Assembly (NCBI GenBank): GCA_021404785.1
Contig: QWHH01000007.1
Span: 1 to 64,000 of the forward strand
Length of the DNA stretch: 64,000 bases
Origin: Lysobacterales bacterium PRO7
Lineage (GTDB): Bacteria; Pseudomonadota; Gammaproteobacteria; Xanthomonadales; Rhodanobacteraceae
Reading direction: 5' to 3'
The notes under the pieces were generated by a model that was not told where the DNA came from, did not search any database, and saw only the letters and a program-made list of their open reading frames with translations. The translations under genes were made by a program, and so were the position numbers. Below are positions 1 to 64,000 of the stretch, piece by piece. Every line of letters starts with the position of its first letter. Within the stretch, counting starts at the first letter, position 1.

Positions 1-1233
1 GCGCTTGGTGCGGTATGCCCAGCCGCCGACGATGAGCAGGCCGCTGAACAACAGCAGCATGTAAAGCAGGCGTGCACGCGCCTTTTGCGCATCGACGGTC
101 TGTTGCAGGGCCAGCAACTGGTTTTTTTCATTTGCCGCTTCGAGCTGGCGCTGCTTGTCGAGCACGCGCTGGTGCACGATCTGAAAAGCCAGGGCGCGTG
201 AGCTGACGTCGTTGAGATAGCCTTTGTCGGCGGCGGCGTATTTTTCATAGTAACCGAGCGCGTCTGCGGGATCGCCTAGCTGCCGGGCGATCTCGTAAAG
301 AATTTCGTAGGCCTTTGCAGCGGGCTCAGAATGCACCTGCTGGATGCCGAAGTCGATGGCGCTTTTGGCGAACTCGCGCGCCTTGTCGATATTGCCTTCG
401 CTCAGAAGGCAGCGTGCCTGCAAGACACGGAACCACGAGATCACTTCCGCATCGTGCGTGGCGAGCGCTTCGGCGTCGTGGGGCGCAAGCTGTCGCATGG
501 CCGGGGCGCAATCATCCGCGGTGATCAGCACCTGCGCCTGCTGGATGCGCAGCAAGCTGCCCCACACCGGGTCACCGATGCGCTGGCAGGCCTCGATGCC
601 GTCGCGGATCGACGGGTCGTCGGCACGCAGCTTGCCGGCACTGTTCAGGACCATTGCCTTGCGCGTGAGCACCATGCAGGTCTGACGCGCGCCATTTTCG
701 TAAGCAAGTGCTTCGTCGAGATAGTGCAGGGCAAGGTCGTACTGACCGGCGCCGTTGAACGCGCCTGCTGCCACCGTCAGCGTGGCGAAGTGCGCGTAGT
801 GGTCCTTGATCTGCGGCAGTGATTCGATCAATTGTTCGACGTTGGCATAGGCGTCGGAATAATGCAGTGCATTGACCTGGTTATCGACCATCGAGATTCG
901 CGCGCGCGCGCGCAGGGTCGTATCCTGGGTATGCGCCAGTATCGCCTCGAATGCCGATATGGCTTCGTCGTATCGGCCCGAGTAGCCAAGTTGCCAGGCC
1001 TGGAAGTAGTCAATCCAATCACGCTGCGACGGAGCGAGAGTGGACGCTTGCGCATCGAGCTGCCTGAGCAGCGCCTGGAATGCGGAATTGTCGCTGGTCT
1101 TGATGTCGTCGGCGCGGTGCAGCAGCTCGTCTGTCGTTTCGGCGTGGACGCAGCAGCACACGCACAGCAGGGCGACTGCCGCAAACAAGCGCCCGGCGAT
1201 TGCTGCCGGGCGCCTTATCGCTCCGATGGACAC
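1..1233 (-). CDS. TPR sensor protein, second copy, C-terminus beyond window
   Basis: Partial gene; the 3' end lies before base 1. It is a paralogue of the complete protein at 1663-3429: both have a signal-peptide-like start, helical repeat (TPR-like) sequence, a coiled stretch and one membrane segment. The membrane segment (LLYMLLLFSGLLIVGGWAY) and the RTKR that follows it are coded at the very edge of the window. By analogy a GGDEF domain should follow outside. A GTG start at 1231-1233 is chosen because the paralogue starts with the same GTG-TCC and both give an N-terminus leading into a hydrophobic core before Ala-Glu. The start lies 16 bases after the small Lys-rich gene, so the two are probably cotranscribed. 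Fold is well supported by the paralogue; activity cannot be judged here. Confidence 0.75.
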   Translation of the reverse strand, partial: MSIGAIRRPAAIAGRLFAAVALLCVCCCVHAETTDELLHRADDIKTSDNSAFQALLRQLDAQASTLAPSQRDWIDYFQAWQLGYSGRYDEAISAFEAILAHTQDTTLRARARISMVDNQVNALHYSDAYANVEQLIESLPQIKDHYAHFATLTVAAGAFNGAGQYDLALHYLDEALAYENGARQTCMVLTRKAMVLNSAGKLRADDPSIRDGIEACQRIGDPVWGSLLRIQQAQVLITADDCAPAMRQLAPHDAEALATHDAEVISWFRVLQARCLLSEGNIDKAREFAKSAIDFGIQQVHSEPAAKAYEILYEIARQLGDPADALGYYEKYAAADKGYLNDVSSRALAFQIVHQRVLDKQRQLEAANEKNQLLALQQTVDAQKARARLLYMLLLFSGLLIVGGWAYRTKR

Positions 1234-1249
1234 GAAGGGTATTACCCGC

Positions 1250-1525
1250 TCACTTGCGCTTGGCAGGTGCCTTCTTCGCAGGTTTTTTTGCCGGAGCCTT
1301 CTTGGCAGGCTTCTTCGCCGCCGGCTTGGGTGTGCGCTGGTTTGGCGAAAACATGACTTCACGTGCGCCGAGCAGGGCGGCCAGGGGCGTACCTTGCAGC
1401 ATGGCATCGCGCAGGACTTGTTCAACGTCGTTCGTGCGCATCGCATGCAACAACTGCTCGCGAGTGGCGTGGCGCAGCGCGGCATTGCGGCCGACATTTT
1501 CCAGAAAACCGATTGCGTTCGACAT
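1250..1525 (-). CDS. Small SonA/Nif11-like protein with PAKK tail (copy B), candidate borosin precursor
   Basis: 91 residues. Residues 1-54 look like a compact helical domain: MSNAIGFLE, then GRNAALRHA, then LLHAM and a second Leu/Ala-rich helix ending LAALLGAR. This resembles the borosin-binding/Nif11-like leader regions of small Xanthomonadales peptides that I recall, which also run FLE...GR...ALL...LLGGR before a short core. Residues 55-66 (REVMFSPNQRTP) occupy the core position. Residues 67-91 are PAKK repeats of histone-H1 type. The ATG at 1523-1525 is preceded by AAGGGGAAC and aligns with copy A; longer upstream reading is rejected. It sits between the two TPR sensor genes, downstream of the SonM-like methyltransferase. 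Alternative: a DNA-binding H1/AlgP-like protein. The small gene is solid; the precursor role is inference. Confidence 0.8.
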   Translation of the reverse strand: MSNAIGFLENVGRNAALRHATREQLLHAMRTNDVEQVLRDAMLQGTPLAALLGAREVMFSPNQRTPKPAAKKPAKKAPAKKPAKKAPAKRK

Positions 1526-1662
1526 GAGTTCCCCTTGCTGGTGAGTTGGCGAAGTACGCGATTCCAACCGCATGCATGACCTACGAGCGGGACCGCCCGT
1601 CGATAGTGCAACAAACCTGACTCGCGGGCAATGCGCAAGGGATACGCTAACGGCCGCAGCCA

Positions 1663-3429
1663 TCAGGCGCCGGAAGCGGCCTTGGGCTGATGCCGCACCA
1701 CGCGGTTGCGTCCGGCATGCTTGGCCGCGTACATGGCGTTGTCGGCTGCCGCAATCAGGGTCGTGAGGTTGTAGCCGCAGGCGCGGGTCGCGGCGACGCC
1801 GAAGCTGGCCGTGACCAGCACATCCGAGAGCGGATCGTAGCGCTGGATGCCGGCGATCGCCTTGCGCATTTCCTCGGCGCGCTGGCTGGCCGGCATCTCG
1901 GTGCAGTCGGGCAGCAGGATGGCGAATTCCTCGCCGCCAAGGCGGCCGAAAATATCAACCGAACGCAATCGTTCCTGGCAGGCGGCGACGACGCGGCGCA
2001 AGGCGGCATCGCCGGCGGCGTGGCCGTGCATGTCGTTGACTGCCTTGAAATGGTCCAGGTCGATGACGATCAGGCAGGCCTCGCGCGAGGACTTGGCGCT
2101 GTAGCGCAAGGCGTCCTGCGCGGCCTCGAAGAAATGCTGGCGATTGAAGATGCCGGTCAGGCCGTCGCGCCGCGCCAGACGCTGGAACTTGAGCTGCGAG
2201 CGCTTGGTGCGGTAGGCCCAACCGCCGACGATGACCAATCCACTGAGCAGCAGCGCGATGTAGAGCAGGCGCGTTTGCGCCTTCTGCGAATCGACTTGCT
2301 GGCGCAGGGCCAGCACCTGGTTTTTCTCGTTCGCCGCTTCGAGCTGGCGCTGGTTGTCGAGCACGCGCTGGTGCACCATCTGGTAGGCCATTGCGCGCGC
2401 GCTGAGGTCGTTCGCATAGCCGGTCTTGGCGACGTCGTACTTTTCGTGGAAGGCCAGCGCGGCAGCATCGTCGCCCTGGCGCTTGGCGATCTGGTAAAGC
2501 ATGTCGTAGGTATCGGCCGTGAACTTGGGATACCCCTGCCTGGGGCCGAGATCGATGGCGCTTTGCGCGTACTCGCGGGCGTGCGCGAGGTCGCCGGTCA
2601 GCAGGGCGGCGCGCGCCATCAAGGTACGGAACTGGCCGATCGCCGCGGGATAATGTGTCGCGAGTTCCTGTGCATCGCCGGCCTTGAGCAAACTCAAGGC
2701 CTTGCCGGGCTGGCCACCGTCCATCAGCGCGCTGGCCTGCCAACCGAGGATGATATTGCCCCACAACGGTTCGCCGATGCGCTGGCACGCCTGTATCCCG
2801 CTGCCGATGGCGGGATCGTTTGCCGCCAGCTTGCCGAGTTTGTAAAGCGCCTCCACTTTCATCGACATCGCCTTGCACGCGGCGGCGGGGTCGGCGGAAT
2901 CATTCAGCCACAGGTCGGCGTAGTGGATGGCGAGGTCGTATTGTCCGGCCTGGTCATAGAGCAGGGCTGCGACGCCATAGCCAGTATCGCGCGCCAGTGC
3001 GTCCTGAACATGCGGCAGGACGTCGAGGAGCGTGCTCAGGTTCGAATAGGCGTCTACGTATTGCGCCGCCAGCGCCTGCGCATTGATCAGGGTGCTAAGG
3101 GCGCGGGTGCGGACGGTCGCATCCTGCGTACGGTCGATAACCGCCTGCAAGGCAGTCCCGGCCGCGTCGAAATTGCCCGTATAGGTCGACTGCCAACCCT
3201 TGAGGTAATCCAGGAAGTCGTGTTGCGCCGGCGTCAGGCGATCCGCTTGCGTGTCGGCCTGCTTGAGCAGCGCCTGGAATTGCGTGTTGTTCGCGGTCTT
3301 GATGTCGTCCGCGTGCTTGAGCAATGTGCCGGGATCTTCGCCGGCTGCGGAAGCGCAGGCGCCGGCCAGCAGCAGGATTGCCGCAAACAAATGCATGGCC
3401 AGTAGCGCTGGGCGCAAGCTGCAGGACAC
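1663..3429 (-). CDS. Periplasmic TPR sensor diguanylate cyclase
   Basis: 588 residues from a GTG at 3427-3429. Residues 1-28 are a signal sequence ending ACASA, so the N-terminal half is periplasmic. About residues 40-340 are TPR-like helical repeats, followed by a Gln-rich coiled stretch and a membrane segment at 388-406. The GGDEF domain occupies about 417-575. The active-site motif is GGEEF at 498-502 with the inhibitory RxxD (RSVD, 489-492) five residues upstream, so both cyclase activity and product feedback are expected. It would make cyclic di-GMP in the cytoplasm in response to a periplasmic signal. The start is 26 bases after the small Lys-rich gene copy A and the arrangement is repeated in the next gene pair. 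The upstream ATG in the same frame overlaps the small gene and is rejected. Confidence 0.9.
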   Translation of the reverse strand: MSCSLRPALLAMHLFAAILLLAGACASAAGEDPGTLLKHADDIKTANNTQFQALLKQADTQADRLTPAQHDFLDYLKGWQSTYTGNFDAAGTALQAVIDRTQDATVRTRALSTLINAQALAAQYVDAYSNLSTLLDVLPHVQDALARDTGYGVAALLYDQAGQYDLAIHYADLWLNDSADPAAACKAMSMKVEALYKLGKLAANDPAIGSGIQACQRIGEPLWGNIILGWQASALMDGGQPGKALSLLKAGDAQELATHYPAAIGQFRTLMARAALLTGDLAHAREYAQSAIDLGPRQGYPKFTADTYDMLYQIAKRQGDDAAALAFHEKYDVAKTGYANDLSARAMAYQMVHQRVLDNQRQLEAANEKNQVLALRQQVDSQKAQTRLLYIALLLSGLVIVGGWAYRTKRSQLKFQRLARRDGLTGIFNRQHFFEAAQDALRYSAKSSREACLIVIDLDHFKAVNDMHGHAAGDAALRRVVAACQERLRSVDIFGRLGGEEFAILLPDCTEMPASQRAEEMRKAIAGIQRYDPLSDVLVTASFGVAATRACGYNLTTLIAAADNAMYAAKHAGRNRVVRHQPKAASGA

Positions 3430-3455
3430 GGCCAAGATCCGGATCCCGAAGCGGA

Positions 3456-3725
3456 CTAGGACTTCTTGCGTTTGGCGGGAGTCTTTTTGACGGGTGCCTT
3501 CTTCGCCGGCTTCTTCTTCGGCGGCGCCTTGGCGGGTTTCTTCTTCGCCGGTTTTTTTTTCGGCGGTTTCACGGACAACACGGCGCAATACATCTTTTCC
3601 CGAGGCGAGATGACCGTATCGGCAGCGGATTCTTGCTGCATCAGCCGCAGCAACTCGGCCCGGTTTGCGTGCCGCATCGCGGCGTTGCTTCCGGCCTGTT
3701 CCAGAAACCGGACGATGTTGCTCAT
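3456..3725 (-). CDS. Small SonA/Nif11-like protein with PAKK tail (copy A), candidate borosin precursor
   Basis: 89 residues, starting at the ATG 3723-3725 behind AGGGGAAA. The N-terminus MSNIVRFLEQAGSNAAMRHA matches copy B closely (MSN..FLE..G.NAA.RHA.R..LL..M). The domain is shorter than in B: after LLRLMQQ it reaches the putative core directly, REKMYCAVLSV at 42-52, a hydrophobic run of the kind N-methylated in borosins. Residues 53-89 are Pro/Lys/Ala repeats, strongly basic. It is the gene immediately downstream of the SonM-like methyltransferase, separated by 262 non-coding bases with no strong terminator that I can see. In split borosins the substrate is a separate small protein next to the methyltransferase, which is the arrangement here. 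A nucleoid-binding role for the tail is possible and not exclusive. Confidence 0.8.
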   Translation of the reverse strand: MSNIVRFLEQAGSNAAMRHANRAELLRLMQQESAADTVISPREKMYCAVLSVKPPKKKPAKKKPAKAPPKKKPAKKAPVKKTPAKRKKS

Positions 3726-3987
3726 GGTTTTTCCCCTATTTGATTGGTATGCAACGTCGCGCCATTCCGGTCGCCGCGGAATCCTGACACATCGGCGGAT
3801 TTTCGTGCCGCCGAGCTGCGAAGCGTCCCTGCGAAAACCTGTTGCGTCGCAGAGCCTGCCTGCCGCTGTGTTGGCACGCCGATATTGCACCCAAACCGCG
3901 CTGGCGCGCAATTGGAAAAATGCCACCTCGATCAGGGCGCTCAGCGCCTCGCGCGCAAACGCAGGCGCGGTGTGAGGATCACGGTTT

Positions 3988-4806
3988 TTACGGCCCCAGC
4001 TTTTCCAGCCGGCGCAGCATTTTCGTATCCGGCACAAGTTTGCGCACCGGCGGAATCACCACCGTATCCGCCACTTCGATGTCGATTTTGGAAAGACGGC
4101 GCAACGCGATGCGGTCGATCCGCGGCGTGTCGATCGGCAAGGTCGCGGCGCGATACACGATAATGCGGTGCGTGAGCGGATAATCCTGCGCCAGCCGCTC
4201 GATCAGGATTTCACGATACGCGGCATTCGTTGCTGCGTGAGCGCTGCCGCGCCCGCCATCGCCCATTGCGCCGACCTGCCACAGGATCAGGTACGCGCTG
4301 GTGTCGATGCGACGTTTGTAATAGAGCAACTGGCTGGCTTCGTAATGCTGGCAGCCGGCCGCACCGGGGTCGATGCCCAGATCCGAGTAAAGGCAATCCT
4401 CGGCGGAAATCCCCGGTTCCATGTTTGCATCGAATCCTTCCTTGCGCGCAATGCGGATCGCTTCGTGCGGTGCCCACGCGAATACACCCGGATGGCCGTA
4501 GAACGCTGCGCAGACTTTTTTCCCGGCGCGAACCTCGGTCAGCATCGCGTTCACCATCTGGCGATACGTTTGTTTGCGCGATTTGTCCGCAGCGTAAAGC
4601 GGCTGCAGGCTGCGCACATCGGGATGCAGCGACTCGATCCATTTTTCGACGATGCCATCCGACGCAGCCAGGAACACCACATCGGATTGCTCGATGTGGC
4701 TGCGTGCCAGCGGGGTCAGGTGCGAGCCGAGCGTGATGCCGATACCGATGCAGGCGAGGGTGCCGTAGCTGGGTGCTGATCGGTTGTTATGTGCGGTTGG
4801 TGGCAT
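3988..4806 (-). CDS. SonM-like borosin alpha-N-methyltransferase (TP-methylase fold)
   Basis: 272 residues from the ATG at 4804-4806; a GTG two codons upstream is the alternative. It has the tetrapyrrole-methylase fold: a GIGIT loop near residues 21-25, GHPGVF at 104-109 and EPGIS at 130-134. The pattern is specific for the borosin branch as I remember SonM of Shewanella oneidensis and the OphMA methyltransferase: a Tyr (Y71), then Arg (R77) and TYxQM (Y81), then YGHPGVF, EPGISAEDCLYSDLGIDPG, the H-YEASQLL motif and VIPP-KL near the end. Cobalamin or sirohaem TP-methylases do not carry these. The family iteratively methylates backbone amides of a peptide with SAM. There is no fused peptide at its C-terminus, so a separate substrate is expected; the two small proteins downstream fit. 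No cobalamin genes are nearby. Confidence 0.85.
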   Translation of the reverse strand: MPPTAHNNRSAPSYGTLACIGIGITLGSHLTPLARSHIEQSDVVFLAASDGIVEKWIESLHPDVRSLQPLYAADKSRKQTYRQMVNAMLTEVRAGKKVCAAFYGHPGVFAWAPHEAIRIARKEGFDANMEPGISAEDCLYSDLGIDPGAAGCQHYEASQLLYYKRRIDTSAYLILWQVGAMGDGGRGSAHAATNAAYREILIERLAQDYPLTHRIIVYRAATLPIDTPRIDRIALRRLSKIDIEVADTVVIPPVRKLVPDTKMLRRLEKLGP

Positions 4807-4887
4807 GGGCACGTTCGTTGGCGCGTCATGGTGCAGGGTACACCCAAGCGCGCCAAACCCATCCTTGAGAACGATTCAATCCCATTC

Positions 4888-4916
4888 TTGAAACCTACGA
4901 CCGTGGATGCTAGTGT
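4888..4916 (+). promoter_or_regulatory. Possible sigma-70 promoter of the BNR protein gene
   Basis: TTGAAA at 4888-4893, 17 bases, TAGTGT at 4911-4916. It lies in the 260-base divergent gap between the methyltransferase and the secreted beta-propeller gene. Only sequence resemblance supports it. Confidence 0.3.
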
Positions 4917-4969
4917 GCGCGGCGGAATTCGCGTCTCGTTTTCCGGGGATTTGTGTCTGGGGATTGTGT

Positions 4970-4997
4970 CCGCTCGTTCACGAGCGGGCGAGTTTTT
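4970..4997 (+). terminator. Terminator-like hairpin in the leader of the BNR protein gene
   Basis: Stem CCGCTCG (4970-4976), loop TTCA, stem CGAGCGG (4981-4987), followed by GCGAGTTTTT. It lies 70 bases upstream of the next start codon and downstream of the possible promoter, so it could attenuate transcription of that gene instead of ending another. Confidence 0.45.
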
Positions 4998-5066
4998 CCA
5001 TTCCGGTGGTCGGCACGGTGGTGCCGGGCGCCGGTGACACTGTTGCCACCCCGCGGAGACAAAATC

Positions 5067-7640
5067 ATGAAGAAGAGTTTGGCGATGCCCTTGGCCTTGC
5101 TGGCCGTCGCTTGCCTGCCTGCATGGGCATTGCAATTCCCGAAAGTGGATGATGAGGCTGCGGACACCAACGCGGCGCGCCAAGCGTATTTCGAAATGCG
5201 CCGGATCAATCCCTACAATTCGAACTTCGATGCCGCCGCTGCACGGCTGGCCGCCTACAACAAGTTCCGCGCCGATCTGGCCGCAGAAAAAACCAATCCG
5301 AAGATCATGGCCGTACTGGCCAACCAGTATCACTCGGAAGTCTGGCAAGGCATCGGTCCTGCGCCGATCTTCAACGGCCAGACGCCGACCAGCGCAACGG
5401 CCGCCAGCCGCTCCAATGTCTCCGGCCGCGTCAACGCGATCGCCATCGATGGCATTGACAGTGCCGTTTACATTGGCGGTGCCCAGGGCGGCGTGTGGAA
5501 GTCGGTGAACCATGGCGCCACCTGGACGCCCATCACGGATTACCTGGGTTCCCTGGCAATCGGCTCCATCACGATCGCGCCCGGCGCCCATCCACTGAAT
5601 CAGGCGACGATTTACGTCGGCACCGGCGAGGGCAATTACAGCGGCGACTCATACGCCGGCGCCGGCATTTACAAGTCCACCGATTCGGGCCACACATGGG
5701 CACCGGTCGGCCAGAACTCGCTGTTCACCGGACGCGCTGTCCCCGCCATTGCCGTCGATAGCACCAATTCCCAAGTCGTGTTGGCTGGTACAGCCACGGC
5801 GTATGCCGGCGTCGGTGGAGAAATCCCACCCAATGCACCGCAACGCGCCATGTATCGCTCGACGGACGGCGGCAACACCTGGACACGCGTCCTACCTACA
5901 ACGACGGCCACGCTTCGCATCTCGCGCATCGTGCAGGATCCGAATCCGGCCCTGCAGACCGCGGGCAGCACGCGCTTCTGGGCCGCCACTTCTCCTGTCA
6001 ACAACGGCGATGGCGCGCTGTATGTGTCCAATGATTCTGGCGTGACCTGGACGCGCGTCGACGGCACGGGCGGACTGCCGACCGTCAATCCGAACGGCGC
6101 CCTGGTCCGCACCTGGATTACGGCGACCTACGCCGGCGGCAATACCGTGCTGTACTACGGCACGAGCCAGGCCAACGGTACCTTGTACAAATCTCTCGAT
6201 GGCGGCACGACGTGGACGCAGGTAGCGGCGGCGACCGGTTTTTGTCAGGGTCAGTGCTTCTACGACATGCCGGTCTATGTCGAGCCCGGCACGACGAACG
6301 TCTACACGGGCGGCGCAGGGGATTCGGGATCGGTACCCAGTTCCTTCATGCTTTCGACCGATGGTGGTACGACGTTCACGGATGAGATGGTCGCTGTGGA
6401 CGGCAATTCGGCCCTGCACGCGGACGTCCACGACATCACGACCTGGCCGGGCAGCCCGAACGAGGTCTGGGTGGGCAACGATGGCGGCGTGTTCTATTCG
6501 ACCGATCGCGGCCAGCACTGGGTGAACGCGAACACCAACCTTGCCCTCACCCAGTTCCAGTATTGCGACCTGCATCCGACCGATCCGAACCAGGCCTATG
6601 GTGGTACCCAGGACAACGGCACCGACAGCTTCCTCGGCAACATCGGGGCGCTGCCCGGCGCCACGGCGTGGATGCACAGCGACGATGGTGACGGCGGGTT
6701 CGCCCTGATCGATCAGTCCGCGCCGCAGAACGTCACCCATACCTACTTCAACCAGCCGAACTACCTCACCGGTGCAGCGCTGGCCACCAACGGCCCGGCT
6801 TCGCAGCCCGCGGATTACGGCTATTTCGCTGGCGAAATCCCGGGCTACATCACCTCGGGGATGAATCCGGCCGACAACGTGTTGTTCTACGCACCGATGG
6901 CCCTGGATCGCGGCAATCCGACCACCTTGTACTTCGGCACGCAGTCCCTGTACATCGCCAACGACTACTTCAACCAGGTCGTCACCCAGGAAAACGCGCT
7001 GACCGGATCGCCGCCCTATACGGTGAACATCTTCAGTCAGCTCGGTGCCAGTACCAATTTCGGCGCGGCCATGCCGCCCTTGGCGGGCGGTGGTGTCATC
7101 AGTGCGATCACGACGGTGCCGAACATCCTGCCCAACACCAATGCCACGACGATCTTCGTCGGCACCAGCAATGGCAATGTGTGGCGCTCGACCGACTCGG
7201 GAGCGACGTTCTCCAGCGTCGATTCTGCGGTCGGTGCTTACGTGTCGCAGATTGCCGTATATCCGCGCAATCCCAACATCGTCGTGCAGGTACGCGCGGG
7301 ATTCACCGGCGGATTACCGGCGCAAAACGTGCGCATTTCCACCGATGGCGGCACGACCTGGAACACCGCATCGAACGGCTTGCCGGACATTCCGGTGAAT
7401 TCCGTGGTGTGGGACCCGGTTTTCCCTGGCCAGTTGTGGGCAGGCACGGATGTGGGTGTCTACCTGTCTCCCGACGAAGGCGCGACCTGGTATCCGTACA
7501 ACAACGGCATGCCCAATGTCGCGGTGTTCTCGCTGACCGGCAATCGCGACACGCACACCGTGCTGGCATGCACGCACGGCCGCGGTGCGTTCCGCCTGAA
7601 CCTCGACGCAATCTTCATCGACGGCTTCGACGGCAACTGA
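5067..7640 (+). CDS. Secreted BNR/VPS10-like beta-propeller protein with IF-x-DGF tail
   Basis: 857 residues. The ATG at 5067 follows GCGGAGAC and gives a clean signal peptide cut after PAWA; the longer frame is rejected. From about residue 110 onward the sequence contains many Asp-box (BNR) turns of the type S-x-D-G-G-x-T-W (KSTDSGHTW, RSTDGGNTWTRV, KSLDGGTTWTQ, RISTDGGTTWN), as in sortilin-like and exo-sialidase-like propellers. No sialidase Arg triad or hydrolase signature was recognised, so the role is probably binding or adhesion outside the cell. The protein ends LDAIFIDGFDGN; the IF-x-DGF motif also occurs in the next gene. It is a single-gene unit with its own terminator downstream. 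Confidence 0.88.
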   Translation: MKKSLAMPLALLAVACLPAWALQFPKVDDEAADTNAARQAYFEMRRINPYNSNFDAAAARLAAYNKFRADLAAEKTNPKIMAVLANQYHSEVWQGIGPAPIFNGQTPTSATAASRSNVSGRVNAIAIDGIDSAVYIGGAQGGVWKSVNHGATWTPITDYLGSLAIGSITIAPGAHPLNQATIYVGTGEGNYSGDSYAGAGIYKSTDSGHTWAPVGQNSLFTGRAVPAIAVDSTNSQVVLAGTATAYAGVGGEIPPNAPQRAMYRSTDGGNTWTRVLPTTTATLRISRIVQDPNPALQTAGSTRFWAATSPVNNGDGALYVSNDSGVTWTRVDGTGGLPTVNPNGALVRTWITATYAGGNTVLYYGTSQANGTLYKSLDGGTTWTQVAAATGFCQGQCFYDMPVYVEPGTTNVYTGGAGDSGSVPSSFMLSTDGGTTFTDEMVAVDGNSALHADVHDITTWPGSPNEVWVGNDGGVFYSTDRGQHWVNANTNLALTQFQYCDLHPTDPNQAYGGTQDNGTDSFLGNIGALPGATAWMHSDDGDGGFALIDQSAPQNVTHTYFNQPNYLTGAALATNGPASQPADYGYFAGEIPGYITSGMNPADNVLFYAPMALDRGNPTTLYFGTQSLYIANDYFNQVVTQENALTGSPPYTVNIFSQLGASTNFGAAMPPLAGGGVISAITTVPNILPNTNATTIFVGTSNGNVWRSTDSGATFSSVDSAVGAYVSQIAVYPRNPNIVVQVRAGFTGGLPAQNVRISTDGGTTWNTASNGLPDIPVNSVVWDPVFPGQLWAGTDVGVYLSPDEGATWYPYNNGMPNVAVFSLTGNRDTHTVLACTHGRGAFRLNLDAIFIDGFDGN

Positions 7641-7660
7641 TCGATCGCATTTCGATCGAC

Positions 7661-7694
7661 GCCCGCGCCAGGTACGGCGCGGGCGTTTCTTTTT
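7661..7694 (+). terminator. Rho-independent terminator after the BNR protein gene
   Basis: Stem GCCCGCGCC (7661-7669), loop AGGTAC, stem GGCGCGGGC (7676-7684), then GTTTCTTTTT. It begins 21 bases after the stop codon. Confidence 0.85.
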
Positions 7695-7957
7695 GTGCAT
7701 CATGCGTGTGTACAAGCCCGCTTGGCGGCTGCACAGGCGGATGAAACAAACACTGCCGAGCGTATAAAAAACCCATAATTGTGCCCCCTGTCCGGGCGTG
7801 CTAAATCTGCGCCCGGTTTTGTCGTGGGGATGCTGTCACTGGGGTGCCGTGGACGCTGGGGTTCGCGGTACGAATTTCGAGATTCCTCGTCGTGGTTTCT
7901 TGCGCGCGTCCGCCCTGCGCAGGGCCGGCGCGTTCATTTTCTTGTGGAGAGTCAGGC
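7695..7957 (+). promoter_or_regulatory. Leader of the subtilase gene with terminator-like hairpin
   Basis: No gene here. An A+T-rich patch around 7761-7780 (TATAAAAAACCCATAAT) is the likely promoter area. A hairpin follows: CCGGGCG (7792-7798), an 11-base loop, CGCCCGG (7810-7816), then TTTTG. The remaining leader of about 140 bases is G+C-rich and contains another potential stem around 7905-7945. The layout resembles the leader of the preceding gene. Confidence 0.4.
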
Positions 7958-10900
7958 ATGAAGGTCAATCGGACGTTTCGCAATCACCGCATGTTGACGC
8001 TGGCCGGCGCCATCGCCATCACCTTGTGTTCCGGCGCGTCGGCGAGCCCGCCGAATTCGGCGCTCGCATTGTGGCGTAACGCGCCTGCCATCGGTGCGGG
8101 TGTCGTCATCGACGGTTCGATCGGCAAGAACATCGCCCTGAACATGCAGCACGGCGAGCGCGCCCGCTATACGGTGATCCTGAAGGAAGAGCCGGTTGCC
8201 ACTTATGACGGACGCACGTCTGGCTTCGCGAAAATTCCGTTGGTCAATGGCCGCTTGAATACGAAATCCACCGAGGCGGCAAAGTACGTCAGTTATCTGC
8301 AGGCACGGCAGAACAAATTCCTCAGCGATGCGGGCACGCAGATCAAGCGTCCGCTCGGTGCGATCATGCAGTTCCAGCACGCCGTCAACGGCGTGGTTGT
8401 CGAGCTGACCAGCGCCGAGGCCGCCAAGATCGCCGCGCGCGACGACGTGTTGCTGGTCGATATCGAAAAAATGCTGCCGTTGATGACCGATCGCAGCCCG
8501 ATCTTCATCGGCGCCGACAAGATCTGGGACGGCAGCGCCACGGGTGGCTTCGCCACGCAAGGCGAAGGCATCGTCATCGGCGATATCGATACCGGCATCA
8601 ACTACGACAGCCCGTCGTTCGCAGGGGTCGGCCCGTTGGACGGTTACCAACACGTCAACCCGCTTGGCGCAGGGAACTACCTGGGCCTGTGCCAATCCGG
8701 CGGCTTCGATGAAGGTCATTGCAACGACAAACTTATCGGACTGTACAATTTCGTCTACAGCGTTTGCAGCGGCGCAGGCAATCCCTGCGGCGCCCCCGGC
8801 ACGTGGAACGTCGGGCAGGGCGCGCTCGATGTCAACGGGCATGGATCGCACACCACGAGCACGGCCGGCGGTAACCACGCAACAATCGACTACAGCGGCG
8901 GCAACTTCACCATTCAGGGCGTGGCGCCGCACGCCTCGTTGATCGAATACACGGTCTGCTACACGGTGGTCAGCACTGGCCAGGGTTCGTGCCCGAGTAC
9001 GTCCACCACGGCTGCGGCCAACCAGGCAGTTGCCGATGGCATCGTCGACGTTCTCACCTTCTCCATCGGCGGTGGCACCTCGCCGTGGACCGACAGCACC
9101 TCGATGGCTTTCCTCGGCGCGCAGAACGCCGGCATCTTTGTCGTCGCCGCGGCCGGCAACGATGGTCCCGCCGCCTCGACGGTGAGCCATGTCGAACCCT
9201 GGGTGGCCACCGCCGCCGCGTCTACCGACGATCAGGTCTTCGGCTACACGTTCAACCTCAACGGCCCTGGCACGCCGCCGGGCAATACCGTCGGTCTGCC
9301 GGTGCGCCCGGGCGCGAATCCGCAGCCGACGGGCGACCTGGTGAATCTGCCGATCACGCAGAGCCCCGGTTTTGCCAACGGCAACAATGATGGCTGCACC
9401 GCTTTTGCCAGCGCGCACACGTTCGACCGCGACCAGAGCGCTGACCGTATCTTTGCCGACGGGTTCGAAACCACGCCGACCCCGCCGCCCTACCAGAAAG
9501 GCATTGCCGTGCTGCATCTGGATGCCAGCAACAGTGGCTGCGGCAGCGTGACACGCCGCGGCAATGCGCTGAATGCGGGCGCCGCCGGCGTGATCTTCGT
9601 CGACAGCGCCTACATCAACCTGGGCGCGTCCGACACCTCGTATTCGATGATCTTCTCGGACTGGAACAACGTCTATGCGCAGATCATCGGCGATCCGGCC
9701 AATGCCACCGCGTCGGTGCTGCTGCCGCTGAAGGCCTATTTCACGGCGCAGGGCGACGTCATCGCCAACTTCAGCTCGCGCGGTCCGGCTGCCGGCATCG
9801 GCGGTCAGGCCATCGTCAAGCCTGAAATCGCCGCACCGGGCGTCGGCATCCTTGCTGCTTATATGGGCGCTCCCGGAGCCGCCGCGGTAGAGGACGGCAC
9901 TTCGATGGCCACGCCGCACATTGCCGGTTCTGCGGCGTTGCTGCGCGCGCTGCATCCGACTTGGTCGCCGACGCAGATCCGTTCGGCGATGATGATGACC
10001 GCCAAGACTGCGGGCGTGGTCAATCAGGATGGATCGCCCGCCGGCATCTGGGATACCGGCAGCGGTCGCATCGACCTGCCGAGTGCGGCCAAGGCCAGCT
10101 TGTTGTTCGATGAAACCGGCGCAAACTTCCTGGCTGCCAATCCGGCTTTGGGCGGCAAGATATCCACGCTCAACCTGCCCAGCATTGCCGACAGCAACTG
10201 CGTCGGTCCGTGTACGTACACGCGCACGGTGCGCGGCGTCCATGCCGGTGCCGTCACCTACGCATTGAGCATCAACGGTTTTCCCGCAGGCGCCGCGTCA
10301 GTGGCTCCGGCGAGCCTGCTGATGCCGACCGGTGGCACCAAGACCTTCACCGTGACCGTCAGCGGAGACCAGTTGACTTCGGGCCAGTACACCCAGGGCC
10401 AGGTGACGTTCACGCCCAGCGACCCGAGTCTTCCGGTGCAACACATGCCGGTTGCGGTCAAGCCGGGCGGACCTGCGATCCAGGTCGCTCCGTCCGCGGT
10501 CTCCGCTTCAGCAGCCTTTGGCGGCAGTGCCGTGACGCAGCCGTTGACCGTGACGAACATCGGCAATCCCACGCTCAACTGGACTGTCGGGACCGGTAAT
10601 GCGCCGATCACCGTGATGAATACGGCTACCACCGGCAACGGTGAGTTGGGCGGTTATTACAACAAGATCCCGGCCAGCAGCTATCTGGCCCAGAACTTCG
10701 ATGTCTCCATGCCGACGCGAATCACCAAGCTGACCGCAAACGGGTTCCGCCTGCCGAGCGGCAGCCTGACGACAGCGAACACTCCGGCCATTACGTTCAA
10801 GGTCTACGCGGATGCCAGCGGCGTCCCTGCCGGCACCGTGGGCGATCCGCCGACGGTCAATATCGGCACGCCGCCGCTGTTCGATTACACGAACTCGATC

Positions 10901-13564
10901 GGCACCGCCAATGGCATCACCGCGACGAACGGCGTCATCAACCTCGACCTGACCAAAGCCGGCGTTCCAGTGCTGAATCTGGCTGCCGGTCGTTATTGGC
11001 TGGTGGTCGCACCGAACATCAATTCGAATGCGGGCAATACGGCTTCGGATCCGCTGTGGGCATGGCGCGTGAGTTCGGATCCGGTCATCGGCAACAGCGC
11101 ACAGATCATTGGCTCACTGTGGGGCATCACCGCCTGGGAGGATGTCGAAGCCACGCCGACCATGCTGTCGAGCATCGTCGCCGGCACGGTCGGCTGCACC
11201 CAGCCGTCGTGGGTCAGCTACGTGCCGAACAGCGGCGCCTTGGGCTACAACGGCGTAAGCAACGTCACCGTCACGTTCGATCCGACCGGCCTGTTCGCGG
11301 GCAGTTATGGCGGCACGCTTTGCATCACCAGCAATGCGACGAACACGCCCACGGTGGTGACCGGACTGACGTTCACGGTAACCGGCACGCCGCCGACTGC
11401 GCCGACGCTAGGCGCCGCGTTCTCGCCCGGCAGCATTGTCACCGGCGGCAGCAGTGCGTTGACGCTGACCTTGAGCAACTCGAACACGCTGCCAGCCGTT
11501 CTCAGCGCCGACTTCACCGACGCGCTGCCCACCGGCCTGGTCGCCAGCAACGCGGCGACGACTTGCATTGGCGGGGCAGGTGCCAGCCTCGGCAGTGGCG
11601 GCAGTTCGTTGATCCTGGGCAATGGCGCCGCGATCCCGGCGGGTGGATCGTGCACGCTGACCGCGGACGTGACTTCTTCCGCAGCGGGCAACTACACCAA
11701 CGCGATCCCGGCCGGCGCACTGCAAACCAACGCAGGCAACGCGGCAGCGACCTCGGCAGGGCTGACCGTTACCGGCATCAGTGCTCCGACCGTGGCCAAG
11801 AGTTTTGCCCCGGCCAGCATCACGACCGGCGCGGCCAGCACGCTGACCATCACGCTGTCCAACAACAATCCGGCCGTGGCTACGCTATCGTCTGACCTCA
11901 CCGATACCTTCCCGAGCGGCATGGTGCTGACCGGCACACCGGCTGCGGCGACTACCTGCACGGGCGGCAGTGGCGTGTCCACGACCAGCGGTTCGATCAC
12001 GCTGGGCCAGAACGCCACGATTCCGGCGAACGGATCGTGCACGGTAAGCGTCAACGTCACTTCCGCCAGTCCGGGCAGCTACGCCAACCAGATCGACGTC
12101 GGTGCGCTGGTGACGAATTTTGGCAGCAATACGGCGGCGGCGAACGACACGCTGACGGCAGTGGCGCCGGATCTGTACCGGCTGTACAGCAACCTCGGCA
12201 CGGATGCGGGCAGCGATCTGCTCAACGGCAGCACCACGGTCGTCGGCACGAGTCGCTACACGCCCATGGTGTGCAGCCGGCTGACCCTGGCTCAACCCGG
12301 ACAGCAGTTGATCACGAGCTTCACCTGGTCTTCGACGAATCACAACGCGGCTGCAGTTACACCGACCACCGGAATCACGTTCTACGACGATTCCGGTGCC
12401 AGCGGCGGGCCGGGCGTTCGCCTTGGCAACACCAACGGCTTGTACTATTCCGGCGGCAATTACGGCACCACGCTCAATCCGGGAACCAACTACTTCACCG
12501 GCAATCCGTTCGGATACACGGCGACGTACGTGCCCGCGCCGAGCGGCGGCGGCAACGCGAATGTCTGGGCCTGCCTGTATTACTACGGCGCCTCGGCAAC
12601 GTTCACGGATACGCAGTTGTCGAATCTGGGCATGGAGAAATTCACGAACGCGCCGACCGTCGGTTCCACCACCGACCTTGCGTTCATCTCCACGGGCGCA
12701 CCGAACGGCGGCAGCGGCGTCTGGATCGATAATCCTCCGGGCAATCTCGTTGCCGGCACGGGTGCCGCGAACGTCTTCGCCTGGGAGCTGACGACCCTGG
12801 GCACCAACATCATGCTCGACACCTACCAGATGAAGAACGCCAGCGGCACCGCGGCGACTGGTGCCATCGCCCTCAACAGCGCAACCGGTGTTGCCCGCAA
12901 CTTCACCGGCTATGCCGCCACGATCACGGCGCCGGCAGGCGGCAACAAGTGGAGCGTGACCGGCTTGCAGTTGACGCCATTGTGCAACGCGATAAAGACA
13001 TTCAACGCGGTGCAGGCCAAGATCCAGTTCTGGGATACGTTCGCAGGTTCGACCGCCACGCCGGTGTTCTCCAACTCCGCGCCGATCGCCTCGGTCACCG
13101 CCAATTTGGACCTGGTGACTGCAAATGGCTGCGCCACTGCCACCAGCTACTACATCCTGCCGGTGCGTCTGGATACGCCGGTGGCGGTCGGTGCGGGTTC
13201 GACGCTTGGTGTCACGATCGAATACCTGACCGATACGGGTTCGGGTCTCGGCGCCAATGCCGATCTGGTTTCCCTCACCAATTCGGCGAGCGCTGGTTTC
13301 GCGCCGGCCGTCGGCGCCAATGCTTCCACCGGCGCGACCGGCTGGTACAAGAGCGCCAGCAATCGCGGCGACCTCAACTTCGAGAATGGCGATTACGTGA
13401 CGGGTACGCGCGTGCACATACCGGTGCGTGTCTACGGCAACCAGGTTTCAGCTACGGGCAGTATCGTGCCTATGGCGAGGGAGTTGACGTCGCAGAGCCC
13501 GCAGCAGCAAACGGAAGTGGAATCACCGATGCAGAACGGCCCGCTTTCGCTCGAAAAACAGTAA
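7958..13564 (+). CDS. Large secreted subtilisin-like serine protease (S8) with PA insertion and C-terminal repeats
   Basis: 1868 residues. The ATG at 7958 follows GGAGAGTC and starts a signal peptide (cut near GASAS). An inhibitor-I9 propeptide spans about 65-195. The catalytic triad is visible: Asp211 in DIDTGI, His295 in GHGSH, Ser649 in DGTSMATPH. A PA-type domain is inserted between His and Ser (about 395-590); inside it lies IFADGFE (498-504) followed by a Thr/Pro linker. After the catalytic domain come a fibronectin-III-like segment, a jelly-roll-like region, two tandem DUF11-like repeats (about 1148-1270 and 1276-1395, each with FSPGSI or FAPASI and a Cys pair) and further beta-rich sequence. 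It probably digests protein outside the cell after type II export. The very long C-terminal half may mediate attachment. Confidence 0.93.
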   Translation: MKVNRTFRNHRMLTLAGAIAITLCSGASASPPNSALALWRNAPAIGAGVVIDGSIGKNIALNMQHGERARYTVILKEEPVATYDGRTSGFAKIPLVNGRLNTKSTEAAKYVSYLQARQNKFLSDAGTQIKRPLGAIMQFQHAVNGVVVELTSAEAAKIAARDDVLLVDIEKMLPLMTDRSPIFIGADKIWDGSATGGFATQGEGIVIGDIDTGINYDSPSFAGVGPLDGYQHVNPLGAGNYLGLCQSGGFDEGHCNDKLIGLYNFVYSVCSGAGNPCGAPGTWNVGQGALDVNGHGSHTTSTAGGNHATIDYSGGNFTIQGVAPHASLIEYTVCYTVVSTGQGSCPSTSTTAAANQAVADGIVDVLTFSIGGGTSPWTDSTSMAFLGAQNAGIFVVAAAGNDGPAASTVSHVEPWVATAAASTDDQVFGYTFNLNGPGTPPGNTVGLPVRPGANPQPTGDLVNLPITQSPGFANGNNDGCTAFASAHTFDRDQSADRIFADGFETTPTPPPYQKGIAVLHLDASNSGCGSVTRRGNALNAGAAGVIFVDSAYINLGASDTSYSMIFSDWNNVYAQIIGDPANATASVLLPLKAYFTAQGDVIANFSSRGPAAGIGGQAIVKPEIAAPGVGILAAYMGAPGAAAVEDGTSMATPHIAGSAALLRALHPTWSPTQIRSAMMMTAKTAGVVNQDGSPAGIWDTGSGRIDLPSAAKASLLFDETGANFLAANPALGGKISTLNLPSIADSNCVGPCTYTRTVRGVHAGAVTYALSINGFPAGAASVAPASLLMPTGGTKTFTVTVSGDQLTSGQYTQGQVTFTPSDPSLPVQHMPVAVKPGGPAIQVAPSAVSASAAFGGSAVTQPLTVTNIGNPTLNWTVGTGNAPITVMNTATTGNGELGGYYNKIPASSYLAQNFDVSMPTRITKLTANGFRLPSGSLTTANTPAITFKVYADASGVPAGTVGDPPTVNIGTPPLFDYTNSIGTANGITATNGVINLDLTKAGVPVLNLAAGRYWLVVAPNINSNAGNTASDPLWAWRVSSDPVIGNSAQIIGSLWGITAWEDVEATPTMLSSIVAGTVGCTQPSWVSYVPNSGALGYNGVSNVTVTFDPTGLFAGSYGGTLCITSNATNTPTVVTGLTFTVTGTPPTAPTLGAAFSPGSIVTGGSSALTLTLSNSNTLPAVLSADFTDALPTGLVASNAATTCIGGAGASLGSGGSSLILGNGAAIPAGGSCTLTADVTSSAAGNYTNAIPAGALQTNAGNAAATSAGLTVTGISAPTVAKSFAPASITTGAASTLTITLSNNNPAVATLSSDLTDTFPSGMVLTGTPAAATTCTGGSGVSTTSGSITLGQNATIPANGSCTVSVNVTSASPGSYANQIDVGALVTNFGSNTAAANDTLTAVAPDLYRLYSNLGTDAGSDLLNGSTTVVGTSRYTPMVCSRLTLAQPGQQLITSFTWSSTNHNAAAVTPTTGITFYDDSGASGGPGVRLGNTNGLYYSGGNYGTTLNPGTNYFTGNPFGYTATYVPAPSGGGNANVWACLYYYGASATFTDTQLSNLGMEKFTNAPTVGSTTDLAFISTGAPNGGSGVWIDNPPGNLVAGTGAANVFAWELTTLGTNIMLDTYQMKNASGTAATGAIALNSATGVARNFTGYAATITAPAGGNKWSVTGLQLTPLCNAIKTFNAVQAKIQFWDTFAGSTATPVFSNSAPIASVTANLDLVTANGCATATSYYILPVRLDTPVAVGAGSTLGVTIEYLTDTGSGLGANADLVSLTNSASAGFAPAVGANASTGATGWYKSASNRGDLNFENGDYVTGTRVHIPVRVYGNQVSATGSIVPMARELTSQSPQQQTEVESPMQNGPLSLEKQ

Positions 13565-13582
13565 GGTTCAACGATTGCACTG

Positions 13583-13613
13583 AAAGCCCGGGCTCGCCGC
13601 CCGGGCTTTTTTT
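13583..13613 (+). terminator. Rho-independent terminator after the subtilase gene
   Basis: AAAGCCCGGG (13583-13592), 7-base loop, CCCGGGCTTT (13600-13609) continuing into a run of T to 13613. It lies between two convergent genes. Confidence 0.9.
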
Positions 13614-13616
13614 GGA

Positions 13617-14177
13617 TCAATACGCCGCGCCGCCCAATTCCCGGTAGCGCACGAACACCTGCCGCGCTTCGTCGCGGCGGATATCACGGCGCACCGCAAT
13701 GCCGCGCTTTTTCAGCTCGCCGATCCAGTCGGCTGGAAGCGGGCCTTCGTCGAATTCGGAAAGTTCTTCGACGTCTTCGCTGCGTGCGCCGATCAGCAGT
13801 TCATCGACCCCGGCCCACACCGTTGCGCCGTAGCACTGGCAACACGGCTGTGCACTGGTGGCGAGGATGAATTTCGCGCCGTCTTCGTTGAGGCGGAAGC
13901 GTTGCAGGCGCTGCTGCGCAAGCATGAAGGCCATCATCTCGGCGTGCGCAGCAGAACACGATTGCGGCACCACGCGGTTGACGCCAACGGCGACGAGACG
14001 ACCTTCGCCGGTAAATACCGCTGCCCCGAACGGTCCGCCGCCGCGGTTCTCCACGTTGCCGCGTGCCAGTTCGATCGCCAGCGCGATCTTGGCGTCGTCG
14101 TCCGCGTACAGGCGCGTGTCGTCGACCTTGTCGCGCAGCCAGAGGGGCAGGGTGAGGTGCAGTTGGGCCGGAATCAT
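13617..14177 (-). CDS. Nucleoside deaminase of the cytidine-deaminase fold (guanine deaminase-like)
   Basis: 186 residues. The zinc site is seen as HAE (S-A-A-H-A-E-M-M-A-F) and the PCCQC motif, matching the H-A-E / P-C-x-x-C pattern of CMP/dCMP and guanine deaminases. The glycine-rich GGGPFGAAVF before it is typical of the guanine deaminase / TadA-like branch. The substrate cannot be fixed from sequence. The ATG at 14175-14177 lies 7 bases after the glnS stop, so the gene is cotranscribed with glnS. A start 13 codons earlier would overlap glnS and is less likely. Confidence 0.85.
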   Translation of the reverse strand: MIPAQLHLTLPLWLRDKVDDTRLYADDDAKIALAIELARGNVENRGGGPFGAAVFTGEGRLVAVGVNRVVPQSCSAAHAEMMAFMLAQQRLQRFRLNEDGAKFILATSAQPCCQCYGATVWAGVDELLIGARSEDVEELSEFDEGPLPADWIGELKKRGIAVRRDIRRDEARQVFVRYRELGGAAY

Positions 14178-14184
14178 GGTGCGC

Positions 14185-15918
<1,734 letters not shown>

Positions 15919-15998
15919 GGCGCGGGCAGTCGAATCGGATCGTCAAGTTTAGCAGGGCGGGCTTGGTCTGCGGCGCTTGCGCATGGGACAATCGCGGC

Positions 15999-16781
15999 AT
16001 GTTGCACGACAAGAAAATCGCCGTCGTCATGCCGGCCTACCGGGCCGAGAAGACCCTGGAGGAGTGCTTTCGCGCGATTCCGCACGACGTCGTCGACGAC
16101 ATCGTGCTGGTCGACGACGCCAGCGACGATGCGACCCTTGCCGTGGCCGAGCGCCTGGGCATCCGCAGCCACCGGCATCCGCGCAATCGCGGCTACGGCG
16201 GCAACCAGAAGACGTGCTACACGCTGGCATTGCAGACCGATGCGGACATCGTGGTGATGCTGCACCCGGACTACCAGTACGATCCGCGCCTGATCACGCC
16301 GATGGCGGGCATGATCGCGTCCGGCGTGTACGACGTCGTGCTCGGCTCGCGCATTCTCGGCAACACCGCGTTGGCCGGTGGCATGCCGCTGTACAAATAC
16401 GTGTTCAATCGCATTTTGACGCTGGCACAGAATCTCGTGATCGGCGCGAAGCTGTCGGAATACCACACCGGCTATCGCGCCTTTTCGCGTCGTGTGCTCG
16501 AGACCTTGCCGTTGGCGGCGAACTCCGACGATTTCGTGTTCGACAACCAGATGCTCGTGCAAGCGCTGGCGTTCGGCATGCGTATCGGCGAGGTGTCCTG
16601 TCCGACGAGGTATTTTCCAGAAGCGAGCCAGATCAGTTTCGCGCGTTCGCTGCGCTATGGGCTGGGCGTGCTCAAGACGAGCATCGCGTTCCGCTTGTGG
16701 AAATGGAAACTCGCCAAGCCGCGATTTCTTTCCGCCGAAGCGGGCCTGCGCTTGGCTGCGGCAGTGGAGGCCGATTCTTGA
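15999..16781 (+). CDS. Family 2 glycosyltransferase (dolichyl-phosphate mannosyltransferase-like)
   Basis: 260 residues. N-terminal GT-A fold: [15 protein letters not shown], then [14 protein letters not shown], and the metal site [10 protein letters not shown] in place of the usual DxD. This resembles the DPM1-like branch that makes polyprenyl-phosphate sugars or decorates lipid carriers. No membrane segments. The ATG at 15999 gives the normal family start [13 protein letters not shown]; the frame is open further upstream but overlaps the glnS promoter side. It is translationally coupled to the GT-C-type membrane protein that follows, which would be a natural user of the lipid-linked sugar. 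Confidence 0.88.
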
Positions 16782-18421
16782 TCGCCGGATTGCGCAAGGC
16801 CGTGGCGCCCGCGGCCGCATGGTGGATCGTCTTTACCATTGCGCTGGCCGCGGGAGTCTTCCTGCGTTGCTGGCAACTCGGCAGCCAGATCCTGATCGAC
16901 GACGAATGGCATGCGATCCAGAAGCTGCTGTATTCGGACTACGCCGGCATCGCCACGCATTTTGGCGTCGCTGACTACAGCATCCCGCTGACGCTCTACG
17001 ATCGCTTCCTGTCCCTGCACGGCGGTTTGAGCGAATGGCGCATGCGCCTGCCGATGTTGTTGTCCGGCATCGCGTTGATCGCCGTTGCCCCGTGGTTGAT
17101 GCGACGGCGCGCCACGCCCGCGGCACTGGCGACGTGGAGCGTGCTGCTGGCGATTTCGCCGATCATGGTCTACCACAGCCGCACCGCACGGCCTTACGCG
17201 ATCACGACGTTGCTCGTCTTCGTTGCCATCGTCGCTTTTTTCGAGTGGTGGCAAAGGCGCGAACGGCGCTGGGCGACGGCGTATGTATTCGCCACGTTCC
17301 TCGCCGGCTGGCTGCACCTGATCACGCTGCCCTACCTGCTGATGCCTTTCGCGTTTTGCGCCGGGACCGCGCTGCTGCGCGGGCGCGAACGTTGGCGCGA
17401 TCTGGCGCACCTGTTGTTGTTCGGAGTGATCGTGGCGTTGCCGCTGGCCGCGGCGCTGTTGCCGCCACTGCTCAATGACATGGGCGCGCTCGCGGCGAAA
17501 TCGGAAACCGGATACGTCACGGTGCATAGCGTCTACCGCGCTTCGATGCTGGCGTTGGGCGTGCACCAGGCCCTGCCTTTCACGGTATTGCTGGCCCTGA
17601 GCGGACTCGGCGCATGGTCATGGTGGCGACGCGAGGCGCAGTTCGTGGCGTACGTCGTCACAATTGTCGCCGTTGCGGCGGGCGCCGTCATGCTGGCGCA
17701 CCCGGCATGGGTGCAGAATCCGGGTACGCTTGCACGCTACCTGCAACCCTCGCTGCCGTTCGTGTTGTTGTTCGCCGCCGAGGGCGTCGCCGTGGTGTTG
17801 TCGCGGCTCGCGCTGGCAGTGCAGGCAGCGATCATCGTTTTCGCAGCGGTTGCGCTGTTTTATGCCGGACCGATGCCCGGCTACCTGTATTGGCCTAACC
17901 AGCTCATGGGCCATCCGTATTTCCAGGCCGATTACGATCCCGCCTTCAATCCGTATTACACCCTGCTTCCAACCGGTCCGGTACCCTCGTTCTACCATCG
18001 GCTGTCACGGTTGCCCGCCGGATCCCTGATGCTTGTCGAGGCGCCTTGGTCGATCGTGTCCTACCAGGACCCGGAGCAGTTGTATCAGGCTGTACATCGG
18101 CAGTTCGTGAAAATCGGCATGGTCGCTCCGGAATGCGGCATGCCGCCGGCATACGGGCAATATCCTGAAACCCGTGACATGCGCTTGCGCGAAGTCCGGC
18201 ATTTGTCCGCGATCCTGCGCGGCGAAGCGAAAGGCGCCGATTTCCTGGTCATGCACCTGCATGCATGGCCCGCGTATGTGCCGCCGCCGGAGTGGCCGGA
18301 CGTGCGCGGATGCCTGCCGCTGGTCGAGGCGAAATTGGGGCCCGCGGTTTACCGCGATCGCGACCTGGAAGTGTTTGCCTTGTCGGCCAAGGCGCGTTCC
18401 ATCGTGTCGACATGGCGCTGA
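16778..18421 (+). CDS. Polytopic membrane glycosyltransferase (GT-C, PMT/ArnT-like)
   Basis: 547 residues from a TTG at 16778 that overlaps the preceding stop (TTGA) and follows GGAGG at 16766-16770. About ten or more membrane segments cover residues 12-375. The first periplasmic loop contains the acidic motif DDEW at 41-44, as in GT-C enzymes that use polyprenyl-phosphate sugars. [10 protein letters not shown] in a later loop is typical of ArnT/RgtB-like proteins. A soluble C-terminal domain of about 160 residues contains four or more aromatics. Paired with the DPM1-like enzyme upstream, it would transfer a sugar to lipid or protein in the periplasm. Acceptor unknown. Confidence 0.85.
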
Positions 18422-18485
18422 CGGCTTTACCGAAACCGCGGAAAGCAGTAGCGTGCGTTGCGACGCCACCGCGCGGGTGACTGGC

Positions 18486-18752
18486 ATGCAAATCGTCTAT
18501 CGGGCCGAAAACATCATCGACGCGAATCTGGTCAAGAACGCGCTCGAAGCCGAGGGCATTCCGGCCTTCGTTGGCGGCCAGTACCTGACCGGAGCGATCG
18601 GCGAGTTGCCGCCGATGCCGCTGGTCAATGTGATGGTCGCCGAGATCGATTTGCCGCGTGCGCGCGCAATCGCGGAAAAACTCGACACCGAACTCGCCGA
18701 ACGCCGCGCCGAACCCGATCACGACGCCGGCTGGCTGCCGGAGCCCGTCTAG
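18486..18752 (+). CDS. DUF2007 family protein
   Basis: 88 residues, MQIVYRAENIIDANLVKNALEAEGI at the start being the family pattern (coded here in pieces, residues 1-25). DUF2007 proteins are small cytoplasmic alpha/beta domains annotated as possible signal-transducing proteins, without a proven function. The ATG at 18486 has no strong Shine-Dalgarno but matches the family N-terminus. It sits 64 bases after the GT-C gene and 8 bases before the GST gene. Confidence 0.8.
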   Translation: MQIVYRAENIIDANLVKNALEAEGIPAFVGGQYLTGAIGELPPMPLVNVMVAEIDLPRARAIAEKLDTELAERRAEPDHDAGWLPEPV

Positions 18753-18760
18753 GAATCCCC

Positions 18761-19420
18761 ATGTCAGCAATACCCGTCCTCGTCATCGGCAGCAAGAACT
18801 ATTCGTCGTGGTCGCTGCGCCCGTGGCTGCTGTTGCGCGCATTCGGTGTTGCGTTCGATGAAATCCTGTTGCCGCTGGATGTGCCGGAATTCTACGCGCG
18901 CATCCACGACTACTCGCCGACCGGGCGCGTGCCGGTGCTCCACGACGGCGATGTGCGCGTGTGGGATTCGCTGGCGATCGCCGAATACGCGAACGAACGC
19001 TGGCTCGATGGTCGCGGCTGGCCGACCGACATGGCTGCCCGCGCGCTGGCACGGTCGATCAGTGCCGAGATGCATTCCGGATTCGCCGCACTGCGCAACG
19101 AATTGCCGATGAATTGCCGCAAGCGCGTGAAAAACCACCCGACGAGCAAAGATGCGCAGGCCGATATCGAACGGATCAAGGCGATCTGGCGCGAGGCGCG
19201 CGCGCTTCATGGCAAGGACGGGCCGTTCCTGTTCGGCGCGTTGGGCATCGCCGACGCCATGTACGCACCGGTCGTGCTGCGTTTCGAAAGCTACGACGTC
19301 GCGCTCGATCCGGTCGAGCGCGCCTATGCCGATGCGATTTTGGCCCTGCCGGCGCTGCGCGAATGGCTGGCCGCGACCGCGAACGAACCGCTTGCGCCGC
19401 TGCACGAGCAGGCGAAGTGA
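18761..19420 (+). CDS. Glutathione S-transferase family protein
   Basis: 219 residues. The thioredoxin-like N-terminal domain shows NYSSWSLRPWLLL (active-site Ser in SSWS), PTGRVPVLHDGD with the cis-proline, and the glutathione gamma-Glu contact VWDSLAIAEY. An all-helical C-terminal domain follows from about residue 85. It resembles YfcF-type and zeta-like GSTs. Soluble, cytoplasmic, probably detoxifying or peroxide-reducing. The start is 8 bases after the DUF2007 stop; the next gene begins directly after. Confidence 0.88.
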   Translation: MSAIPVLVIGSKNYSSWSLRPWLLLRAFGVAFDEILLPLDVPEFYARIHDYSPTGRVPVLHDGDVRVWDSLAIAEYANERWLDGRGWPTDMAARALARSISAEMHSGFAALRNELPMNCRKRVKNHPTSKDAQADIERIKAIWREARALHGKDGPFLFGALGIADAMYAPVVLRFESYDVALDPVERAYADAILALPALREWLAATANEPLAPLHEQAK

Positions 19421-19425
19421 TCGCG

Positions 19426-20319
19426 ATGGTTCCGCGCGCCGCGCTGTGGCGCATGTTCGCGGGTGCCGCGCTGATCAGCACGACCAGCATTTTCGTACGC
19501 TGGGCGCATGTCGGCCCGACCGAATCGGCATTCTGGCGCATGGCTTTCGGCGGCGTGATGCTGCTTGTGTTGCTTGCGCTGCGCGGACAGTTGCGCGGCC
19601 TGCACTGGCGCGATTGGGCGTGGCTGGTGCTGCCTGCATTTGCGTTCGGCGCGGATTTGTTCGTCTGGCATCGCAGCATCGATTACATCGGTCCGGGATT
19701 GGCGACCCTGGTTGCGAATTTCCAGGTCTTCATCCTCGCCGCGATCGGTGTGGTCTTCTATCGCGAAAGGTTGACGCCGCGTTTCGCTCTCGGCTTGCTG
19801 CTGGCGCTGCTTGGCCTGTGGCTGCTGGTTGGCGTCGATTGGAACGCGTTCACGCCGCAGTTTCGCCTCGGCGTCTGGCTGGGACTGTTTACCGGCGTGT
19901 GCTATGCGGTCTATCTGCTCAGCTTGCGGCGTGCGCAAATCGTGCGCGGGTCGCTGACGCCGATGCGTGCGCTGTGCCTGAACAGCTTGCTGTGCGCGGC
20001 GATGCTGGCCATGGCCGTCGTCGCCGAACACGGTAGTTTCGCGATACCCGATGGCGAAACCTGGGCCGCGCTGCTTGGCCTGGGCCTGTTCGGACAGGTG
20101 CTCGGCTGGGTGCTGATCGCGAGCGCGATGCCGCAACTGCCGGCATCCCTCGTCGGCCTCTTGCTGCTGTTGCAGCCGGCGCTGTCGTTCGTGCTCGACG
20201 TGATCCTGTTCGCGCGTCCGACCAGTGCGCTGGACTGGCTTGGACTCGCGTTGTCGCTGATCGGGATTTTCATCGGGTCGGCGCGTGGCAAGCCCGCGCC
20301 CGTGGCGGAACCGGCTTGA
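19426..20319 (+). CDS. EamA/DMT-family transporter
   Basis: 297 residues with about ten hydrophobic segments in two homologous halves (first half ending near FYRERLTPRFALGLLLALLG, second near LLQPALSFVLDVILF). The repeated E-R-L-T and L-Q-P-A turns are typical of EamA exporters. The ATG at 19426 is used; a GTG at 19417 overlapping the GST stop is an alternative that adds three residues. Likely an inner-membrane metabolite exporter, substrate unknown. Confidence 0.87.
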   Translation: MVPRAALWRMFAGAALISTTSIFVRWAHVGPTESAFWRMAFGGVMLLVLLALRGQLRGLHWRDWAWLVLPAFAFGADLFVWHRSIDYIGPGLATLVANFQVFILAAIGVVFYRERLTPRFALGLLLALLGLWLLVGVDWNAFTPQFRLGVWLGLFTGVCYAVYLLSLRRAQIVRGSLTPMRALCLNSLLCAAMLAMAVVAEHGSFAIPDGETWAALLGLGLFGQVLGWVLIASAMPQLPASLVGLLLLLQPALSFVLDVILFARPTSALDWLGLALSLIGIFIGSARGKPAPVAEPA

Positions 20320-20329
20320 GTTCATAAAT

Positions 20330-20353
20330 AGCCGTCTAAACGTCTTGACGGCT
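20330..20353 (+). promoter_or_regulatory. Three tandem met-box-like operators upstream of metX
   Basis: AGCCGTCT, AAACGTCT and TGACGGCT follow one another without gaps. They match the MetJ met box AGACGTCT at 7, 7 and 6 of 8 positions. The array also forms an inverted repeat (AGCCGTC / GACGGCT). It overlaps the -35 element of the promoter that follows, the position expected of a repressor site. Whether this lineage has MetJ is not known to me. Confidence 0.6.
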
Positions 20354-20373
20354 AAAAAAGATGCAGATAGGAT
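20345..20373 (+). promoter_or_regulatory. Sigma-70 promoter of the metX-metB operon
   Basis: TTGACG at 20345-20350, 17 bases, TAGGAT at 20368-20373, with the ATG 28 bases downstream. The -35 box overlaps the last met-box-like repeat. Confidence 0.6.
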
Positions 20374-20401
20374 GCGCCCCATCGTTTCGGGGTGATCCGC
20401 C

Positions 20402-21356
20402 ATGTCCGCAAGTCTGCAAACCCGACCCGCGCAACCGGCGTGCCAATGGACGCGTGGCGTGCTGGCGCTGCCCGATCCGTTCCGGCTCGAGTCCGGCGAG
20501 GTCCTTGATCGCGCGCAACTGGCGTGGCAATGCGCAGGCCCCACGCATGCGCCGCTCGTGATCGTGCTCGGCGGCATTTCCGCGCATGCGCGCTGCTGCG
20601 CGCCGGATGGCAGCGGTTGGTGGGAAAGCCAGTGTGGTAATGGCCGTGCATTGGATACGCGGCATTACCGGTTGCTAGGCGTGGACTGGCTTGGCGGCGC
20701 GGACGCCTCCAGTCCCGGGTGCGGTGCGCGTATTTCCAGCGGCGACCAGGCGCGCGCCTTGCTGCTGCTGATCAATCGCCTCGGCGTGCGCCTGGTACAC
20801 CTGCTCGTCGGCGCCTCGTATGGCGGTGCGGTCGCCCAGCATCTGGCAGTGCTGCTTGGGGCACGTTTGCGTCATCTGGTGCTGTTGTGCGCCGCGCATC
20901 GCAGTTCGGCGTATGCGCGTGCGCTGCGTCATGTGCAGCGCGATCCTGGACCAGGGCGGCGATTCGCAGCTGGCGCTGGCGCGCCAACTGGCGATCCTGG
21001 GCTATGTCACCGCGCCCGAAATCGAATCGCGTTTTCCCGATGTGGACGCCGTCGTGCCGTGGCTGGCCCGTCACGGCGACAAGTTCGCCGCGCGCTTTAC
21101 GGTCGACGCCTACCGCTGCCTTGGCGCATCGCTGGATACGCATCGCATCGATCCGGCCACGGTTCGGGCAGCGACGACCTTGTTCGGCGTGCGCGAGGAT
21201 GTGTTGCTGCCTCCGGCGCTGCTGCGCGAGTACGCCGCGCGTGCACCACACTGCGAGTACGTGGAGATTTCCTCGATCCACGGACACGATGCGTTCCTGA
21301 AAGAGGAAGCGATCGTCGGCACGACGCTGCGCAATGCACTGGGAGACGCCGCATGA
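20402..21356 (+). pseudogene. metX: Homoserine O-acyltransferase MetX, frameshifted
   Basis: The alpha/beta-hydrolase MetX family acylates homoserine with acetyl- or succinyl-CoA, the first committed step to methionine. The N-terminal part is read from the ATG at 20402 and has the nucleophile elbow GASYGG. After ALRHVQR, near 20938-20942, the frame shifts: the C-terminal part continues in another frame from ILDQGGDSQLALARQ to the stop at 21354-21356. It holds the acid (REDVLLPP) and the histidine (SIHGHDAF). A loss of one CG pair in the run GCGCG would explain the shift and would restore a family-like protein of about 318 residues. All triad residues are present, so this is a recent lesion or a sequencing error. 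The reading frame that runs on into metB is not a real fusion. Confidence 0.85.
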
Positions 21357-22528
21357 GCCGCAACTTGAACACAATCGCCGTGCGTGCTGGCGTGGACGCG
21401 GATAGCGCACATGGCGCCGTGATGCCGCCGCTGTACCTGTCGAGCAATTACAGCTTTGCGGGATTTGCACAAAAGCGCCGCTACGATTACACGCGATCGG
21501 GCAATCCCACGCGCGACGCGCTGACCGGCGCGCTGGCCGAACTCGAAGGCGGCGCGGGCGGCGTGGTGACCGCATCCGGCATGGCCGCGGTCGCGTTACT
21601 CACTGCGCAACTCAAACCTGGCGAATTGTTGCTCGCCCCGCACGACTGTTACGGCGGTAGCCACCGTCTGTTCCGTTCGCAGGCTGCGCGCGGACTGTAC
21701 GCGGTCGAATTTGTCGACTTCTCCGATGCGACGGCGTTGACCGCGGCGCTTGCGCGCAAACCGAAACTGGTCTGGATCGAGACGCCGAGCAATCCGCTGC
21801 TGGGCATCACCGACATCGCGACGACGTGCGCGAGCGCGCATGCGTTCGGCGCGCTCGTCGCGGTCGACAACACGTTCCTGTCGCCGGTATTGCAGCAACC
21901 GCTCGCGCTCGGCGCGGACGTGGTCGTGCATTCGACGACGAAATACCTCAACGGCCATTCCGATGTCGTCGGCGGCGCGGTAGTCTGGAAGGACGCTGGC
22001 GTCGGCGAGGAACTGGCGTGGTGGTGCAACTGTCTCGGTCTCGGCGGCGCGCCATTCGACAGCTACCTCACCTTGCGCGGCCTGCGCACGCTCGGGCCGC
22101 GCCTGGCCGCACACCAGGCCAACGCGTCGGCGTTGGCGGAATTGCTGCTCGACAGCGACGTGGTGGAAAAAGTGTACTTCCCGGGCCTGAACCGGCATCC
22201 CGGGCACCTGCTCGCGCGACGGCAGCAGCGTGGCTTCGGCGCGATGCTGAGTTTCGATCTTGGCGGTGGCGAAACCGCAGCGGCCGCCTTCGTCGAAGGC
22301 CTGGAATTCCTCACCCTGGCCGAATCCCTCGGCGGCGTGGAAAGCCTCGTCGCGCATCCGGCGACAATGACGCACGCCAGCATGGATGCCGATGCGCGCC
22401 GCCGCGCCGGCATTGGCGATGGCTTGTTGCGTCTGTCAATCGGCATCGAAGCGCTGGAGGACCTGCGCGCCGACATCGAGCGCGGATTGGCACGCGCGGC
22501 GCTTGTGGCGGAGCGTCGCGCGGCGTAG
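21353..22528 (+). CDS. metB: Cystathionine gamma-synthase / O-acylhomoserine sulfhydrylase
   Basis: 391 residues, PLP-dependent Cys/Met metabolism family. Seen: the YTRSGNPTRDAL motif, the ASGMAAV phosphate-binding loop, the NTFLSP segment and the PLP lysine in HSTTKYLNGHSDVVGG. It condenses acylhomoserine with cysteine or sulfide. MetB and MetZ cannot be separated by eye. The ATG at 21353 overlaps the metX stop (ATGA), so its translation is coupled to the damaged metX. Expression should respond to the met-box-like operator upstream. Confidence 0.9.
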   Translation: MSRNLNTIAVRAGVDADSAHGAVMPPLYLSSNYSFAGFAQKRRYDYTRSGNPTRDALTGALAELEGGAGGVVTASGMAAVALLTAQLKPGELLLAPHDCYGGSHRLFRSQAARGLYAVEFVDFSDATALTAALARKPKLVWIETPSNPLLGITDIATTCASAHAFGALVAVDNTFLSPVLQQPLALGADVVVHSTTKYLNGHSDVVGGAVVWKDAGVGEELAWWCNCLGLGGAPFDSYLTLRGLRTLGPRLAAHQANASALAELLLDSDVVEKVYFPGLNRHPGHLLARRQQRGFGAMLSFDLGGGETAAAAFVEGLEFLTLAESLGGVESLVAHPATMTHASMDADARRRAGIGDGLLRLSIGIEALEDLRADIERGLARAALVAERRAA

Positions 22529-22562
22529 ATTTTCCGTTGTCGAGGCCATCGGGCGACCGTCG

Positions 22563-23825
22563 ATGCGATGGGCGTTGATTGCACTGTGCATTGCCGTGGA
22601 TGCGACTGCGTTCGCGCAGACGCCTCCGGCGGGCGGCCATGTCACGGGCGACGCGGATTTTGCCGATGCGCCGGTGCCACGGCAGCGTGAACAAGCCGAT
22701 CGCCGCGCGGCCCGCAATCTGAAAATTCTGCAACGGATCGGCGCGCTGCCGCCGGCGTCTGAACTTGCGCAGGTCCCGGTCAATGACCTGCAATGGCCGC
22801 TGCGCCCGGTGCCGGGCTTCGATCAGTTCGATTATCACGGCACCAAGTATTTCGTCGATCACGATCCGCGCTATCCCGGCTTCGTGCAGGATTACACCTG
22901 TGGTACCCGCACCTACGATTTGGCCAGCGGCTACAACCACGCCGGCACCGATTACTACCTGTGGCCGTTTGCGTGGTTGATGATGGACCAGGGCGTGGTG
23001 CAGGTCGTTGCCGCCGCGCCGGGCACGATCATCGAAAAGGACGATGGCAACTTCGACCGCCAGTGCGCATTCGATGGCACAAGCGCCGCGAACATCGTCT
23101 ACGTGCGCCAGGACGATGGCCTGACCGCGATCTACATGCACCTGCGCAAGGGCTCGCTCACGACCTTGCCCGTCGGCGCACGCGTGGCGGCAGGCGATTA
23201 CCTTGGTCTGGTTGGCAGTTCAGGGCAGTCCACCGGGCCGCACCTGCATTTCGAGCTGCGTGACGCGAACGGGGCCGTGGTCGATCCGCGCCACGGCGAA
23301 TGCAACGCGGGACCGGACCGCTGGGCGGTGTTCCAGCCGTACGAAGATCCGCACATCGATACGTTGAGCACGCATTCGGCCGAGCCCGACCAAATCGCCT
23401 GCGGTGTCGTTAATGGCGCCAACGTCGACGACGCAGCGAACTACAAGAGTGTGTTCGCGCCCGGCGATACGTTGTGGGTGTTCGCATCGTGGCGCGACCA
23501 GCGCAATGGCGAAGTGACGAATTTCAGCATCCTGCGACCGGATGGCAGCATATTCGAGCAATGGGATTTCGACCTTGCCAGCCAGAATCTGCCGTCGCCG
23601 TTCTATTCCGGCACTGCGTTCGACTGGCAATACGCGCTTCCGGCGAATGCACCCGCCGGCGAGTGGCAATTCAAGGCCGTGTTCGAAGGCCAGACCTACG
23701 TGCGCACGTTCGAAGTTTCCGTCATCGACGCGGCCAGCGCAGCGCATGCACGCAGCCAGATCGGCACAAACGCGACGCGTTGCCGGCCGGCAAGCGGACA
23801 GGCGTTGCCGGGTTGTTCACCATAG
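22563..23825 (+). CDS. Secreted M23 (LasA/lysostaphin-type) peptidase
   Basis: 420 residues with a signal peptide cut near AFAQ (19). The zinc site is complete: His126 and Asp130 in NHAGTD, and His227 and His229 in PHLHFEL. The catalytic domain covers about 110-260, followed by a C-terminal beta domain of about 150 residues (DTLWVFASWRDQRNGEV to GEWQFKAVFEG) that resembles a carbohydrate- or wall-binding module. The family cuts glycine-rich peptides or peptidoglycan cross-links. In the N-terminal third the sequence RRAARNLKILQRIGALPPAS is a possible propeptide. The gene ends 3 bases from the convergent gene at 23829. Confidence 0.9.
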   Translation: MRWALIALCIAVDATAFAQTPPAGGHVTGDADFADAPVPRQREQADRRAARNLKILQRIGALPPASELAQVPVNDLQWPLRPVPGFDQFDYHGTKYFVDHDPRYPGFVQDYTCGTRTYDLASGYNHAGTDYYLWPFAWLMMDQGVVQVVAAAPGTIIEKDDGNFDRQCAFDGTSAANIVYVRQDDGLTAIYMHLRKGSLTTLPVGARVAAGDYLGLVGSSGQSTGPHLHFELRDANGAVVDPRHGECNAGPDRWAVFQPYEDPHIDTLSTHSAEPDQIACGVVNGANVDDAANYKSVFAPGDTLWVFASWRDQRNGEVTNFSILRPDGSIFEQWDFDLASQNLPSPFYSGTAFDWQYALPANAPAGEWQFKAVFEGQTYVRTFEVSVIDAASAAHARSQIGTNATRCRPASGQALPGCSP

Positions 23826-23828
23826 TGA

Positions 23829-24443
23829 TCAGTGCCGTGGCGCGATCGTGAGATTCTCGACCCACACCAGTTCACAGGCGCCTGCTCCGCTGTCGCTGCG
23901 CGTCAGCGAGCTGACCCAGCGCCAGTCCTTGGTGCGGTCGGCTTCGACGAGGTAACCGTCGAAAGAGACCACTTCGCCCGCGCGTACACGTTTGATTTCG
24001 CGTTCGATCGAACGGTCTGCGGGGATCAGGTGCATGTTCGCGCTGGATTCGATGATTTCGCGTTCTGGAATCGGCAGTTTTTCATATGAATCCACGCGCC
24101 AGAAATAGAAACGTCCGGATTGGGATATGTCGATCTTGTCCAGCACCTGCGAATCGGACATGCGCCCCCAGCCCAAGGCCAGATCGACCGGTGCGAGGCT
24201 GGCTTCGCGGTCGAAGCGGTAATCCGCCCGCGACAGCACACGGGCCGTGATCGAGATTCGCGCGAGCGGCTTGATCGTGTAATCACCCTTGCGCCATGGC
24301 GTGGGTGGGTCGCCGAGCGCGGTTTGCACGGGAATATCCGGCGCAACTTCGCCCGGTGCATGCGGAATCGGCCGATGCGTGCGCTGCCAGACTGCCAGCG
24401 CAACCAGTGCGGCAAGCACGAGCAGCAGGTTGCGGGAGTTCAA
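23829..24443 (-). CDS. Unrecognised membrane-anchored protein, end of the rubrerythrin operon
   Basis: 204 residues from a TTG at 24441-24443 that overlaps the DUF3501 stop (TTGA). Residues 4-19 (RNLLLVLAALVALAVW) form one N-terminal membrane anchor; the rest is a periplasmic domain of about 175 residues rich in charged turns. Visible landmarks are GWGRMSD, SGRFYFWRVDSYE and a C-terminal DWRWVSSLTRSD. I do not recognise a functional family, although similar proteins occur in Xanthomonadales. Position after rubrerythrin, the Fe-S protein and DUF3501 suggests a link to the same stress response. A single Cys near the C-terminus rules out a metal cluster. Confidence 0.75.
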   Translation of the reverse strand: MNSRNLLLVLAALVALAVWQRTHRPIPHAPGEVAPDIPVQTALGDPPTPWRKGDYTIKPLARISITARVLSRADYRFDREASLAPVDLALGWGRMSDSQVLDKIDISQSGRFYFWRVDSYEKLPIPEREIIESSANMHLIPADRSIEREIKRVRAGEVVSFDGYLVEADRTKDWRWVSSLTRSDSGAGACELVWVENLTIAPRH

Positions 24444-25021
24444 TCCAGGTCTGCGGCCAGGGCCGCACACGTGATCGCGTCGAGCGCTGTCGCGCCCTGG
24501 TAGGCCGGATGGTCGACGGCCATTTCGATGCGTTTGCCGCTCTTGAATGCGGCGACATGTGCCGGTGTCAATTCGAAGCGCAAGAAATGCACGGCCGAAG
24601 TCTTCTGTGCATTGCTGCGTTCCATGTCTTCGTCGGCCACGGCGACCACTGGCGCAAGCTCGCCGATGCGCAACGCAATGCGATGCTCGATGTCGTGAAG
24701 TTCGATGAGCTTCTTCGCGCGTACGTCCGGGTCGGGGTATTCGATCAGCAGCGTGGCCTTGAGATTGGCGCCATCCGGGATCAGCGGATTGTAGGCGTCG
24801 AGTTCGTCGCGAATGCCGGCTGCCTCGAAAATGCGCTCGATGCGCAGCATTTCCTGCACCTGGTACTGGATCGTCAGGCGATCCTCGAACAGCAGGGTCA
24901 GATGCGCGCCCAATGCCACCTTGCGTGCCTGCTTGTGTTCCAGCACGCGTGCGCGGAACGCGGGGCGTTCGCGCGCGTAGGTTTCGAGCGTCATCAAATC
25001 GCCGGGTTCGAGCTTTGGCAT
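24440..25021 (-). CDS. DUF3501 family protein
   Basis: 193 residues. The start MPKLEPGDLMTLETYARERP and the RIERIFEAAGIRDELDAYNPLIPDG segment are characteristic of DUF3501. The family is known mainly by its place next to CCG-domain Fe-S proteins and rubrerythrins, which is exactly the context here. Soluble, no signal peptide, no metal-binding Cys motif. Function unproven; a partner or maturation role in the peroxide-protection module is likely. The ATG at 25019-25021 is 2 bases after the stop of the Fe-S gene. Confidence 0.88.
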   Translation of the reverse strand: MPKLEPGDLMTLETYARERPAFRARVLEHKQARKVALGAHLTLLFEDRLTIQYQVQEMLRIERIFEAAGIRDELDAYNPLIPDGANLKATLLIEYPDPDVRAKKLIELHDIEHRIALRIGELAPVVAVADEDMERSNAQKTSAVHFLRFELTPAHVAAFKSGKRIEMAVDHPAYQGATALDAITCAALAADLD

Positions 25022-25023
25022 AT

Positions 25024-26370
25024 TCAGATTCCGTAGGCCTTGCGCAGCAAACCGATCGGGCTTTCCGCGGGCGGCTTGTCGTGCAGGCCATGCGCGATGT
25101 GGCTCGCCGCCATCGGGCAGTCGCTGGCGAAATGCGCGGGCGCGAATTGCTCGACGCGCGTTTCCACGGGCTTGGCGATCTTGCGCGAGAACGCGTAGGT
25201 CTTCGTCTTGACGCCGTAGGTGCCGTCGTGGCCGGAGCAGCGTTCGATCATCTGGATTTCCGTGCCCGGCACGAGCGCCAGCACATCGCGCGTCTTCGGG
25301 CCGATGTTCTGCACGCGCTGATGGCAAGGCGCGTGATAGGCGATCTTGCCGAGCGGATTCGGGAATTGGGTCTTCAGCAGGCCGGCCTGGTGGCGCTGCC
25401 ACAGGTATTCGAACGGATCGAAGATGTGGCGCTTCACGAGCTGCACGTCTTCGTCGTCCGGGAACATCAGCGGCAGTTCCTGCTTGAACATCAGTACGCA
25501 CGAGGGAATTGTCGCGCTGATGTCCCAGCCGTCGCGGATTGCCGCGGCGAGCACGGGAATGTTCTGCTGTTTATACTTTTCCACACTTGCAAGATCGCCG
25601 AGTTCAAGCTTGGGCATGCCGCAGCACACTTCGCGCTCGATGAGCTTCACCGCGATGCCGTTGTGGCGCAGCACGGCGGCCAGGTCCTCAACGGGTTCGG
25701 GCAGCGAGAAATTGCAGTAACAGGTGGCAAAGATCGCGACGCGGCCTCGTGTGCGCCCGGCCGGTTGCACGTCGCCGGAGCCATCCAGATTCTTCAGGCG
25801 CTTGCGTGCCGTCTTGCTGGTGTATGTCGGCACGCGTGCATCCGCATCCACGCCGAGGGTTTTTTCCAGCAGCTTGCGCCCGATGCCGCTGCGGTTCGCC
25901 GCATTCACCACTTCAACTACGACCGGTATCGTCGCGAACTTGCCCACAGCCGTGGTCGACGAAAGAATCTTCGCGCTGAGGTTTGTTTCACCGCGTTGGT
26001 GCGCCGCGGCCTTGGCGCGCAGCATCACGTGCGGGAAATCCACGTTCCACGGATGCGGCGGTACGTACGGGCACTTGGTCTGGTAGCACAAGTCGCACAG
26101 GTAGCATTGGTCGACGACTTTTGCGTAGTCGGATTTCGCCACGCCATCGACTTCCATGGTCGATGATTCATCGACCAGGTCGAACAGGGTCGGGAACGCC
26201 TGGCACAGGCTCACGCAGCGCCGGCAACCGTGGCAGATGTGGAACACGCGTTCCATTTCCGCTTCGAGCGCGGCGGGGTCGTAGAACTGCGGATTCTTCC
26301 AATCCAGCGCATGCCGGGTTGGCGCTTCAAGGTTGCCTTCGCGGGTACTGGTGATGCGGTCGTCGGCCAT
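25024..26370 (-). CDS. Fe-S and CCG-domain protein of the GlpC/HdrD type
   Basis: 448 residues. An N-terminal ferredoxin-like part carries two Cys sets: [11 protein letters not shown] near residue 46 and [13 protein letters not shown] near residue 89, each able to hold a 4Fe-4S cluster. Two CCG domains follow (CYCNFS...CCGMPKLE and HAPCHQRVQ...[11 protein letters not shown]). The layout is that of GlpC, GlcF and HdrD electron-transfer subunits. Beside rubrerythrin it may deliver electrons for peroxide reduction. The ATG at 26368-26370 is chosen; the frame is open further upstream into the rubrerythrin gene but that part is not protein-like. Confidence 0.9.
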
Positions 26371-26396
26371 GTTCGGGATGCCCTGGCTGCGAGGAA

Positions 26397-26424
26397 GCCC
26401 TTCTCCCGCGAATGGGAGAAGGGC
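26397..26424. repeat. Perfect hairpin repeat between rubrerythrin and the Fe-S gene
   Basis: GCCCTTCTCCC, loop GCGAAT, GGGAGAAGGGC: an 11-base perfect inverted repeat inside the operon. It resembles the dispersed CCCTCTCCC/GGGAGAGGG hairpins I know from Xanthomonadales genomes (REP-like). It could lower downstream expression or stabilise the upstream mRNA. Confidence 0.7.
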
Positions 26425-26432
26425 GAGTACGA

Positions 26433-26852
26433 TCAAACCAGTTCGTTCAACGCCTTGGTAAAGCGGTTCGCGTGTGAACGCTCGGCCTTGGCCAGCGTCT
26501 CGAACCAGTCGGCAACTTCGCCGAAGCCTTCGTCGCGCGCGGTCTTGGCCATGCCCGGATACATGTCGGTGTATTCGTGCGTTTCGCCGGCGATCGCCGA
26601 CTTGAGGTTGTTGCGGGTGTCGCCGAACGGCAGGCCGGTGGCTGGATCGCCGCACTGTTCGAGATATTCCAGGTGCCCGTGCGCGTGGCCGGTTTCGCCT
26701 TCGGCAGTGGAACGGAACACCGCGGAGACGTCGTTGTAGCCTTCCACGTCGGCTTTCTGTGCAAAATACAGGTAACGGCGATTCGCCATCGATTCGCCGG
26801 CGAATGCGTCTTTCAGGCTTTGTTCGGTCTTGGAACCTTTCAAGTTGCTCAT
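26433..26852 (-). CDS. Rubrerythrin-type di-iron protein without rubredoxin domain
   Basis: 139 residues, ferritin-like four-helix bundle. Metal ligands visible: Glu20, Glu53 with His56 (EGETGH), Glu90 and Glu124 with His127 (ERSH). The C-terminal rubredoxin domain of classic rubrerythrins is absent, so electrons must come from another protein, plausibly the Fe-S protein encoded next. It reduces hydrogen peroxide in the cytoplasm. First gene of the four-gene operon running to 23829; a good OxyR-type operator lies 90-126 bases upstream. Confidence 0.93.
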
Positions 26853-26941
26853 GGCACACCTCGTGTTGTGGTGAAAAATTGCGAGCCGTGAAAATACCCT
26901 GCGTCCTGCCTAAGCGTAACGCATTCGCTGGCTTCTTGAAA

Positions 26942-26978
26942 ATCGATTATTCCGATTAATCCAATAGCTACTATCTAT
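26942..26978 (-). promoter_or_regulatory. OxyR-type operator upstream of the rubrerythrin operon
   Basis: On the minus strand the site reads ATAG-N7-CTAT (26978-26964), N7, ATCG-N7-CGAT (26956-26942). The consensus is ATAG-N7-CTAT-N7-ATAG-N7-CTAT. The first half is a perfect match including the inner T and A; the second has a few mismatches. It overlaps the last codon of oxyR and faces the rubrerythrin gene. Confidence 0.75.
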
Positions 26979-27928
26979 CGATGCGCATGTCGGCGCGGTG
27001 CAGTGGCATGTTCGGAAACGGCATTACGCGCATCCAGCAAGGGGCGCGGCAAATCGCGAAACGTTGCAGCGATTTTTTTCAGAAACCCGGCCATTGCCGA
27101 ACTCTTGCGCCAGACCATGGCGATGCGCCGGCTCGGCGCGTGGTTGCGGAACGGCACCAGATGCACGTTGTCCGAATGCGCCACCGGCGGCTGCACGGAC
27201 AGTGTGGGCAGCAAGGTGATGCCGACGTTGGCCGCGACCATCTGGCGCAGGGTTTCCAGACTGGTGGCGCGGAATCCGGATTTCTCGCTCGCGCCGGACA
27301 GGTGGCACACCTCCAGCGCCTGGTCGCGTAGGCAATGGCCGTCGTCAAGCAGGAGCAGGCTCTCGTCTTCAAGGTCTTCGAGCTTGAGCGACTTTTGTCG
27401 CGCCAATGGGTGGTCCAGCGGTGCTGCCAGCACGAAGGGTTCCTCGAACAGGAACTCGTTATGCAATTGATCGTCGTGAATGGGCAGGGCCAGTACGGCG
27501 GCATCGAGCCGGCCTTCGCGCAGCAGGCGCATGAGAACCTCGGATTTTTCCTCGACCAGCAACAATTCCAGGCGCGGGAATCGTTCGCGAATCTGCGGCA
27601 CGACATGCGGAAGCAGGTAGGGGCCGAGCGTCGGGAATATCCCCAATCGCAACGTGCCCGATTCCGGATCCAGCGTGCGCCGCGCGATCGCCCGGATCTG
27701 GTCGACTTCGTTGAGCACCTCGCGCGCGCGCCGCGCGATCTCGCGGCCAACTTCGGTGAGCAGCACCTTGCGCGGCGTGCGTTCGACCAGGGCGACACCG
27801 AGTTCGTCCTCCAGTTTCTTGATCTGCGTGGACAGGGTCGGCTGGCTGACGAAGCTGGCCGCGGCGGCGCGGCCAAAATGCCGGTGCTCGGCCAAGGCCA
27901 CGAGGTAACGCAAATCACGCAGATTCAT
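26975..27928 (-). CDS. oxyR: Hydrogen peroxide sensor and LysR-type regulator OxyR
   Basis: 317 residues. The LysR helix-turn-helix is at about 1-60 (LRYLVALAEHRHFGRAAAASFVSQPTLS begins it). The redox pair is Cys199 in GHCLRDQ and Cys208, the same numbers as in E. coli OxyR. Oxidation by peroxide forms the disulfide and turns on katG and similar genes. It is divergent from katG with a 135-base A+T-rich palindromic gap, and a matching operator lies downstream of it in front of rubrerythrin. The C-terminal tail is about 12 residues longer than usual and basic. Confidence 0.97.
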   Translation of the reverse strand: MNLRDLRYLVALAEHRHFGRAAAASFVSQPTLSTQIKKLEDELGVALVERTPRKVLLTEVGREIARRAREVLNEVDQIRAIARRTLDPESGTLRLGIFPTLGPYLLPHVVPQIRERFPRLELLLVEEKSEVLMRLLREGRLDAAVLALPIHDDQLHNEFLFEEPFVLAAPLDHPLARQKSLKLEDLEDESLLLLDDGHCLRDQALEVCHLSGASEKSGFRATSLETLRQMVAANVGITLLPTLSVQPPVAHSDNVHLVPFRNHAPSRRIAMVWRKSSAMAGFLKKIAATFRDLPRPLLDARNAVSEHATAPRRHAHR

Positions 27929-27937
27929 GGGAGCCGC

Positions 27938-27989
27938 CTATCAATTGATAAGATCAATTGATATCATAACATCAATCAATTTGATTGAT
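27938..27989 (+). promoter_or_regulatory. Palindromic OxyR control region between oxyR and katG
   Basis: An A+T-rich block with a perfect palindrome TATCAATTGATA (27939-27950), a second ATCAATTGAT (27953-27962) and a third, ATCAATCAA-T-TTGATTGAT (27971-27989). The ATAG/CTAT spacing of OxyR is only partly matched. A katG promoter candidate follows: TTGATT (27981-27986), 17 bases, TAGCAT (28004-28009). Confidence 0.55.
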
Positions 27990-28027
27990 TGATATTCGGG
28001 TCATAGCATCGGTGTGCGCCACCTTGA

Positions 28028-30253
<2,226 letters not shown>

Positions 30254-30271
30254 TCGCAGCGGAGTACGGCT

Positions 30272-31153
30272 CTATCGCGCAGCAGGCGTCTGCTGCGCGA
30301 TGAAGGCCAGCGTATCCTTCAGGGTGGGGATGCGTGTTTCACGGCCACGCGCGAGCGCCAGCAGGATGCCGTTATGGCCGACATCCGGATACAGTTTCAG
30401 CGTCGCGGTGCCGTCCATCGCCTGGGCGCGTTCGGCCATCGCCTCGGCGTTGTTCGGCGGCACTTCGTCGTCGTCGGCTCCCTGCAACAGCAGCATCGGT
30501 GGCTCGTCGCCATCGACGAAATTGATCGGCTGCGAATCGTAGCGGCCTTTCGCATCGTCGCCGAAGATTTCCGGCTCGTCGTCGACGAAGGGCAGGAAGG
30601 CATATGCGCCGGCCACGCCGATCATGCCGGCGAGATCGCGCGGTTTCATTCCGACGTCTGCAAGATAGCGCTTGTCGCAGGCGAGCAGAGCGGCGATCTG
30701 GCCGCCGGCGGAGTGGCCCATCACGAACAGGCGCCGCGGATCGCCGCCGAATTCGGCGGCGTGCTCGCGCGCCCATGCGACCGCGCGCGCGGCGTCGTGC
30801 ATGAACGCGGGGAAATGCACATCGGGATATTTGCGGTAGTCCGGAATGAGCACGACCACGCCGTTGTCCGCGAGCGCGTCGCCGACATAGCGGTACCAGT
30901 GCCGCTTGCCTTCGCTCCAGCTGCCGCCGTAAAAAAACACCACGACCGGATCGTCATGAGCGCCGGCGGGCATGTAGGTATCGAGCGCAAGATCGTGCTT
31001 CTGATCGAACACGATGTGGTCGCGCTCGGTCACGTTGCGCGAATATTCGAGACGGTCCACGACCGCGAAAAACACGTCCGCGCAGCCGCCCAGCGCGAGC
31101 ACGCTGGCAGCCAGCACAAGGCGATTGCCAATCCGGCGCGCGGTTCCTATCAT
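30272..31153 (-). CDS. Lipoprotein alpha/beta-hydrolase (esterase)
   Basis: 293 residues. The N-terminus has a lipobox (LALGGC, Cys24), so the mature protein is a lipoprotein. The fold is the BD-FAE / kynurenine-formamidase-like esterase type: oxyanion motif YGGSWSEG, nucleophile GHSAGG, acid in GADDDEVP and His in GHNGIL. Substrate unknown, probably a small ester or amide. The start codon overlaps the region just before the divergent PycTM gene. The last codons form a strong hairpin facing katG. Confidence 0.88.
   Translation of the reverse strand: MIGTARRIGNRLVLAASVLALGGCADVFFAVVDRLEYSRNVTERDHIVFDQKHDLALDTYMPAGAHDDPVVVFFYGGSWSEGKRHWYRYVGDALADNGVVVLIPDYRKYPDVHFPAFMHDAARAVAWAREHAAEFGGDPRRLFVMGHSAGGQIAALLACDKRYLADVGMKPRDLAGMIGVAGAYAFLPFVDDEPEIFGDDAKGRYDSQPINFVDGDEPPMLLLQGADDDEVPPNNAEAMAERAQAMDGTATLKLYPDVGHNGILLALARGRETRIPTLKDTLAFIAQQTPAAR
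30275..30300. terminator. Hairpin at the katG / esterase convergent junction
   Basis: TCGCGCAGCAG (30275-30285), loop GCGT, CTGCTGCGCGA (30290-30300). The stem is perfect over 11 pairs and lies inside the last codons of the esterase. No T-run follows, so it may act as an mRNA 3' stabiliser or a weak terminator. Confidence 0.4.
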
Positions 31154-31196
31154 GCCCTTATTCTGTCACTTGCCGATGGGGATGGGAGCGATGGGG

Positions 31197-31769
31197 ATGG
31201 AAGTGCCGCCCTCACAACGCACTACCGCGCTGTTCGCCGACATTCCCGAGCGCGGCACCACCGATAACCTGCTGCGTACCGCGCAACAGCATCATGTGGC
31301 GCTGTCGAGCATGGCCGACACCAAGGCCAACATCATCATCACCATGTCCTCGATCGTGCTGACCTTGACCTTGGGTCGGCTCAACGATCCGGATTTGCGC
31401 GTCGCCGCGCTGATCCTCGCCGCGTTCACGCTGATTGCCCTGCTGCTGGCGATCCTCGCGGTGTTGCCGAAGTACCGGCCGCCCAAGCTCAATGCCGACG
31501 GTTCGCTGCCGCCCGGATTCAACCTGCTGTTCTTCGGCCACTTCGGCCAGTTGTCGCGCGAGCGGTATCTGCAGGAGATGGCACAGGCGCTGGCGCGCGA
31601 CGGCTCGCCGTATGCCACCTGGTCGGATGACATCTATTCGCTGGGCGTGTACCTGGCGCAGCACAAGTATCCGTACTTGCGCTGGAGCTACCTGTTTTTC
31701 CTTGCCGGGTTCGTACTCGCTTGCGCCGAGCAGGCTTGGCGTCTGCTCGTGCACGTGGGTCCAATCTGA
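31197..31769 (+). CDS. Orphan Pycsar-effector-like membrane protein (PycTM/DUF5706)
   Basis: 190 residues. The motif LRTAQQHHVALSSMADTKAN followed by two close membrane segments (IIITMSSIVLTLTL, and LILAAFTLIALLLAILAVLP) matches the PycTM/DUF5706 domain, known from effectors of cyclic-pyrimidine (Pycsar) anti-phage systems. A third hydrophobic segment ends the protein. There is no cyclase gene beside it, so it is either an orphan homologue with a housekeeping role or answers to a cyclase elsewhere. The ATG at 31197 with GGGAG eight bases upstream is preferred among several ATGs (31176, 31182, 31191). Confidence 0.75.
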   Translation: MEVPPSQRTTALFADIPERGTTDNLLRTAQQHHVALSSMADTKANIIITMSSIVLTLTLGRLNDPDLRVAALILAAFTLIALLLAILAVLPKYRPPKLNADGSLPPGFNLLFFGHFGQLSRERYLQEMAQALARDGSPYATWSDDIYSLGVYLAQHKYPYLRWSYLFFLAGFVLACAEQAWRLLVHVGPI

Positions 31770-31825
31770 CCCCGGTTGGGCGCCAACTGCGTTTGATCCG
31801 CCACGTCCAATCCATGGAGTGCCGC

Positions 31826-34800
31826 ATGCGTATCGGAATTTTGCTGTTCGGCTGCTTACTGGTTTCGTCCACAAGTATACAAGCGCAGGCGCCGGATGCG
31901 GAAATTCCATCCGCGTTGCGCGACTGGCGTGCCTGGGTCATGCACGATCTGGATTACCGCGCCTGTCCGTTCCTGGCCACGCGCACGCCGAACGCGGCGG
32001 GCGACTTCGTCTGCGCCTGGCCGGGCACGCTGCATGTCGATGCGAATGCCGATGGCGCCGTGTTCTCGGTTGGCTGGCGTGTGGAAGCGCCGAGCTGGGT
32101 CGTTCTGCCCGGCGATCCGGAGCACTGGCCGCAGCAGGTAACGGTGAATGGGCAGGCGGCCGCGGTGCTCGAACATGGCGGCGCGCCTGCGCTGTGGCTG
32201 GCGACCGGCAATTACGCGATCAAGGGTTCGATCCCGTGGCGCGAACGTCCGCAGTCGCTCGCGGTCCCGCAAGGCATCGGCTTGATCGCACTGGCCGTGG
32301 ACGGCAAGCCGGTCACGCAGATCCAGCGCGATGGCGACGAATTGACCCTGGGCCGCGCCGCCGCCGCGGCGCCGCAGGCCGATCACATCGACGTGCGCGT
32401 GTTCCGCCTGCTCGCCGACGGCGTGCCCGCGCTGCTGACCACGCAGATCCGGCTCGCGGTTTCCGGACAGGCGCGCGAACAAACGCTTGGCCCCGTATTG
32501 CCCGACGGATTCGCGGCGGTGTCCATCGCCAGCGATTGGCCGGCGCGTCTGGATGCCGATGGCATGCTGCGTGTGCAGGTGCAACCCGGCAGTGCGATGC
32601 TGACGCTGCAAGCGCGCGCACTGGCGCCGCTGAAGTCGGTCGCCGCGCGCAGCGCGCCGACGCCGTGGCCGAAGCAGGAAATCTGGAGTTACGCCGCCGA
32701 TCCGCATCTGCGCGTGACTGCCGCGAGCGGCGCCGTGCAGGTCGATCCGCGCCAATCCGAGGTGCCGGGCGAGTGGCAAACGTATCCAGCGTTCGCGCTC
32801 GTCGATGGCGCGAAAATCGACATCGAACAGCGCTCGCGCGGACTCGCGCCGGATGCCGCCAACCGCCTGCGCTTGCAACGCGAGGCGTGGCTGGATTTTT
32901 CCGGCGGCGGCTGGTACGCGCACGACGAGGTGCGCGGCACGATGGTCAATGGCTGGCGTCTCGACGCTACCGCGCCGTACACGCTCGAGCAGGCCAGCGC
33001 CGCGAACGCGCGCTCCGGCAACGAGGATTTGCTGGTCACGCGCGGCGCAATGGCCAATGCGAGCGGCGTGGAATGGCGCACACCGAATGTCGATCTGTCC
33101 GCCAACCTGCGCATCGCTGCCGCATCCGCAATGCCGGTCGCCGGATGGGTACAAGCTTTCGACAGCGTGAGCACGCGCCTGCATCTGCCATTCGGCTACA
33201 AGCTGCTCGCTGCGCCCGGCGCGGACAGCGCTGCCGGCAGCTGGATCGCCGGCTGGACCCTGCTCGACGTATTTGTCTGCGCCATCCTCGTCCTGCTCGC
33301 GTGGCGCCTGCTCGGTCTGCCCGGTGGAGTGGCGGCAGTTGCCTACCTGGTGCTTGGTTATCAGGAATCCGATGCGCCGCTGTGGAGCCTTATCGCCGTC
33401 ATCGCGCTGGCCCTGATTGCGCAGGCTCTGCCTGCGGGAAAACTCGCGGATGCGGCGCGACGCCTGCGCGCGCTCGCGCTACTGGTCCTGGTTCTGATTG
33501 CCTTGCCTTTCGTTGCCACGCAAGTGCGCGATGCGCTGTATCCGCAACTTGAAGCGGGCGGGTATGTTGTCGCTCCCCAGCAGGCCCCGATGTCGCTTCC
33601 CACGCCCCCAGCACCTGCCTCGGCAAAAATCGCCGAACAACGCAAGGACATGGCAGTGTCCGCGCCGATGCTGCGCGCGGCACCGCAGGCAGCGGCATCT
33701 GGAGCAACGGAATCTGTCGTTGTCAGTGGATCGGGTTTCAAGCGCGTGGACGTGGTCGACCACTACAGCCAGACCACCGTCGTGCAAACCGGCGCGGGCA
33801 TGCCGAGCTGGTCGCTTGGCAGCGAAGCGCAGTTGAACTGGAGCGGCCCGGTGCTGGCAACGCAATCGGTGCGCCTGCTGATCGCGCCGCCGTGGCTGGT
33901 GCGGCCTCTGCGCATCGTGCTGGTGGCCTTGCTCGCATTCCTGATACTGCGCCTGTTCCGTGGCACCAAGCCGGATTTCACGCTTCCGCGCCGCGCGGCG
34001 CTTGGGGCAGGTTTGCTCGCCTTGGGTGGACTCGTGCTGGCGCCGTCCGCGCAGGCGCAAGGCTATCCGCCGCAGGAATTGTTGCAGCAGTTGCGCCAGC
34101 GCCTCACCCAGGCACCGAAATGCGCGCCGCAGTGCGCGGATATCGCGCAAGCGCAGGTGACGGCGGATGGCGATGGCATCAGCGTTGCACTGGAAGTGCA
34201 CGCCGGCGAGCGCGTCGCGCTGCCGTTGCCGGATGCCGGCGACAGCGCGATGCTGAAAAGTGTACAAGTGGACGGCACGGCCACCGACGCCGTCGCGCGC
34301 GGCTCCGACAACGCCGATTGGCTGGCGCTGACGCGCGGTGTGCACCGCGTACAACTCGTCTATGTGCCGACTGGCGACACGGCCACGCTCGCGTTTTCGC
34401 TGAAGCCGGCGCGCGTGTTGTTTTCGGGCAAGGGCTGGAATACCTCGGGTCTGGCAGACGATCACCTGCTGGCCGACAGCCTGACGCTCGCGCGTGTGCG
34501 CGCGGACGCGAGCGCGGGCACGAAGCCAACGTTTGGCGCGCAACAATTTCCGCCTTACGTCGAGGTGACGCGCCGGATCAATCTCGGGCTGGACTGGACG
34601 CTGACGACGCATGTCCGGCGCCTGGCGCCGCAAGCGGGCGGATTTACCGTCACCGTGCCGCTGCTCAAGGGCGAGCATGTGTCCACCGCCGGCATCGTGG
34701 TGAAGGATGGCGCTGTCGAAGCCGCCATCGCCGATGGCGCGGATGAGGCTTCATGGAACGGCAACCTCGACAAGGGCGGCGCATTGACGCTCACTGCGCC

Positions 34801-35944
34801 GGCCTTGTCCGATCGCGCTGAAGTCTGGCGCGTGGTGGTCAGTCCGACCTGGCATGTGGAGTTCTCGGGCGTGCCCGGCGTCGATCTGGCACCAGGCGAC
34901 GATGCCAACGACTACCGCAATTTCGAGTTCCATCCGCTGCCCGGCGAAACCCTGACCTTGACGGTAACGCGCCCGGCAGCACTCGAAGGAGCGCAACGCG
35001 CGATCGATGCAGCCAGCCTGACCAGCGATGCCGGCCAGCATGCAGCCACCCACACGCTGCAACTGACCTTGCGCGCGAGCCAGGGCGGCGACCAGGTCAT
35101 CGCCTTGCCGGTCGACGCGCAGGTGCTCGGGGTGACGCGCGACAACGCGCCGTTGAACCTGCACGCGCAGGACGGAAAATTGACCCTGCCGCTGACGCCG
35201 GGCACGCATCGTTTTGAAGTCCGATTCCGCACGGATGCGGCACTGGGCATGTTGACGCAGACACCGTCTGTCGCACTCGGCATGCCGGCGGCGAACGTGA
35301 ACCTCGCGCTGAACCTGCCCGCGAACCGCTGGCTGCTCGCGACCTGGGGTCCGGCGGTCGGCCCGGCCGTGCTGTACTGGGGCGAACTGATCGTGATGAT
35401 CCTGGTTGCGTTCGGGCTCTCGCGCAGCGGGCGCACGCGCCTGAAGTTCCGTGACTGGCTGTTGTTGGGGCTCGGATTCTCCACGTTCTCGTGGAGTGCG
35501 CTGATCGTCGTCGTGGTGTGGCTGTTTGCCTTCGACTGGCGCGGCCGCGAAGCGCAATCGAAAAACGAATCGCTGTTCAACCTGAGCCAGCTCGGTCTGG
35601 CATTGCTGACGTTGTTTGCGCTGGCGAGCCTGATTTCGGCGATCCCCCAGGGCCTGCTCGGATCGCCCGACATGCACGTCACCGGCAACGGTTCCACGGC
35701 GCAGGCCCTGCAATGGTTCACCGACCGCAGCGCGAACACGCTGCCGCAGGTCACCGCCATCAGCGTTCCGTTGTGGGTCTACAAGCTGCTGATGCTGGCG
35801 TGGGCGCTGTGGCTGGCGAATGCGCTGATCGGCTGGCTGCGGGATGCCTTCGCCGCGTGGACCCGCGGCGGTTATTGGCGCAATGCGCCGAAGCCAGCCG
35901 TTGCCGATGAGATCGCGAAGGAAAAACCGGCGGACGCTTCGTGA
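31826..35944 (+). CDS. Very large two-part envelope protein of unknown function
   Basis: 1372 residues. The ATG at 31826 follows GGAG and starts a signal peptide ending SIQAQ. A periplasmic beta-rich region (about 20-475) is followed by a membrane cluster at about 480-595, a Pro/Ala linker, and then SVVVSGSGFKRVDVVDHYSQ. A further membrane segment at about 695 leads to an internal sequence that looks like a second signal peptide (RRAALGAGLLALGGLVLAPSAQA, near 722-744). After it comes another beta-rich region and a final membrane cluster (about 1175-1350). The two halves look like a fusion of two related exported proteins. I recognise no enzyme motif. It is cotranscribed with prmC (GTGA overlap). 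Confidence 0.8.
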   Translation: MRIGILLFGCLLVSSTSIQAQAPDAEIPSALRDWRAWVMHDLDYRACPFLATRTPNAAGDFVCAWPGTLHVDANADGAVFSVGWRVEAPSWVVLPGDPEHWPQQVTVNGQAAAVLEHGGAPALWLATGNYAIKGSIPWRERPQSLAVPQGIGLIALAVDGKPVTQIQRDGDELTLGRAAAAAPQADHIDVRVFRLLADGVPALLTTQIRLAVSGQAREQTLGPVLPDGFAAVSIASDWPARLDADGMLRVQVQPGSAMLTLQARALAPLKSVAARSAPTPWPKQEIWSYAADPHLRVTAASGAVQVDPRQSEVPGEWQTYPAFALVDGAKIDIEQRSRGLAPDAANRLRLQREAWLDFSGGGWYAHDEVRGTMVNGWRLDATAPYTLEQASAANARSGNEDLLVTRGAMANASGVEWRTPNVDLSANLRIAAASAMPVAGWVQAFDSVSTRLHLPFGYKLLAAPGADSAAGSWIAGWTLLDVFVCAILVLLAWRLLGLPGGVAAVAYLVLGYQESDAPLWSLIAVIALALIAQALPAGKLADAARRLRALALLVLVLIALPFVATQVRDALYPQLEAGGYVVAPQQAPMSLPTPPAPASAKIAEQRKDMAVSAPMLRAAPQAAASGATESVVVSGSGFKRVDVVDHYSQTTVVQTGAGMPSWSLGSEAQLNWSGPVLATQSVRLLIAPPWLVRPLRIVLVALLAFLILRLFRGTKPDFTLPRRAALGAGLLALGGLVLAPSAQAQGYPPQELLQQLRQRLTQAPKCAPQCADIAQAQVTADGDGISVALEVHAGERVALPLPDAGDSAMLKSVQVDGTATDAVARGSDNADWLALTRGVHRVQLVYVPTGDTATLAFSLKPARVLFSGKGWNTSGLADDHLLADSLTLARVRADASAGTKPTFGAQQFPPYVEVTRRINLGLDWTLTTHVRRLAPQAGGFTVTVPLLKGEHVSTAGIVVKDGAVEAAIADGADEASWNGNLDKGGALTLTAPALSDRAEVWRVVVSPTWHVEFSGVPGVDLAPGDDANDYRNFEFHPLPGETLTLTVTRPAALEGAQRAIDAASLTSDAGQHAATHTLQLTLRASQGGDQVIALPVDAQVLGVTRDNAPLNLHAQDGKLTLPLTPGTHRFEVRFRTDAALGMLTQTPSVALGMPAANVNLALNLPANRWLLATWGPAVGPAVLYWGELIVMILVAFGLSRSGRTRLKFRDWLLLGLGFSTFSWSALIVVVVWLFAFDWRGREAQSKNESLFNLSQLGLALLTLFALASLISAIPQGLLGSPDMHVTGNGSTAQALQWFTDRSANTLPQVTAISVPLWVYKLLMLAWALWLANALIGWLRDAFAAWTRGGYWRNAPKPAVADEIAKEKPADAS

Positions 35945-36792
35945 CGGCGACAACCGTACGCGGCCTGCTTGCCGAGGCGCGGGCCACATTGACAGGCGAT
36001 GAGGCGTGGGGCGAGGCGGAGCTGTTGCTCGCGCATGCGCTCGACCGCGACCGCGCATGGCTGGTCGCGCACCGCGATGATGCGGTCGCGCCGGCGTTGG
36101 CAGGACAGTTTCATTGTTGCCTCTCGCGTCGCGTGGCCGGCGAGCCGGTCGCATACATCGTCGGCCATCGCGGATTTCACGCGCTCGATTTTGTGCTGAC
36201 GCCGGATGTGCTGATTCCGCGTCCGGAAACCGAATTGCTCGTTGATGCTGTATTGCAACGTATTCCACAAAGCGCAAAAGTGGATATCGCCGACCTGGGC
36301 ACCGGTTCCGGCGTAATCGCACTGGCCATCGCGCATGCGCGCACGCAAGCGCGCGTGCTGGCGACGGACGCAAGCGCGGCGGCGCTCGATGTGGCACGCG
36401 GCAACGCCCGGCGGCTTGGCATCGACAATATCGATTTCGCGCAGGGCGACTGGTGTGCGGCACTCGGCCAGCGCCGCTTCGACGGGATCGTGTCGAATCC
36501 GCCCTACATTGCCGAATTCGATCCGCATCTGGCGCAAGGCGACCTGCGTTTCGAGCCACGCAGTGCGTTGGCGTCCGGCTTGGACGGTCTCGATGCGATA
36601 CGCACAATTGTCCGCAGCGCCCCCGCACATCTGCAACCCGGTGGCTGGCTGCTGCTCGAACACGGATTCGACCAGGGCGCCGCCGTGCGTGGCCTTCTGC
36701 AGCGCAGCGGATTGGCGGACGTTTTCACCGCACGCGACCTGGAGGGGCGCGAGCGGGTGAGCGGCGCGGTTGCGCGGAACGCGGCGACATGA
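35941..36792 (+). CDS. prmC: Peptide chain release factor N5-glutamine methyltransferase
   Basis: 283 residues. It methylates the GGQ glutamine of release factors RF1 and RF2 with SAM. The N-terminal five-helix domain is at about 1-75, then the SAM loop DLGTGSGVIALAIA and the catalytic NPPY at 186-189 (IVSNPPYIAEFDPHL). Length is as in E. coli HemK/PrmC. The GTG start overlaps the stop of the giant envelope gene; the next gene starts by ATGA overlap, so three genes are coupled. The usual prfA neighbour is absent. Confidence 0.95.
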   Translation: MTATTVRGLLAEARATLTGDEAWGEAELLLAHALDRDRAWLVAHRDDAVAPALAGQFHCCLSRRVAGEPVAYIVGHRGFHALDFVLTPDVLIPRPETELLVDAVLQRIPQSAKVDIADLGTGSGVIALAIAHARTQARVLATDASAAALDVARGNARRLGIDNIDFAQGDWCAALGQRRFDGIVSNPPYIAEFDPHLAQGDLRFEPRSALASGLDGLDAIRTIVRSAPAHLQPGGWLLLEHGFDQGAAVRGLLQRSGLADVFTARDLEGRERVSGAVARNAAT

Positions 36793-38225
36793 AATCGGTA
36801 CGCGCGGATGGCGACGTGGAATGCGGGTTCTGGCGCATGGTTGCGGGCATCTTCGTCGTGCTGTTTGCGGTGCGTACGGCCATGGTCATCGCGTTTGCGC
36901 CCGAGATGCCTTTCTACGACGAATGGGATGGCGTGATAGTCGCGATGGCGCAACCGATGCTCGCGCACTCGCCCGCATCGGCGTTCTGGCTTGCCTTGCA
37001 CAACGAGCATGTGATGCTGTGGAGCAAGGCACTGAGTTACCTGCAGCTGCGCATCGGTGACGTGCAGTACGACAATGTGCCGGTTTGCCTGGTCAGCCAG
37101 TTGCTGTACGCGGCGATGGCAGCGGCATTGATCGCTGGTGCGGCGCGGTCGCTGGGCCGCCATCGCGGCGCGTTCGTGGCGTGCGCGTTGCTGATCGTGG
37201 CGCTGCCGTATTCGTGGGAATGCGTCATCGCGAGCTGGGCCAATCCGTATTATTTTTTGATCGCGTTCAGTATCGCTGCAATTATTCTTGCGGTGCGCGT
37301 ACGCGGGGCATCGGGCGTGGCGCTGGTTGTCGCGTGCATGGCTGGTGCGGAATTATCCATGGGTTCAGGCGCGTTTGCCGGCGCCGTCGTCAGCTTCGCC
37401 TACGTCCTGCGCTGTCGTAACGGCGATTTGCGTGTGGCGACGGCATGGGTGTTCTCTGCCGTCGTTGTGCTGGCGACGGTCGCGATATTCATTTTGCTGC
37501 CGCATGCTGCGCCGGTGGCCTTGCATTGGGGCTGGCTGCAAACAGGCGAGGCAATGCTTGCGATGCTGCTGCTCATGCCGGCGGCATGCCTGCTCGCGCG
37601 GATCGTGCAACGTCGCGGCGCGTCCTGCGACATCGTGTTCGTATGCGTTGCAATCTGGGGCGGGATGCAGTTGGCTGCGATCCTGCTCGCGCGACCGGAA
37701 TTCCGCCTGTGGTATCCGATCTCGCGCTACATCGACGTACTCGCCTGCATGGCGTTTGCAAGCCTGGCCAGCCTGTGCCGCCTGGCGCTAGCCAACGGAC
37801 AAATGTGGCCGCGTCTTGCGCATGCGGCGCTTGTGTTCGGCATCGTGGCGGCTTTGGCGGGCAGCCCGATTGCGTGGCACTGGATGACGTGGCGCGCCGG
37901 CAATGAAGCTGAAGCGGCGCTGCGCATCGAGCGCCACATCAACCACGGTGATCACGGCGCATTCACGCACGTTGCGCAGGAAATATTGCCGTATCCCGAC
38001 CGCAACCGCCTCATGGCGCTGCTTGATGCGCCGGACGTGCGCTACATCCTGGGAGATCGCCTCGGCACGCGACCCGCGCCTTCGGCTTTTGTTGCCGCCA
38101 CGCGGCATTTCACTGCGGCGCTTTCGCGCTACGCCTGCTGGCTGCTTGCGCTTGCGATCGGCAGCGGACTGCTGATCCTGATGCCGATGTGGCGACGCGA
38201 AGCCACGCTTACAGCGCCGACCTGA
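36789..38225 (+). CDS. Polytopic membrane protein, GT-C-like
   Basis: 478 residues with about eleven hydrophobic segments. Just after the first one lies FYDEWDGV (42-49), an acidic pair in the first outer loop like that of GT-C glycosyltransferases, followed by [13 protein letters not shown]. The C-terminal 110 residues are partly soluble. No further motif identifies a substrate. The start overlaps the prmC stop (ATGA). The 3' end overlaps the convergent dxs by 17 bases. It could glycosylate an envelope component or be a structural membrane protein. Confidence 0.75.
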
Positions 38226-40107
38226 CTCCGGCGACCGGTTTCACGCCGAACTGCGGCCAACGCGCCAGGATGGCCTTGCGGATTCCGCTCGCGTCGATGC
38301 CGGCTTCATCGAGAAGCTGCTCGCGGCTGGCGTGTTCGAGAAATGCGTCCGGCAGTCCGAGTTGCAGCAGCGGCGTTTGCAGGTTCCTTGCGGCCAGGAA
38401 TTCAGCCACGGCGCTGCCGGCGCCGCCGGCGACGGCGTTGTCCTCGACGGTGACCAGCACCGTGTGCGACCGCGCAAGTTCAAGCACCAGCGCTTCGTCC
38501 AGCGGTTTGACGAAGCGCATGTTCACGACGCTCGCGCCGAGTTCCGCGCCAACGACAAGCGCATCCGCAAGCGGACTGCCGAAGGCGAGGATCGCAATAC
38601 CCGATCCGCGCCGACGGATCTCGCCCTTGCCGATGGGCAAGGTGTTCAACTCGGATTCGACCTTTGCACCCATGCCGGCGCCGCGCGGGTAGCGCACGGC
38701 GGCGGGCCCTTCGTGTTTGAACGCGGTGGTTAACAGTAGCCGGCATTCGTTTTCGTCGGATGGCGTGGCGACGACCATGTTCGGAATGCAACGCAGGTAG
38801 GTCAGGTCGAAACTGCCGGCGTGCGTCGCACCGTCCGGGCCAACCACGCCGGCGCGGTCGATGGCAAAGGTGACGTCGAGGTTCTGCAGCGCGACGTCGT
38901 GGATGAGCTGGTCGTAGCCGCGCTGCAGGAACGTGGAATAGATCGCGACCACCGGCTTGATGCCTTCGCAGGCCATGCCGGCGGCGAGCGTGACCGCGTG
39001 CTGTTCGGCGATGCCGACGTCGAAATAGCGCGGCGCATGTTCCCTGGAAAAGCGCACCAGGCCCGAGCCTTCGCGCATGGCTGGCGTGATCGCAAGCAGG
39101 CGTTCGTCGGCCGCGGCCATGTCGCACAACCAGTCACCGAAGACATCGGTGTAGCTTTTCTTGCCGCCGGACTTTTTCGTCACACCCTTGTCGGGGTCGA
39201 ACGGACCAACGGCGTGGTATTCGATCTGGTGCGCTTCGGCCGGCGCGTAACCCTTGCCCTTGGTGGTGATGACGTGCAGCAGCTGCGGGCCCTTGAGATC
39301 CTTGAGCGTCTTCAGCGCGTACAGCAGTTGTGGCAGGTCGTGGCCGTCGATCGGGCCGAAGTAGTGGAAGTTGAATTCCTCGAACAGCGTCGAGGGCACG
39401 AACATGCCCTTGGTGTGTTCTTCCCAGCGCTTGAAGAAACGCCACATCAGGCCGTCGCGCTTCATGCGCCGCTTGGCGCCTTCGCGCAGCGCGTTCAGGC
39501 GCCGGCTGGTCATCAGGCGTGCGAGCATCTTCGGCAACGCACCGACGTTTTCGCTGATCGACATCTGGTTGTCGTTGAGGATCACCAGCAGGTCCGCGTC
39601 GGCATCGCCGCCATGGTGCAGCGCCTCGTACGCCATGCCGCCGGTCAACCCGCCGTCGCCGATCACGGCGACGATCTTGCGCGCATCGCCAAGGCGCTGC
39701 GCGGCGATGGCCATGCCGAGCGCGGCCGAGATCGAGGTCGACGAATGGCCGACGCCGAAGGTGTCGTACGCGGATTCGTCGCGCTTGGGAAACGGCGCAA
39801 GTCCGTCCTTTTGCTTGATCGTGCCGATGCGATCGCGGCGACCGGTGAGGATCTTGTGCGGATAGCACTGATGGCCCACGTCCCAGACCAGGCGATCGTC
39901 GGGCGTGTCGTACAGATAGTGCAGGGCGACGGTGAGCTCGACCACGCCCAGTCCCGCGCCGAAATGGCCGCCGCTGCCGGCGACCTGCTCGATCAGGTAT
40001 TCGCGCAATTCGCGCGCGACGCGCGGCAGTTCGCTTTCGGCAAGCTTGCGCAGGTCGGCAGGCGAGTCGATCTTGGACAGCAGCGGATAGTGCGTGGAGT
40101 CGATCAT
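38209..40107 (-). CDS. dxs: 1-Deoxy-D-xylulose-5-phosphate synthase
   Basis: 632 residues. First enzyme of the MEP isoprenoid pathway: pyruvate plus glyceraldehyde-3-phosphate, with thiamine diphosphate. Seen: [17 protein letters not shown] at the N-terminus, [14 protein letters not shown], the ThDP motif [13 protein letters not shown]...NDN, the transketolase centre [12 protein letters not shown] and the C-terminal domain RYPRGAG. The ATG at 40105-40107 is preferred to a GTG six codons earlier. It stands alone and overlaps the convergent gene by 17 bases. Confidence 0.97.
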
Positions 40108-40177
40108 CTTTCTATTTTCGGCCACGGCGTCAGTCTGGGCAAGGATTGCGGCGCCGGCGTGGCGTTGGAGAGGCGTT

Positions 40178-42079
40178 TCAGAGCCTGGATTCCGGCTTGT
40201 CCCGGTGCAGCGTCTTGCGGATCGTCTGGCGGATGCGGATGTGGCGGTCGGCGTCGCGGGTTTCCTTTAGCCGGCGCGAATGCGCGGTGACCAGGTCCCC
40301 GCGCGTGAGCACGCCGGTGATCTTGCGCGGCGCCTCGCGCGCGACCACGATCACGCTGCCGACATTGTGTTCGACCATGTGGTCGGCGGCCTCGCGCAGC
40401 GAATGGTCTTCGTACACGACCAGCGGCGGCTGCGTGAGCAGGTCGCCGATGCGCGCGAGTTCGGCATGCGCGGGATCGAGCAACTCGCGGCGCGTGATGA
40501 TGCCGCGCGCGTTGCCGGCGTCGTCGATCACCGGGTAGCCGAGGAACTGCGCCCTGGCGTCGCCGGAAGCCAGCCAGCGGCGGATCTCGCCGAGTTCATC
40601 GGAAGTCTTGAGCGTGGTCAGCTTGCGCGAGGCGCTGTCGCGCACCAATACCTGGTCCAGGTAATCGGCCGCGTACTCGGTCGGCACGCGCACGCCGCGC
40701 CGCGCGATCTTGGCGGTCATGATGGTGTCGCGCATGGTCAGGCTCGACACCAAATAGGCGGCCGCACAGCCGCCGAGCAGGGGCAGGATGCCAGCCGGTT
40801 GCAGCGTGGTTTCGAACGCGAACACCACCGAGGTGAGCAGCGCACGCGAGGCACCGGCGAAGATCGCCGCCATGCCGACGAGGCCGGCGATGCGCGGATC
40901 GATGCCCAAATGTGGAAAAAGCGACAATGCCGCGAAACCGGCGACGCCGCCGAAAGCGCCGCCGATGGTGAACAAGGGCGCCAGCGTGCCGCCGGAAGTG
41001 CCGCTGCCGAGCGCGATCGACCACGACAGGAATTTCATCACGCACAGGAACATCAGCGCCTGCGCGGTGAAGTTGCCGGACACGATCTGTTCGATATTCG
41101 TATAGCCCACGCCCAAGGTGAGCGGTGCGAAATAGCCGACGATGCCGACCGCGATGCCGCCGATCGCCGGCCACCACATCCAGTGCACCGGCAGGTGGTC
41201 GAAACCGTCTTCGATCGCGTAGACGAGCCAGGTCACGCCGACGCTGACGAATCCGAGCACGGCGCCGAGCGCGACGTAGAACGCGAGCGCACCGCCGCCG
41301 GGCGTGGCGATGGCGGGCATGGCGAACACGGCGTGCGAGCCGACCAGGGCGTAGCGGATGCCGGCGGCGGTGGTCGTGGCCAGCGCTACCGGGATCAGCG
41401 AGCGCGGGCGCAATTCGAACAGCAGCAGTTCGATGGCGAGGATCACGGCCGATACCGGCGAGCCGAACACGGCGGCCATGCCGGCGGCGGCGCCGGCAGC
41501 GAGCAGGATCTTGCGCTCGGTCGCGGTCACGCGCAGGACTTGCCCGATCAGCGAGCCGAGCGCGCCGCCGGTGGCGATGATCGGGCCTTCCGCGCCGAAC
41601 GGTCCGCCGGTTCCAATGGCTATGGCTGATGAAATTGGTTTGAGGAACGTGATGCGCGGGGCGATTTTCGATTCGTTGAGCAACACCTGTTCCATCGCCT
41701 CGGGGATGCCGTGGCCGCGAATCGCAGCCGAGCCCCAGCGCGCCATCGCACCGACGATGAGGCCGCCGATCACCGGAACTGCGATCACCCACAAGCCCAG
41801 GTGATTGTCGGCCGGCGAGGAAAACGCGGTCGACCAGTGTCCATAGAAACTCAGGTTGGTGACCAGGCCGATCAAGGCTTTGAGAAATTGCGCGATGAAT
41901 GCAGCGGCGATGGCCAGTGCGATCGAAATCGCCGATACCAGCACGACGCGCCTGTCGACCAGGATGGTCTTGCGCGGAATTCTGGCGTCGATCAGGGTGT
42001 CGGTCAGGCCTGGCGCGACCGGAACTGCACCGATACGCGCGCCGGAACGATCAGGCTGATCCGGATGCGAAGCAGTCAT
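40178..42079 (-). CDS. CLC chloride channel/transporter with C-terminal CBS domains
   Basis: 633 residues. The CLC pore signatures are GHGIPE (122-127), GAEGP with the gating Glu164 (162-166) and GSGTSGG near 360. The first motif has His in place of the Ser of the common GSGIPE. About ten or more membrane helices extend to about residue 455, followed by two CBS domains (about 465-600) that bind adenosine nucleotides in related proteins. E. coli ClcA has no CBS domains. It probably exchanges chloride for protons or conducts anions across the inner membrane. No partner genes are nearby. Confidence 0.9.
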
Positions 42080-42151
42080 CGGAGTCGGGGAGCGCTGGAT
42101 TTAGTGCGGCGCAGCATAGCGCCGATCGCGCATTCGGACAATGCGCGAGTG

Positions 42152-42748
42152 CTAGGCAACCTGGCGGCGATTCTTCGGCAGATGGTGGACGAGGAACTCC
42201 ATCTGGTCGGCGAGGATGTTGCGGTTGGACAATATCAGGTGCTCGACCCAGCTCGGCCGGTACGGCACGGCGAGCAATGGCATGCCGGCCTGCTGCGGCG
42301 TGTGCGCGCCTTTGTGCACGTTGCACGAGATGCAGGCGCTGACGACGTTTTCCCACACGTCGAGCCCGCCCCTGGACAACGGGACGACGTGGTCGCGCGT
42401 CAACTCGCCACGCGAGAAATGCTCTCCGCAGTACAGGCACAGCATGCGGTCGCGCGCGAACAGCGCGGCATTGGTCAACGCTGGTGCCGGATCGATCAGG
42501 CTGGATTTCGCGTGACCGCGACTGGCAACGATGGGGTGCAGGTCGATGACGCTTTGCAACCCGCTATCGCGGTTGGTGCCGCCGTGCACGGTCAGGCACG
42601 CATCGCCCAGCGTCCAGGCCACGGCATCGCGCACATACAGACATACCGCGTCCTGCCAACTCATCCAGTCCAGGATGCGACCGCTGGAATCCAGCGACAG
42701 GACACGGGTGCTATGGATGTCGTTGCTGGATCTGACTTCCGCCAGCAT
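42152..42748 (-). CDS. HNH endonuclease domain protein
   Basis: 198 residues from the ATG at 42746-42748 behind GGAGGAG. The HNH zinc-finger nuclease is at about 115-170: LYCGEHF, then LTRDHVVPLSRGG with the catalytic His, W-ENVVSACISCNVHKG. The N-terminal part (about 1-100) resembles the common bacterial HNH proteins with a WQDAVCLYVRDAVAW-type segment, whose role is unknown. Not linked to a visible restriction or intein system. It is next to a gene of different base composition. Confidence 0.9.
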   Translation of the reverse strand: MLAEVRSSNDIHSTRVLSLDSSGRILDWMSWQDAVCLYVRDAVAWTLGDACLTVHGGTNRDSGLQSVIDLHPIVASRGHAKSSLIDPAPALTNAALFARDRMLCLYCGEHFSRGELTRDHVVPLSRGGLDVWENVVSACISCNVHKGAHTPQQAGMPLLAVPYRPSWVEHLILSNRNILADQMEFLVHHLPKNRRQVA

Positions 42749-42830
42749 GGGCTCCTCCGTCAAGGATGGGAACGCTGTCGGCTTTGCAGCATAGGCTTTT
42801 GCCGCGAGAAAAACCATCCCCAAGTCTTTT

Positions 42831-42854
42831 GGTCACAAATTATTTACCGTGACC
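42831..42854. promoter_or_regulatory. Inverted repeat in the HNH / A+T-rich gene gap
   Basis: GGTCAC, 12 A+T-rich bases, GTGACC. It lies between two divergent starts and could be an operator. No factor can be named. Confidence 0.35.
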
Positions 42855-42937
42855 GCACAGAATCCGTGTCGTGCGTTGGTTACGTTGAGTTCGTCATGGG
42901 AACAGGGCATCCGATTTTTGTTACGGAGAATCTCATC

Positions 42938-44152
42938 ATGAACTGGAAGATTCGACTGATGCCATCTATATTGCTCTGCATAGGGTGTGTTTCATACGCA
43001 CAGACATTTTGGCAGCTTACGCCGACTACTTGCCCAACTAGCAGCAACGGGCTGTTTACGACCGGCCAGCAGTATATTGACCCAAGCAATGGTGTACTAC
43101 CAAATAGTTGGTCCATGCTGGTGCGTTGGCAAGGGAATCCTACTGTAGGGAATACCCAATGGATCGCAGATCCGTTGCAGTACAACGCCGGAACGTATAC
43201 TGGTTTTACGCCCCCAACACCTTACTCAAATTGGCAGCGCGGGTTTCAGCCCGAGGATCAAGTGGCGGCTACACCCGGCGTTCAGTTGGACGGGTGCAAT
43301 GCAGGAATGTTGATTAACACATGGTATTACCCGAGGACGAACCCAGCCGTTGCTGGGGGCTATTTCAACGATATGTATGGCTATGCGTGGGCAACAAATA
43401 ACCAGCCAACAGCATTTACTAAGCTCGTAGTTCGCGGTGGTCAGTTCGTCTCTGTCCCCTCGGAACTCGTTCTTCAAGGCACGTTGGCGATCCCTATTAT
43501 TGCCGGTTACTATGGAACTCTTGTCAATGGCAGCTGGAACTTTAGTCCGGCTACCAATCTTCATGACGCAAACGGATTCGGCCATATTCAATACAGTCTA
43601 TTCGCTTACATTCAAGACACCATTCATCCGAATCTGCATCCGATCGCAATTTTATCGACAGTCTTCGAGAATTCGATTACGACGCCAACCTATCAGTGCC
43701 CTTCGCAGGCGAATATTCTTTGGGACTATGCTGCGGGGGTTTGGAGTACATCGTCCGGTGTTTGCACTACGGATACCACAACCGTAAGATATACGGGCGG
43801 GTACACGACCGGTACTCCGTTTTCAGCGCCAGAGTTTTTCCGTATTCATATCACGCCACAGAACCTCACAAATATGGTCAACCGCATCAACAGCCTAGAC
43901 TGTGGCGGTGGGGCAGGGTCTTGTAACTGCACTCCGGGGGTGACATGTCCTAACATTGGGTACTCAACGAGTCCCGGGGCTTACAAATTGCAATACATGG
44001 GCGCCATTCTCGAAGTAGCACCCTGTGACACCAGCGCGAGTGGCGTCCATTGTTCGACGAACCTACCCGCGATTACTCCCACGCAAGACTCGAACCTAGG
44101 GGCTGCAGTGAGCGCTTCAAACATTGGGGCATTTAGCTATACAAATCCGTAA
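42938..44152 (+). CDS. Unrecognised secreted protein, A+T-rich relative to neighbours
   Basis: 404 residues. The ATG at 42938 follows ACGGAG and gives a signal peptide cut near SYAQ (22). The mature protein is rich in Tyr, Trp, Asn, Thr and Pro, with paired Cys residues (CPTS, CQ.P near the middle, then CGGGAGSCNCTPGVTCP) that suggest disulfides. No catalytic motif was recognised. The coding DNA is close to 50 percent G+C with codons such as ATA, TTA and AAT that neighbours avoid, so it was probably acquired by transfer. Possibly a bacteriolytic, adhesive or substrate-binding exoprotein; this is a guess. Confidence 0.8.
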   Translation: MNWKIRLMPSILLCIGCVSYAQTFWQLTPTTCPTSSNGLFTTGQQYIDPSNGVLPNSWSMLVRWQGNPTVGNTQWIADPLQYNAGTYTGFTPPTPYSNWQRGFQPEDQVAATPGVQLDGCNAGMLINTWYYPRTNPAVAGGYFNDMYGYAWATNNQPTAFTKLVVRGGQFVSVPSELVLQGTLAIPIIAGYYGTLVNGSWNFSPATNLHDANGFGHIQYSLFAYIQDTIHPNLHPIAILSTVFENSITTPTYQCPSQANILWDYAAGVWSTSSGVCTTDTTTVRYTGGYTTGTPFSAPEFFRIHITPQNLTNMVNRINSLDCGGGAGSCNCTPGVTCPNIGYSTSPGAYKLQYMGAILEVAPCDTSASGVHCSTNLPAITPTQDSNLGAAVSASNIGAFSYTNP

Positions 44153-44177
44153 CGATTGCAAGCTTGCATTTCCCGAT

Positions 44178-44205
44178 CTCGCCGCACAGGCAACTGCGCG
44201 GCGAG
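44178..44205 (+). terminator. Possible terminator hairpin after the A+T-rich gene
   Basis: CTCGCCGC (44178-44185), 12-base loop, GCGGCGAG (44198-44205), then GTTGCTTT. The T-run is poor. Confidence 0.45.
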
Positions 44206-44309
44206 GTTGCTTTGGGGGTTCTGAAACGAAATCGCTTCGTCCGATTCGCTGGCGTATCATGCGATTTAACCAGAATCCATCACGAATTAAGGATGCATTC
44301 GAGCGCTGG

Positions 44310-45056
44310 TTACCTCCATGCAGTTACCATCACCCGCTTGCCGTGGCGCAACTGTTCGTAGCCGTCGTCCGGCACCGGGAGCACTTCGGCGCGGCTGAAA
44401 CCGACAGCCCGTAGCAACCATAGAAGACCTTCAGTGCTGGGCGCAAGGCAAATGCCTGTGACGCTGGCTTCCGGCGCGTGCGTTTCGTCGATTTCGTCGA
44501 TGATGCCGAAGCAGCCCTTGAGCGGGCGCACGTATTCGTAGCTGCCCCAATCGACCATACCGGACAGGTGAGGCACGACTTGTGTTTCGATGACGCAAGC
44601 TCGGCGAGTGAGTGCGTGTGCCTTTCGCAACGCGCCGACGGGATTTTCCAGGTGATAGAGCAGGCCGAACATCAGTACGAGATCGTGATCGGCGGTATCC
44701 GGCATTTCGAAAACGTTCGTGCGCCGTGCATGCAGGTTGTCCAGCGCGTATATTTGGCGCAACAGATCCACGTCGTCGATGTGCTCCTGACGCACGTCCG
44801 TGGCATCGACGCGGCCGAAGCCGGCGCGCGCAAGCTGGATCGCGTAATAGCCCTGGTGGCAGGCGATGTCCATCGCTTGCAGATTCGACCGATCGCCGGG
44901 AAATTCACGCGCGAGCCAAGTCTCGAGCATGCATGCGCGCGTGATGTGGATGGCATCCACGCGGCCGTCGTGCGTACTTGGCAGTTTGCGGCCATCGGGT
45001 AGAACGAAGGGATAGAACCATTTTTGGTTCAGTGCTCGGGCGGCCGGGTCGGTCAT
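44310..45056 (-). CDS. Class I SAM-dependent methyltransferase (CmoB/DUF1698-like)
   Basis: 248 residues. The Rossmann SAM motif is AMDIACHQGYYAIQLARAGF, followed by ATDVRQEHI and the post-motif FGLLYHLENP, which are typical of the DUF1698/CmoB-like branch that modifies tRNA or small molecules. No tRNA-binding extension is evident, so the substrate is open. The ATG at 45054-45056 matches the family start. It lies 16 bases after the metalloprotease gene and may be cotranscribed with it. Confidence 0.8.
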   Translation of the reverse strand: MTDPAARALNQKWFYPFVLPDGRKLPSTHDGRVDAIHITRACMLETWLAREFPGDRSNLQAMDIACHQGYYAIQLARAGFGRVDATDVRQEHIDDVDLLRQIYALDNLHARRTNVFEMPDTADHDLVLMFGLLYHLENPVGALRKAHALTRRACVIETQVVPHLSGMVDWGSYEYVRPLKGCFGIIDEIDETHAPEASVTGICLAPSTEGLLWLLRAVGFSRAEVLPVPDDGYEQLRHGKRVMVTAWR

Positions 45057-45072
45057 TGGAATATTCCTGTCA

Positions 45073-47577
45073 TCATTGCCCGGTTGGAAGCGACAACATT
45101 AGTATAGATGCGTTGGTGCGCGCGAACGACGTGCCGTCGCCATTGGCGAGATTGAAGGACACGGTGCCGGTCGGGCGTTGCGTTCCTGAGATCGGGTTCA
45201 GCGTCAGCGTCATGCTGCCGATTTGCACGTCCAGCTGGTTGCCTGGTGGCGGGCAGGTCCGGCAATAGCCATTCGTAATCGTGGACACCGGCATGGTCAC
45301 GCTGTTGCCGATCAGCGTTCCGGAAGCCGTCGCCCAGGTTGGCTGGTTCGATTTTCCCGGATAGTAAATGTAGACGATGACTACCGGCGATGCGCTGCCG
45401 GTCTTTACGTCGATCAGATCAAATCCCCAGCCCGAGTCTGACGATCCCGCATACCAGTCGCCGTTGTAATCCGGTGTGGCGTGAGCGCTGGGCAGGACTA
45501 TCGGCTGCATGCACCATGACGCGCTTTGATCGGTGGCGGGATTGCTCGCGTCGCTGCCGATCGTCCAGTACATCACCGCCAATTGCGACGCCTGGCTGCG
45601 ATCGACATTTCGACAGATCGGCGAATTCGCGGCCTGGTTGAAGTCGACCACGACCGTGCCGTAGTAGCCGCTGTCGGCTGTCACGTTGAGTTGACCGGGC
45701 GCATTCGAGGCATATTTGACGCGCAGCAGGTTGCTGCCGTTCGCACTCTGGATCAATGGCAGAAAGACGCCATCCACGATATGGCCAACCGCCTGGTACC
45801 ACTCCGGCACGCCGCTGTTGTCGTAGCTGTAGAAGGTCAGAACGTAGACGTCGCCATTGACCGCGTCGTGGGAGGCGAGCTGGAAGTCGAAGCCGTGGCC
45901 GGAATGCGAAACGTCGTACCAGTTGCTCGGGATCGGCTGTCCCCACGTGGGCATTGCGGCGGTAGCATTCGACCAGCCGATCGGCGCCAGCATCGGCACG
46001 GCCAGGCCCATGCTGCGCAGGTTCGCGTCCGAGTAATACGCATTCATCATGTCGCCGGCCTGCACGGTGTGCGACAGCGTCGAGCCGTTTTGCATGGCAC
46101 AGTCGGTGGTCTTGCTCGTGTCGCAAGGTGCGTACAGGCTGGGGAAATTGGCCGGCGCGGTGTTGGCGGCATTGATGTTGATGCCGGTCGCGCTGGCGGC
46201 GGTCGCATCGGACCAACGCAGGCCGGTGCAGTTGCCGTTGTAGGTTGCACCACAGCTTGCGGCTCCGGTCGGACCGGGCAGATAACCGGATCCCTTGCCG
46301 CCGGTCACCATCGCCGTCGCGCGCGCGGTATCGCCGGTGCCGGTGACTTCGTAACCCGCGAATGGTGTGTAGGTACTGCCGTTCACGATCGCCACGCTGT
46401 CGTCGAAGATGTCGTCGAAGGGGCCGTCGGTCACGGCGCTGCCGAATCCGATCGACGCGCTGTTGCTGGCCTTGTCGACGATGATTCCCGCTTTGGCGCC
46501 CAAGGGACCTTGCGTGGCATCGGTGTTGACCAGGCCGAGGAATCCCAGGCCGTGCGTCATCTCGTGCATGGCAATGCTGATGAAATCCACGTCGCCGGTC
46601 GGTTTCAAGGTCGGGTCGAAGCCCAGGTAAAAATTCTCGCCTTTGAGCACGTCTGGCGTGCCGATGTCCATGTTGAACGTGGCGGCGATCTGGTCATTGC
46701 TCTTCGTATCGCAGGGGCCGCCAGTGAATCCGCACAGGCTGGAACCGTTGAGTCGTGCTGCGGCTGTGGACGGGTACCAGGTATATTTTTTCGGCAGCGA
46801 AGGCGACGGGTATTGTGGCTCGTCATAGAAATACGAAGTCGCACCGGCATGCGCCAGCGTGGCGGACTTGCTGTCTCCTTTCAGATGCGCGCCGCATGCC
46901 TGTACGGTAACGGTGGTCTGAATGCCCAGTTGCGTGACGAGTTCATTGGCTGCCTTGGCCAGCGCATTCTGGCGCTGCTGTCCCAGGGTCTGGCCGTTGT
47001 TGCCACCGATTGGAGCCGCGACGGTGGAGTCGGTCCAGAAACTGGTGTCGCAGTCCGTCGTCGGATCGGTGTTGCCGGTGTCCGGGCTGTTGAAATCCAG
47101 CACGATATTGCCAACCGGTTTGGTCGAGGAATAACTGGCGGTGAGCGTGCCATTGGCGGTTGAGCCGATGCCGGAACTGGCACCATTGATCAATGCGATA
47201 TACCAGCGCCCAGCCTGCAGCGGCACCTTGTCCGAGGGCAGGATCAGGACGGATTCGTTCGAGGTGGAACTGATCGAATGGTATTGGCCATAGCGGTTGA
47301 GGAGGTCGTAGCTGACGGTCGGGTAACTGACGCCAGTGGCCTGCACCGGGAACGGCGATCCGAAACGTACGAACATGTCCACGTCGCCGCCGGTGGCATT
47401 GAGATTGACCGAAAGCTGCTGCGCGCCGGCCGGCACGTCGATGTAGTAGTTCGAAAAGTAATTGCCTGCGGGTAGTTGCGGCAGGTTAGTCACGGCGCCG
47501 GAATTAAGGCCGACATCGGCCCATGCGTTGGATGAAATGGCCAGCGCGGCTACAGACAGGGCAAGGCGGCGCATCAT
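45073..47577 (-). CDS. Secreted zinc metalloprotease with PPC-like domain
   Basis: 834 residues with a signal peptide ending SNAWA (20). A beta-sandwich of the bacterial pre-peptidase C-terminal (PPC) type follows at about 25-135, placed at the N-terminus. The zinc motif is HEMTHGLGF with His338, Glu339 and His342; the third ligand position of metzincins is not His. The catalytic region spans about 155-520, and the C-terminal 300 residues are beta-rich with two related modules (each beginning near SGHGFDFQL and DSGWGFDLI). It probably digests protein outside the cell. Its start overlaps the stop of the small gene upstream (ATGA). Confidence 0.88.
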   Translation of the reverse strand: MMRRLALSVAALAISSNAWADVGLNSGAVTNLPQLPAGNYFSNYYIDVPAGAQQLSVNLNATGGDVDMFVRFGSPFPVQATGVSYPTVSYDLLNRYGQYHSISSTSNESVLILPSDKVPLQAGRWYIALINGASSGIGSTANGTLTASYSSTKPVGNIVLDFNSPDTGNTDPTTDCDTSFWTDSTVAAPIGGNNGQTLGQQRQNALAKAANELVTQLGIQTTVTVQACGAHLKGDSKSATLAHAGATSYFYDEPQYPSPSLPKKYTWYPSTAAARLNGSSLCGFTGGPCDTKSNDQIAATFNMDIGTPDVLKGENFYLGFDPTLKPTGDVDFISIAMHEMTHGLGFLGLVNTDATQGPLGAKAGIIVDKASNSASIGFGSAVTDGPFDDIFDDSVAIVNGSTYTPFAGYEVTGTGDTARATAMVTGGKGSGYLPGPTGAASCGATYNGNCTGLRWSDATAASATGININAANTAPANFPSLYAPCDTSKTTDCAMQNGSTLSHTVQAGDMMNAYYSDANLRSMGLAVPMLAPIGWSNATAAMPTWGQPIPSNWYDVSHSGHGFDFQLASHDAVNGDVYVLTFYSYDNSGVPEWYQAVGHIVDGVFLPLIQSANGSNLLRVKYASNAPGQLNVTADSGYYGTVVVDFNQAANSPICRNVDRSQASQLAVMYWTIGSDASNPATDQSASWCMQPIVLPSAHATPDYNGDWYAGSSDSGWGFDLIDVKTGSASPVVIVYIYYPGKSNQPTWATASGTLIGNSVTMPVSTITNGYCRTCPPPGNQLDVQIGSMTLTLNPISGTQRPTGTVSFNLANGDGTSFARTNASILMLSLPTGQ

Positions 47578-47879
47578 TGCTGTACCTGCGCGTCCGGTGA
47601 AACGGATCGATCCGGCGGCAGCGCGATTTTCGCGTGCGGGTTCGGTTCCTGATCGCACTGCATGCGCAGGCTGCCATCGGGTTGGCGCTCAAGACGAGTT
47701 ACCGTAATCGTCGGAGGCGGCAGGCGCAGCTTGTCGGCGGGTTTGAATTCCGCGGCGGCACCGGACTTGGCCTGAGCCGACGGTGCCAGCGGGTGCGCGA
47801 CCATCGGTGCATCGGCGCGGGCGGCGGATGCGGCCAGCAGGCCGGCGGAAAACACGAAGGGCAGTGTTTGGCGAAGCAT
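47574..47879 (-). CDS. Small periplasmic protein coupled to the metalloprotease
   Basis: 101 residues. The ATG at 47877-47879 gives a signal peptide ending AARAD (23). The mature part of about 78 residues has Pro- and Ala-rich turns and a LERQPDGSLRMQCDQEPNP segment with a single Cys. No family was recognised. Its last bases overlap the protease start, so the two are translated together. It may be a chaperone, inhibitor or propeptide acting in trans. Confidence 0.75.
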   Translation of the reverse strand: MLRQTLPFVFSAGLLAASAARADAPMVAHPLAPSAQAKSGAAAEFKPADKLRLPPPTITVTRLERQPDGSLRMQCDQEPNPHAKIALPPDRSVSPDAQVQQ

Positions 47880-47937
47880 GCGAACGTCCAGTGATGCACA
47901 AGCGCGCAATGATACCGCGAGCGTGTTAGTCGCGTGT

Positions 47938-48717
47938 TCAGTGGTTGAGTTCGAGCAGGCGCGTGTTCCCTGCGCCGCAGCGGTAACTGCGCGCGAGTGC
48001 GTTCTGCAAAAAGATTTCGGCATTGGCGACTGCCAAGCGCAGGTCATGGCCGCGCGCGAGTCCTGCGGCGATTGCCGATGCCAGCGCGCAGCCGGTGCCG
48101 CGGGCGCGAATCGGCAAGCGCGTATGGCGGAACTCAACGACGCCATCGGCGTCTGCGAGTAAGTCGCGCACTTCGCGGCCGCGCCCATGCCCGCCCTTGA
48201 GCAGTACCGCGCCGGCTCCGAGCGCTCGCAGATCCCGAACGGCTCGCGCCGGATCCTTGATGCGGTATCCGAGCAGGATTTCCGCTTCTGGCAGATTGGG
48301 TGTCAGCAGGCTGGCCAGCGGCAACAGCTCCTTGCGCAGCACACGCAATCCGGACGCCGACAGTAATGCGGCTGCGCTGCTGGATGCGAGCACGGGATCC
48401 AGCACAACGGGAGTCGACGGCGCGATACGCAGTGACTGGGCGACCACGCGCGCGATCGGCACCGTACCGAGCATGCCGATCTTGATGGCGCCGACGCGGA
48501 ATTCCGCGAACGCGGCTTGAATCTGCAACTTGACCTGTGCTGCGGGGAGATGGTGGACAGCTAGGACCCGACTGGTGGTCTGCGCCGTCACCGCGGTGAT
48601 TGCAGCCAACCCGTGCACATGAAAAGCAGCAAAGGTTTTCAGATCGACGGCAATGCCGGCGCCGCTGCTGGAATCCGATCCGGCAATGGTCAGGGCACTA
48701 CGTATCTGCTCACTCAT
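47938..48717 (-). CDS. thiD: Hydroxymethylpyrimidine (phosphate) kinase
   Basis: 259 residues, ribokinase-like fold. It phosphorylates HMP and HMP-phosphate in thiamine biosynthesis. Seen: ALTIAGSDSSSGAGIAVDLKTFAA at the N-terminus, TAVTAQTT, the DPVLAS segment and the anion hole GTGCALASAIAAGLARG near the C-terminus. No thiamine riboswitch was found upstream. The ATG at 48715-48717 lies in front of a T-rich stretch. Confidence 0.93.
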   Translation of the reverse strand: MSEQIRSALTIAGSDSSSGAGIAVDLKTFAAFHVHGLAAITAVTAQTTSRVLAVHHLPAAQVKLQIQAAFAEFRVGAIKIGMLGTVPIARVVAQSLRIAPSTPVVLDPVLASSSAAALLSASGLRVLRKELLPLASLLTPNLPEAEILLGYRIKDPARAVRDLRALGAGAVLLKGGHGRGREVRDLLADADGVVEFRHTRLPIRARGTGCALASAIAAGLARGHDLRLAVANAEIFLQNALARSYRCGAGNTRLLELNH

Positions 48718-48875
48718 GGTTTGTATTTTTTTTACAACAAAATCTGATAGTGTTGCGGACTCTCGGCGGAAATGCTTGAAAAACATTGATCCATTTGTTG
48801 CCAAAGCGCTTGACGTGGTGTTGCGTTTTTGCCAAACTGGCCTTGGAGACAACCACTCCTAACGCATTCAGGGCT

Positions 48876-50075
48876 ATGCGTCGGTCAACAGCGAAGGCAA
48901 AAAATCTTGCGGGAGCGATCGGGTTCGTCCTGGCGCTCCCGCTTTCTTTTGCCAACGCGGCCGAATCCCCGCGCGCGGATGTCTCCATGCTGGCTGCCTA
49001 CGCGCAGTCGCAAAGTATACTCGACGCCTGGCGCGACTACGCGCTGGCCGACCTCACTCGCGGATTCGACTGGGCCGACAATGGCGGTGCGTCCCCGCAA
49101 GCACCCAGCCTGTTCGATCGTGGCATTGGACGCATTGCACAGCCGGCCTCGCATTTCACCGGTGCGGGCTCCGTATCGCCGATTTCCGTGACTTACCTCA
49201 AGGCAATTGCGGCCGACACTCCGTTTGTCACCGCGGCGAGCCAATCGGGTTTGCTGCGTGATTACACGCCGGGCTTGCAGCGCTACTTGCTGGCGCCATC
49301 GTACGCGCAGCGCTGGGGCGAGAATTCATCATTCAGCGTATCGGCGATTTTCGCCTATCAGCGCTTTGCCGGACTCGGACTGGGAATCGCCAACGTGCCG
49401 TTACAAAGCGGCGAAACCGGGATTTCCGTTACCGACAGATACCCGGGTTCCTACGGCACCGGCCTGCGCCTGGATTTCGACAGCCGCCTGAGCGAGCGCG
49501 TGAGTTGGCAGGTGGGCGTGCAGTCGCGCGTGAACATGGACGCCTTCAACAACTATCGCGGTGTGTATTCCGAGCCAGGCAGTTTCGATATACCCGCGAG
49601 CGCGAATATCGGCCTCGGGCTTGCCGTGGCGCCGGGACTCACCGCCGACGTCGGCGCCGAGCGCGTGATGTACAGCGGAATTGCGCCGTTCACCAGCGCC
49701 GCGCTGCCGACCCGTTTCCTGGTCCTGCTCGGCAGTTCCATTTCGCCTGCGTTCGCGTGGCAGAACCTCGACGTGTATTCCGCCGGCTTCAACTGGCGCG
49801 ATGCCGGCAATGGCGAATGGTCGCTGCACTACACCACGCGCGAGCAGCCGTTGCCGACGTCGCCGTTGCTGCAGACGGCGCTTGAACCTTATCTCGCCTC
49901 GCACAGCATCGAATTCGGATTCATGCGCCCGTTCGGCAGCGCTTCGAGCCTGCACCTGGCCGCTTCGTACGCGCCGTCGGAATTCGTCCTCGGACTGCCC
50001 ACCAGCAACAGTATGCGCAACGCCGGCAATGGCGGCCAGATCGAGTACCAGTTGCTCTGGGCAACGAAATTCTGA
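48876..50075 (+). CDS. Predicted outer-membrane beta-barrel protein
   Basis: 399 residues. The ATG at 48876 gives a signal peptide ending SFANA (28). After a helical N-terminal plug-like segment (about 35-130), the rest alternates short beta strands and turns and ends with the aromatic C-terminus ...LLWATKF, the signal for the BAM complex. The pattern resembles FadL/OmpP1-like transporters, but without a recognisable NPA motif, so the cargo is unknown. Divergent from thiD; followed by a clear terminator. Confidence 0.82.
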   Translation: MRRSTAKAKNLAGAIGFVLALPLSFANAAESPRADVSMLAAYAQSQSILDAWRDYALADLTRGFDWADNGGASPQAPSLFDRGIGRIAQPASHFTGAGSVSPISVTYLKAIAADTPFVTAASQSGLLRDYTPGLQRYLLAPSYAQRWGENSSFSVSAIFAYQRFAGLGLGIANVPLQSGETGISVTDRYPGSYGTGLRLDFDSRLSERVSWQVGVQSRVNMDAFNNYRGVYSEPGSFDIPASANIGLGLAVAPGLTADVGAERVMYSGIAPFTSAALPTRFLVLLGSSISPAFAWQNLDVYSAGFNWRDAGNGEWSLHYTTREQPLPTSPLLQTALEPYLASHSIEFGFMRPFGSASSLHLAASYAPSEFVLGLPTSNSMRNAGNGGQIEYQLLWATKF

Positions 50076-50098
50076 ATACGCGACAACGGTTGAATTGA

Positions 50099-50128
50099 AC
50101 GGGAGCCGCGAGGCTCCCGTTCTTGTTT
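50099..50128 (+). terminator. Rho-independent terminator after the outer-membrane protein gene
   Basis: ACGGGAGCC (50099-50107), GCGA, GGCTCCCGT (50112-50120), then TCTTGTTTG. It lies at a convergent junction with the PhoH gene. Confidence 0.85.
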
Positions 50129-50138
50129 GTGCGTTGGC

Positions 50139-51539
50139 TCAGAGCATCTCCGAAGCGTAATCGGCCAGTCGCGAACGCTCGCCGCGACGCAGTGTTACAT
50201 GCGCCGAATGCGGCCACTGCTTGAAGCGGTCGACGGCATAGGTCAGGCCCGACGTGGTTTCCGTCAGATACGGTGTGTCGATCTGTTCGACATTGCCCAG
50301 GCACACCATCTTGCTGCCTGGGCCAGCGCGCGTGAGCAGGGTTTTCATCTGTTTGGGCGAGAGGTTCTGCGCTTCGTCGATGATGACGTAGCGATTGAGG
50401 AAGGTGCGTCCGCGCATGAAGTTCAGCGAGCGGATCTTGATGCGCGAGGCTAGCAGGTCATTGGTCGCCGCGCGGCCCCAGCCGCCGCCTTCCTGCGGCG
50501 TTGCCAGCACTTCGAGGTTGTCGGTGAGCGCGCCCATCCACGGCGTCATCTTTTCCTCTTCGGTCCCGGGCAGGAAGCCGATGTCCTCGCCGACCGAAAC
50601 AGTCGCGCGAGTCATGATGATTTCGCGATAGCGCTGCTGGTCCATCGTCTGCGCAAGCCCTGCAGCCAGCGCGAGCAGGGTCTTGCCGGTGCCGGCGGTG
50701 CCAAGCAGGGTGACGAAATCGACTTCCGGATCCATCAGCGCGTTGAGCGCGAAGTTCTGCTCGCGGTTGCGTGCAGCAATGCCCCAGACCGTATGCGCGC
50801 CGTTGCGGAAGTCGTCGATGATCTGCAGACGGGCCTTGCCGCCTTCGACGCTCAGCACGCGCAATTCGACGTCTTCGTCGCCGGGCAGGTACAGGAACTG
50901 GTGTGGATGCCAGTCTTCGTCCTTGCGCAGCTTGACCTCATACAGACTGTGGCCGCGTTCGGACCAGGAACGCAGTTCCGGATGTCGATCCCAGAAATCC
51001 TTCGGCAGTTCGGCGTGGCCGGCGAACAGCAGGCTGAAATCGTCGAGGGCGCGGTCGTTCTCATAGTCCTCGGCCGGAATGCCGTGGATCGACGCCTTGA
51101 TGCGCAGGTTGATGTCCTTGGACACGAGCACGACCGGTGCATCCGGCTTGTGCTCGCGCAACGCCACGATCGACGCCAAAATGAGGTTGTCCGGCAAGGT
51201 CTTGCGTTTGCCGTTTGCCCCGTTCGAATCGTAGTCGCGCGTCTGGAAGTACAGGCGACCGACCTGCGCCTTGCGATCCAGTTGCAGCCCCTGCGGCAAT
51301 CTCAGCTCCAGTCCCTGGTCGATCGCCTGTTTGCGATTGCGCTCGATCAGCTCGTTGATGAAGCGGCTGACCTGGCGCGCATTGCGTGAGACTTCGGAAG
51401 TTCCTTTTTTTGCCGCATCGAGTTCTTCGAGCACGGTCATCGGCAGGAATACGTCGTGTTCCTCGAAGCGGAACAGCGCGGTCGGATCGTGCATCAGCAC
51501 GTTGGTGTCGAGGACGTAGATACGCTTGCCTTTGGTCAT
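50139..51539 (-). CDS. PIN-PhoH protein (PhoH2-type RNA helicase/nuclease)
   Basis: 466 residues. The N-terminal PIN RNase domain (YVLDTNVLMHDP, LEELDAAKKG, ALDDFSLLF acids) is joined to a PhoH-type ATPase with Walker A GTAGTGKT (280-287) and Walker B RYVIIDEAQNLSP. PhoH2 proteins unwind and cut RNA, or act in RNA quality control. Family length is as expected. Nothing in the sequence suggests a toxin-antitoxin partner: the next upstream gene is bcp, 19 bases away. Confidence 0.93.
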   Translation of the reverse strand: MTKGKRIYVLDTNVLMHDPTALFRFEEHDVFLPMTVLEELDAAKKGTSEVSRNARQVSRFINELIERNRKQAIDQGLELRLPQGLQLDRKAQVGRLYFQTRDYDSNGANGKRKTLPDNLILASIVALREHKPDAPVVLVSKDINLRIKASIHGIPAEDYENDRALDDFSLLFAGHAELPKDFWDRHPELRSWSERGHSLYEVKLRKDEDWHPHQFLYLPGDEDVELRVLSVEGGKARLQIIDDFRNGAHTVWGIAARNREQNFALNALMDPEVDFVTLLGTAGTGKTLLALAAGLAQTMDQQRYREIIMTRATVSVGEDIGFLPGTEEEKMTPWMGALTDNLEVLATPQEGGGWGRAATNDLLASRIKIRSLNFMRGRTFLNRYVIIDEAQNLSPKQMKTLLTRAGPGSKMVCLGNVEQIDTPYLTETTSGLTYAVDRFKQWPHSAHVTLRRGERSRLADYASEML

Positions 51540-51558
51540 GCGGTGCTTGCCCTGTGTG

Positions 51559-52017
51559 TCATGTAGCGGAGATTGCGTCGAGTACGGCCTGTGCGTGCCC
51601 GGGTACCTTGACGCCGCGCCATTCGCGCAGCAACTTGCCGTCAGCGCCGATCAGGAACGTGCTGCGCACCACGCCCATGAACTTGCGTCCGTACAGCGTT
51701 TTCTCGTGGATCACGTCGAACGCGCGGCACCAGGTTTCGTCCGGATCGGAAACCAGAGCGAATGTGAGTTTTTGTTTGGCGCGGAATTTTTCGTGCGATG
51801 CGAGCGAATCGCGGGATACGCCGAGTACGATCGCCTTGTGCCGGGTGAACGCCTTGACCAGATCGCGGAAATCCTGCGCTTCGCGCGTGCAGCCGGTCGT
51901 GTTGTCCTTCGGGTAGAAATACACGATGACGGGTTGGCCGCGCAGGTCGCGCAGGCGGATCGGTCCGGTCGTGCCGTCGCCACGCAGGTCGGGAACGGAC
52001 TTGCCGATAGCTACCAT
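51559..52017 (-). CDS. bcp: Thiol peroxidase of the BCP/PrxQ family
   Basis: 152 residues. Thioredoxin fold with the peroxidatic Cys43 in TTGCTREA. The resolving Cys five residues later (GCxxxAC of E. coli BCP) is absent; another Cys, Cys97 in DETWC, is the only other one, so resolution may be of a different type. It reduces peroxides with thioredoxin as the donor. The start overlaps the gcvR-like stop (ATGA), so the two are coupled. Confidence 0.93.
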   Translation of the reverse strand: MVAIGKSVPDLRGDGTTGPIRLRDLRGQPVIVYFYPKDNTTGCTREAQDFRDLVKAFTRHKAIVLGVSRDSLASHEKFRAKQKLTFALVSDPDETWCRAFDVIHEKTLYGRKFMGVVRSTFLIGADGKLLREWRGVKVPGHAQAVLDAISAT

Positions 52018-52604
52018 CAGAATTTCACCGGATCCATGATCGCATCCAGATTCTGGCCGTCGCAGAATTCCAGGAAATCGTCGCGCAGTGCGGCGATATG
52101 CGTATTCGCCGGGATGCCGACGGTAATCTGCGCCGAGAACATGTCGGCGCCGGTCTGCATCGCGCGGTAGCGCATGGACTGCAACTGCTCCACGCTGATG
52201 CCGTGTTCCTGGAAGAACTCGGCGATCTGGAACAGGATGCCGGGTTTGTCCGCCGCAACAACCTCGATCATGTAGGGCAGCAAGTTGGTCTGCACCGGCT
52301 TGGGCCCGGTGCGGAAATGCATCAGCCGGGTATCTTCATCCCGTTCAAGTCGCGCCAGCGCCGTTTCGAGTTTGGCGATGGCGTCCCAGGATCCCTGTGC
52401 CAGCACGAGTACGCCGATTTCGCTGCCCAGCGCGGACACGCGCGTCTCGGCGATGTTGCAGCCGGCGTCGCTTACGCGCTTGGCGATCGCGGTGAGCGGC
52501 GAACGCGCGGCGGGCGCAAAGGCGTTGATCAACAGGTAGTTTTCGTTCGCGGCCGGACGCGGGGCTGGATCGATGGGTGCGGCGGCTTCCGGAATCTTGC
52601 GCAT
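52017..52604 (-). CDS. gcvR: Double ACT-domain protein, GcvR-like
   Basis: 195 residues. Two ACT domains are seen: LLINAFAPAARSPLTAIAKRVSDAGCNIAETR at about 24-95 (given here in short), and IEVVAADKPGILFQIAEFF at about 115-185. GcvR binds amino acids and antagonises GcvA at the glycine cleavage genes in E. coli. Neither gcvA nor gcvTHP is nearby, so the name is by family only. First gene of a unit with bcp and divergent from dapA. Confidence 0.8.
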   Translation of the reverse strand: MRKIPEAAAPIDPAPRPAANENYLLINAFAPAARSPLTAIAKRVSDAGCNIAETRVSALGSEIGVLVLAQGSWDAIAKLETALARLERDEDTRLMHFRTGPKPVQTNLLPYMIEVVAADKPGILFQIAEFFQEHGISVEQLQSMRYRAMQTGADMFSAQITVGIPANTHIAALRDDFLEFCDGQNLDAIMDPVKF

Positions 52605-52698
52605 GTCGGGGTGATTGCCAGCGTCGCCTGCGAGAATACTTGCCGCTTCCGCGGGTGGCAAGTAACATCGCCAACCCACGCGATTTCCGGGCCAGGCC

Positions 52699-53601
52699 TT
52701 GAAGAATCTCACCGGCAGCATCTGTGCGCTGGCCACGCCGTTTCGCGACGACGCGCCTGATCTGCCTGCATTTGGCGCGTTGATCGAATACCAGATTGAG
52801 AGCGGCACGCAAGCGCTGGTCGTCGCCGGCTCGACCGGCGAAGCGCACGCGCTCAGCGAATCGGAATTCGACCGCTTGCTTGCCTTCTGCATCGAACGCG
52901 TGGGCGGACGCGTGCCGGTGCTCGCCGGAACCGGCACGGCGAACACGCACAAGACGATCCTCGCGACCCGGCGTGCGGCGACGCTCGGCGCCGATGCCGC
53001 CCTGATCGTCACCCCGTACTACGTGCGCCCGACCCAGGAAGGATTGTTCCGACACTTTTCCGTGGTCGCGGATGAGGCAGGGATACCAATTGTTTTGTAC
53101 AACGTACCGTCGCGCACCGGTTGCGACATGCTGCCGGAAACCGTTGCGCGCCTGGCTGCACACGAACGCATCGTCGGCATCAAGGAAGCCGTTGGAGAAG
53201 TCGCGCGGGTTTCGGCGCTGCTGGCACTGCAGACGCCGGACTTCTCGGTTTTCAGTGGCGACGACCCGACCTGCGCGCGAGCGATGTTGGCTGGTGCGCG
53301 CGGTGTCGTGTCGGTTGCGGCGAACGCAGCGCCTGCCGCGATGCGGGCCTTGTGCGACGCGGCATTGCACCGCGACGACTCCGGCGCGGAACGCGTTGAC
53401 GCCGAGCTTGCCGATCTTTACGTCCTGCTTGGCGCCGAACCGAACCCGATTCCGGTAAAATGGTTATTGCACGAGCTTGGCCTGGGTTCGCCCGAGCCGC
53501 GTTTGCCGCTGTTGACGCTGACCGCAGGACACCGTGCGCGCGCGAGGCAAGTACTCGATGCACTGCACCTGGTTCAGCAACGGCACAGCGGTGCCGCGTA
53601 A
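52699..53601 (+). CDS. dapA: 4-Hydroxy-tetrahydrodipicolinate synthase
   Basis: 300 residues. It condenses pyruvate and aspartate semialdehyde on the lysine and peptidoglycan route. The Schiff-base lysine is Lys162 in GIKEAVG and the catalytic Tyr134 lies in YNVPSRTGCD. TIM-barrel motif AGSTGEA binds pyruvate. The start is a TTG at 52699; no ATG fits and the family N-terminus L-x-G-S-I-x-A-L-x-T-P-F begins here. It lies upstream of the bamC-like gene as in E. coli dapA-bamC. Confidence 0.95.
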   Translation: MKNLTGSICALATPFRDDAPDLPAFGALIEYQIESGTQALVVAGSTGEAHALSESEFDRLLAFCIERVGGRVPVLAGTGTANTHKTILATRRAATLGADAALIVTPYYVRPTQEGLFRHFSVVADEAGIPIVLYNVPSRTGCDMLPETVARLAAHERIVGIKEAVGEVARVSALLALQTPDFSVFSGDDPTCARAMLAGARGVVSVAANAAPAAMRALCDAALHRDDSGAERVDAELADLYVLLGAEPNPIPVKWLLHELGLGSPEPRLPLLTLTAGHRARARQVLDALHLVQQRHSGAA

Positions 53602-53636
53602 GCTCTCCGATTCAACGCTTCCCGACAGGATTCGCC

Positions 53637-54254
53637 GTGAACCGCATTCATTCCATTCGCTGGACCATTTCCCTCATCGCCGTCGCAGGCCTGCTCGGCG
53701 GCTGCAGCTGGTTTCGTCAAAACACCAACTACTACGACAAGGCGCGCGAAACCCAACCGCTCGAGGTGCCGCCGGACCTGGATACGCCGGTGTCCTCCGA
53801 CACGTTGTCGATACCGCAGTCGGGATCGGGCAGTGCCGCACAGGCATCCGCCGCGCAACCCGGCAGTGCGCCTCCGGCAGGTGTGATCGCCGGCGGCGGC
53901 AGCTTGCGGATCAGCGATAGCGTCGATCATGCCTGGCAGCGCGTCGGCTTGGCCCTGGAACGCGCGCAAGCCGGCACGATCAGCGCGCGTGACGCCGTGG
54001 CGCACACCTACACGCTTGAAGTTTCCGGCCTGCGCGCGCCAGCTGCGGTTGCCGCGCCTGCCGAGCACCACTGGTATTCGCGCATCCTGCACCCGTTCGG
54101 TGGCGGATCGAAGACGCCCGCCGATACCGGCCCGGTGAGCGGAAACCTCACCGTGACAGTCAGCGCCGATGGTGATGGCGCGCGCGTGGAAGTGAACGGT
54201 CCCGAGGAGGCCGCGCGTCGCGTGTTGGCGATCTTGCGCGAGCGTCTCTCGTAA
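53637..54254 (+). CDS. bamC: BamC-like outer-membrane assembly lipoprotein
   Basis: 205 residues, starting at a GTG at 53637 behind ACAGGA. The lipobox is LLGGC (Cys23), followed by an unstructured region NTNYYDKARETQPLEVPPDLDTP, which matches the BamC N-terminal segment that binds BamD. Only one helix-grip domain follows, whereas E. coli BamC (about 344 residues) has two. So it is a short BamC. The position after dapA supports the assignment. Confidence 0.88.
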   Translation: MNRIHSIRWTISLIAVAGLLGGCSWFRQNTNYYDKARETQPLEVPPDLDTPVSSDTLSIPQSGSGSAAQASAAQPGSAPPAGVIAGGGSLRISDSVDHAWQRVGLALERAQAGTISARDAVAHTYTLEVSGLRAPAAVAAPAEHHWYSRILHPFGGGSKTPADTGPVSGNLTVTVSADGDGARVEVNGPEEAARRVLAILRERLS

Positions 54255-54266
54255 GCCGGACTTTTT

Positions 54267-54590
54267 TCAGCGTTCCAGCAACGGCAACTTGCCGGCCTTG
54301 CCGTCCCACTCCTTGGCGTCGGCAGGCGCGTCCTTGCGTTCGGTCAACACGGGCCAAAGGCGCGCCAGTTCGGCATTGAGCGCGACGAAATGCTCCTGGC
54401 CCGCCGGCACGTCGTCTTCCGGAAAGATCGCGTTGGCCGGGCATTCCGGCTCGCACAGGGTGCAATCGATGCATTCCTCGGGATCGATCACGAGGAAGTT
54501 CGGCCCCTCGTGGAAGCAATCGACCGGGCACACTTCAACGCAATCGGTGTATTTGCACTTGATGCAGTTTTCGACGACGACGAAAGGCAT
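54267..54590 (-). CDS. fdxA: Seven-iron (3Fe-4S/4Fe-4S) ferredoxin
   Basis: 107 residues. Cys pattern: Cys9, Cys12, Cys17 and Cys21 in [16 protein letters not shown], then Cys40, 43, 46 and 50 in [13 protein letters not shown], as in FdxA/ferredoxin I of Azotobacter. It carries electrons in the cytoplasm. Convergent with bamC; the ATG at 54588-54590 is 25 bases from the terminator of the tRNA. Confidence 0.93.
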
Positions 54591-54614
54591 GGGCGACGCG
54601 CTGTTTCTTTTGAT

Positions 54615-54650
54615 AGAAAAGTCCGGCCACGGAATGGCCGGTTCTTCTTT
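54615..54650 (-). terminator. Bidirectional-looking terminator after tRNA-Glu
   Basis: CCGGCCA / TGGCCGG stem around a 5-base loop (54623-54641) with T-runs on both flanks (minus strand: ACTTTTCT). It ends the tRNA-Glu transcript before fdxA. Confidence 0.75.
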
Positions 54651-54686
54651 TAGTTTGCGATCAGGGAAGATCGCACAAATAACGGT

Positions 54687-54762
54687 TGGCGCTCCCAAGG
54701 GGATTCGAACCCCTGTTTAGGCCTTGAGAGGGCCCCGTCCTAGGCCTCTAGACGATGGGAGC
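54687..54762 (-). tRNA. tRNA-Glu (anticodon CTC)
   Basis: 76 bases including an encoded CCA. Acceptor GCTCCCA pairs with TGGGAGC; the T arm reads AGGGGTTCGAATCCCCT; the anticodon stem GGGCC/GGCCT encloses CTCTCAA, giving anticodon CTC. The D arm matches the E. coli tRNA-Glu pattern (TCGTCTAGAGGCCTAGGAC). It decodes GAG. Confidence 0.96.
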
Positions 54763-54775
54763 GCGCGCGGGCCGC

Positions 54776-54805
54776 AGTATACCGGCACGCCCCTACATGG
54801 GACAA
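54776..54805 (-). promoter_or_regulatory. Sigma-70 promoter of tRNA-Glu
   Basis: Read on the minus strand: TTGTCC (54805-54800), 18 bases, TATACT (54781-54776), 14 bases upstream of the tRNA 5' end. Confidence 0.6.
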
Positions 54806-54843
54806 TTCCCGCGTGCGCACGAAGCGCACCTGAAGAACATTCA

Positions 54844-56202
54844 ATGAACGAATCCAATCCGAATCAGGCCGCGCTGCGCATCATTCCGCGTGAGGCGCAT
54901 TGCATTTCCCGAAAGCAGATATCCAGCGGCGCACTCCGCGTCCTGTACCGACTCAACGAAGCCGGCTACGCCGCCTACCTGGTCGGCGGCGCCGTGCGCG
55001 ATCTGCTGATCGGCGGCCAGCCCAAGGATTTCGACGTCGCCACGGATGCCACGCCTGAAGACGTGCGCCGGCTGTTCCGCAATTGCCGCCTGATCGGGCG
55101 GCGTTTTCGCCTCGCCCATGTCGTGTTCGGGCCTGAAATCGTCGAAGTCGCCACATTCCGCGGCAACGGTGGTGACGACATCGACACCGATGGCGACCGC
55201 CAGGTTGTCGATGGACGCATCGTGCGCGACAACGTCTGGGGCACGATCGAGGAGGACGCGCTGCGCCGCGATTTCACCGCCAACGCGCTGTACTACGACA
55301 TTGCCGATTTCTCCGTGCGCGATTACGTCGGCGGATACGACGACGTGCAACGCCGCGTGCTGCGCCTGATCGGCGATCCGCTGCAGCGCTATCGCGAAGA
55401 TCCGGTGCGCATGCTGCGTGCCGTGCGTTTGTCGGCGAAGCTCGGCTTTTCGATTTCGCCCGAAGCGCGCGCGCCATTCGCGGAACTTGGCGTGTTGCTC
55501 ACGCAAGCCCCGCCGGCACGGTTGTTCGATGAATCCCTGAAGATGTTCCTTGCCGGCAGCGGATTGAAGAGTTTCCGTGCGCTGGAACAATTTGGTCTGC
55601 TCGGCGCTGTGTTTCCACTCACGGCGCGCGCGCTCGCGTTTCGCGGTGGCGAGTCATTCCGCGCCGTGCTGGAGGCCGGACTCGCGGGAACGGATGCGCG
55701 CGTGAGCGAAGGCAAATCCGTCACCCCAGCGTTTCTGTTCGCCGTGCTGCTGTGGGGCGCGGTGCGCGCGCAAGCCGAACGCGAAATTGCACGCGGCGTT
55801 GATCCGAATCTGGCCTGGCAGCGCGTGAGCCACCAGATCATCACCGAACAGGCCAAGCACGTGGCGATTCCGCGCCGCTTCGGACAGGTCATGCAGGAAA
55901 TCTGGACGCTGCAGCCGCGTTTCGCCGACCGGCAGAAGAAAAAGGTGTTTCGTTTGCTTGCGCATCCGCGCTTTCGCGGCGCCTATGATTTCCTGCTGCT
56001 GCGCGCGCCAGAAGGCGCCGACATTGCCGAGCTCGGTCGCTGGTGGACGCATGCGCAATCCACGCCGCACGAGGCGCTGGCAGAAGAACTGTCCGCCGCA
56101 CCGACATCCGCCGCTGCGCCTGCGAGTGACGCGCCGAAAAAGCGCCGGCGGCGCAGGCGCAAGCCGTCCGCGCAAGCCAGCGCTGCCACCGATTCACAGT
56201 GA
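54844..56202 (+). CDS. pcnB: Poly(A) polymerase I
   Basis: 452 residues. It adds poly(A) tails to RNA 3' ends and so targets them for decay. Nucleotidyltransferase motif GGAVRD (48-53) and the metal pair DFD (62-64); RRDFTANALYY and the RNA-binding head RYREDPVRMLRAVR follow. The C-terminus is very basic (KKRRRRRRK), which fits RNA binding. The sequence is class II of the tRNA nucleotidyltransferase family, and the basic tail favours PcnB over CCA enzyme. Coupled to folK 4 bases downstream. Confidence 0.94.
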   Translation: MNESNPNQAALRIIPREAHCISRKQISSGALRVLYRLNEAGYAAYLVGGAVRDLLIGGQPKDFDVATDATPEDVRRLFRNCRLIGRRFRLAHVVFGPEIVEVATFRGNGGDDIDTDGDRQVVDGRIVRDNVWGTIEEDALRRDFTANALYYDIADFSVRDYVGGYDDVQRRVLRLIGDPLQRYREDPVRMLRAVRLSAKLGFSISPEARAPFAELGVLLTQAPPARLFDESLKMFLAGSGLKSFRALEQFGLLGAVFPLTARALAFRGGESFRAVLEAGLAGTDARVSEGKSVTPAFLFAVLLWGAVRAQAEREIARGVDPNLAWQRVSHQIITEQAKHVAIPRRFGQVMQEIWTLQPRFADRQKKKVFRLLAHPRFRGAYDFLLLRAPEGADIAELGRWWTHAQSTPHEALAEELSAAPTSAAAPASDAPKKRRRRRRKPSAQASAATDSQ

Positions 56203-56206
56203 CACA

Positions 56207-56692
56207 ATGGAAAATGTATACATCGGGCTCGGCAGCAATCTTGCCGATCCGAACGCACAGGTTGAAGCAGCCTTGGCCGTTCTTGCCAAGCTGCCCGCAA
56301 CGCGCCTCGTTGCGCGTTCACGCCGCTATCGCAGTGCGCCCTGGGGGCGAGCCGATCAACCGGAATTCGTCAACGCCGTGGCGCATTTGCACACAGCAAT
56401 GCCACCGCACGAACTTCTCCAGGCGCTGTTGGCGATCGAGCGTGCAGCGGGACGCGTGCGCGATGGCACGCGCTGGGGGCCGCGCGTGCTGGATCTGGAC
56501 ATCCTTGTCTACGGCGATCGGGTTTTGAACGAATCTGGCCTGCATGTGCCGCATCCGCATTTGCACGAGCGCGCTTTCGTGTTGGCGCCGCTTGCGGAAA
56601 TCGCGCCGGATCTGGAAATTCCCGGCCTCGGTAGCGTGGTGTACCTGCTCGCGCATGTCGATGCATCGACCTGTTTGCGCATGGCAGAATAG
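56207..56692 (+). CDS. folK: 2-Amino-4-hydroxy-6-hydroxymethyldihydropteridine pyrophosphokinase
   Basis: 161 residues, E. coli length. It transfers pyrophosphate from ATP to the pterin in folate biosynthesis. Signature: YIGLGSNLADP at the N-terminus, YRSAPWG, and RWGPRVLDLDILVYG with the metal-binding Asp pair. Followed by panB 23 bases downstream; the pcnB-folK-panB-panC order is widely conserved in gammaproteobacteria. Confidence 0.95.
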   Translation: MENVYIGLGSNLADPNAQVEAALAVLAKLPATRLVARSRRYRSAPWGRADQPEFVNAVAHLHTAMPPHELLQALLAIERAAGRVRDGTRWGPRVLDLDILVYGDRVLNESGLHVPHPHLHERAFVLAPLAEIAPDLEIPGLGSVVYLLAHVDASTCLRMAE

Positions 56693-56715
56693 GCGTTCGG
56701 CTTCCGGAGTTCGCC

Positions 56716-57537
56716 ATGTACGCCAACGCCAAATCCACGGTGCGTACCGCCATCACCGTGCCGCAGTTGCACGCCATGAAGGGCAAGCGCGAAAAGATCG
56801 TCATGCTGACCGCCTACGACGCCAGCTTCGCCGCGCAATGCGACGCGGCGGGTGTCGATGCCGTGCTGGTCGGCGATTCGTTGGGCATGGTCGTACAAGG
56901 GCGTGACAGCACACTGCCGGTGAGCGTCGATGAAATGGTCTATCACTGCGCAGCCGCGGCGCGCGGGGTGCGCAGCGCGCTGTTGATCGCCGACATGCCG
57001 TTCCTGAGTTTTCGCGATGCGGATACGGCGTTGCGCAACGCCGGACGTTTGCTTGCCGAAGGCGGCGCGGCGATGGTCAAACTCGAAGGCGCCGGCTATG
57101 TACTCGATGTCATCCGCACGCTGGCACAACACGCGATTCCGGTCTGTGCGCACCTGGGCCTGACGCCGCAATCCGTGCACAAGTTCGGCGGTTACCGTGT
57201 GCAGGGCAAAACGAAAGACGCCGCCACGCAGCTCATGGCGGACGCACATGCAGTCGCCGAAGCCGGCGCCGATCTGCTCGTGCTCGAATGCGTGCCGGCG
57301 ACGCTGGCCAGGCGCATCACTGCGGAAATTCCGATCCCGACCATCGGCATCGGCGCCGGCACGGATTGTGACGGCCAGGTGCTGGTCATCTACGACATGC
57401 TCGGCATCACGGTCGGCAAACGGCCGAAATTCACCAAGGATTTTCTCGCTGGTCGCAGCTCGATCGGCGATGCGATCCGCGCCTATGCGGATGAAGTGCG
57501 CAGCGGAAAATTCCCCGCTCCGGAGCACGCATTTTGA
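56716..57537 (+). CDS. panB: 3-Methyl-2-oxobutanoate hydroxymethyltransferase
   Basis: 273 residues. First enzyme of the pantothenate pathway, making ketopantoate with methylene-tetrahydrofolate. Seen: LTAYDASFAAQCDAAGVDAVLVGDS start, VKLEGAGY, LGLTPQSVHKFGGY and the C-terminal IGIGAGTDCDGQVLV. The start matches the family. Its stop overlaps the panC start. Confidence 0.96.
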   Translation: MYANAKSTVRTAITVPQLHAMKGKREKIVMLTAYDASFAAQCDAAGVDAVLVGDSLGMVVQGRDSTLPVSVDEMVYHCAAAARGVRSALLIADMPFLSFRDADTALRNAGRLLAEGGAAMVKLEGAGYVLDVIRTLAQHAIPVCAHLGLTPQSVHKFGGYRVQGKTKDAATQLMADAHAVAEAGADLLVLECVPATLARRITAEIPIPTIGIGAGTDCDGQVLVIYDMLGITVGKRPKFTKDFLAGRSSIGDAIRAYADEVRSGKFPAPEHAF

Positions 57538-58385
57538 TGGATGTCGTTCATTCCGCCGCAGACATGCGTGCACGCGTGTGCGCGTGGCGTCGCGCAGGCG
57601 CGCGCATCGGCTTTGTGCCGACGATGGGCAATCTGCACGCCGGCCATTTGTCGTTGGTCGAACTGGCGCGCAAGCGCGCAGATACAGTCGTTGCCAGTGT
57701 GTTCGTGAATCCGGCCCAGTTCGGTCCGAACGAGGATTTCGCGAGCTATCCGCGCACACTCGATGCCGATCGCGCCGGCCTTGCCGCGCATGGCTGCGAT
57801 GCGTTGTTCGCACCGGGTGTGGATGAAATGTATCCCTTCGGCGTGGCCGAAGGCGTGCGCGTGGATGTTCCCAAAATCAGCGAAGTCCTGGAAGGGGAGT
57901 TGCGTCCCGGTCATTTCGCTGGCGTGGCGACCGTGGTGACGAAATTGTTCAACCTCGTGCAGCCGGATGTCGCCGTATTTGGCCAGAAGGATTACCAGCA
58001 GTTGCTGGTCGTCCGGCGGATGACGATGGATTTGCGTCTGCCCATCGACATCATCGCCGCGCCGACGCGGCGCGAGTCGAACGGGTTGGCGATGAGTTCG
58101 CGCAACCAGTATTTGAGCAGCGAGGAACGCGAACGCGCCGGTGTCATTTATCGCGCCTTGTGCGCAATGCGTGAACAATGGAATGCCGGGCGACCGATCG
58201 CCGCCATCGAATCGGATGCGCGTGCGGTGCTGGAGGCGGCGGGTTCGATTCCGGACTATGCAACGATCCGGCGTGCAGACGATTTGTCTGCACCATATCC
58301 GTCCGATCGCTGCGGTGCAATCGCCCTGATCGCTATTCGCATGGGCCGCGCACGACTGATCGACAATCTGCTTCTCGACCCCTAG
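57537..58385 (+). CDS. panC: Pantothenate synthetase
   Basis: 282 residues. It joins pantoate and beta-alanine with ATP. HIGH-like motif MGNLHAGHLSL, then VFVNPAQFGPNEDFASYPRTL, KDYQQLLVVRRM and the KMSKS-like MSSRNQYLSSEER. The ATG at 57537 overlaps the panB stop; a TTG one codon earlier is less likely. No panD follows. Ends in front of a region with a possible small RNA. Confidence 0.96.
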   Translation: MDVVHSAADMRARVCAWRRAGARIGFVPTMGNLHAGHLSLVELARKRADTVVASVFVNPAQFGPNEDFASYPRTLDADRAGLAAHGCDALFAPGVDEMYPFGVAEGVRVDVPKISEVLEGELRPGHFAGVATVVTKLFNLVQPDVAVFGQKDYQQLLVVRRMTMDLRLPIDIIAAPTRRESNGLAMSSRNQYLSSEERERAGVIYRALCAMREQWNAGRPIAAIESDARAVLEAAGSIPDYATIRRADDLSAPYPSDRCGAIALIAIRMGRARLIDNLLLDP

Positions 58386-58417
58386 CATTTGCGCAACGGC
58401 TGTGGTATTCTCGCCAC

Positions 58418-58532
58418 TGCCATCGGGGTTTTTGCAACGTTCGCGCGTTGCCCCAGGCTAGCAGGGCGGCATCGTTCTGGTAATCGTCACTCCTATAATT
58501 CAACCCCCGCAGTATCTGCGGGGGTTTTTTTT
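58418..58532 (+). ncRNA. Possible small RNA between panC and queG
   Basis: The 228-base gap has no open reading frame. An extended -10 TGGTATTCT (58403-58411) stands upstream, then about 115 bases containing a hairpin GCAACG / CGTTGC (about 58433-58450) and ending in a very strong terminator. The segment could be an independent sRNA or simply the panC 3' end. Known SRP and 6S signatures were looked for and not found. Confidence 0.35.
58502..58532 (+). terminator. Strong Rho-independent terminator
   Basis: AACCCCCGCAG (58502-58512), loop TAT, CTGCGGGGGTT (58516-58526) running on into a T-run to 58532. Confidence 0.93.
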
Positions 58533-58613
58533 CGGCTGTTTTTTGACCGGCCCTTCGATGTTGCGTAAATGAGACGTATGTCCGCATGCCGCGAATTTGG
58601 GTGAGCGTAAGTT

Positions 58614-59681
58614 TCAGACGACAGCCATTTCCCGGTGACGGCCTAGCGCCCAGGCGACATGTTCGCGTACCAGCACGGACGGATGGTCCGCGCGCGATTT
58701 CAGGGCAATTGTGATGGCTGCACTTCGTGGAGCGTTGCCCATGGCGACCGCAATATTGCGCAGCCAGCATTCGTATCCGATACGGCGGATCGCCGAGCCT
58801 TCGGTGCGGGCGAGAAATTCCGATTCGCTCCAGCCGAACAAATCGGCCAGCGTAGCGCCGTCTAGGCCGTGGCGCACGGCGAAATCAGGCTCCACGCTTT
58901 TTTTTGCGAACTTGTTCCACGGGCATACGAGCTGGCAATCGTCGCAGCCGTAGATGCGATTGCCGATCAGCGGGCGCAACTCGACCGGAATGCTGCCGCG
59001 CAGTTCGATGGTCAGGTAGGAAATGCAGCGGCGCGCATCGAGTTGCTGCGGGCCGACGATGGCCTGGGTTGGGCAGACCTCGATGCAGCGTGTGCAGGTG
59101 CCGCAGTGATCGGTTGCAGGCGCGTCGCTGGGTAACGGCAAATCGGTATACAACTCGCCGAGAAAGAACCACGATCCGGCACGATGATCGATCAGGCAAG
59201 TGTGCTTGCCAATCCAGCCAAGCCCCGCATTGCGCGCCAGCGCTTTTTCCAGCACCGGGGCAGAGTCGGAAAACGCGCGGTAGCCGAACGGGCCGATTTC
59301 CTGCGTGATGCGATCGGCGAGTTTTTGCAGGCGCGCGCGCATGAGCTTGTGGTAATCGCGGCCCAGCGCGTAGCGCGAGACGTAGCCGAGGGTGGGATCG
59401 TCAAGTATTTCCCAACCATCGCGCGCGCGGGGTGGGTCGTAATCCATGCGCGCCGAGATCACGCGCACTGTACCGGGATGCAACTCTGCGGGACGGCTGC
59501 GTTTCGTGCCATGGCGCTGCATGTAATCCATCTCGCCGTGCCGACCCTGCGCCAGCCAGTCGAGCAGATGTGTTTCGTCGTCGAAGAGCTGCGTCGTGGT
59601 GATGCCGATTTGCGCGAAGCCTATTTCCACGCCCCAATGTTTGATCGCGCTGGCAAGTTCGATGTAGTCGGGCGAGTTCAT
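58614..59681 (-). CDS. queG: Epoxyqueuosine reductase
   Basis: 355 residues. It reduces epoxyqueuosine in tRNA to queuosine with cobalamin and two Fe-S clusters. The clusters are seen as CGTCTRCIEVCPTQAI and CDDCQLVCPWN, and the N-terminal B12-binding part holds YHKLMRARLQKLAD and GKHTCLID. A C-terminal HEAT-like region ends the protein. The ATG at 59679-59681 is chosen from the family start MNSPDYIELA. Divergent from nnr. Confidence 0.95.
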   Translation of the reverse strand: MNSPDYIELASAIKHWGVEIGFAQIGITTTQLFDDETHLLDWLAQGRHGEMDYMQRHGTKRSRPAELHPGTVRVISARMDYDPPRARDGWEILDDPTLGYVSRYALGRDYHKLMRARLQKLADRITQEIGPFGYRAFSDSAPVLEKALARNAGLGWIGKHTCLIDHRAGSWFFLGELYTDLPLPSDAPATDHCGTCTRCIEVCPTQAIVGPQQLDARRCISYLTIELRGSIPVELRPLIGNRIYGCDDCQLVCPWNKFAKKSVEPDFAVRHGLDGATLADLFGWSESEFLARTEGSAIRRIGYECWLRNIAVAMGNAPRSAAITIALKSRADHPSVLVREHVAWALGRHREMAVV

Positions 59682-59704
59682 GGCACAAAGTATAAACTTG
59701 CAGG

Positions 59705-61180
59705 ATGAGTACTCGTTTGTATACCGCCGCACAGGTGCGCGAACTCGACCGCCATGCGATCGAGGATTTGGGGATAGCCGGTTTCGACCTCATGCAGCGC
59801 GCCGCCGGCGCGGCATGGCGCGTGCTCGCCGCGCGTTGGCCGCGGATTCGCAAAATCGCGGTGCTGTGCGGTGCCGGTAACAACGGCGGGGATGGTTATC
59901 TGCTGGCTTGTCAGGCGCGCGCGGCCGGGTTGCAAGTGGTCGTGCTTGCGCTGGGCGAACCGGCGACGACCGACGCCAGACGCGCGCGCGACGCCTGGCG
60001 CGATGCGGGTGGGGACATCGTCGTCGCTGAACCTGGCCTGCCGGCGGCTGATGTCTACGTCGATGCGATGCTCGGCACGGGCTTGCAGCGTCCGGTGGAA
60101 GGCGAACTCGCACGGGCAATTCAACATCTGAACGCGACCGGCAAGCCGGTGCTCGCTCTGGATGTTCCATCGGGCATCGACGCTGACACGGGCGCGGTGC
60201 TCGGCATTGCGGTACGCGCAGAAATCACGGTGAGCTTCATCGCGCGCAAGCGCGGACTGTCGACCGGCGCGGCGCTGGATTACTGCGGCGTCGTCGTGCT
60301 GGATCGTCTCGGATTGCCGGAAGAAGCGTTTGCCGATGTGGCTTTTGACGCGCGCCTGCTCGATCCACGCCGGATGGCGTCTTGGTTGCCGCCGCGCGCA
60401 CGCGGTGCGCACAAGGGCGATTTCGGCCATGTACTCGCGATCGGTGGCGATGCCGGCATGGGTGGTGCGATTCGTTTGTGCGCGGAGGCTGCGCTGCGCG
60501 TTGGCGCCGGTCTGGTCAGTGCCGCGACACGCGCGGAAAACATCATCGCCATCAATGCCGCGCGGCCCGAAGTGATGGCACATGCCGCAGGTGATGCCAT
60601 GGAAATGGCGCCATTGCTCGAGCGCGCGAGTGTGCTCGCGCTCGGGCCTGGGCTGGGCCAGTCCGATTGGAGCTGCAAGATCTGGCATGCAGCTCTGGGT
60701 TCGTTCAAGCCGGTAGTTGTCGATGCGGATGCGCTGAACCTGCTCGCCGCGCAGGTGATGGTATTGCCGCCGGAAAGCGTGATAACGCCGCATCCCGGCG
60801 AGGCGGCGCGTTTGCTCGGCTGCGCTACGCCGCAGATCGCCCGCGATCGCTTCGCCGCCGTGCGCGAACTCGCCGCGCGACACCGCTGCGTGGCCGTGCT
60901 CAAGGGCGCAGGCACCCTGATCGCGCACGAACAAGGCGACGTGGCGGTGTGCCCGTGGGGCAATCCGGGCATGGCCTCGGGCGGCATGGGCGATGTGTTG
61001 ACCGGAATCATCGCCGGATCGATGGCGCAGGGGCTCAATGCCTGGCGTGCGGCGCGACTGGGAGTCGCCTTGCACGCCCAGGCCGGCGATGCTGCTGCGC
61101 GAGATGGCGAGGCGGGAACGCTGGCCAGCGATTTGTTCGCGCATCTGCGTCGACTTCGAAATGGATTGACCGATGGCTGA
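59705..61180 (+). CDS. nnr: Bifunctional NAD(P)HX epimerase and dehydratase
   Basis: 491 residues. It repairs damaged NADH/NADPH hydrates. The N-terminal epimerase (YjeF-N, about 1-215) shows LCGAGNNGGDGY and LDVPSGIDADTG. The C-terminal dehydratase (YjeF-C, about 225-485) shows GHVLAIGGDAGMGGAIRL, DADALNLLA, TPHPGEAARLLG and NPGMASGGMGDVLTG. The reading frame overlaps tsaE by 8 bases, as in many gammaproteobacteria. Confidence 0.95.
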   Translation: MSTRLYTAAQVRELDRHAIEDLGIAGFDLMQRAAGAAWRVLAARWPRIRKIAVLCGAGNNGGDGYLLACQARAAGLQVVVLALGEPATTDARRARDAWRDAGGDIVVAEPGLPAADVYVDAMLGTGLQRPVEGELARAIQHLNATGKPVLALDVPSGIDADTGAVLGIAVRAEITVSFIARKRGLSTGAALDYCGVVVLDRLGLPEEAFADVAFDARLLDPRRMASWLPPRARGAHKGDFGHVLAIGGDAGMGGAIRLCAEAALRVGAGLVSAATRAENIIAINAARPEVMAHAAGDAMEMAPLLERASVLALGPGLGQSDWSCKIWHAALGSFKPVVVDADALNLLAAQVMVLPPESVITPHPGEAARLLGCATPQIARDRFAAVRELAARHRCVAVLKGAGTLIAHEQGDVAVCPWGNPGMASGGMGDVLTGIIAGSMAQGLNAWRAARLGVALHAQAGDAAARDGEAGTLASDLFAHLRRLRNGLTDG

Positions 61181-61676
61181 AATTGCCTTGAATGGGATCG
61201 ACGAGGATGCGCTTGTCGCGCTCGCACGCGAACTCGCGTCACGGGTGCGCAGTGGCGGCAGCATCCATCTGGCCGGACCGCTGGGTGCGGGCAAGACCAC
61301 GTTCGCGCGCGCCCTGCTGCGCGCTCTCGGAGCCGGCGCACGGATCAAGAGTCCGACCTACACCTTGATTGAAACTTACGCATTGGCCGGTCTGACCGTG
61401 CAGCATCTGGATCTTTACCGCATCGCTGCTGCCGAGGAACTGGAATGGCTCGGTTTGCGCGATCTCGCCGACGGCCCGGTCCTGTGGCTGATCGAATGGC
61501 CGGAGCGCGGCACGGGAGCCATTCCCGCGCCGGATTTGACGATCCGGCTGGCGCACGCGGACTCGGGTCGCGATGTTCATCTGCACGCCCACGGCGAAAA
61601 CGCAGCTGGCTGGCTGAAGGCCCTGCATATCGAATCCGATGTGAATTCAGGACAGCAGCTTAGCAGCGATTCCTGA
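61173..61676 (+). CDS. tsaE: tRNA threonylcarbamoyladenosine biosynthesis ATPase
   Basis: 167 residues. Walker A GPLGAGKT at 35-42, then SPTYTLIETY and LDLYRI, the family signatures. TsaE hydrolyses ATP to support t6A synthesis with TsaB and TsaD. It lies between nnr and the amidase, the widely conserved order. Confidence 0.94.
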   Translation: MAEIALNGIDEDALVALARELASRVRSGGSIHLAGPLGAGKTTFARALLRALGAGARIKSPTYTLIETYALAGLTVQHLDLYRIAAAEELEWLGLRDLADGPVLWLIEWPERGTGAIPAPDLTIRLAHADSGRDVHLHAHGENAAGWLKALHIESDVNSGQQLSSDS

Positions 61677-61764
61677 GTTAGGCGGGAGGTTAGTCGCGCA
61701 AATCATCGATTCATAAAGAGAAAATACTTGAAATTCGCGGTGGTTTTGCGTTTGAATATGCCGC

Positions 61765-63024
61765 ATGAGGGGAGTAGCGGCCCGAATCGGATGTTTTCTC
61801 GCCTGCGCAGCCGTGCTGGCCGCGCCGGCGCGGGCGGCAGAAATCCGATCTGTAAAGGCAAGCCAATCCGGCGACCGCGTGCGTGTCAGCTTCGATCTTT
61901 CTGGCATGGCGGACTACAAACTGTTCGAGATTGCCAATCCCGATCGACTGGTAATCGATGTGAGCGATGCCGCGATTGCGCGCGGATTTGTCGCGCCGGC
62001 TGCCACGGGCGTACTCAAGGGCGTGCGTACCGGTCGGCATGGCAAGGACGGCGCGCGCATCGTGCTGGACCTGTCCGCCGCGGCGCGGCCAAAAACCAGT
62101 GTACAGGCATACGGCAAGTCCGGCGCCTACCGGCTCATTGTGGATTTGTACACCAAGGAACGGGCCAGTGCAGTCAAGAGCATGGCAGCGCTCGCGGCCA
62201 AGCCGCGCGATGTGGTGGTTGCCATTGATGCCGGCCATGGCGGCGTGGACCCGGGCGCAACCGGTGCCGGCGGCACGCACGAAAAGGACATCACTCTGGC
62301 GGTGGCGCGCGATCTGGCCAAACTCATCGACAAGCAGTCGGGCATGCATGCCGTGCTCACGCGCGACAGCGACACCTTCATCCCGCTGCAGGAACGCTAT
62401 CAGAAGGCGCGCGAGGCCAAGGCCGACCTGTTCGTGTCGATCCACGCTGATGCGTATGCCAGCGGCGACGCACGCGGTTCGTCGGTGTGGGTGTTGTCGC
62501 CGCGCGGCGCGACCAACGAGGCGGCGCGCTGGCTGGCGGATCGCGAAAACCGTGCCGATCTCGTCGGTGGCGTCAAGCTCGAGGACAAGGACAACACACT
62601 GGCGGCGGTGCTGCTGGATCTTTCCCAGGGCGCGACCGCCGAGGCGAGTGATGCCGTGGCCAAGCGGGTCCTGCAAGCGCTTGCGAAGATTGGCCCGACC
62701 CATCGCGGCTTCGTGGAAAAGGCGAATTTTGTCGTGCTGCGTTCGCCGGATGTCCCCTCGATTCTGGTCGAGACCGCCTTCATCTCGAATCCTTCCGAAG
62801 AAAAGCGCCTGAAGAATCCCGCACAACGCCAAAAACTGGCAACGGCGATTCTCGATGGCGTGCGTGGCTATTTCGAGGCCACACCGCCGCCCGGCAGCCT
62901 GTTCGCGGCGAATGCGCGCCGTGACAAGCTGCGCAATGTCGCGCGTCGCGATAAAGCGCAATCCGATTCGGATGCCGCAGACCTTGCCGACGACACGGTC
63001 GCTTCGCGTAGTCCGAAATCCTGA
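61765..63024 (+). CDS. amiC: N-acetylmuramoyl-L-alanine amidase (AMIN + Amidase_3)
   Basis: 419 residues with a signal peptide ending APARA (about 24). An AMIN peptidoglycan-targeting domain occupies about 25-125. The zinc amidase (about 145-365) has IDAGHGG with the first His, SIHADA with the second and VETAF with the catalytic Glu. It splits septal peptidoglycan in the periplasm. No LysM domain is present, so AmiA/B/C cannot be told apart; the name is provisional. Gene order nnr-tsaE-ami is conserved, but mutL, usual next, is replaced by lon. Confidence 0.92.
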   Translation: MRGVAARIGCFLACAAVLAAPARAAEIRSVKASQSGDRVRVSFDLSGMADYKLFEIANPDRLVIDVSDAAIARGFVAPAATGVLKGVRTGRHGKDGARIVLDLSAAARPKTSVQAYGKSGAYRLIVDLYTKERASAVKSMAALAAKPRDVVVAIDAGHGGVDPGATGAGGTHEKDITLAVARDLAKLIDKQSGMHAVLTRDSDTFIPLQERYQKAREAKADLFVSIHADAYASGDARGSSVWVLSPRGATNEAARWLADRENRADLVGGVKLEDKDNTLAAVLLDLSQGATAEASDAVAKRVLQALAKIGPTHRGFVEKANFVVLRSPDVPSILVETAFISNPSEEKRLKNPAQRQKLATAILDGVRGYFEATPPPGSLFAANARRDKLRNVARRDKAQSDSDAADLADDTVASRSPKS

Positions 63025-63135
63025 AGCGCGCTTGAGCGCATCTTGAAAATCTGTCGGCGCGTCGTCACTTGACGAATCTTGCGCGTGCGCTCACGCTGCC
63101 CGTGGAGCCGCGCCACCTCGCCGACAGGAATCGCA

Positions 63136-64000
63136 ATGGAATCCAGCGTCAAGTCCGAAAAATCCTCTGCCATCGCCGAATTGCCGGTGCTGCCGCTGCG
63201 CGACGTGGTGGTCTACCCGCACATGGTGATTCCGCTGTTTGTCGGCCGCGAGAAATCCATGAAGGCGCTGGACATGACCATGGCCGGCGACAAGCGCATC
63301 CTGCTGGTCGCGCAACGCGGGGCGGATATCGACGACCCCAAGGCCGGCGATCTGTACCCGATCGGCACGGTCGCCAGCATCCTGCAATTGCTCAAGCTGC
63401 CTGATGGAACGGTCAAGGTTTTGGTCGAAGGCGGCACGCGCGCCGAGGTGGTGCGCTACGGCGAACGTGATGGCGTAATGACCGGCCACGTACGCGCGCT
63501 CGATCCTGCGTACACGCGTGGCGCGCGCGAGATCGAAGTTGTCGCGCGCACGGTGGTGTCGCAGTTCGAAAACTTCGTCAAGCTCAATCGCAAGATTCCA
63601 CCAGAGCTGCTGACCACGCTGGCCGGCATCGACGACGCCTCGCGCCTGGCCGATACGATAGCTGCGCACCTGTCGATCCGACTTGCCGACAAGCAGCGCC
63701 TGCTCGAGACGCCCGATGTCGCCGATCGCCTGGAAATGCTGATCGGTTTCGTCGAAGGCGAGATCGACGTTCAGCAGATCGAAAAACGCATCCGCGGCCG
63801 TGTCAAGACGCAGATGGAGAAGAGCCAGCGCGAGTATTACCTCAATGAACAGATGAAGGCGATCCAGAAGGAACTGGGCGACAACGAGGAAGCGCCGAAC
63901 GAAGTCGAGGAACTCGGCAAGAAAATCGAAAAGGCAGGCATGCCCAAGCCGGTCGAGAAGAAGGCGCGCGCGGAGCTCAACAAGCTCAAGCAGATGTCGC
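63136..64000 (+). CDS. lon: ATP-dependent protease Lon, N-terminal part
   Basis: Partial; 288 codons before the window ends. The LON substrate-binding domain is seen: LPVLPLRDVVVYPHMVIPLFVG and REKSMKALD, then RGRVKTQMEKSQREYYLNEQMKAIQKELG of the central helical part. The AAA+ and Ser-Lys protease domains lie beyond the edge. The ATG at 63136 follows GACAGGAAT. A CTTGAAA at 63042-63048 could be a heat-shock -35, but no matching -10 was found. Confidence 0.96.
   Translation, partial: MESSVKSEKSSAIAELPVLPLRDVVVYPHMVIPLFVGREKSMKALDMTMAGDKRILLVAQRGADIDDPKAGDLYPIGTVASILQLLKLPDGTVKVLVEGGTRAEVVRYGERDGVMTGHVRALDPAYTRGAREIEVVARTVVSQFENFVKLNRKIPPELLTTLAGIDDASRLADTIAAHLSIRLADKQRLLETPDVADRLEMLIGFVEGEIDVQQIEKRIRGRVKTQMEKSQREYYLNEQMKAIQKELGDNEEAPNEVEELGKKIEKAGMPKPVEKKARAELNKLKQMS

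Follow-up and report, generated by a model that had tools for sequence, protein, structure and literature searches.

SonM and SonA form the type IV split borosin of Shewanella oneidensis (PMC8429565), and types V–X, defined by Imani et al. and Cho et al., comprise bacterial split enzymes with varied precursor architectures (PMC11285071, PMC11395268). In the excerpts of the borosin literature covered, no biological role is given for the bacterial split systems. Our literature term search, whose scope excluded the works defining types V–X, did not find ‘borosin’ and ‘diguanylate’ together, and found ‘borosin’ with ‘GGDEF’ in PMC11395268, which mentions a GGDEF domain in the legend to a figure of borosin architectures.

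The window analysed here is a stretch of 64,000 nucleotides from Lysobacterales bacterium PRO7. One of its loci resembles SonM/SonA in having a separate methyltransferase (about 263–272 aa) with the same catalytic residues, and a small precursor encoded beside the enzyme, with a leader of the borosin binding domain (BBD) type of about 55 residues; however, nothing follows the core in SonA (71 aa), whereas the window precursors carry a long Lys-rich tail after theirs (PMC8429565). Unlike SonM/SonA as described in those excerpts, the window also has two precursors, each followed by a TPR-GGDEF gene. We lean, modestly, towards reading this locus from its sequence as a split-borosin ‘peptide–receptor cassette’.

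Organisation of the locus

The genes lie on the minus strand in the order methyltransferase, GNAT remnant, precursor A, GGDEF gene 1, precursor B, GGDEF gene 2:

3988..4806, minus strand: SonM-like alpha-N-methyltransferase gene (272 aa from ATG; the frame opens at GTG 4812)
3831..3974, minus strand: remnant of a GNAT acetyltransferase gene, in frame with A
3456..3725, minus strand: precursor A, 89 aa (short BBD-type leader 1–42, core, Lys-rich tail 53–89)
3570..3596, minus strand: putative core of A, KMYCAVLSV, residues 44–52, placed by family alignment
1663..3396, minus strand: membrane diguanylate cyclase 1, 577 aa (TPR-like ectodomain behind a signal-like N terminus, then one TM segment and GGDEF)
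1702..2172, minus strand: GGDEF domain of cyclase 1, residues 409–565
1250..1525, minus strand: precursor B, 91 aa (full-length BBD-type leader 1–55, weak core, Lys-rich tail)
1337..1360, minus strand: core position of B, EVMFSPNQ, residues 56–63, lacking Cys
1..1233, minus strand: membrane diguanylate cyclase 2, of which the sensor part alone is present (start uncertain, placed by eye near GTG 1233)

GGDEF gene 2 is cut by the contig end at window position 1, and its GGDEF part would fall beyond. An earlier note on this DNA had described two small genes of 89 and 91 aa downstream of the methyltransferase on the same strand, and so they are, but they are not adjacent, since GGDEF gene 1 lies between them; likewise, its duplicated substrates are indeed two precursors, but it is not the substrates alone that are duplicated, the unit being a precursor-plus-receptor pair. 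Four window proteins were without a PADLOC match to a defence system, and a pattern scan of positions 1–5100 returned promoter-like sites at chance level (1, against 1.2 expected). Terminator-like sites in the same region numbered 12 against 6.2 by chance, yet 11 of the 12 fell on the plus strand.

The methyltransferase

A PDB search returned SonM as the best solved relative (E 5e-71), followed by OphMA-type enzymes at about 1e-46 to 1e-43, with a precorrin-2 enzyme matching at only 7e-4; among NCBIfam models YabN was best (1e-10) and precorrin models scored 4e-4 and worse, all far under their cut-offs. The fold family is that of the TP_methylases, and on these scores an identity as a cobalamin or siroheme TP-methylase, a placement that would have spoken against the earlier note, is rejected. 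That note had picked out Y71 and R77 as borosin-type residues, correctly: they match Y58 and R67 of SonM, whilst window Y81 and Y103 match SonM Y71 and Y93, and all four catalytic positions are identical in 81/81 aligned sequences, the window’s included. We also agree that the enzyme carries no fused core peptide. Its dN/dS against the relative G218 is 0.10, from a partial sequence. Two small proteins, A and B, are its probable partners and substrates for backbone methylation.

Precursors and the GNAT remnant

The leader motif FLE..G.NAA.RHA, first noticed in the earlier note, is common to A and B, and a Shine-Dalgarno-like AGGGGAA precedes the ATG of both. As single queries neither protein finds SonA, but a leader profile built from 85 precursors of the family does: its seven best PDB matches are all SonA chains (6e-6 to 2e-5), the next match lying at 0.17. 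By this profile similarity, the leader of the A/B family and the borosin binding domain of SonA are homologous.

Both precursors end in a long Lys/Pro/Ala tail, and through it both give weak NCBIfam matches to the Rv3852 family (17 and 20 bits, where the cut-off is 100), which might suggest nucleoid-type, Lys-rich proteins unrelated to the methyltransferase. We regard this as barely plausible, given that the leader profile finds SonA and that the tail is acidic in most homologues found at this position (90 acidic and 8 positive, in 98 relatives measured); a nucleoid protein identity is rejected.

The leader of A is some 13 residues shorter than that of B, and the putative core of B is without the Cys found within the 8 residues after the leader in 78/98 relatives. 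The GNAT gene, when compared with that of L002, is missing about 280 nt and has changed frame. One could thus suppose that the locus is decaying in the window strain whilst working in its relatives, with GNAT broken, the leader of A too short to dock and the core of B lost. We think this unlikely: dN/dS is well under 1 for the methyltransferase and also for A (0.28) and B (0.24) against G218, with few synonymous sites in such small genes, and both cyclase genes are still present; moreover, short leaders occur in G218 and G215 too, such that at least that of G218 was probably inherited and kept. A and B may nevertheless each be partly impaired in the window strain, A through its short leader and B through its weak core.

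Of the 30 GNAT–precursor neighbours among 80 related loci, 4 have both genes in a single stop-free frame (L003, L004, L005 and L008, all near the window by methyltransferase identity); so do L142, L145, L147 and L148, but not L144 and L150. Because the precursor retains its own ATG, preceded in L003 and L004 by a ribosome site, we do not claim a true GNAT–precursor fusion.

A predicted sensor beside each precursor

Cyclase 1 has an intact GGEEF motif and I-site, and GG[DE]EF is present in 83/83 full-length cyclase homologues. Judged by hydrophobicity only, 69 of these 83 have an N-terminal hydrophobic segment plus a TM segment before GGDEF, which speaks against a cytoplasmic location for the sensor. 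The sensor profile gives weak matches to TPR proteins, RapF among them (E 4e-4), and TPR_12 is matched by 14/55 sensor members; the window’s own is not one of these, the Pfam TPR match of cyclase 1 being non-significant (0.08). The ectodomain is, on prediction, TPR-like and periplasmic.

Across the 80 related loci, what directly follows a precursor (99 in all) is a cyclase gene in 88 cases, another precursor in 10 and the contig end in 1. Within 234 genomes of the family, 163 have the methyltransferase, 161 the sensor, 160 both and 70 neither; the four discordant genomes are three with the enzyme and no sensor, and G081, with sensor only, in which a precursor precedes the cyclase (Fisher p about 8e-55, with no correction for kinship). 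The conserved co-occurrence on which the earlier note had staked its proposal is borne out, the methyltransferase being present in 96/96 precursor-positive family genomes, and the two sensors of the window’s own genome are both at the locus. With its SonM-like enzyme, SonA-type leader profile and this co-occurrence, the split-borosin interpretation is supported. To call such a system new in the lineage was, however, too strong, with the enzyme in 163/234 same-family genomes and split borosins already published (PMC8429565); the kind is known and widespread.

Further afield, in a class sample of 369 genomes, the sensor profile was found in 4, all within the 9 that are enzyme-positive, and in 0/360 others; 5 of those 9 have neither a sensor nor a recognised precursor. 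A further 37 loci were located via the methyltransferase, within the families to which the two sensor-bearing class genomes belong; the sensor lies beside that enzyme in 36 of them (L226 is without one), and the precursor was not recognised in 14. The pairing is therefore not universal for SonM-like enzymes. Of the 36 sensor-bearing loci, 13 have a histidine kinase as the nearest output and 23 have GGDEF; relatives carry the same sensor attached either to GGDEF or to a hybrid histidine kinase, as expected of a receptor with an exchangeable output.

This pattern bears on the possibility of an ordinary split-borosin natural product that acts outside the cell, be it as an antibiotic, in metal binding or otherwise, with the cyclase timing the operon or biofilm without sensing the peptide. 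The same enzyme and leader evidence applies to it, the Cys of 78/98 cores could bind metal, and GGDEF does appear in the legend of PMC11395268; but a general regulator need not follow, or duplicate with, each precursor, nor be near-restricted to borosin genomes, and output swapping on a conserved sensor is left unexplained. We consider it rather unlikely.

Core variation tracks the sensor, not the methyltransferase or the leader. Over 69 loci, the partial Mantel correlation of core with sensor is 0.285 given methyltransferase, cyclase domain and leader (0/999 permutations), against -0.07 for core with methyltransferase and 0.00 for core with leader. There is also a correlation between core and cyclase domain (0.169) and one between leader and sensor (0.50), so that some of the signal is accounted for by the history that adjacent genes have in common. 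No significant charge complementarity was seen between tail and sensor (Spearman p 0.50, Mann-Whitney p 0.07).

Within A, constraint is strongest on the tail (dN/dS 0.09, with the leader at 0.57), and this, with the charge of the tails in all 98 relatives and the fact that no protease or exporter family common to most of the 80 loci was found, would fit a precursor that is never released, in which the whole N-methylated protein regulates the cyclase or the membrane and the charged tail is the functional part. Yet tail charge flips sign between lineages whilst the sensor is conserved, SonA-like precursors that have no tail occur with this same type of sensor, and the ectodomain is predicted to be periplasmic; we hold this to be quite improbable. 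Genes for ABC-type ATPases and for permeases, assigned by eye, occur 5–6 kb upstream in 9 loci each. The want of a common exporter, and a pepsin-like protease next to the operon in only 12/80 loci, also count against the peptide–receptor cassette.

A speculative model

Returning to the peptide–receptor cassette, we suggest that the leader would dock on the dimeric methyltransferase in the manner of SonA, and that N-methylation would fall on backbone amides in the hydrophobic core that follows it; the core would then be cut free and reach the periplasm, where the adjacent cyclase could bind it through its TPR domain and so alter c-di-GMP synthesis. A and B would represent two peptide ‘channels’ sharing one methyltransferase, with the GNAT step lost in the window strain. 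The receptor-like membrane protein beside each small protein suggests that the peptides may be signals.

More tentatively, and with doubt somewhat outweighing belief, we speculate that gammaproteobacterial BBD split borosins are signals in general, with a dedicated periplasmic TPR receptor recognising the N-methylated core, an output swapped between diguanylate cyclase and hybrid histidine kinase, and GNAT, joined in some lineages by a pepsin-like protease, as maturation enzymes. That nearly every recognised precursor is tied to a receptor-like gene offers a concrete, testable role for split borosins; if true, N-methylated ribosomal peptides would serve as stable signals into c-di-GMP or phosphorelay pathways, natural peptide–receptor pairs would be available for engineering, and bacterial pepsin homologues would have a possible job.

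Comparison with known systems

Bacterial pepsin homologues of family A1 include the shewasins (PMC2761423, PMC4814920). A family A1 protease gene, perhaps the same as the studied shewasins, lies directly before GNAT-methyltransferase-precursor in 12/80 loci, a Shewanella among them; in the window’s own genome a search, run without a positive control, found no relative of it.

The sensor invites comparison with the RRNPP receptors, such as Rap and the arbitrium receptor AimR, since here too a presumed TPR peptide sensor sits beside a small peptide gene, and RapF is among its weak matches. The known RRNPP receptors are cytoplasmic, whereas the TPR domain of the window is predicted to be periplasmic and is linked through the membrane to GGDEF, or to a histidine kinase in relatives. 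The sensor of this locus would work like an RRNPP receptor, without being a member of that family.

A split-borosin locus with two small precursors

The six genes considered here all lie on the minus strand within the first 4.8 kb of the window, itself the beginning of its contig (genome size 2.8 Mb).

Genes of the locus, first to sixth in order
4806-3988, minus: SonM-like methyltransferase
3831-3974, minus: GNAT gene remnant, between methyltransferase and A
3725-3456, minus: small protein A
3396-1663, minus: GGDEF gene 1 (cyclase 1), after A
1525-1250, minus: small protein B
about 1233 to past the contig end at window 1, minus: GGDEF gene 2 (cyclase 2), after B

The earlier note read the methyltransferase and the two small proteins as a split-borosin locus, and that reading holds. 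Among solved structures searched with phmmer, the closest relative of the methyltransferase is SonM, the split-borosin enzyme of Shewanella oneidensis (E 5e-71), followed by enzymes of the OphMA type (about 1e-46 to 1e-43), with a precorrin enzyme reaching only 7e-4. Profile searches likewise lend little to a placement with cobalamin-type TP-methylases, the alternative that had been raised: Pfam assigns the fold family TP_methylase and nothing more specific, and NCBIfam matches stay far under the cut-offs throughout (YabN at 1e-10, precorrin models no better than 4e-4). The SonM residues Y58, R67, Y71 and Y93, probed by mutation (PMC8429565), correspond here to Y71, R77, Y81 and Y103, of which the first two had already been singled out; all four are identical in 81/81 aligned methyltransferases, the window's included. 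A single copy of the enzyme was detected in its own genome.

Used alone as queries, neither A nor B finds a credible match. The leader profile that they yield together with 83 relatives (85 rows) has SonA, the precursor on which SonM acts, as its best seven PDB matches (6e-6 to 2e-5; the depositors call these chains SonA or LigA-domain protein), the following match standing at 0.17; the alignment covers profile positions 1-58, that is, the borosin binding domain (BBD; residues 1-53 of SonA, PMC8429565) and part of the linker. The leader gives way to a short hydrophobic stretch, mostly with a cysteine (within eight residues in 78 of 98 relatives), and this core to a charged tail, which is acidic in 90 of the 98 relatives and positive in 8. 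Strongly positive tails occur in close relatives of the window (loci L003, L004, L005 and L008) and in one Steroidobacter locus, L054, whose precursor (9414-9842) has an acidic stretch and then a very long Lys-rich tail, seemingly of a second, independent origin. As to the cores proposed earlier, KMYCAVLSV (A) agrees with the family pattern and EVMFSPNQ (B) fits it poorly.

Compared with genome G218, dN/dS is 0.10 for the methyltransferase (partial), 0.28 for A (0.09 in its tail) and 0.24 for B; the latter two values indicate that A and B are both translated and have been retained, and such selection on coding sequences argues against a simple decay of the locus. The leader of A is about 13 residues short, as it is in G218 and G215, and the GNAT remnant, set against the intact gene of L002, is missing about 280 nt and has its start out of frame; GNAT loss, the short leader and B's weak core may together mean reduced function in this strain.

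The closest named relatives of the locus, among 80 compared, are Rhodanobacter and Dyella, so that the family is probably Rhodanobacteraceae. Divergent from the locus, window 5067-13561 encodes a protein of BNR/Sortilin-like repeats and, besides it, a large subtilase (Peptidase_S8) that carries DUF7933. Contig C21 of genome G217 (L141 1-3179) matches window 122-3300 at 99.8% identity, whereas L002, apparently contig C95 of G217, shows about 85% over the methyltransferase and 96-98% at both ends, so that the G217 assembly may mix strains.

A predicted membrane sensor encoded beside the precursor

In relatives, the methyltransferase comes first, GNAT often next, then the precursor and last a membrane GGDEF protein, in which a hydrophobic segment at the N terminus and a TPR-like ectodomain precede a membrane segment and the GGDEF domain. 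The 80 loci were chosen via the methyltransferase alone, and 75 have a recognised precursor; four of the other five stop within 500 nt of the methyltransferase, and the fifth, L018, has a divergent precursor picked up only by the first scan. This partner gene directly follows 88 of 99 precursors, its sensor domain starting 52-234 nt past the stop; ten of the remaining 11 precede another precursor, and one sits 75 nt from a contig end. GG[DE]EF is intact in 83/83 full-length cyclases, the I-site is present in 72 and a hydrophobic N terminus with a transmembrane segment in 69. TPR models match at best 14 of 55 cyclases (TPR_12), and the window's own has no significant TPR match in Pfam. Two ectodomain cysteines are invariant in 55/55 aligned cyclases, a pair that would suit a periplasmic disulfide; a thiol link to the cysteine of most peptide cores is also conceivable. 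In cyclase 1 they are C174 and C204.

Across 234 genomes of the family, the window's own included, the methyltransferase is found in 163, and 161 have the sensor, whose GGDEF domain was left off the query: both in 160, neither in 70, enzyme only in three and sensor only in one (Fisher p about 8e-55, much too low because of kinship; what matters is the counts). The enzyme-only genomes (G031, G036, G040) carry diverged enzymes (about 1e-63). The sensor-only genome, G081, is 86% complete and has a precursor directly 5' of its cyclase, so its enzyme may simply be absent from the assembly. Homologues of B (E 1e-3), a weak query that misses diverged precursors, occur in 96 family genomes, 96/96 with enzyme and sensor, the link of precursor and enzyme being the kind of co-occurrence that the earlier note asked for. 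Of 369 genomes sampled across the class, nine have the methyltransferase (threshold 1e-30) and four the sensor (profile threshold 1e-12, at most five candidates scored per genome), all four within the nine. Seven of the nine belong to other families than the window's; of these, G581 and G521 also have the sensor, and in G274, G362, G385, G508 and G553 the sensor is absent and no precursor was recognised.

Sensors with swapped outputs

Both G581 and G521 encode a SonA-like, tail-less precursor (finding SonA directly, at 6e-4 and 1e-10) followed by a TPR protein with HisKA, HATPase and receiver domains; G521 has, in addition, a TPR-GGDEF protein after the methyltransferase. Searching their families with the methyltransferase only (1e-40) gave 37 distinct loci, all examined, and 36 have a protein with the same sensor within 1.5 kb of the methyltransferase, on the same strand in 35, by a model whose iterations drew on these loci, two of them known because of their sensor. 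The closest output is a histidine kinase in 13 and GGDEF in 23. The sole locus without a TPR sensor, L226, has a different GGDEF protein and a different histidine kinase at its flanks on the opposite strand (2566-10014). A precursor was recognised in 23 of the 37 and none in 14; the 36 loci with a sensor contain 26 precursors, followed by a kinase (11), a cyclase (13) or another precursor (2), and, by inspection, those ahead of kinases are short and tail-less, those ahead of cyclases tailed. The cysteine pair is present in 28/29 GGDEF-type sensors as against only 5/15 of the kinase type. In L220, positions 6057-6182 give a weak BBD-type match (4e-6) that continues in frame into what appears, by eye, to be a response-regulator receiver domain.

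Covariation of core and sensor

Partial Mantel tests on 69 loci (one precursor-cyclase pair each, 13-residue core distances) relate core to sensor with a partial r of 0.285 when methyltransferase, cyclase domain and leader are controlled for (0/999 permutations), to the cyclase domain weakly (0.169, 0/999), and not to the methyltransferase (-0.07) or the leader (0.00). Covariation of core and sensor is what a peptide-receptor pair predicts; since partial Mantel tests are lenient and the leader also tracks the sensor (0.50, 69 loci), some of this signal is common history.

Other neighbours

In 48/75 loci a GNAT gene is no more than 400 nt away from the methyltransferase (Pfam Acetyltransf_3 in 3/3 tested). 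One stop-free frame joins GNAT and precursor in L003 (8801-9628), L004 (3306-4136), L005 (1103-1990) and L008, and in the same-genus loci L142, L145, L147 and L148, not L144 or L150; in these the GNAT stop codon seems to have been lost, and the precursor retains its own ATG. A family A1 (pepsin-like) aspartic protease stands directly 5' of GNAT-methyltransferase-precursor in 12 of 80 loci, with a cyclase following in 11 (L063 ends before it), and recurs in 7 of the 36 further loci.

Pepsin-like protease genes
L047 1010-2419 (Pfam Asp, the one tested)
L070 5626-7206
also L038, L046, L050, L051, L052, L061, L063, L064, L066 and L072

We regard the protease as a candidate maturation enzyme in the loci that have it; a search run without a positive control found none in the window's own genome, and the parts of the literature examined state no role for bacterial pepsin homologues. 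Beyond methyltransferase, GNAT, precursor and cyclase, no family is found in over 12 loci when the genes called within 7.5 kb are crudely clustered. Nine loci have genes identified by eye as ABC-type ATPase and permease, some 5-6 kb upstream of the methyltransferase (for example, L010 3434-4471 and L055 5000-5761); shared synteny of close relatives may be all that this reflects.

A proposed model of borosin signalling

We propose, as the probable working of the locus, a model of which gene content, homologies and linkage are the established part. By analogy with SonM and SonA, the leader would dock on the methyltransferase and the core would be methylated from N to C; the core might then be cleaved and reach the outside of the inner membrane where, judging from predicted topology and linkage, the TPR ectodomain encoded by the adjacent gene would bind it and so alter c-di-GMP. 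We found no mention of such receptor pairing with swapped outputs in the portions of the literature searched, a set outside which the main papers on split-borosin types V-X fall; GGDEF is named in a published borosin figure legend (PMC11395268), and the split-borosin class to which the locus belongs is already known.
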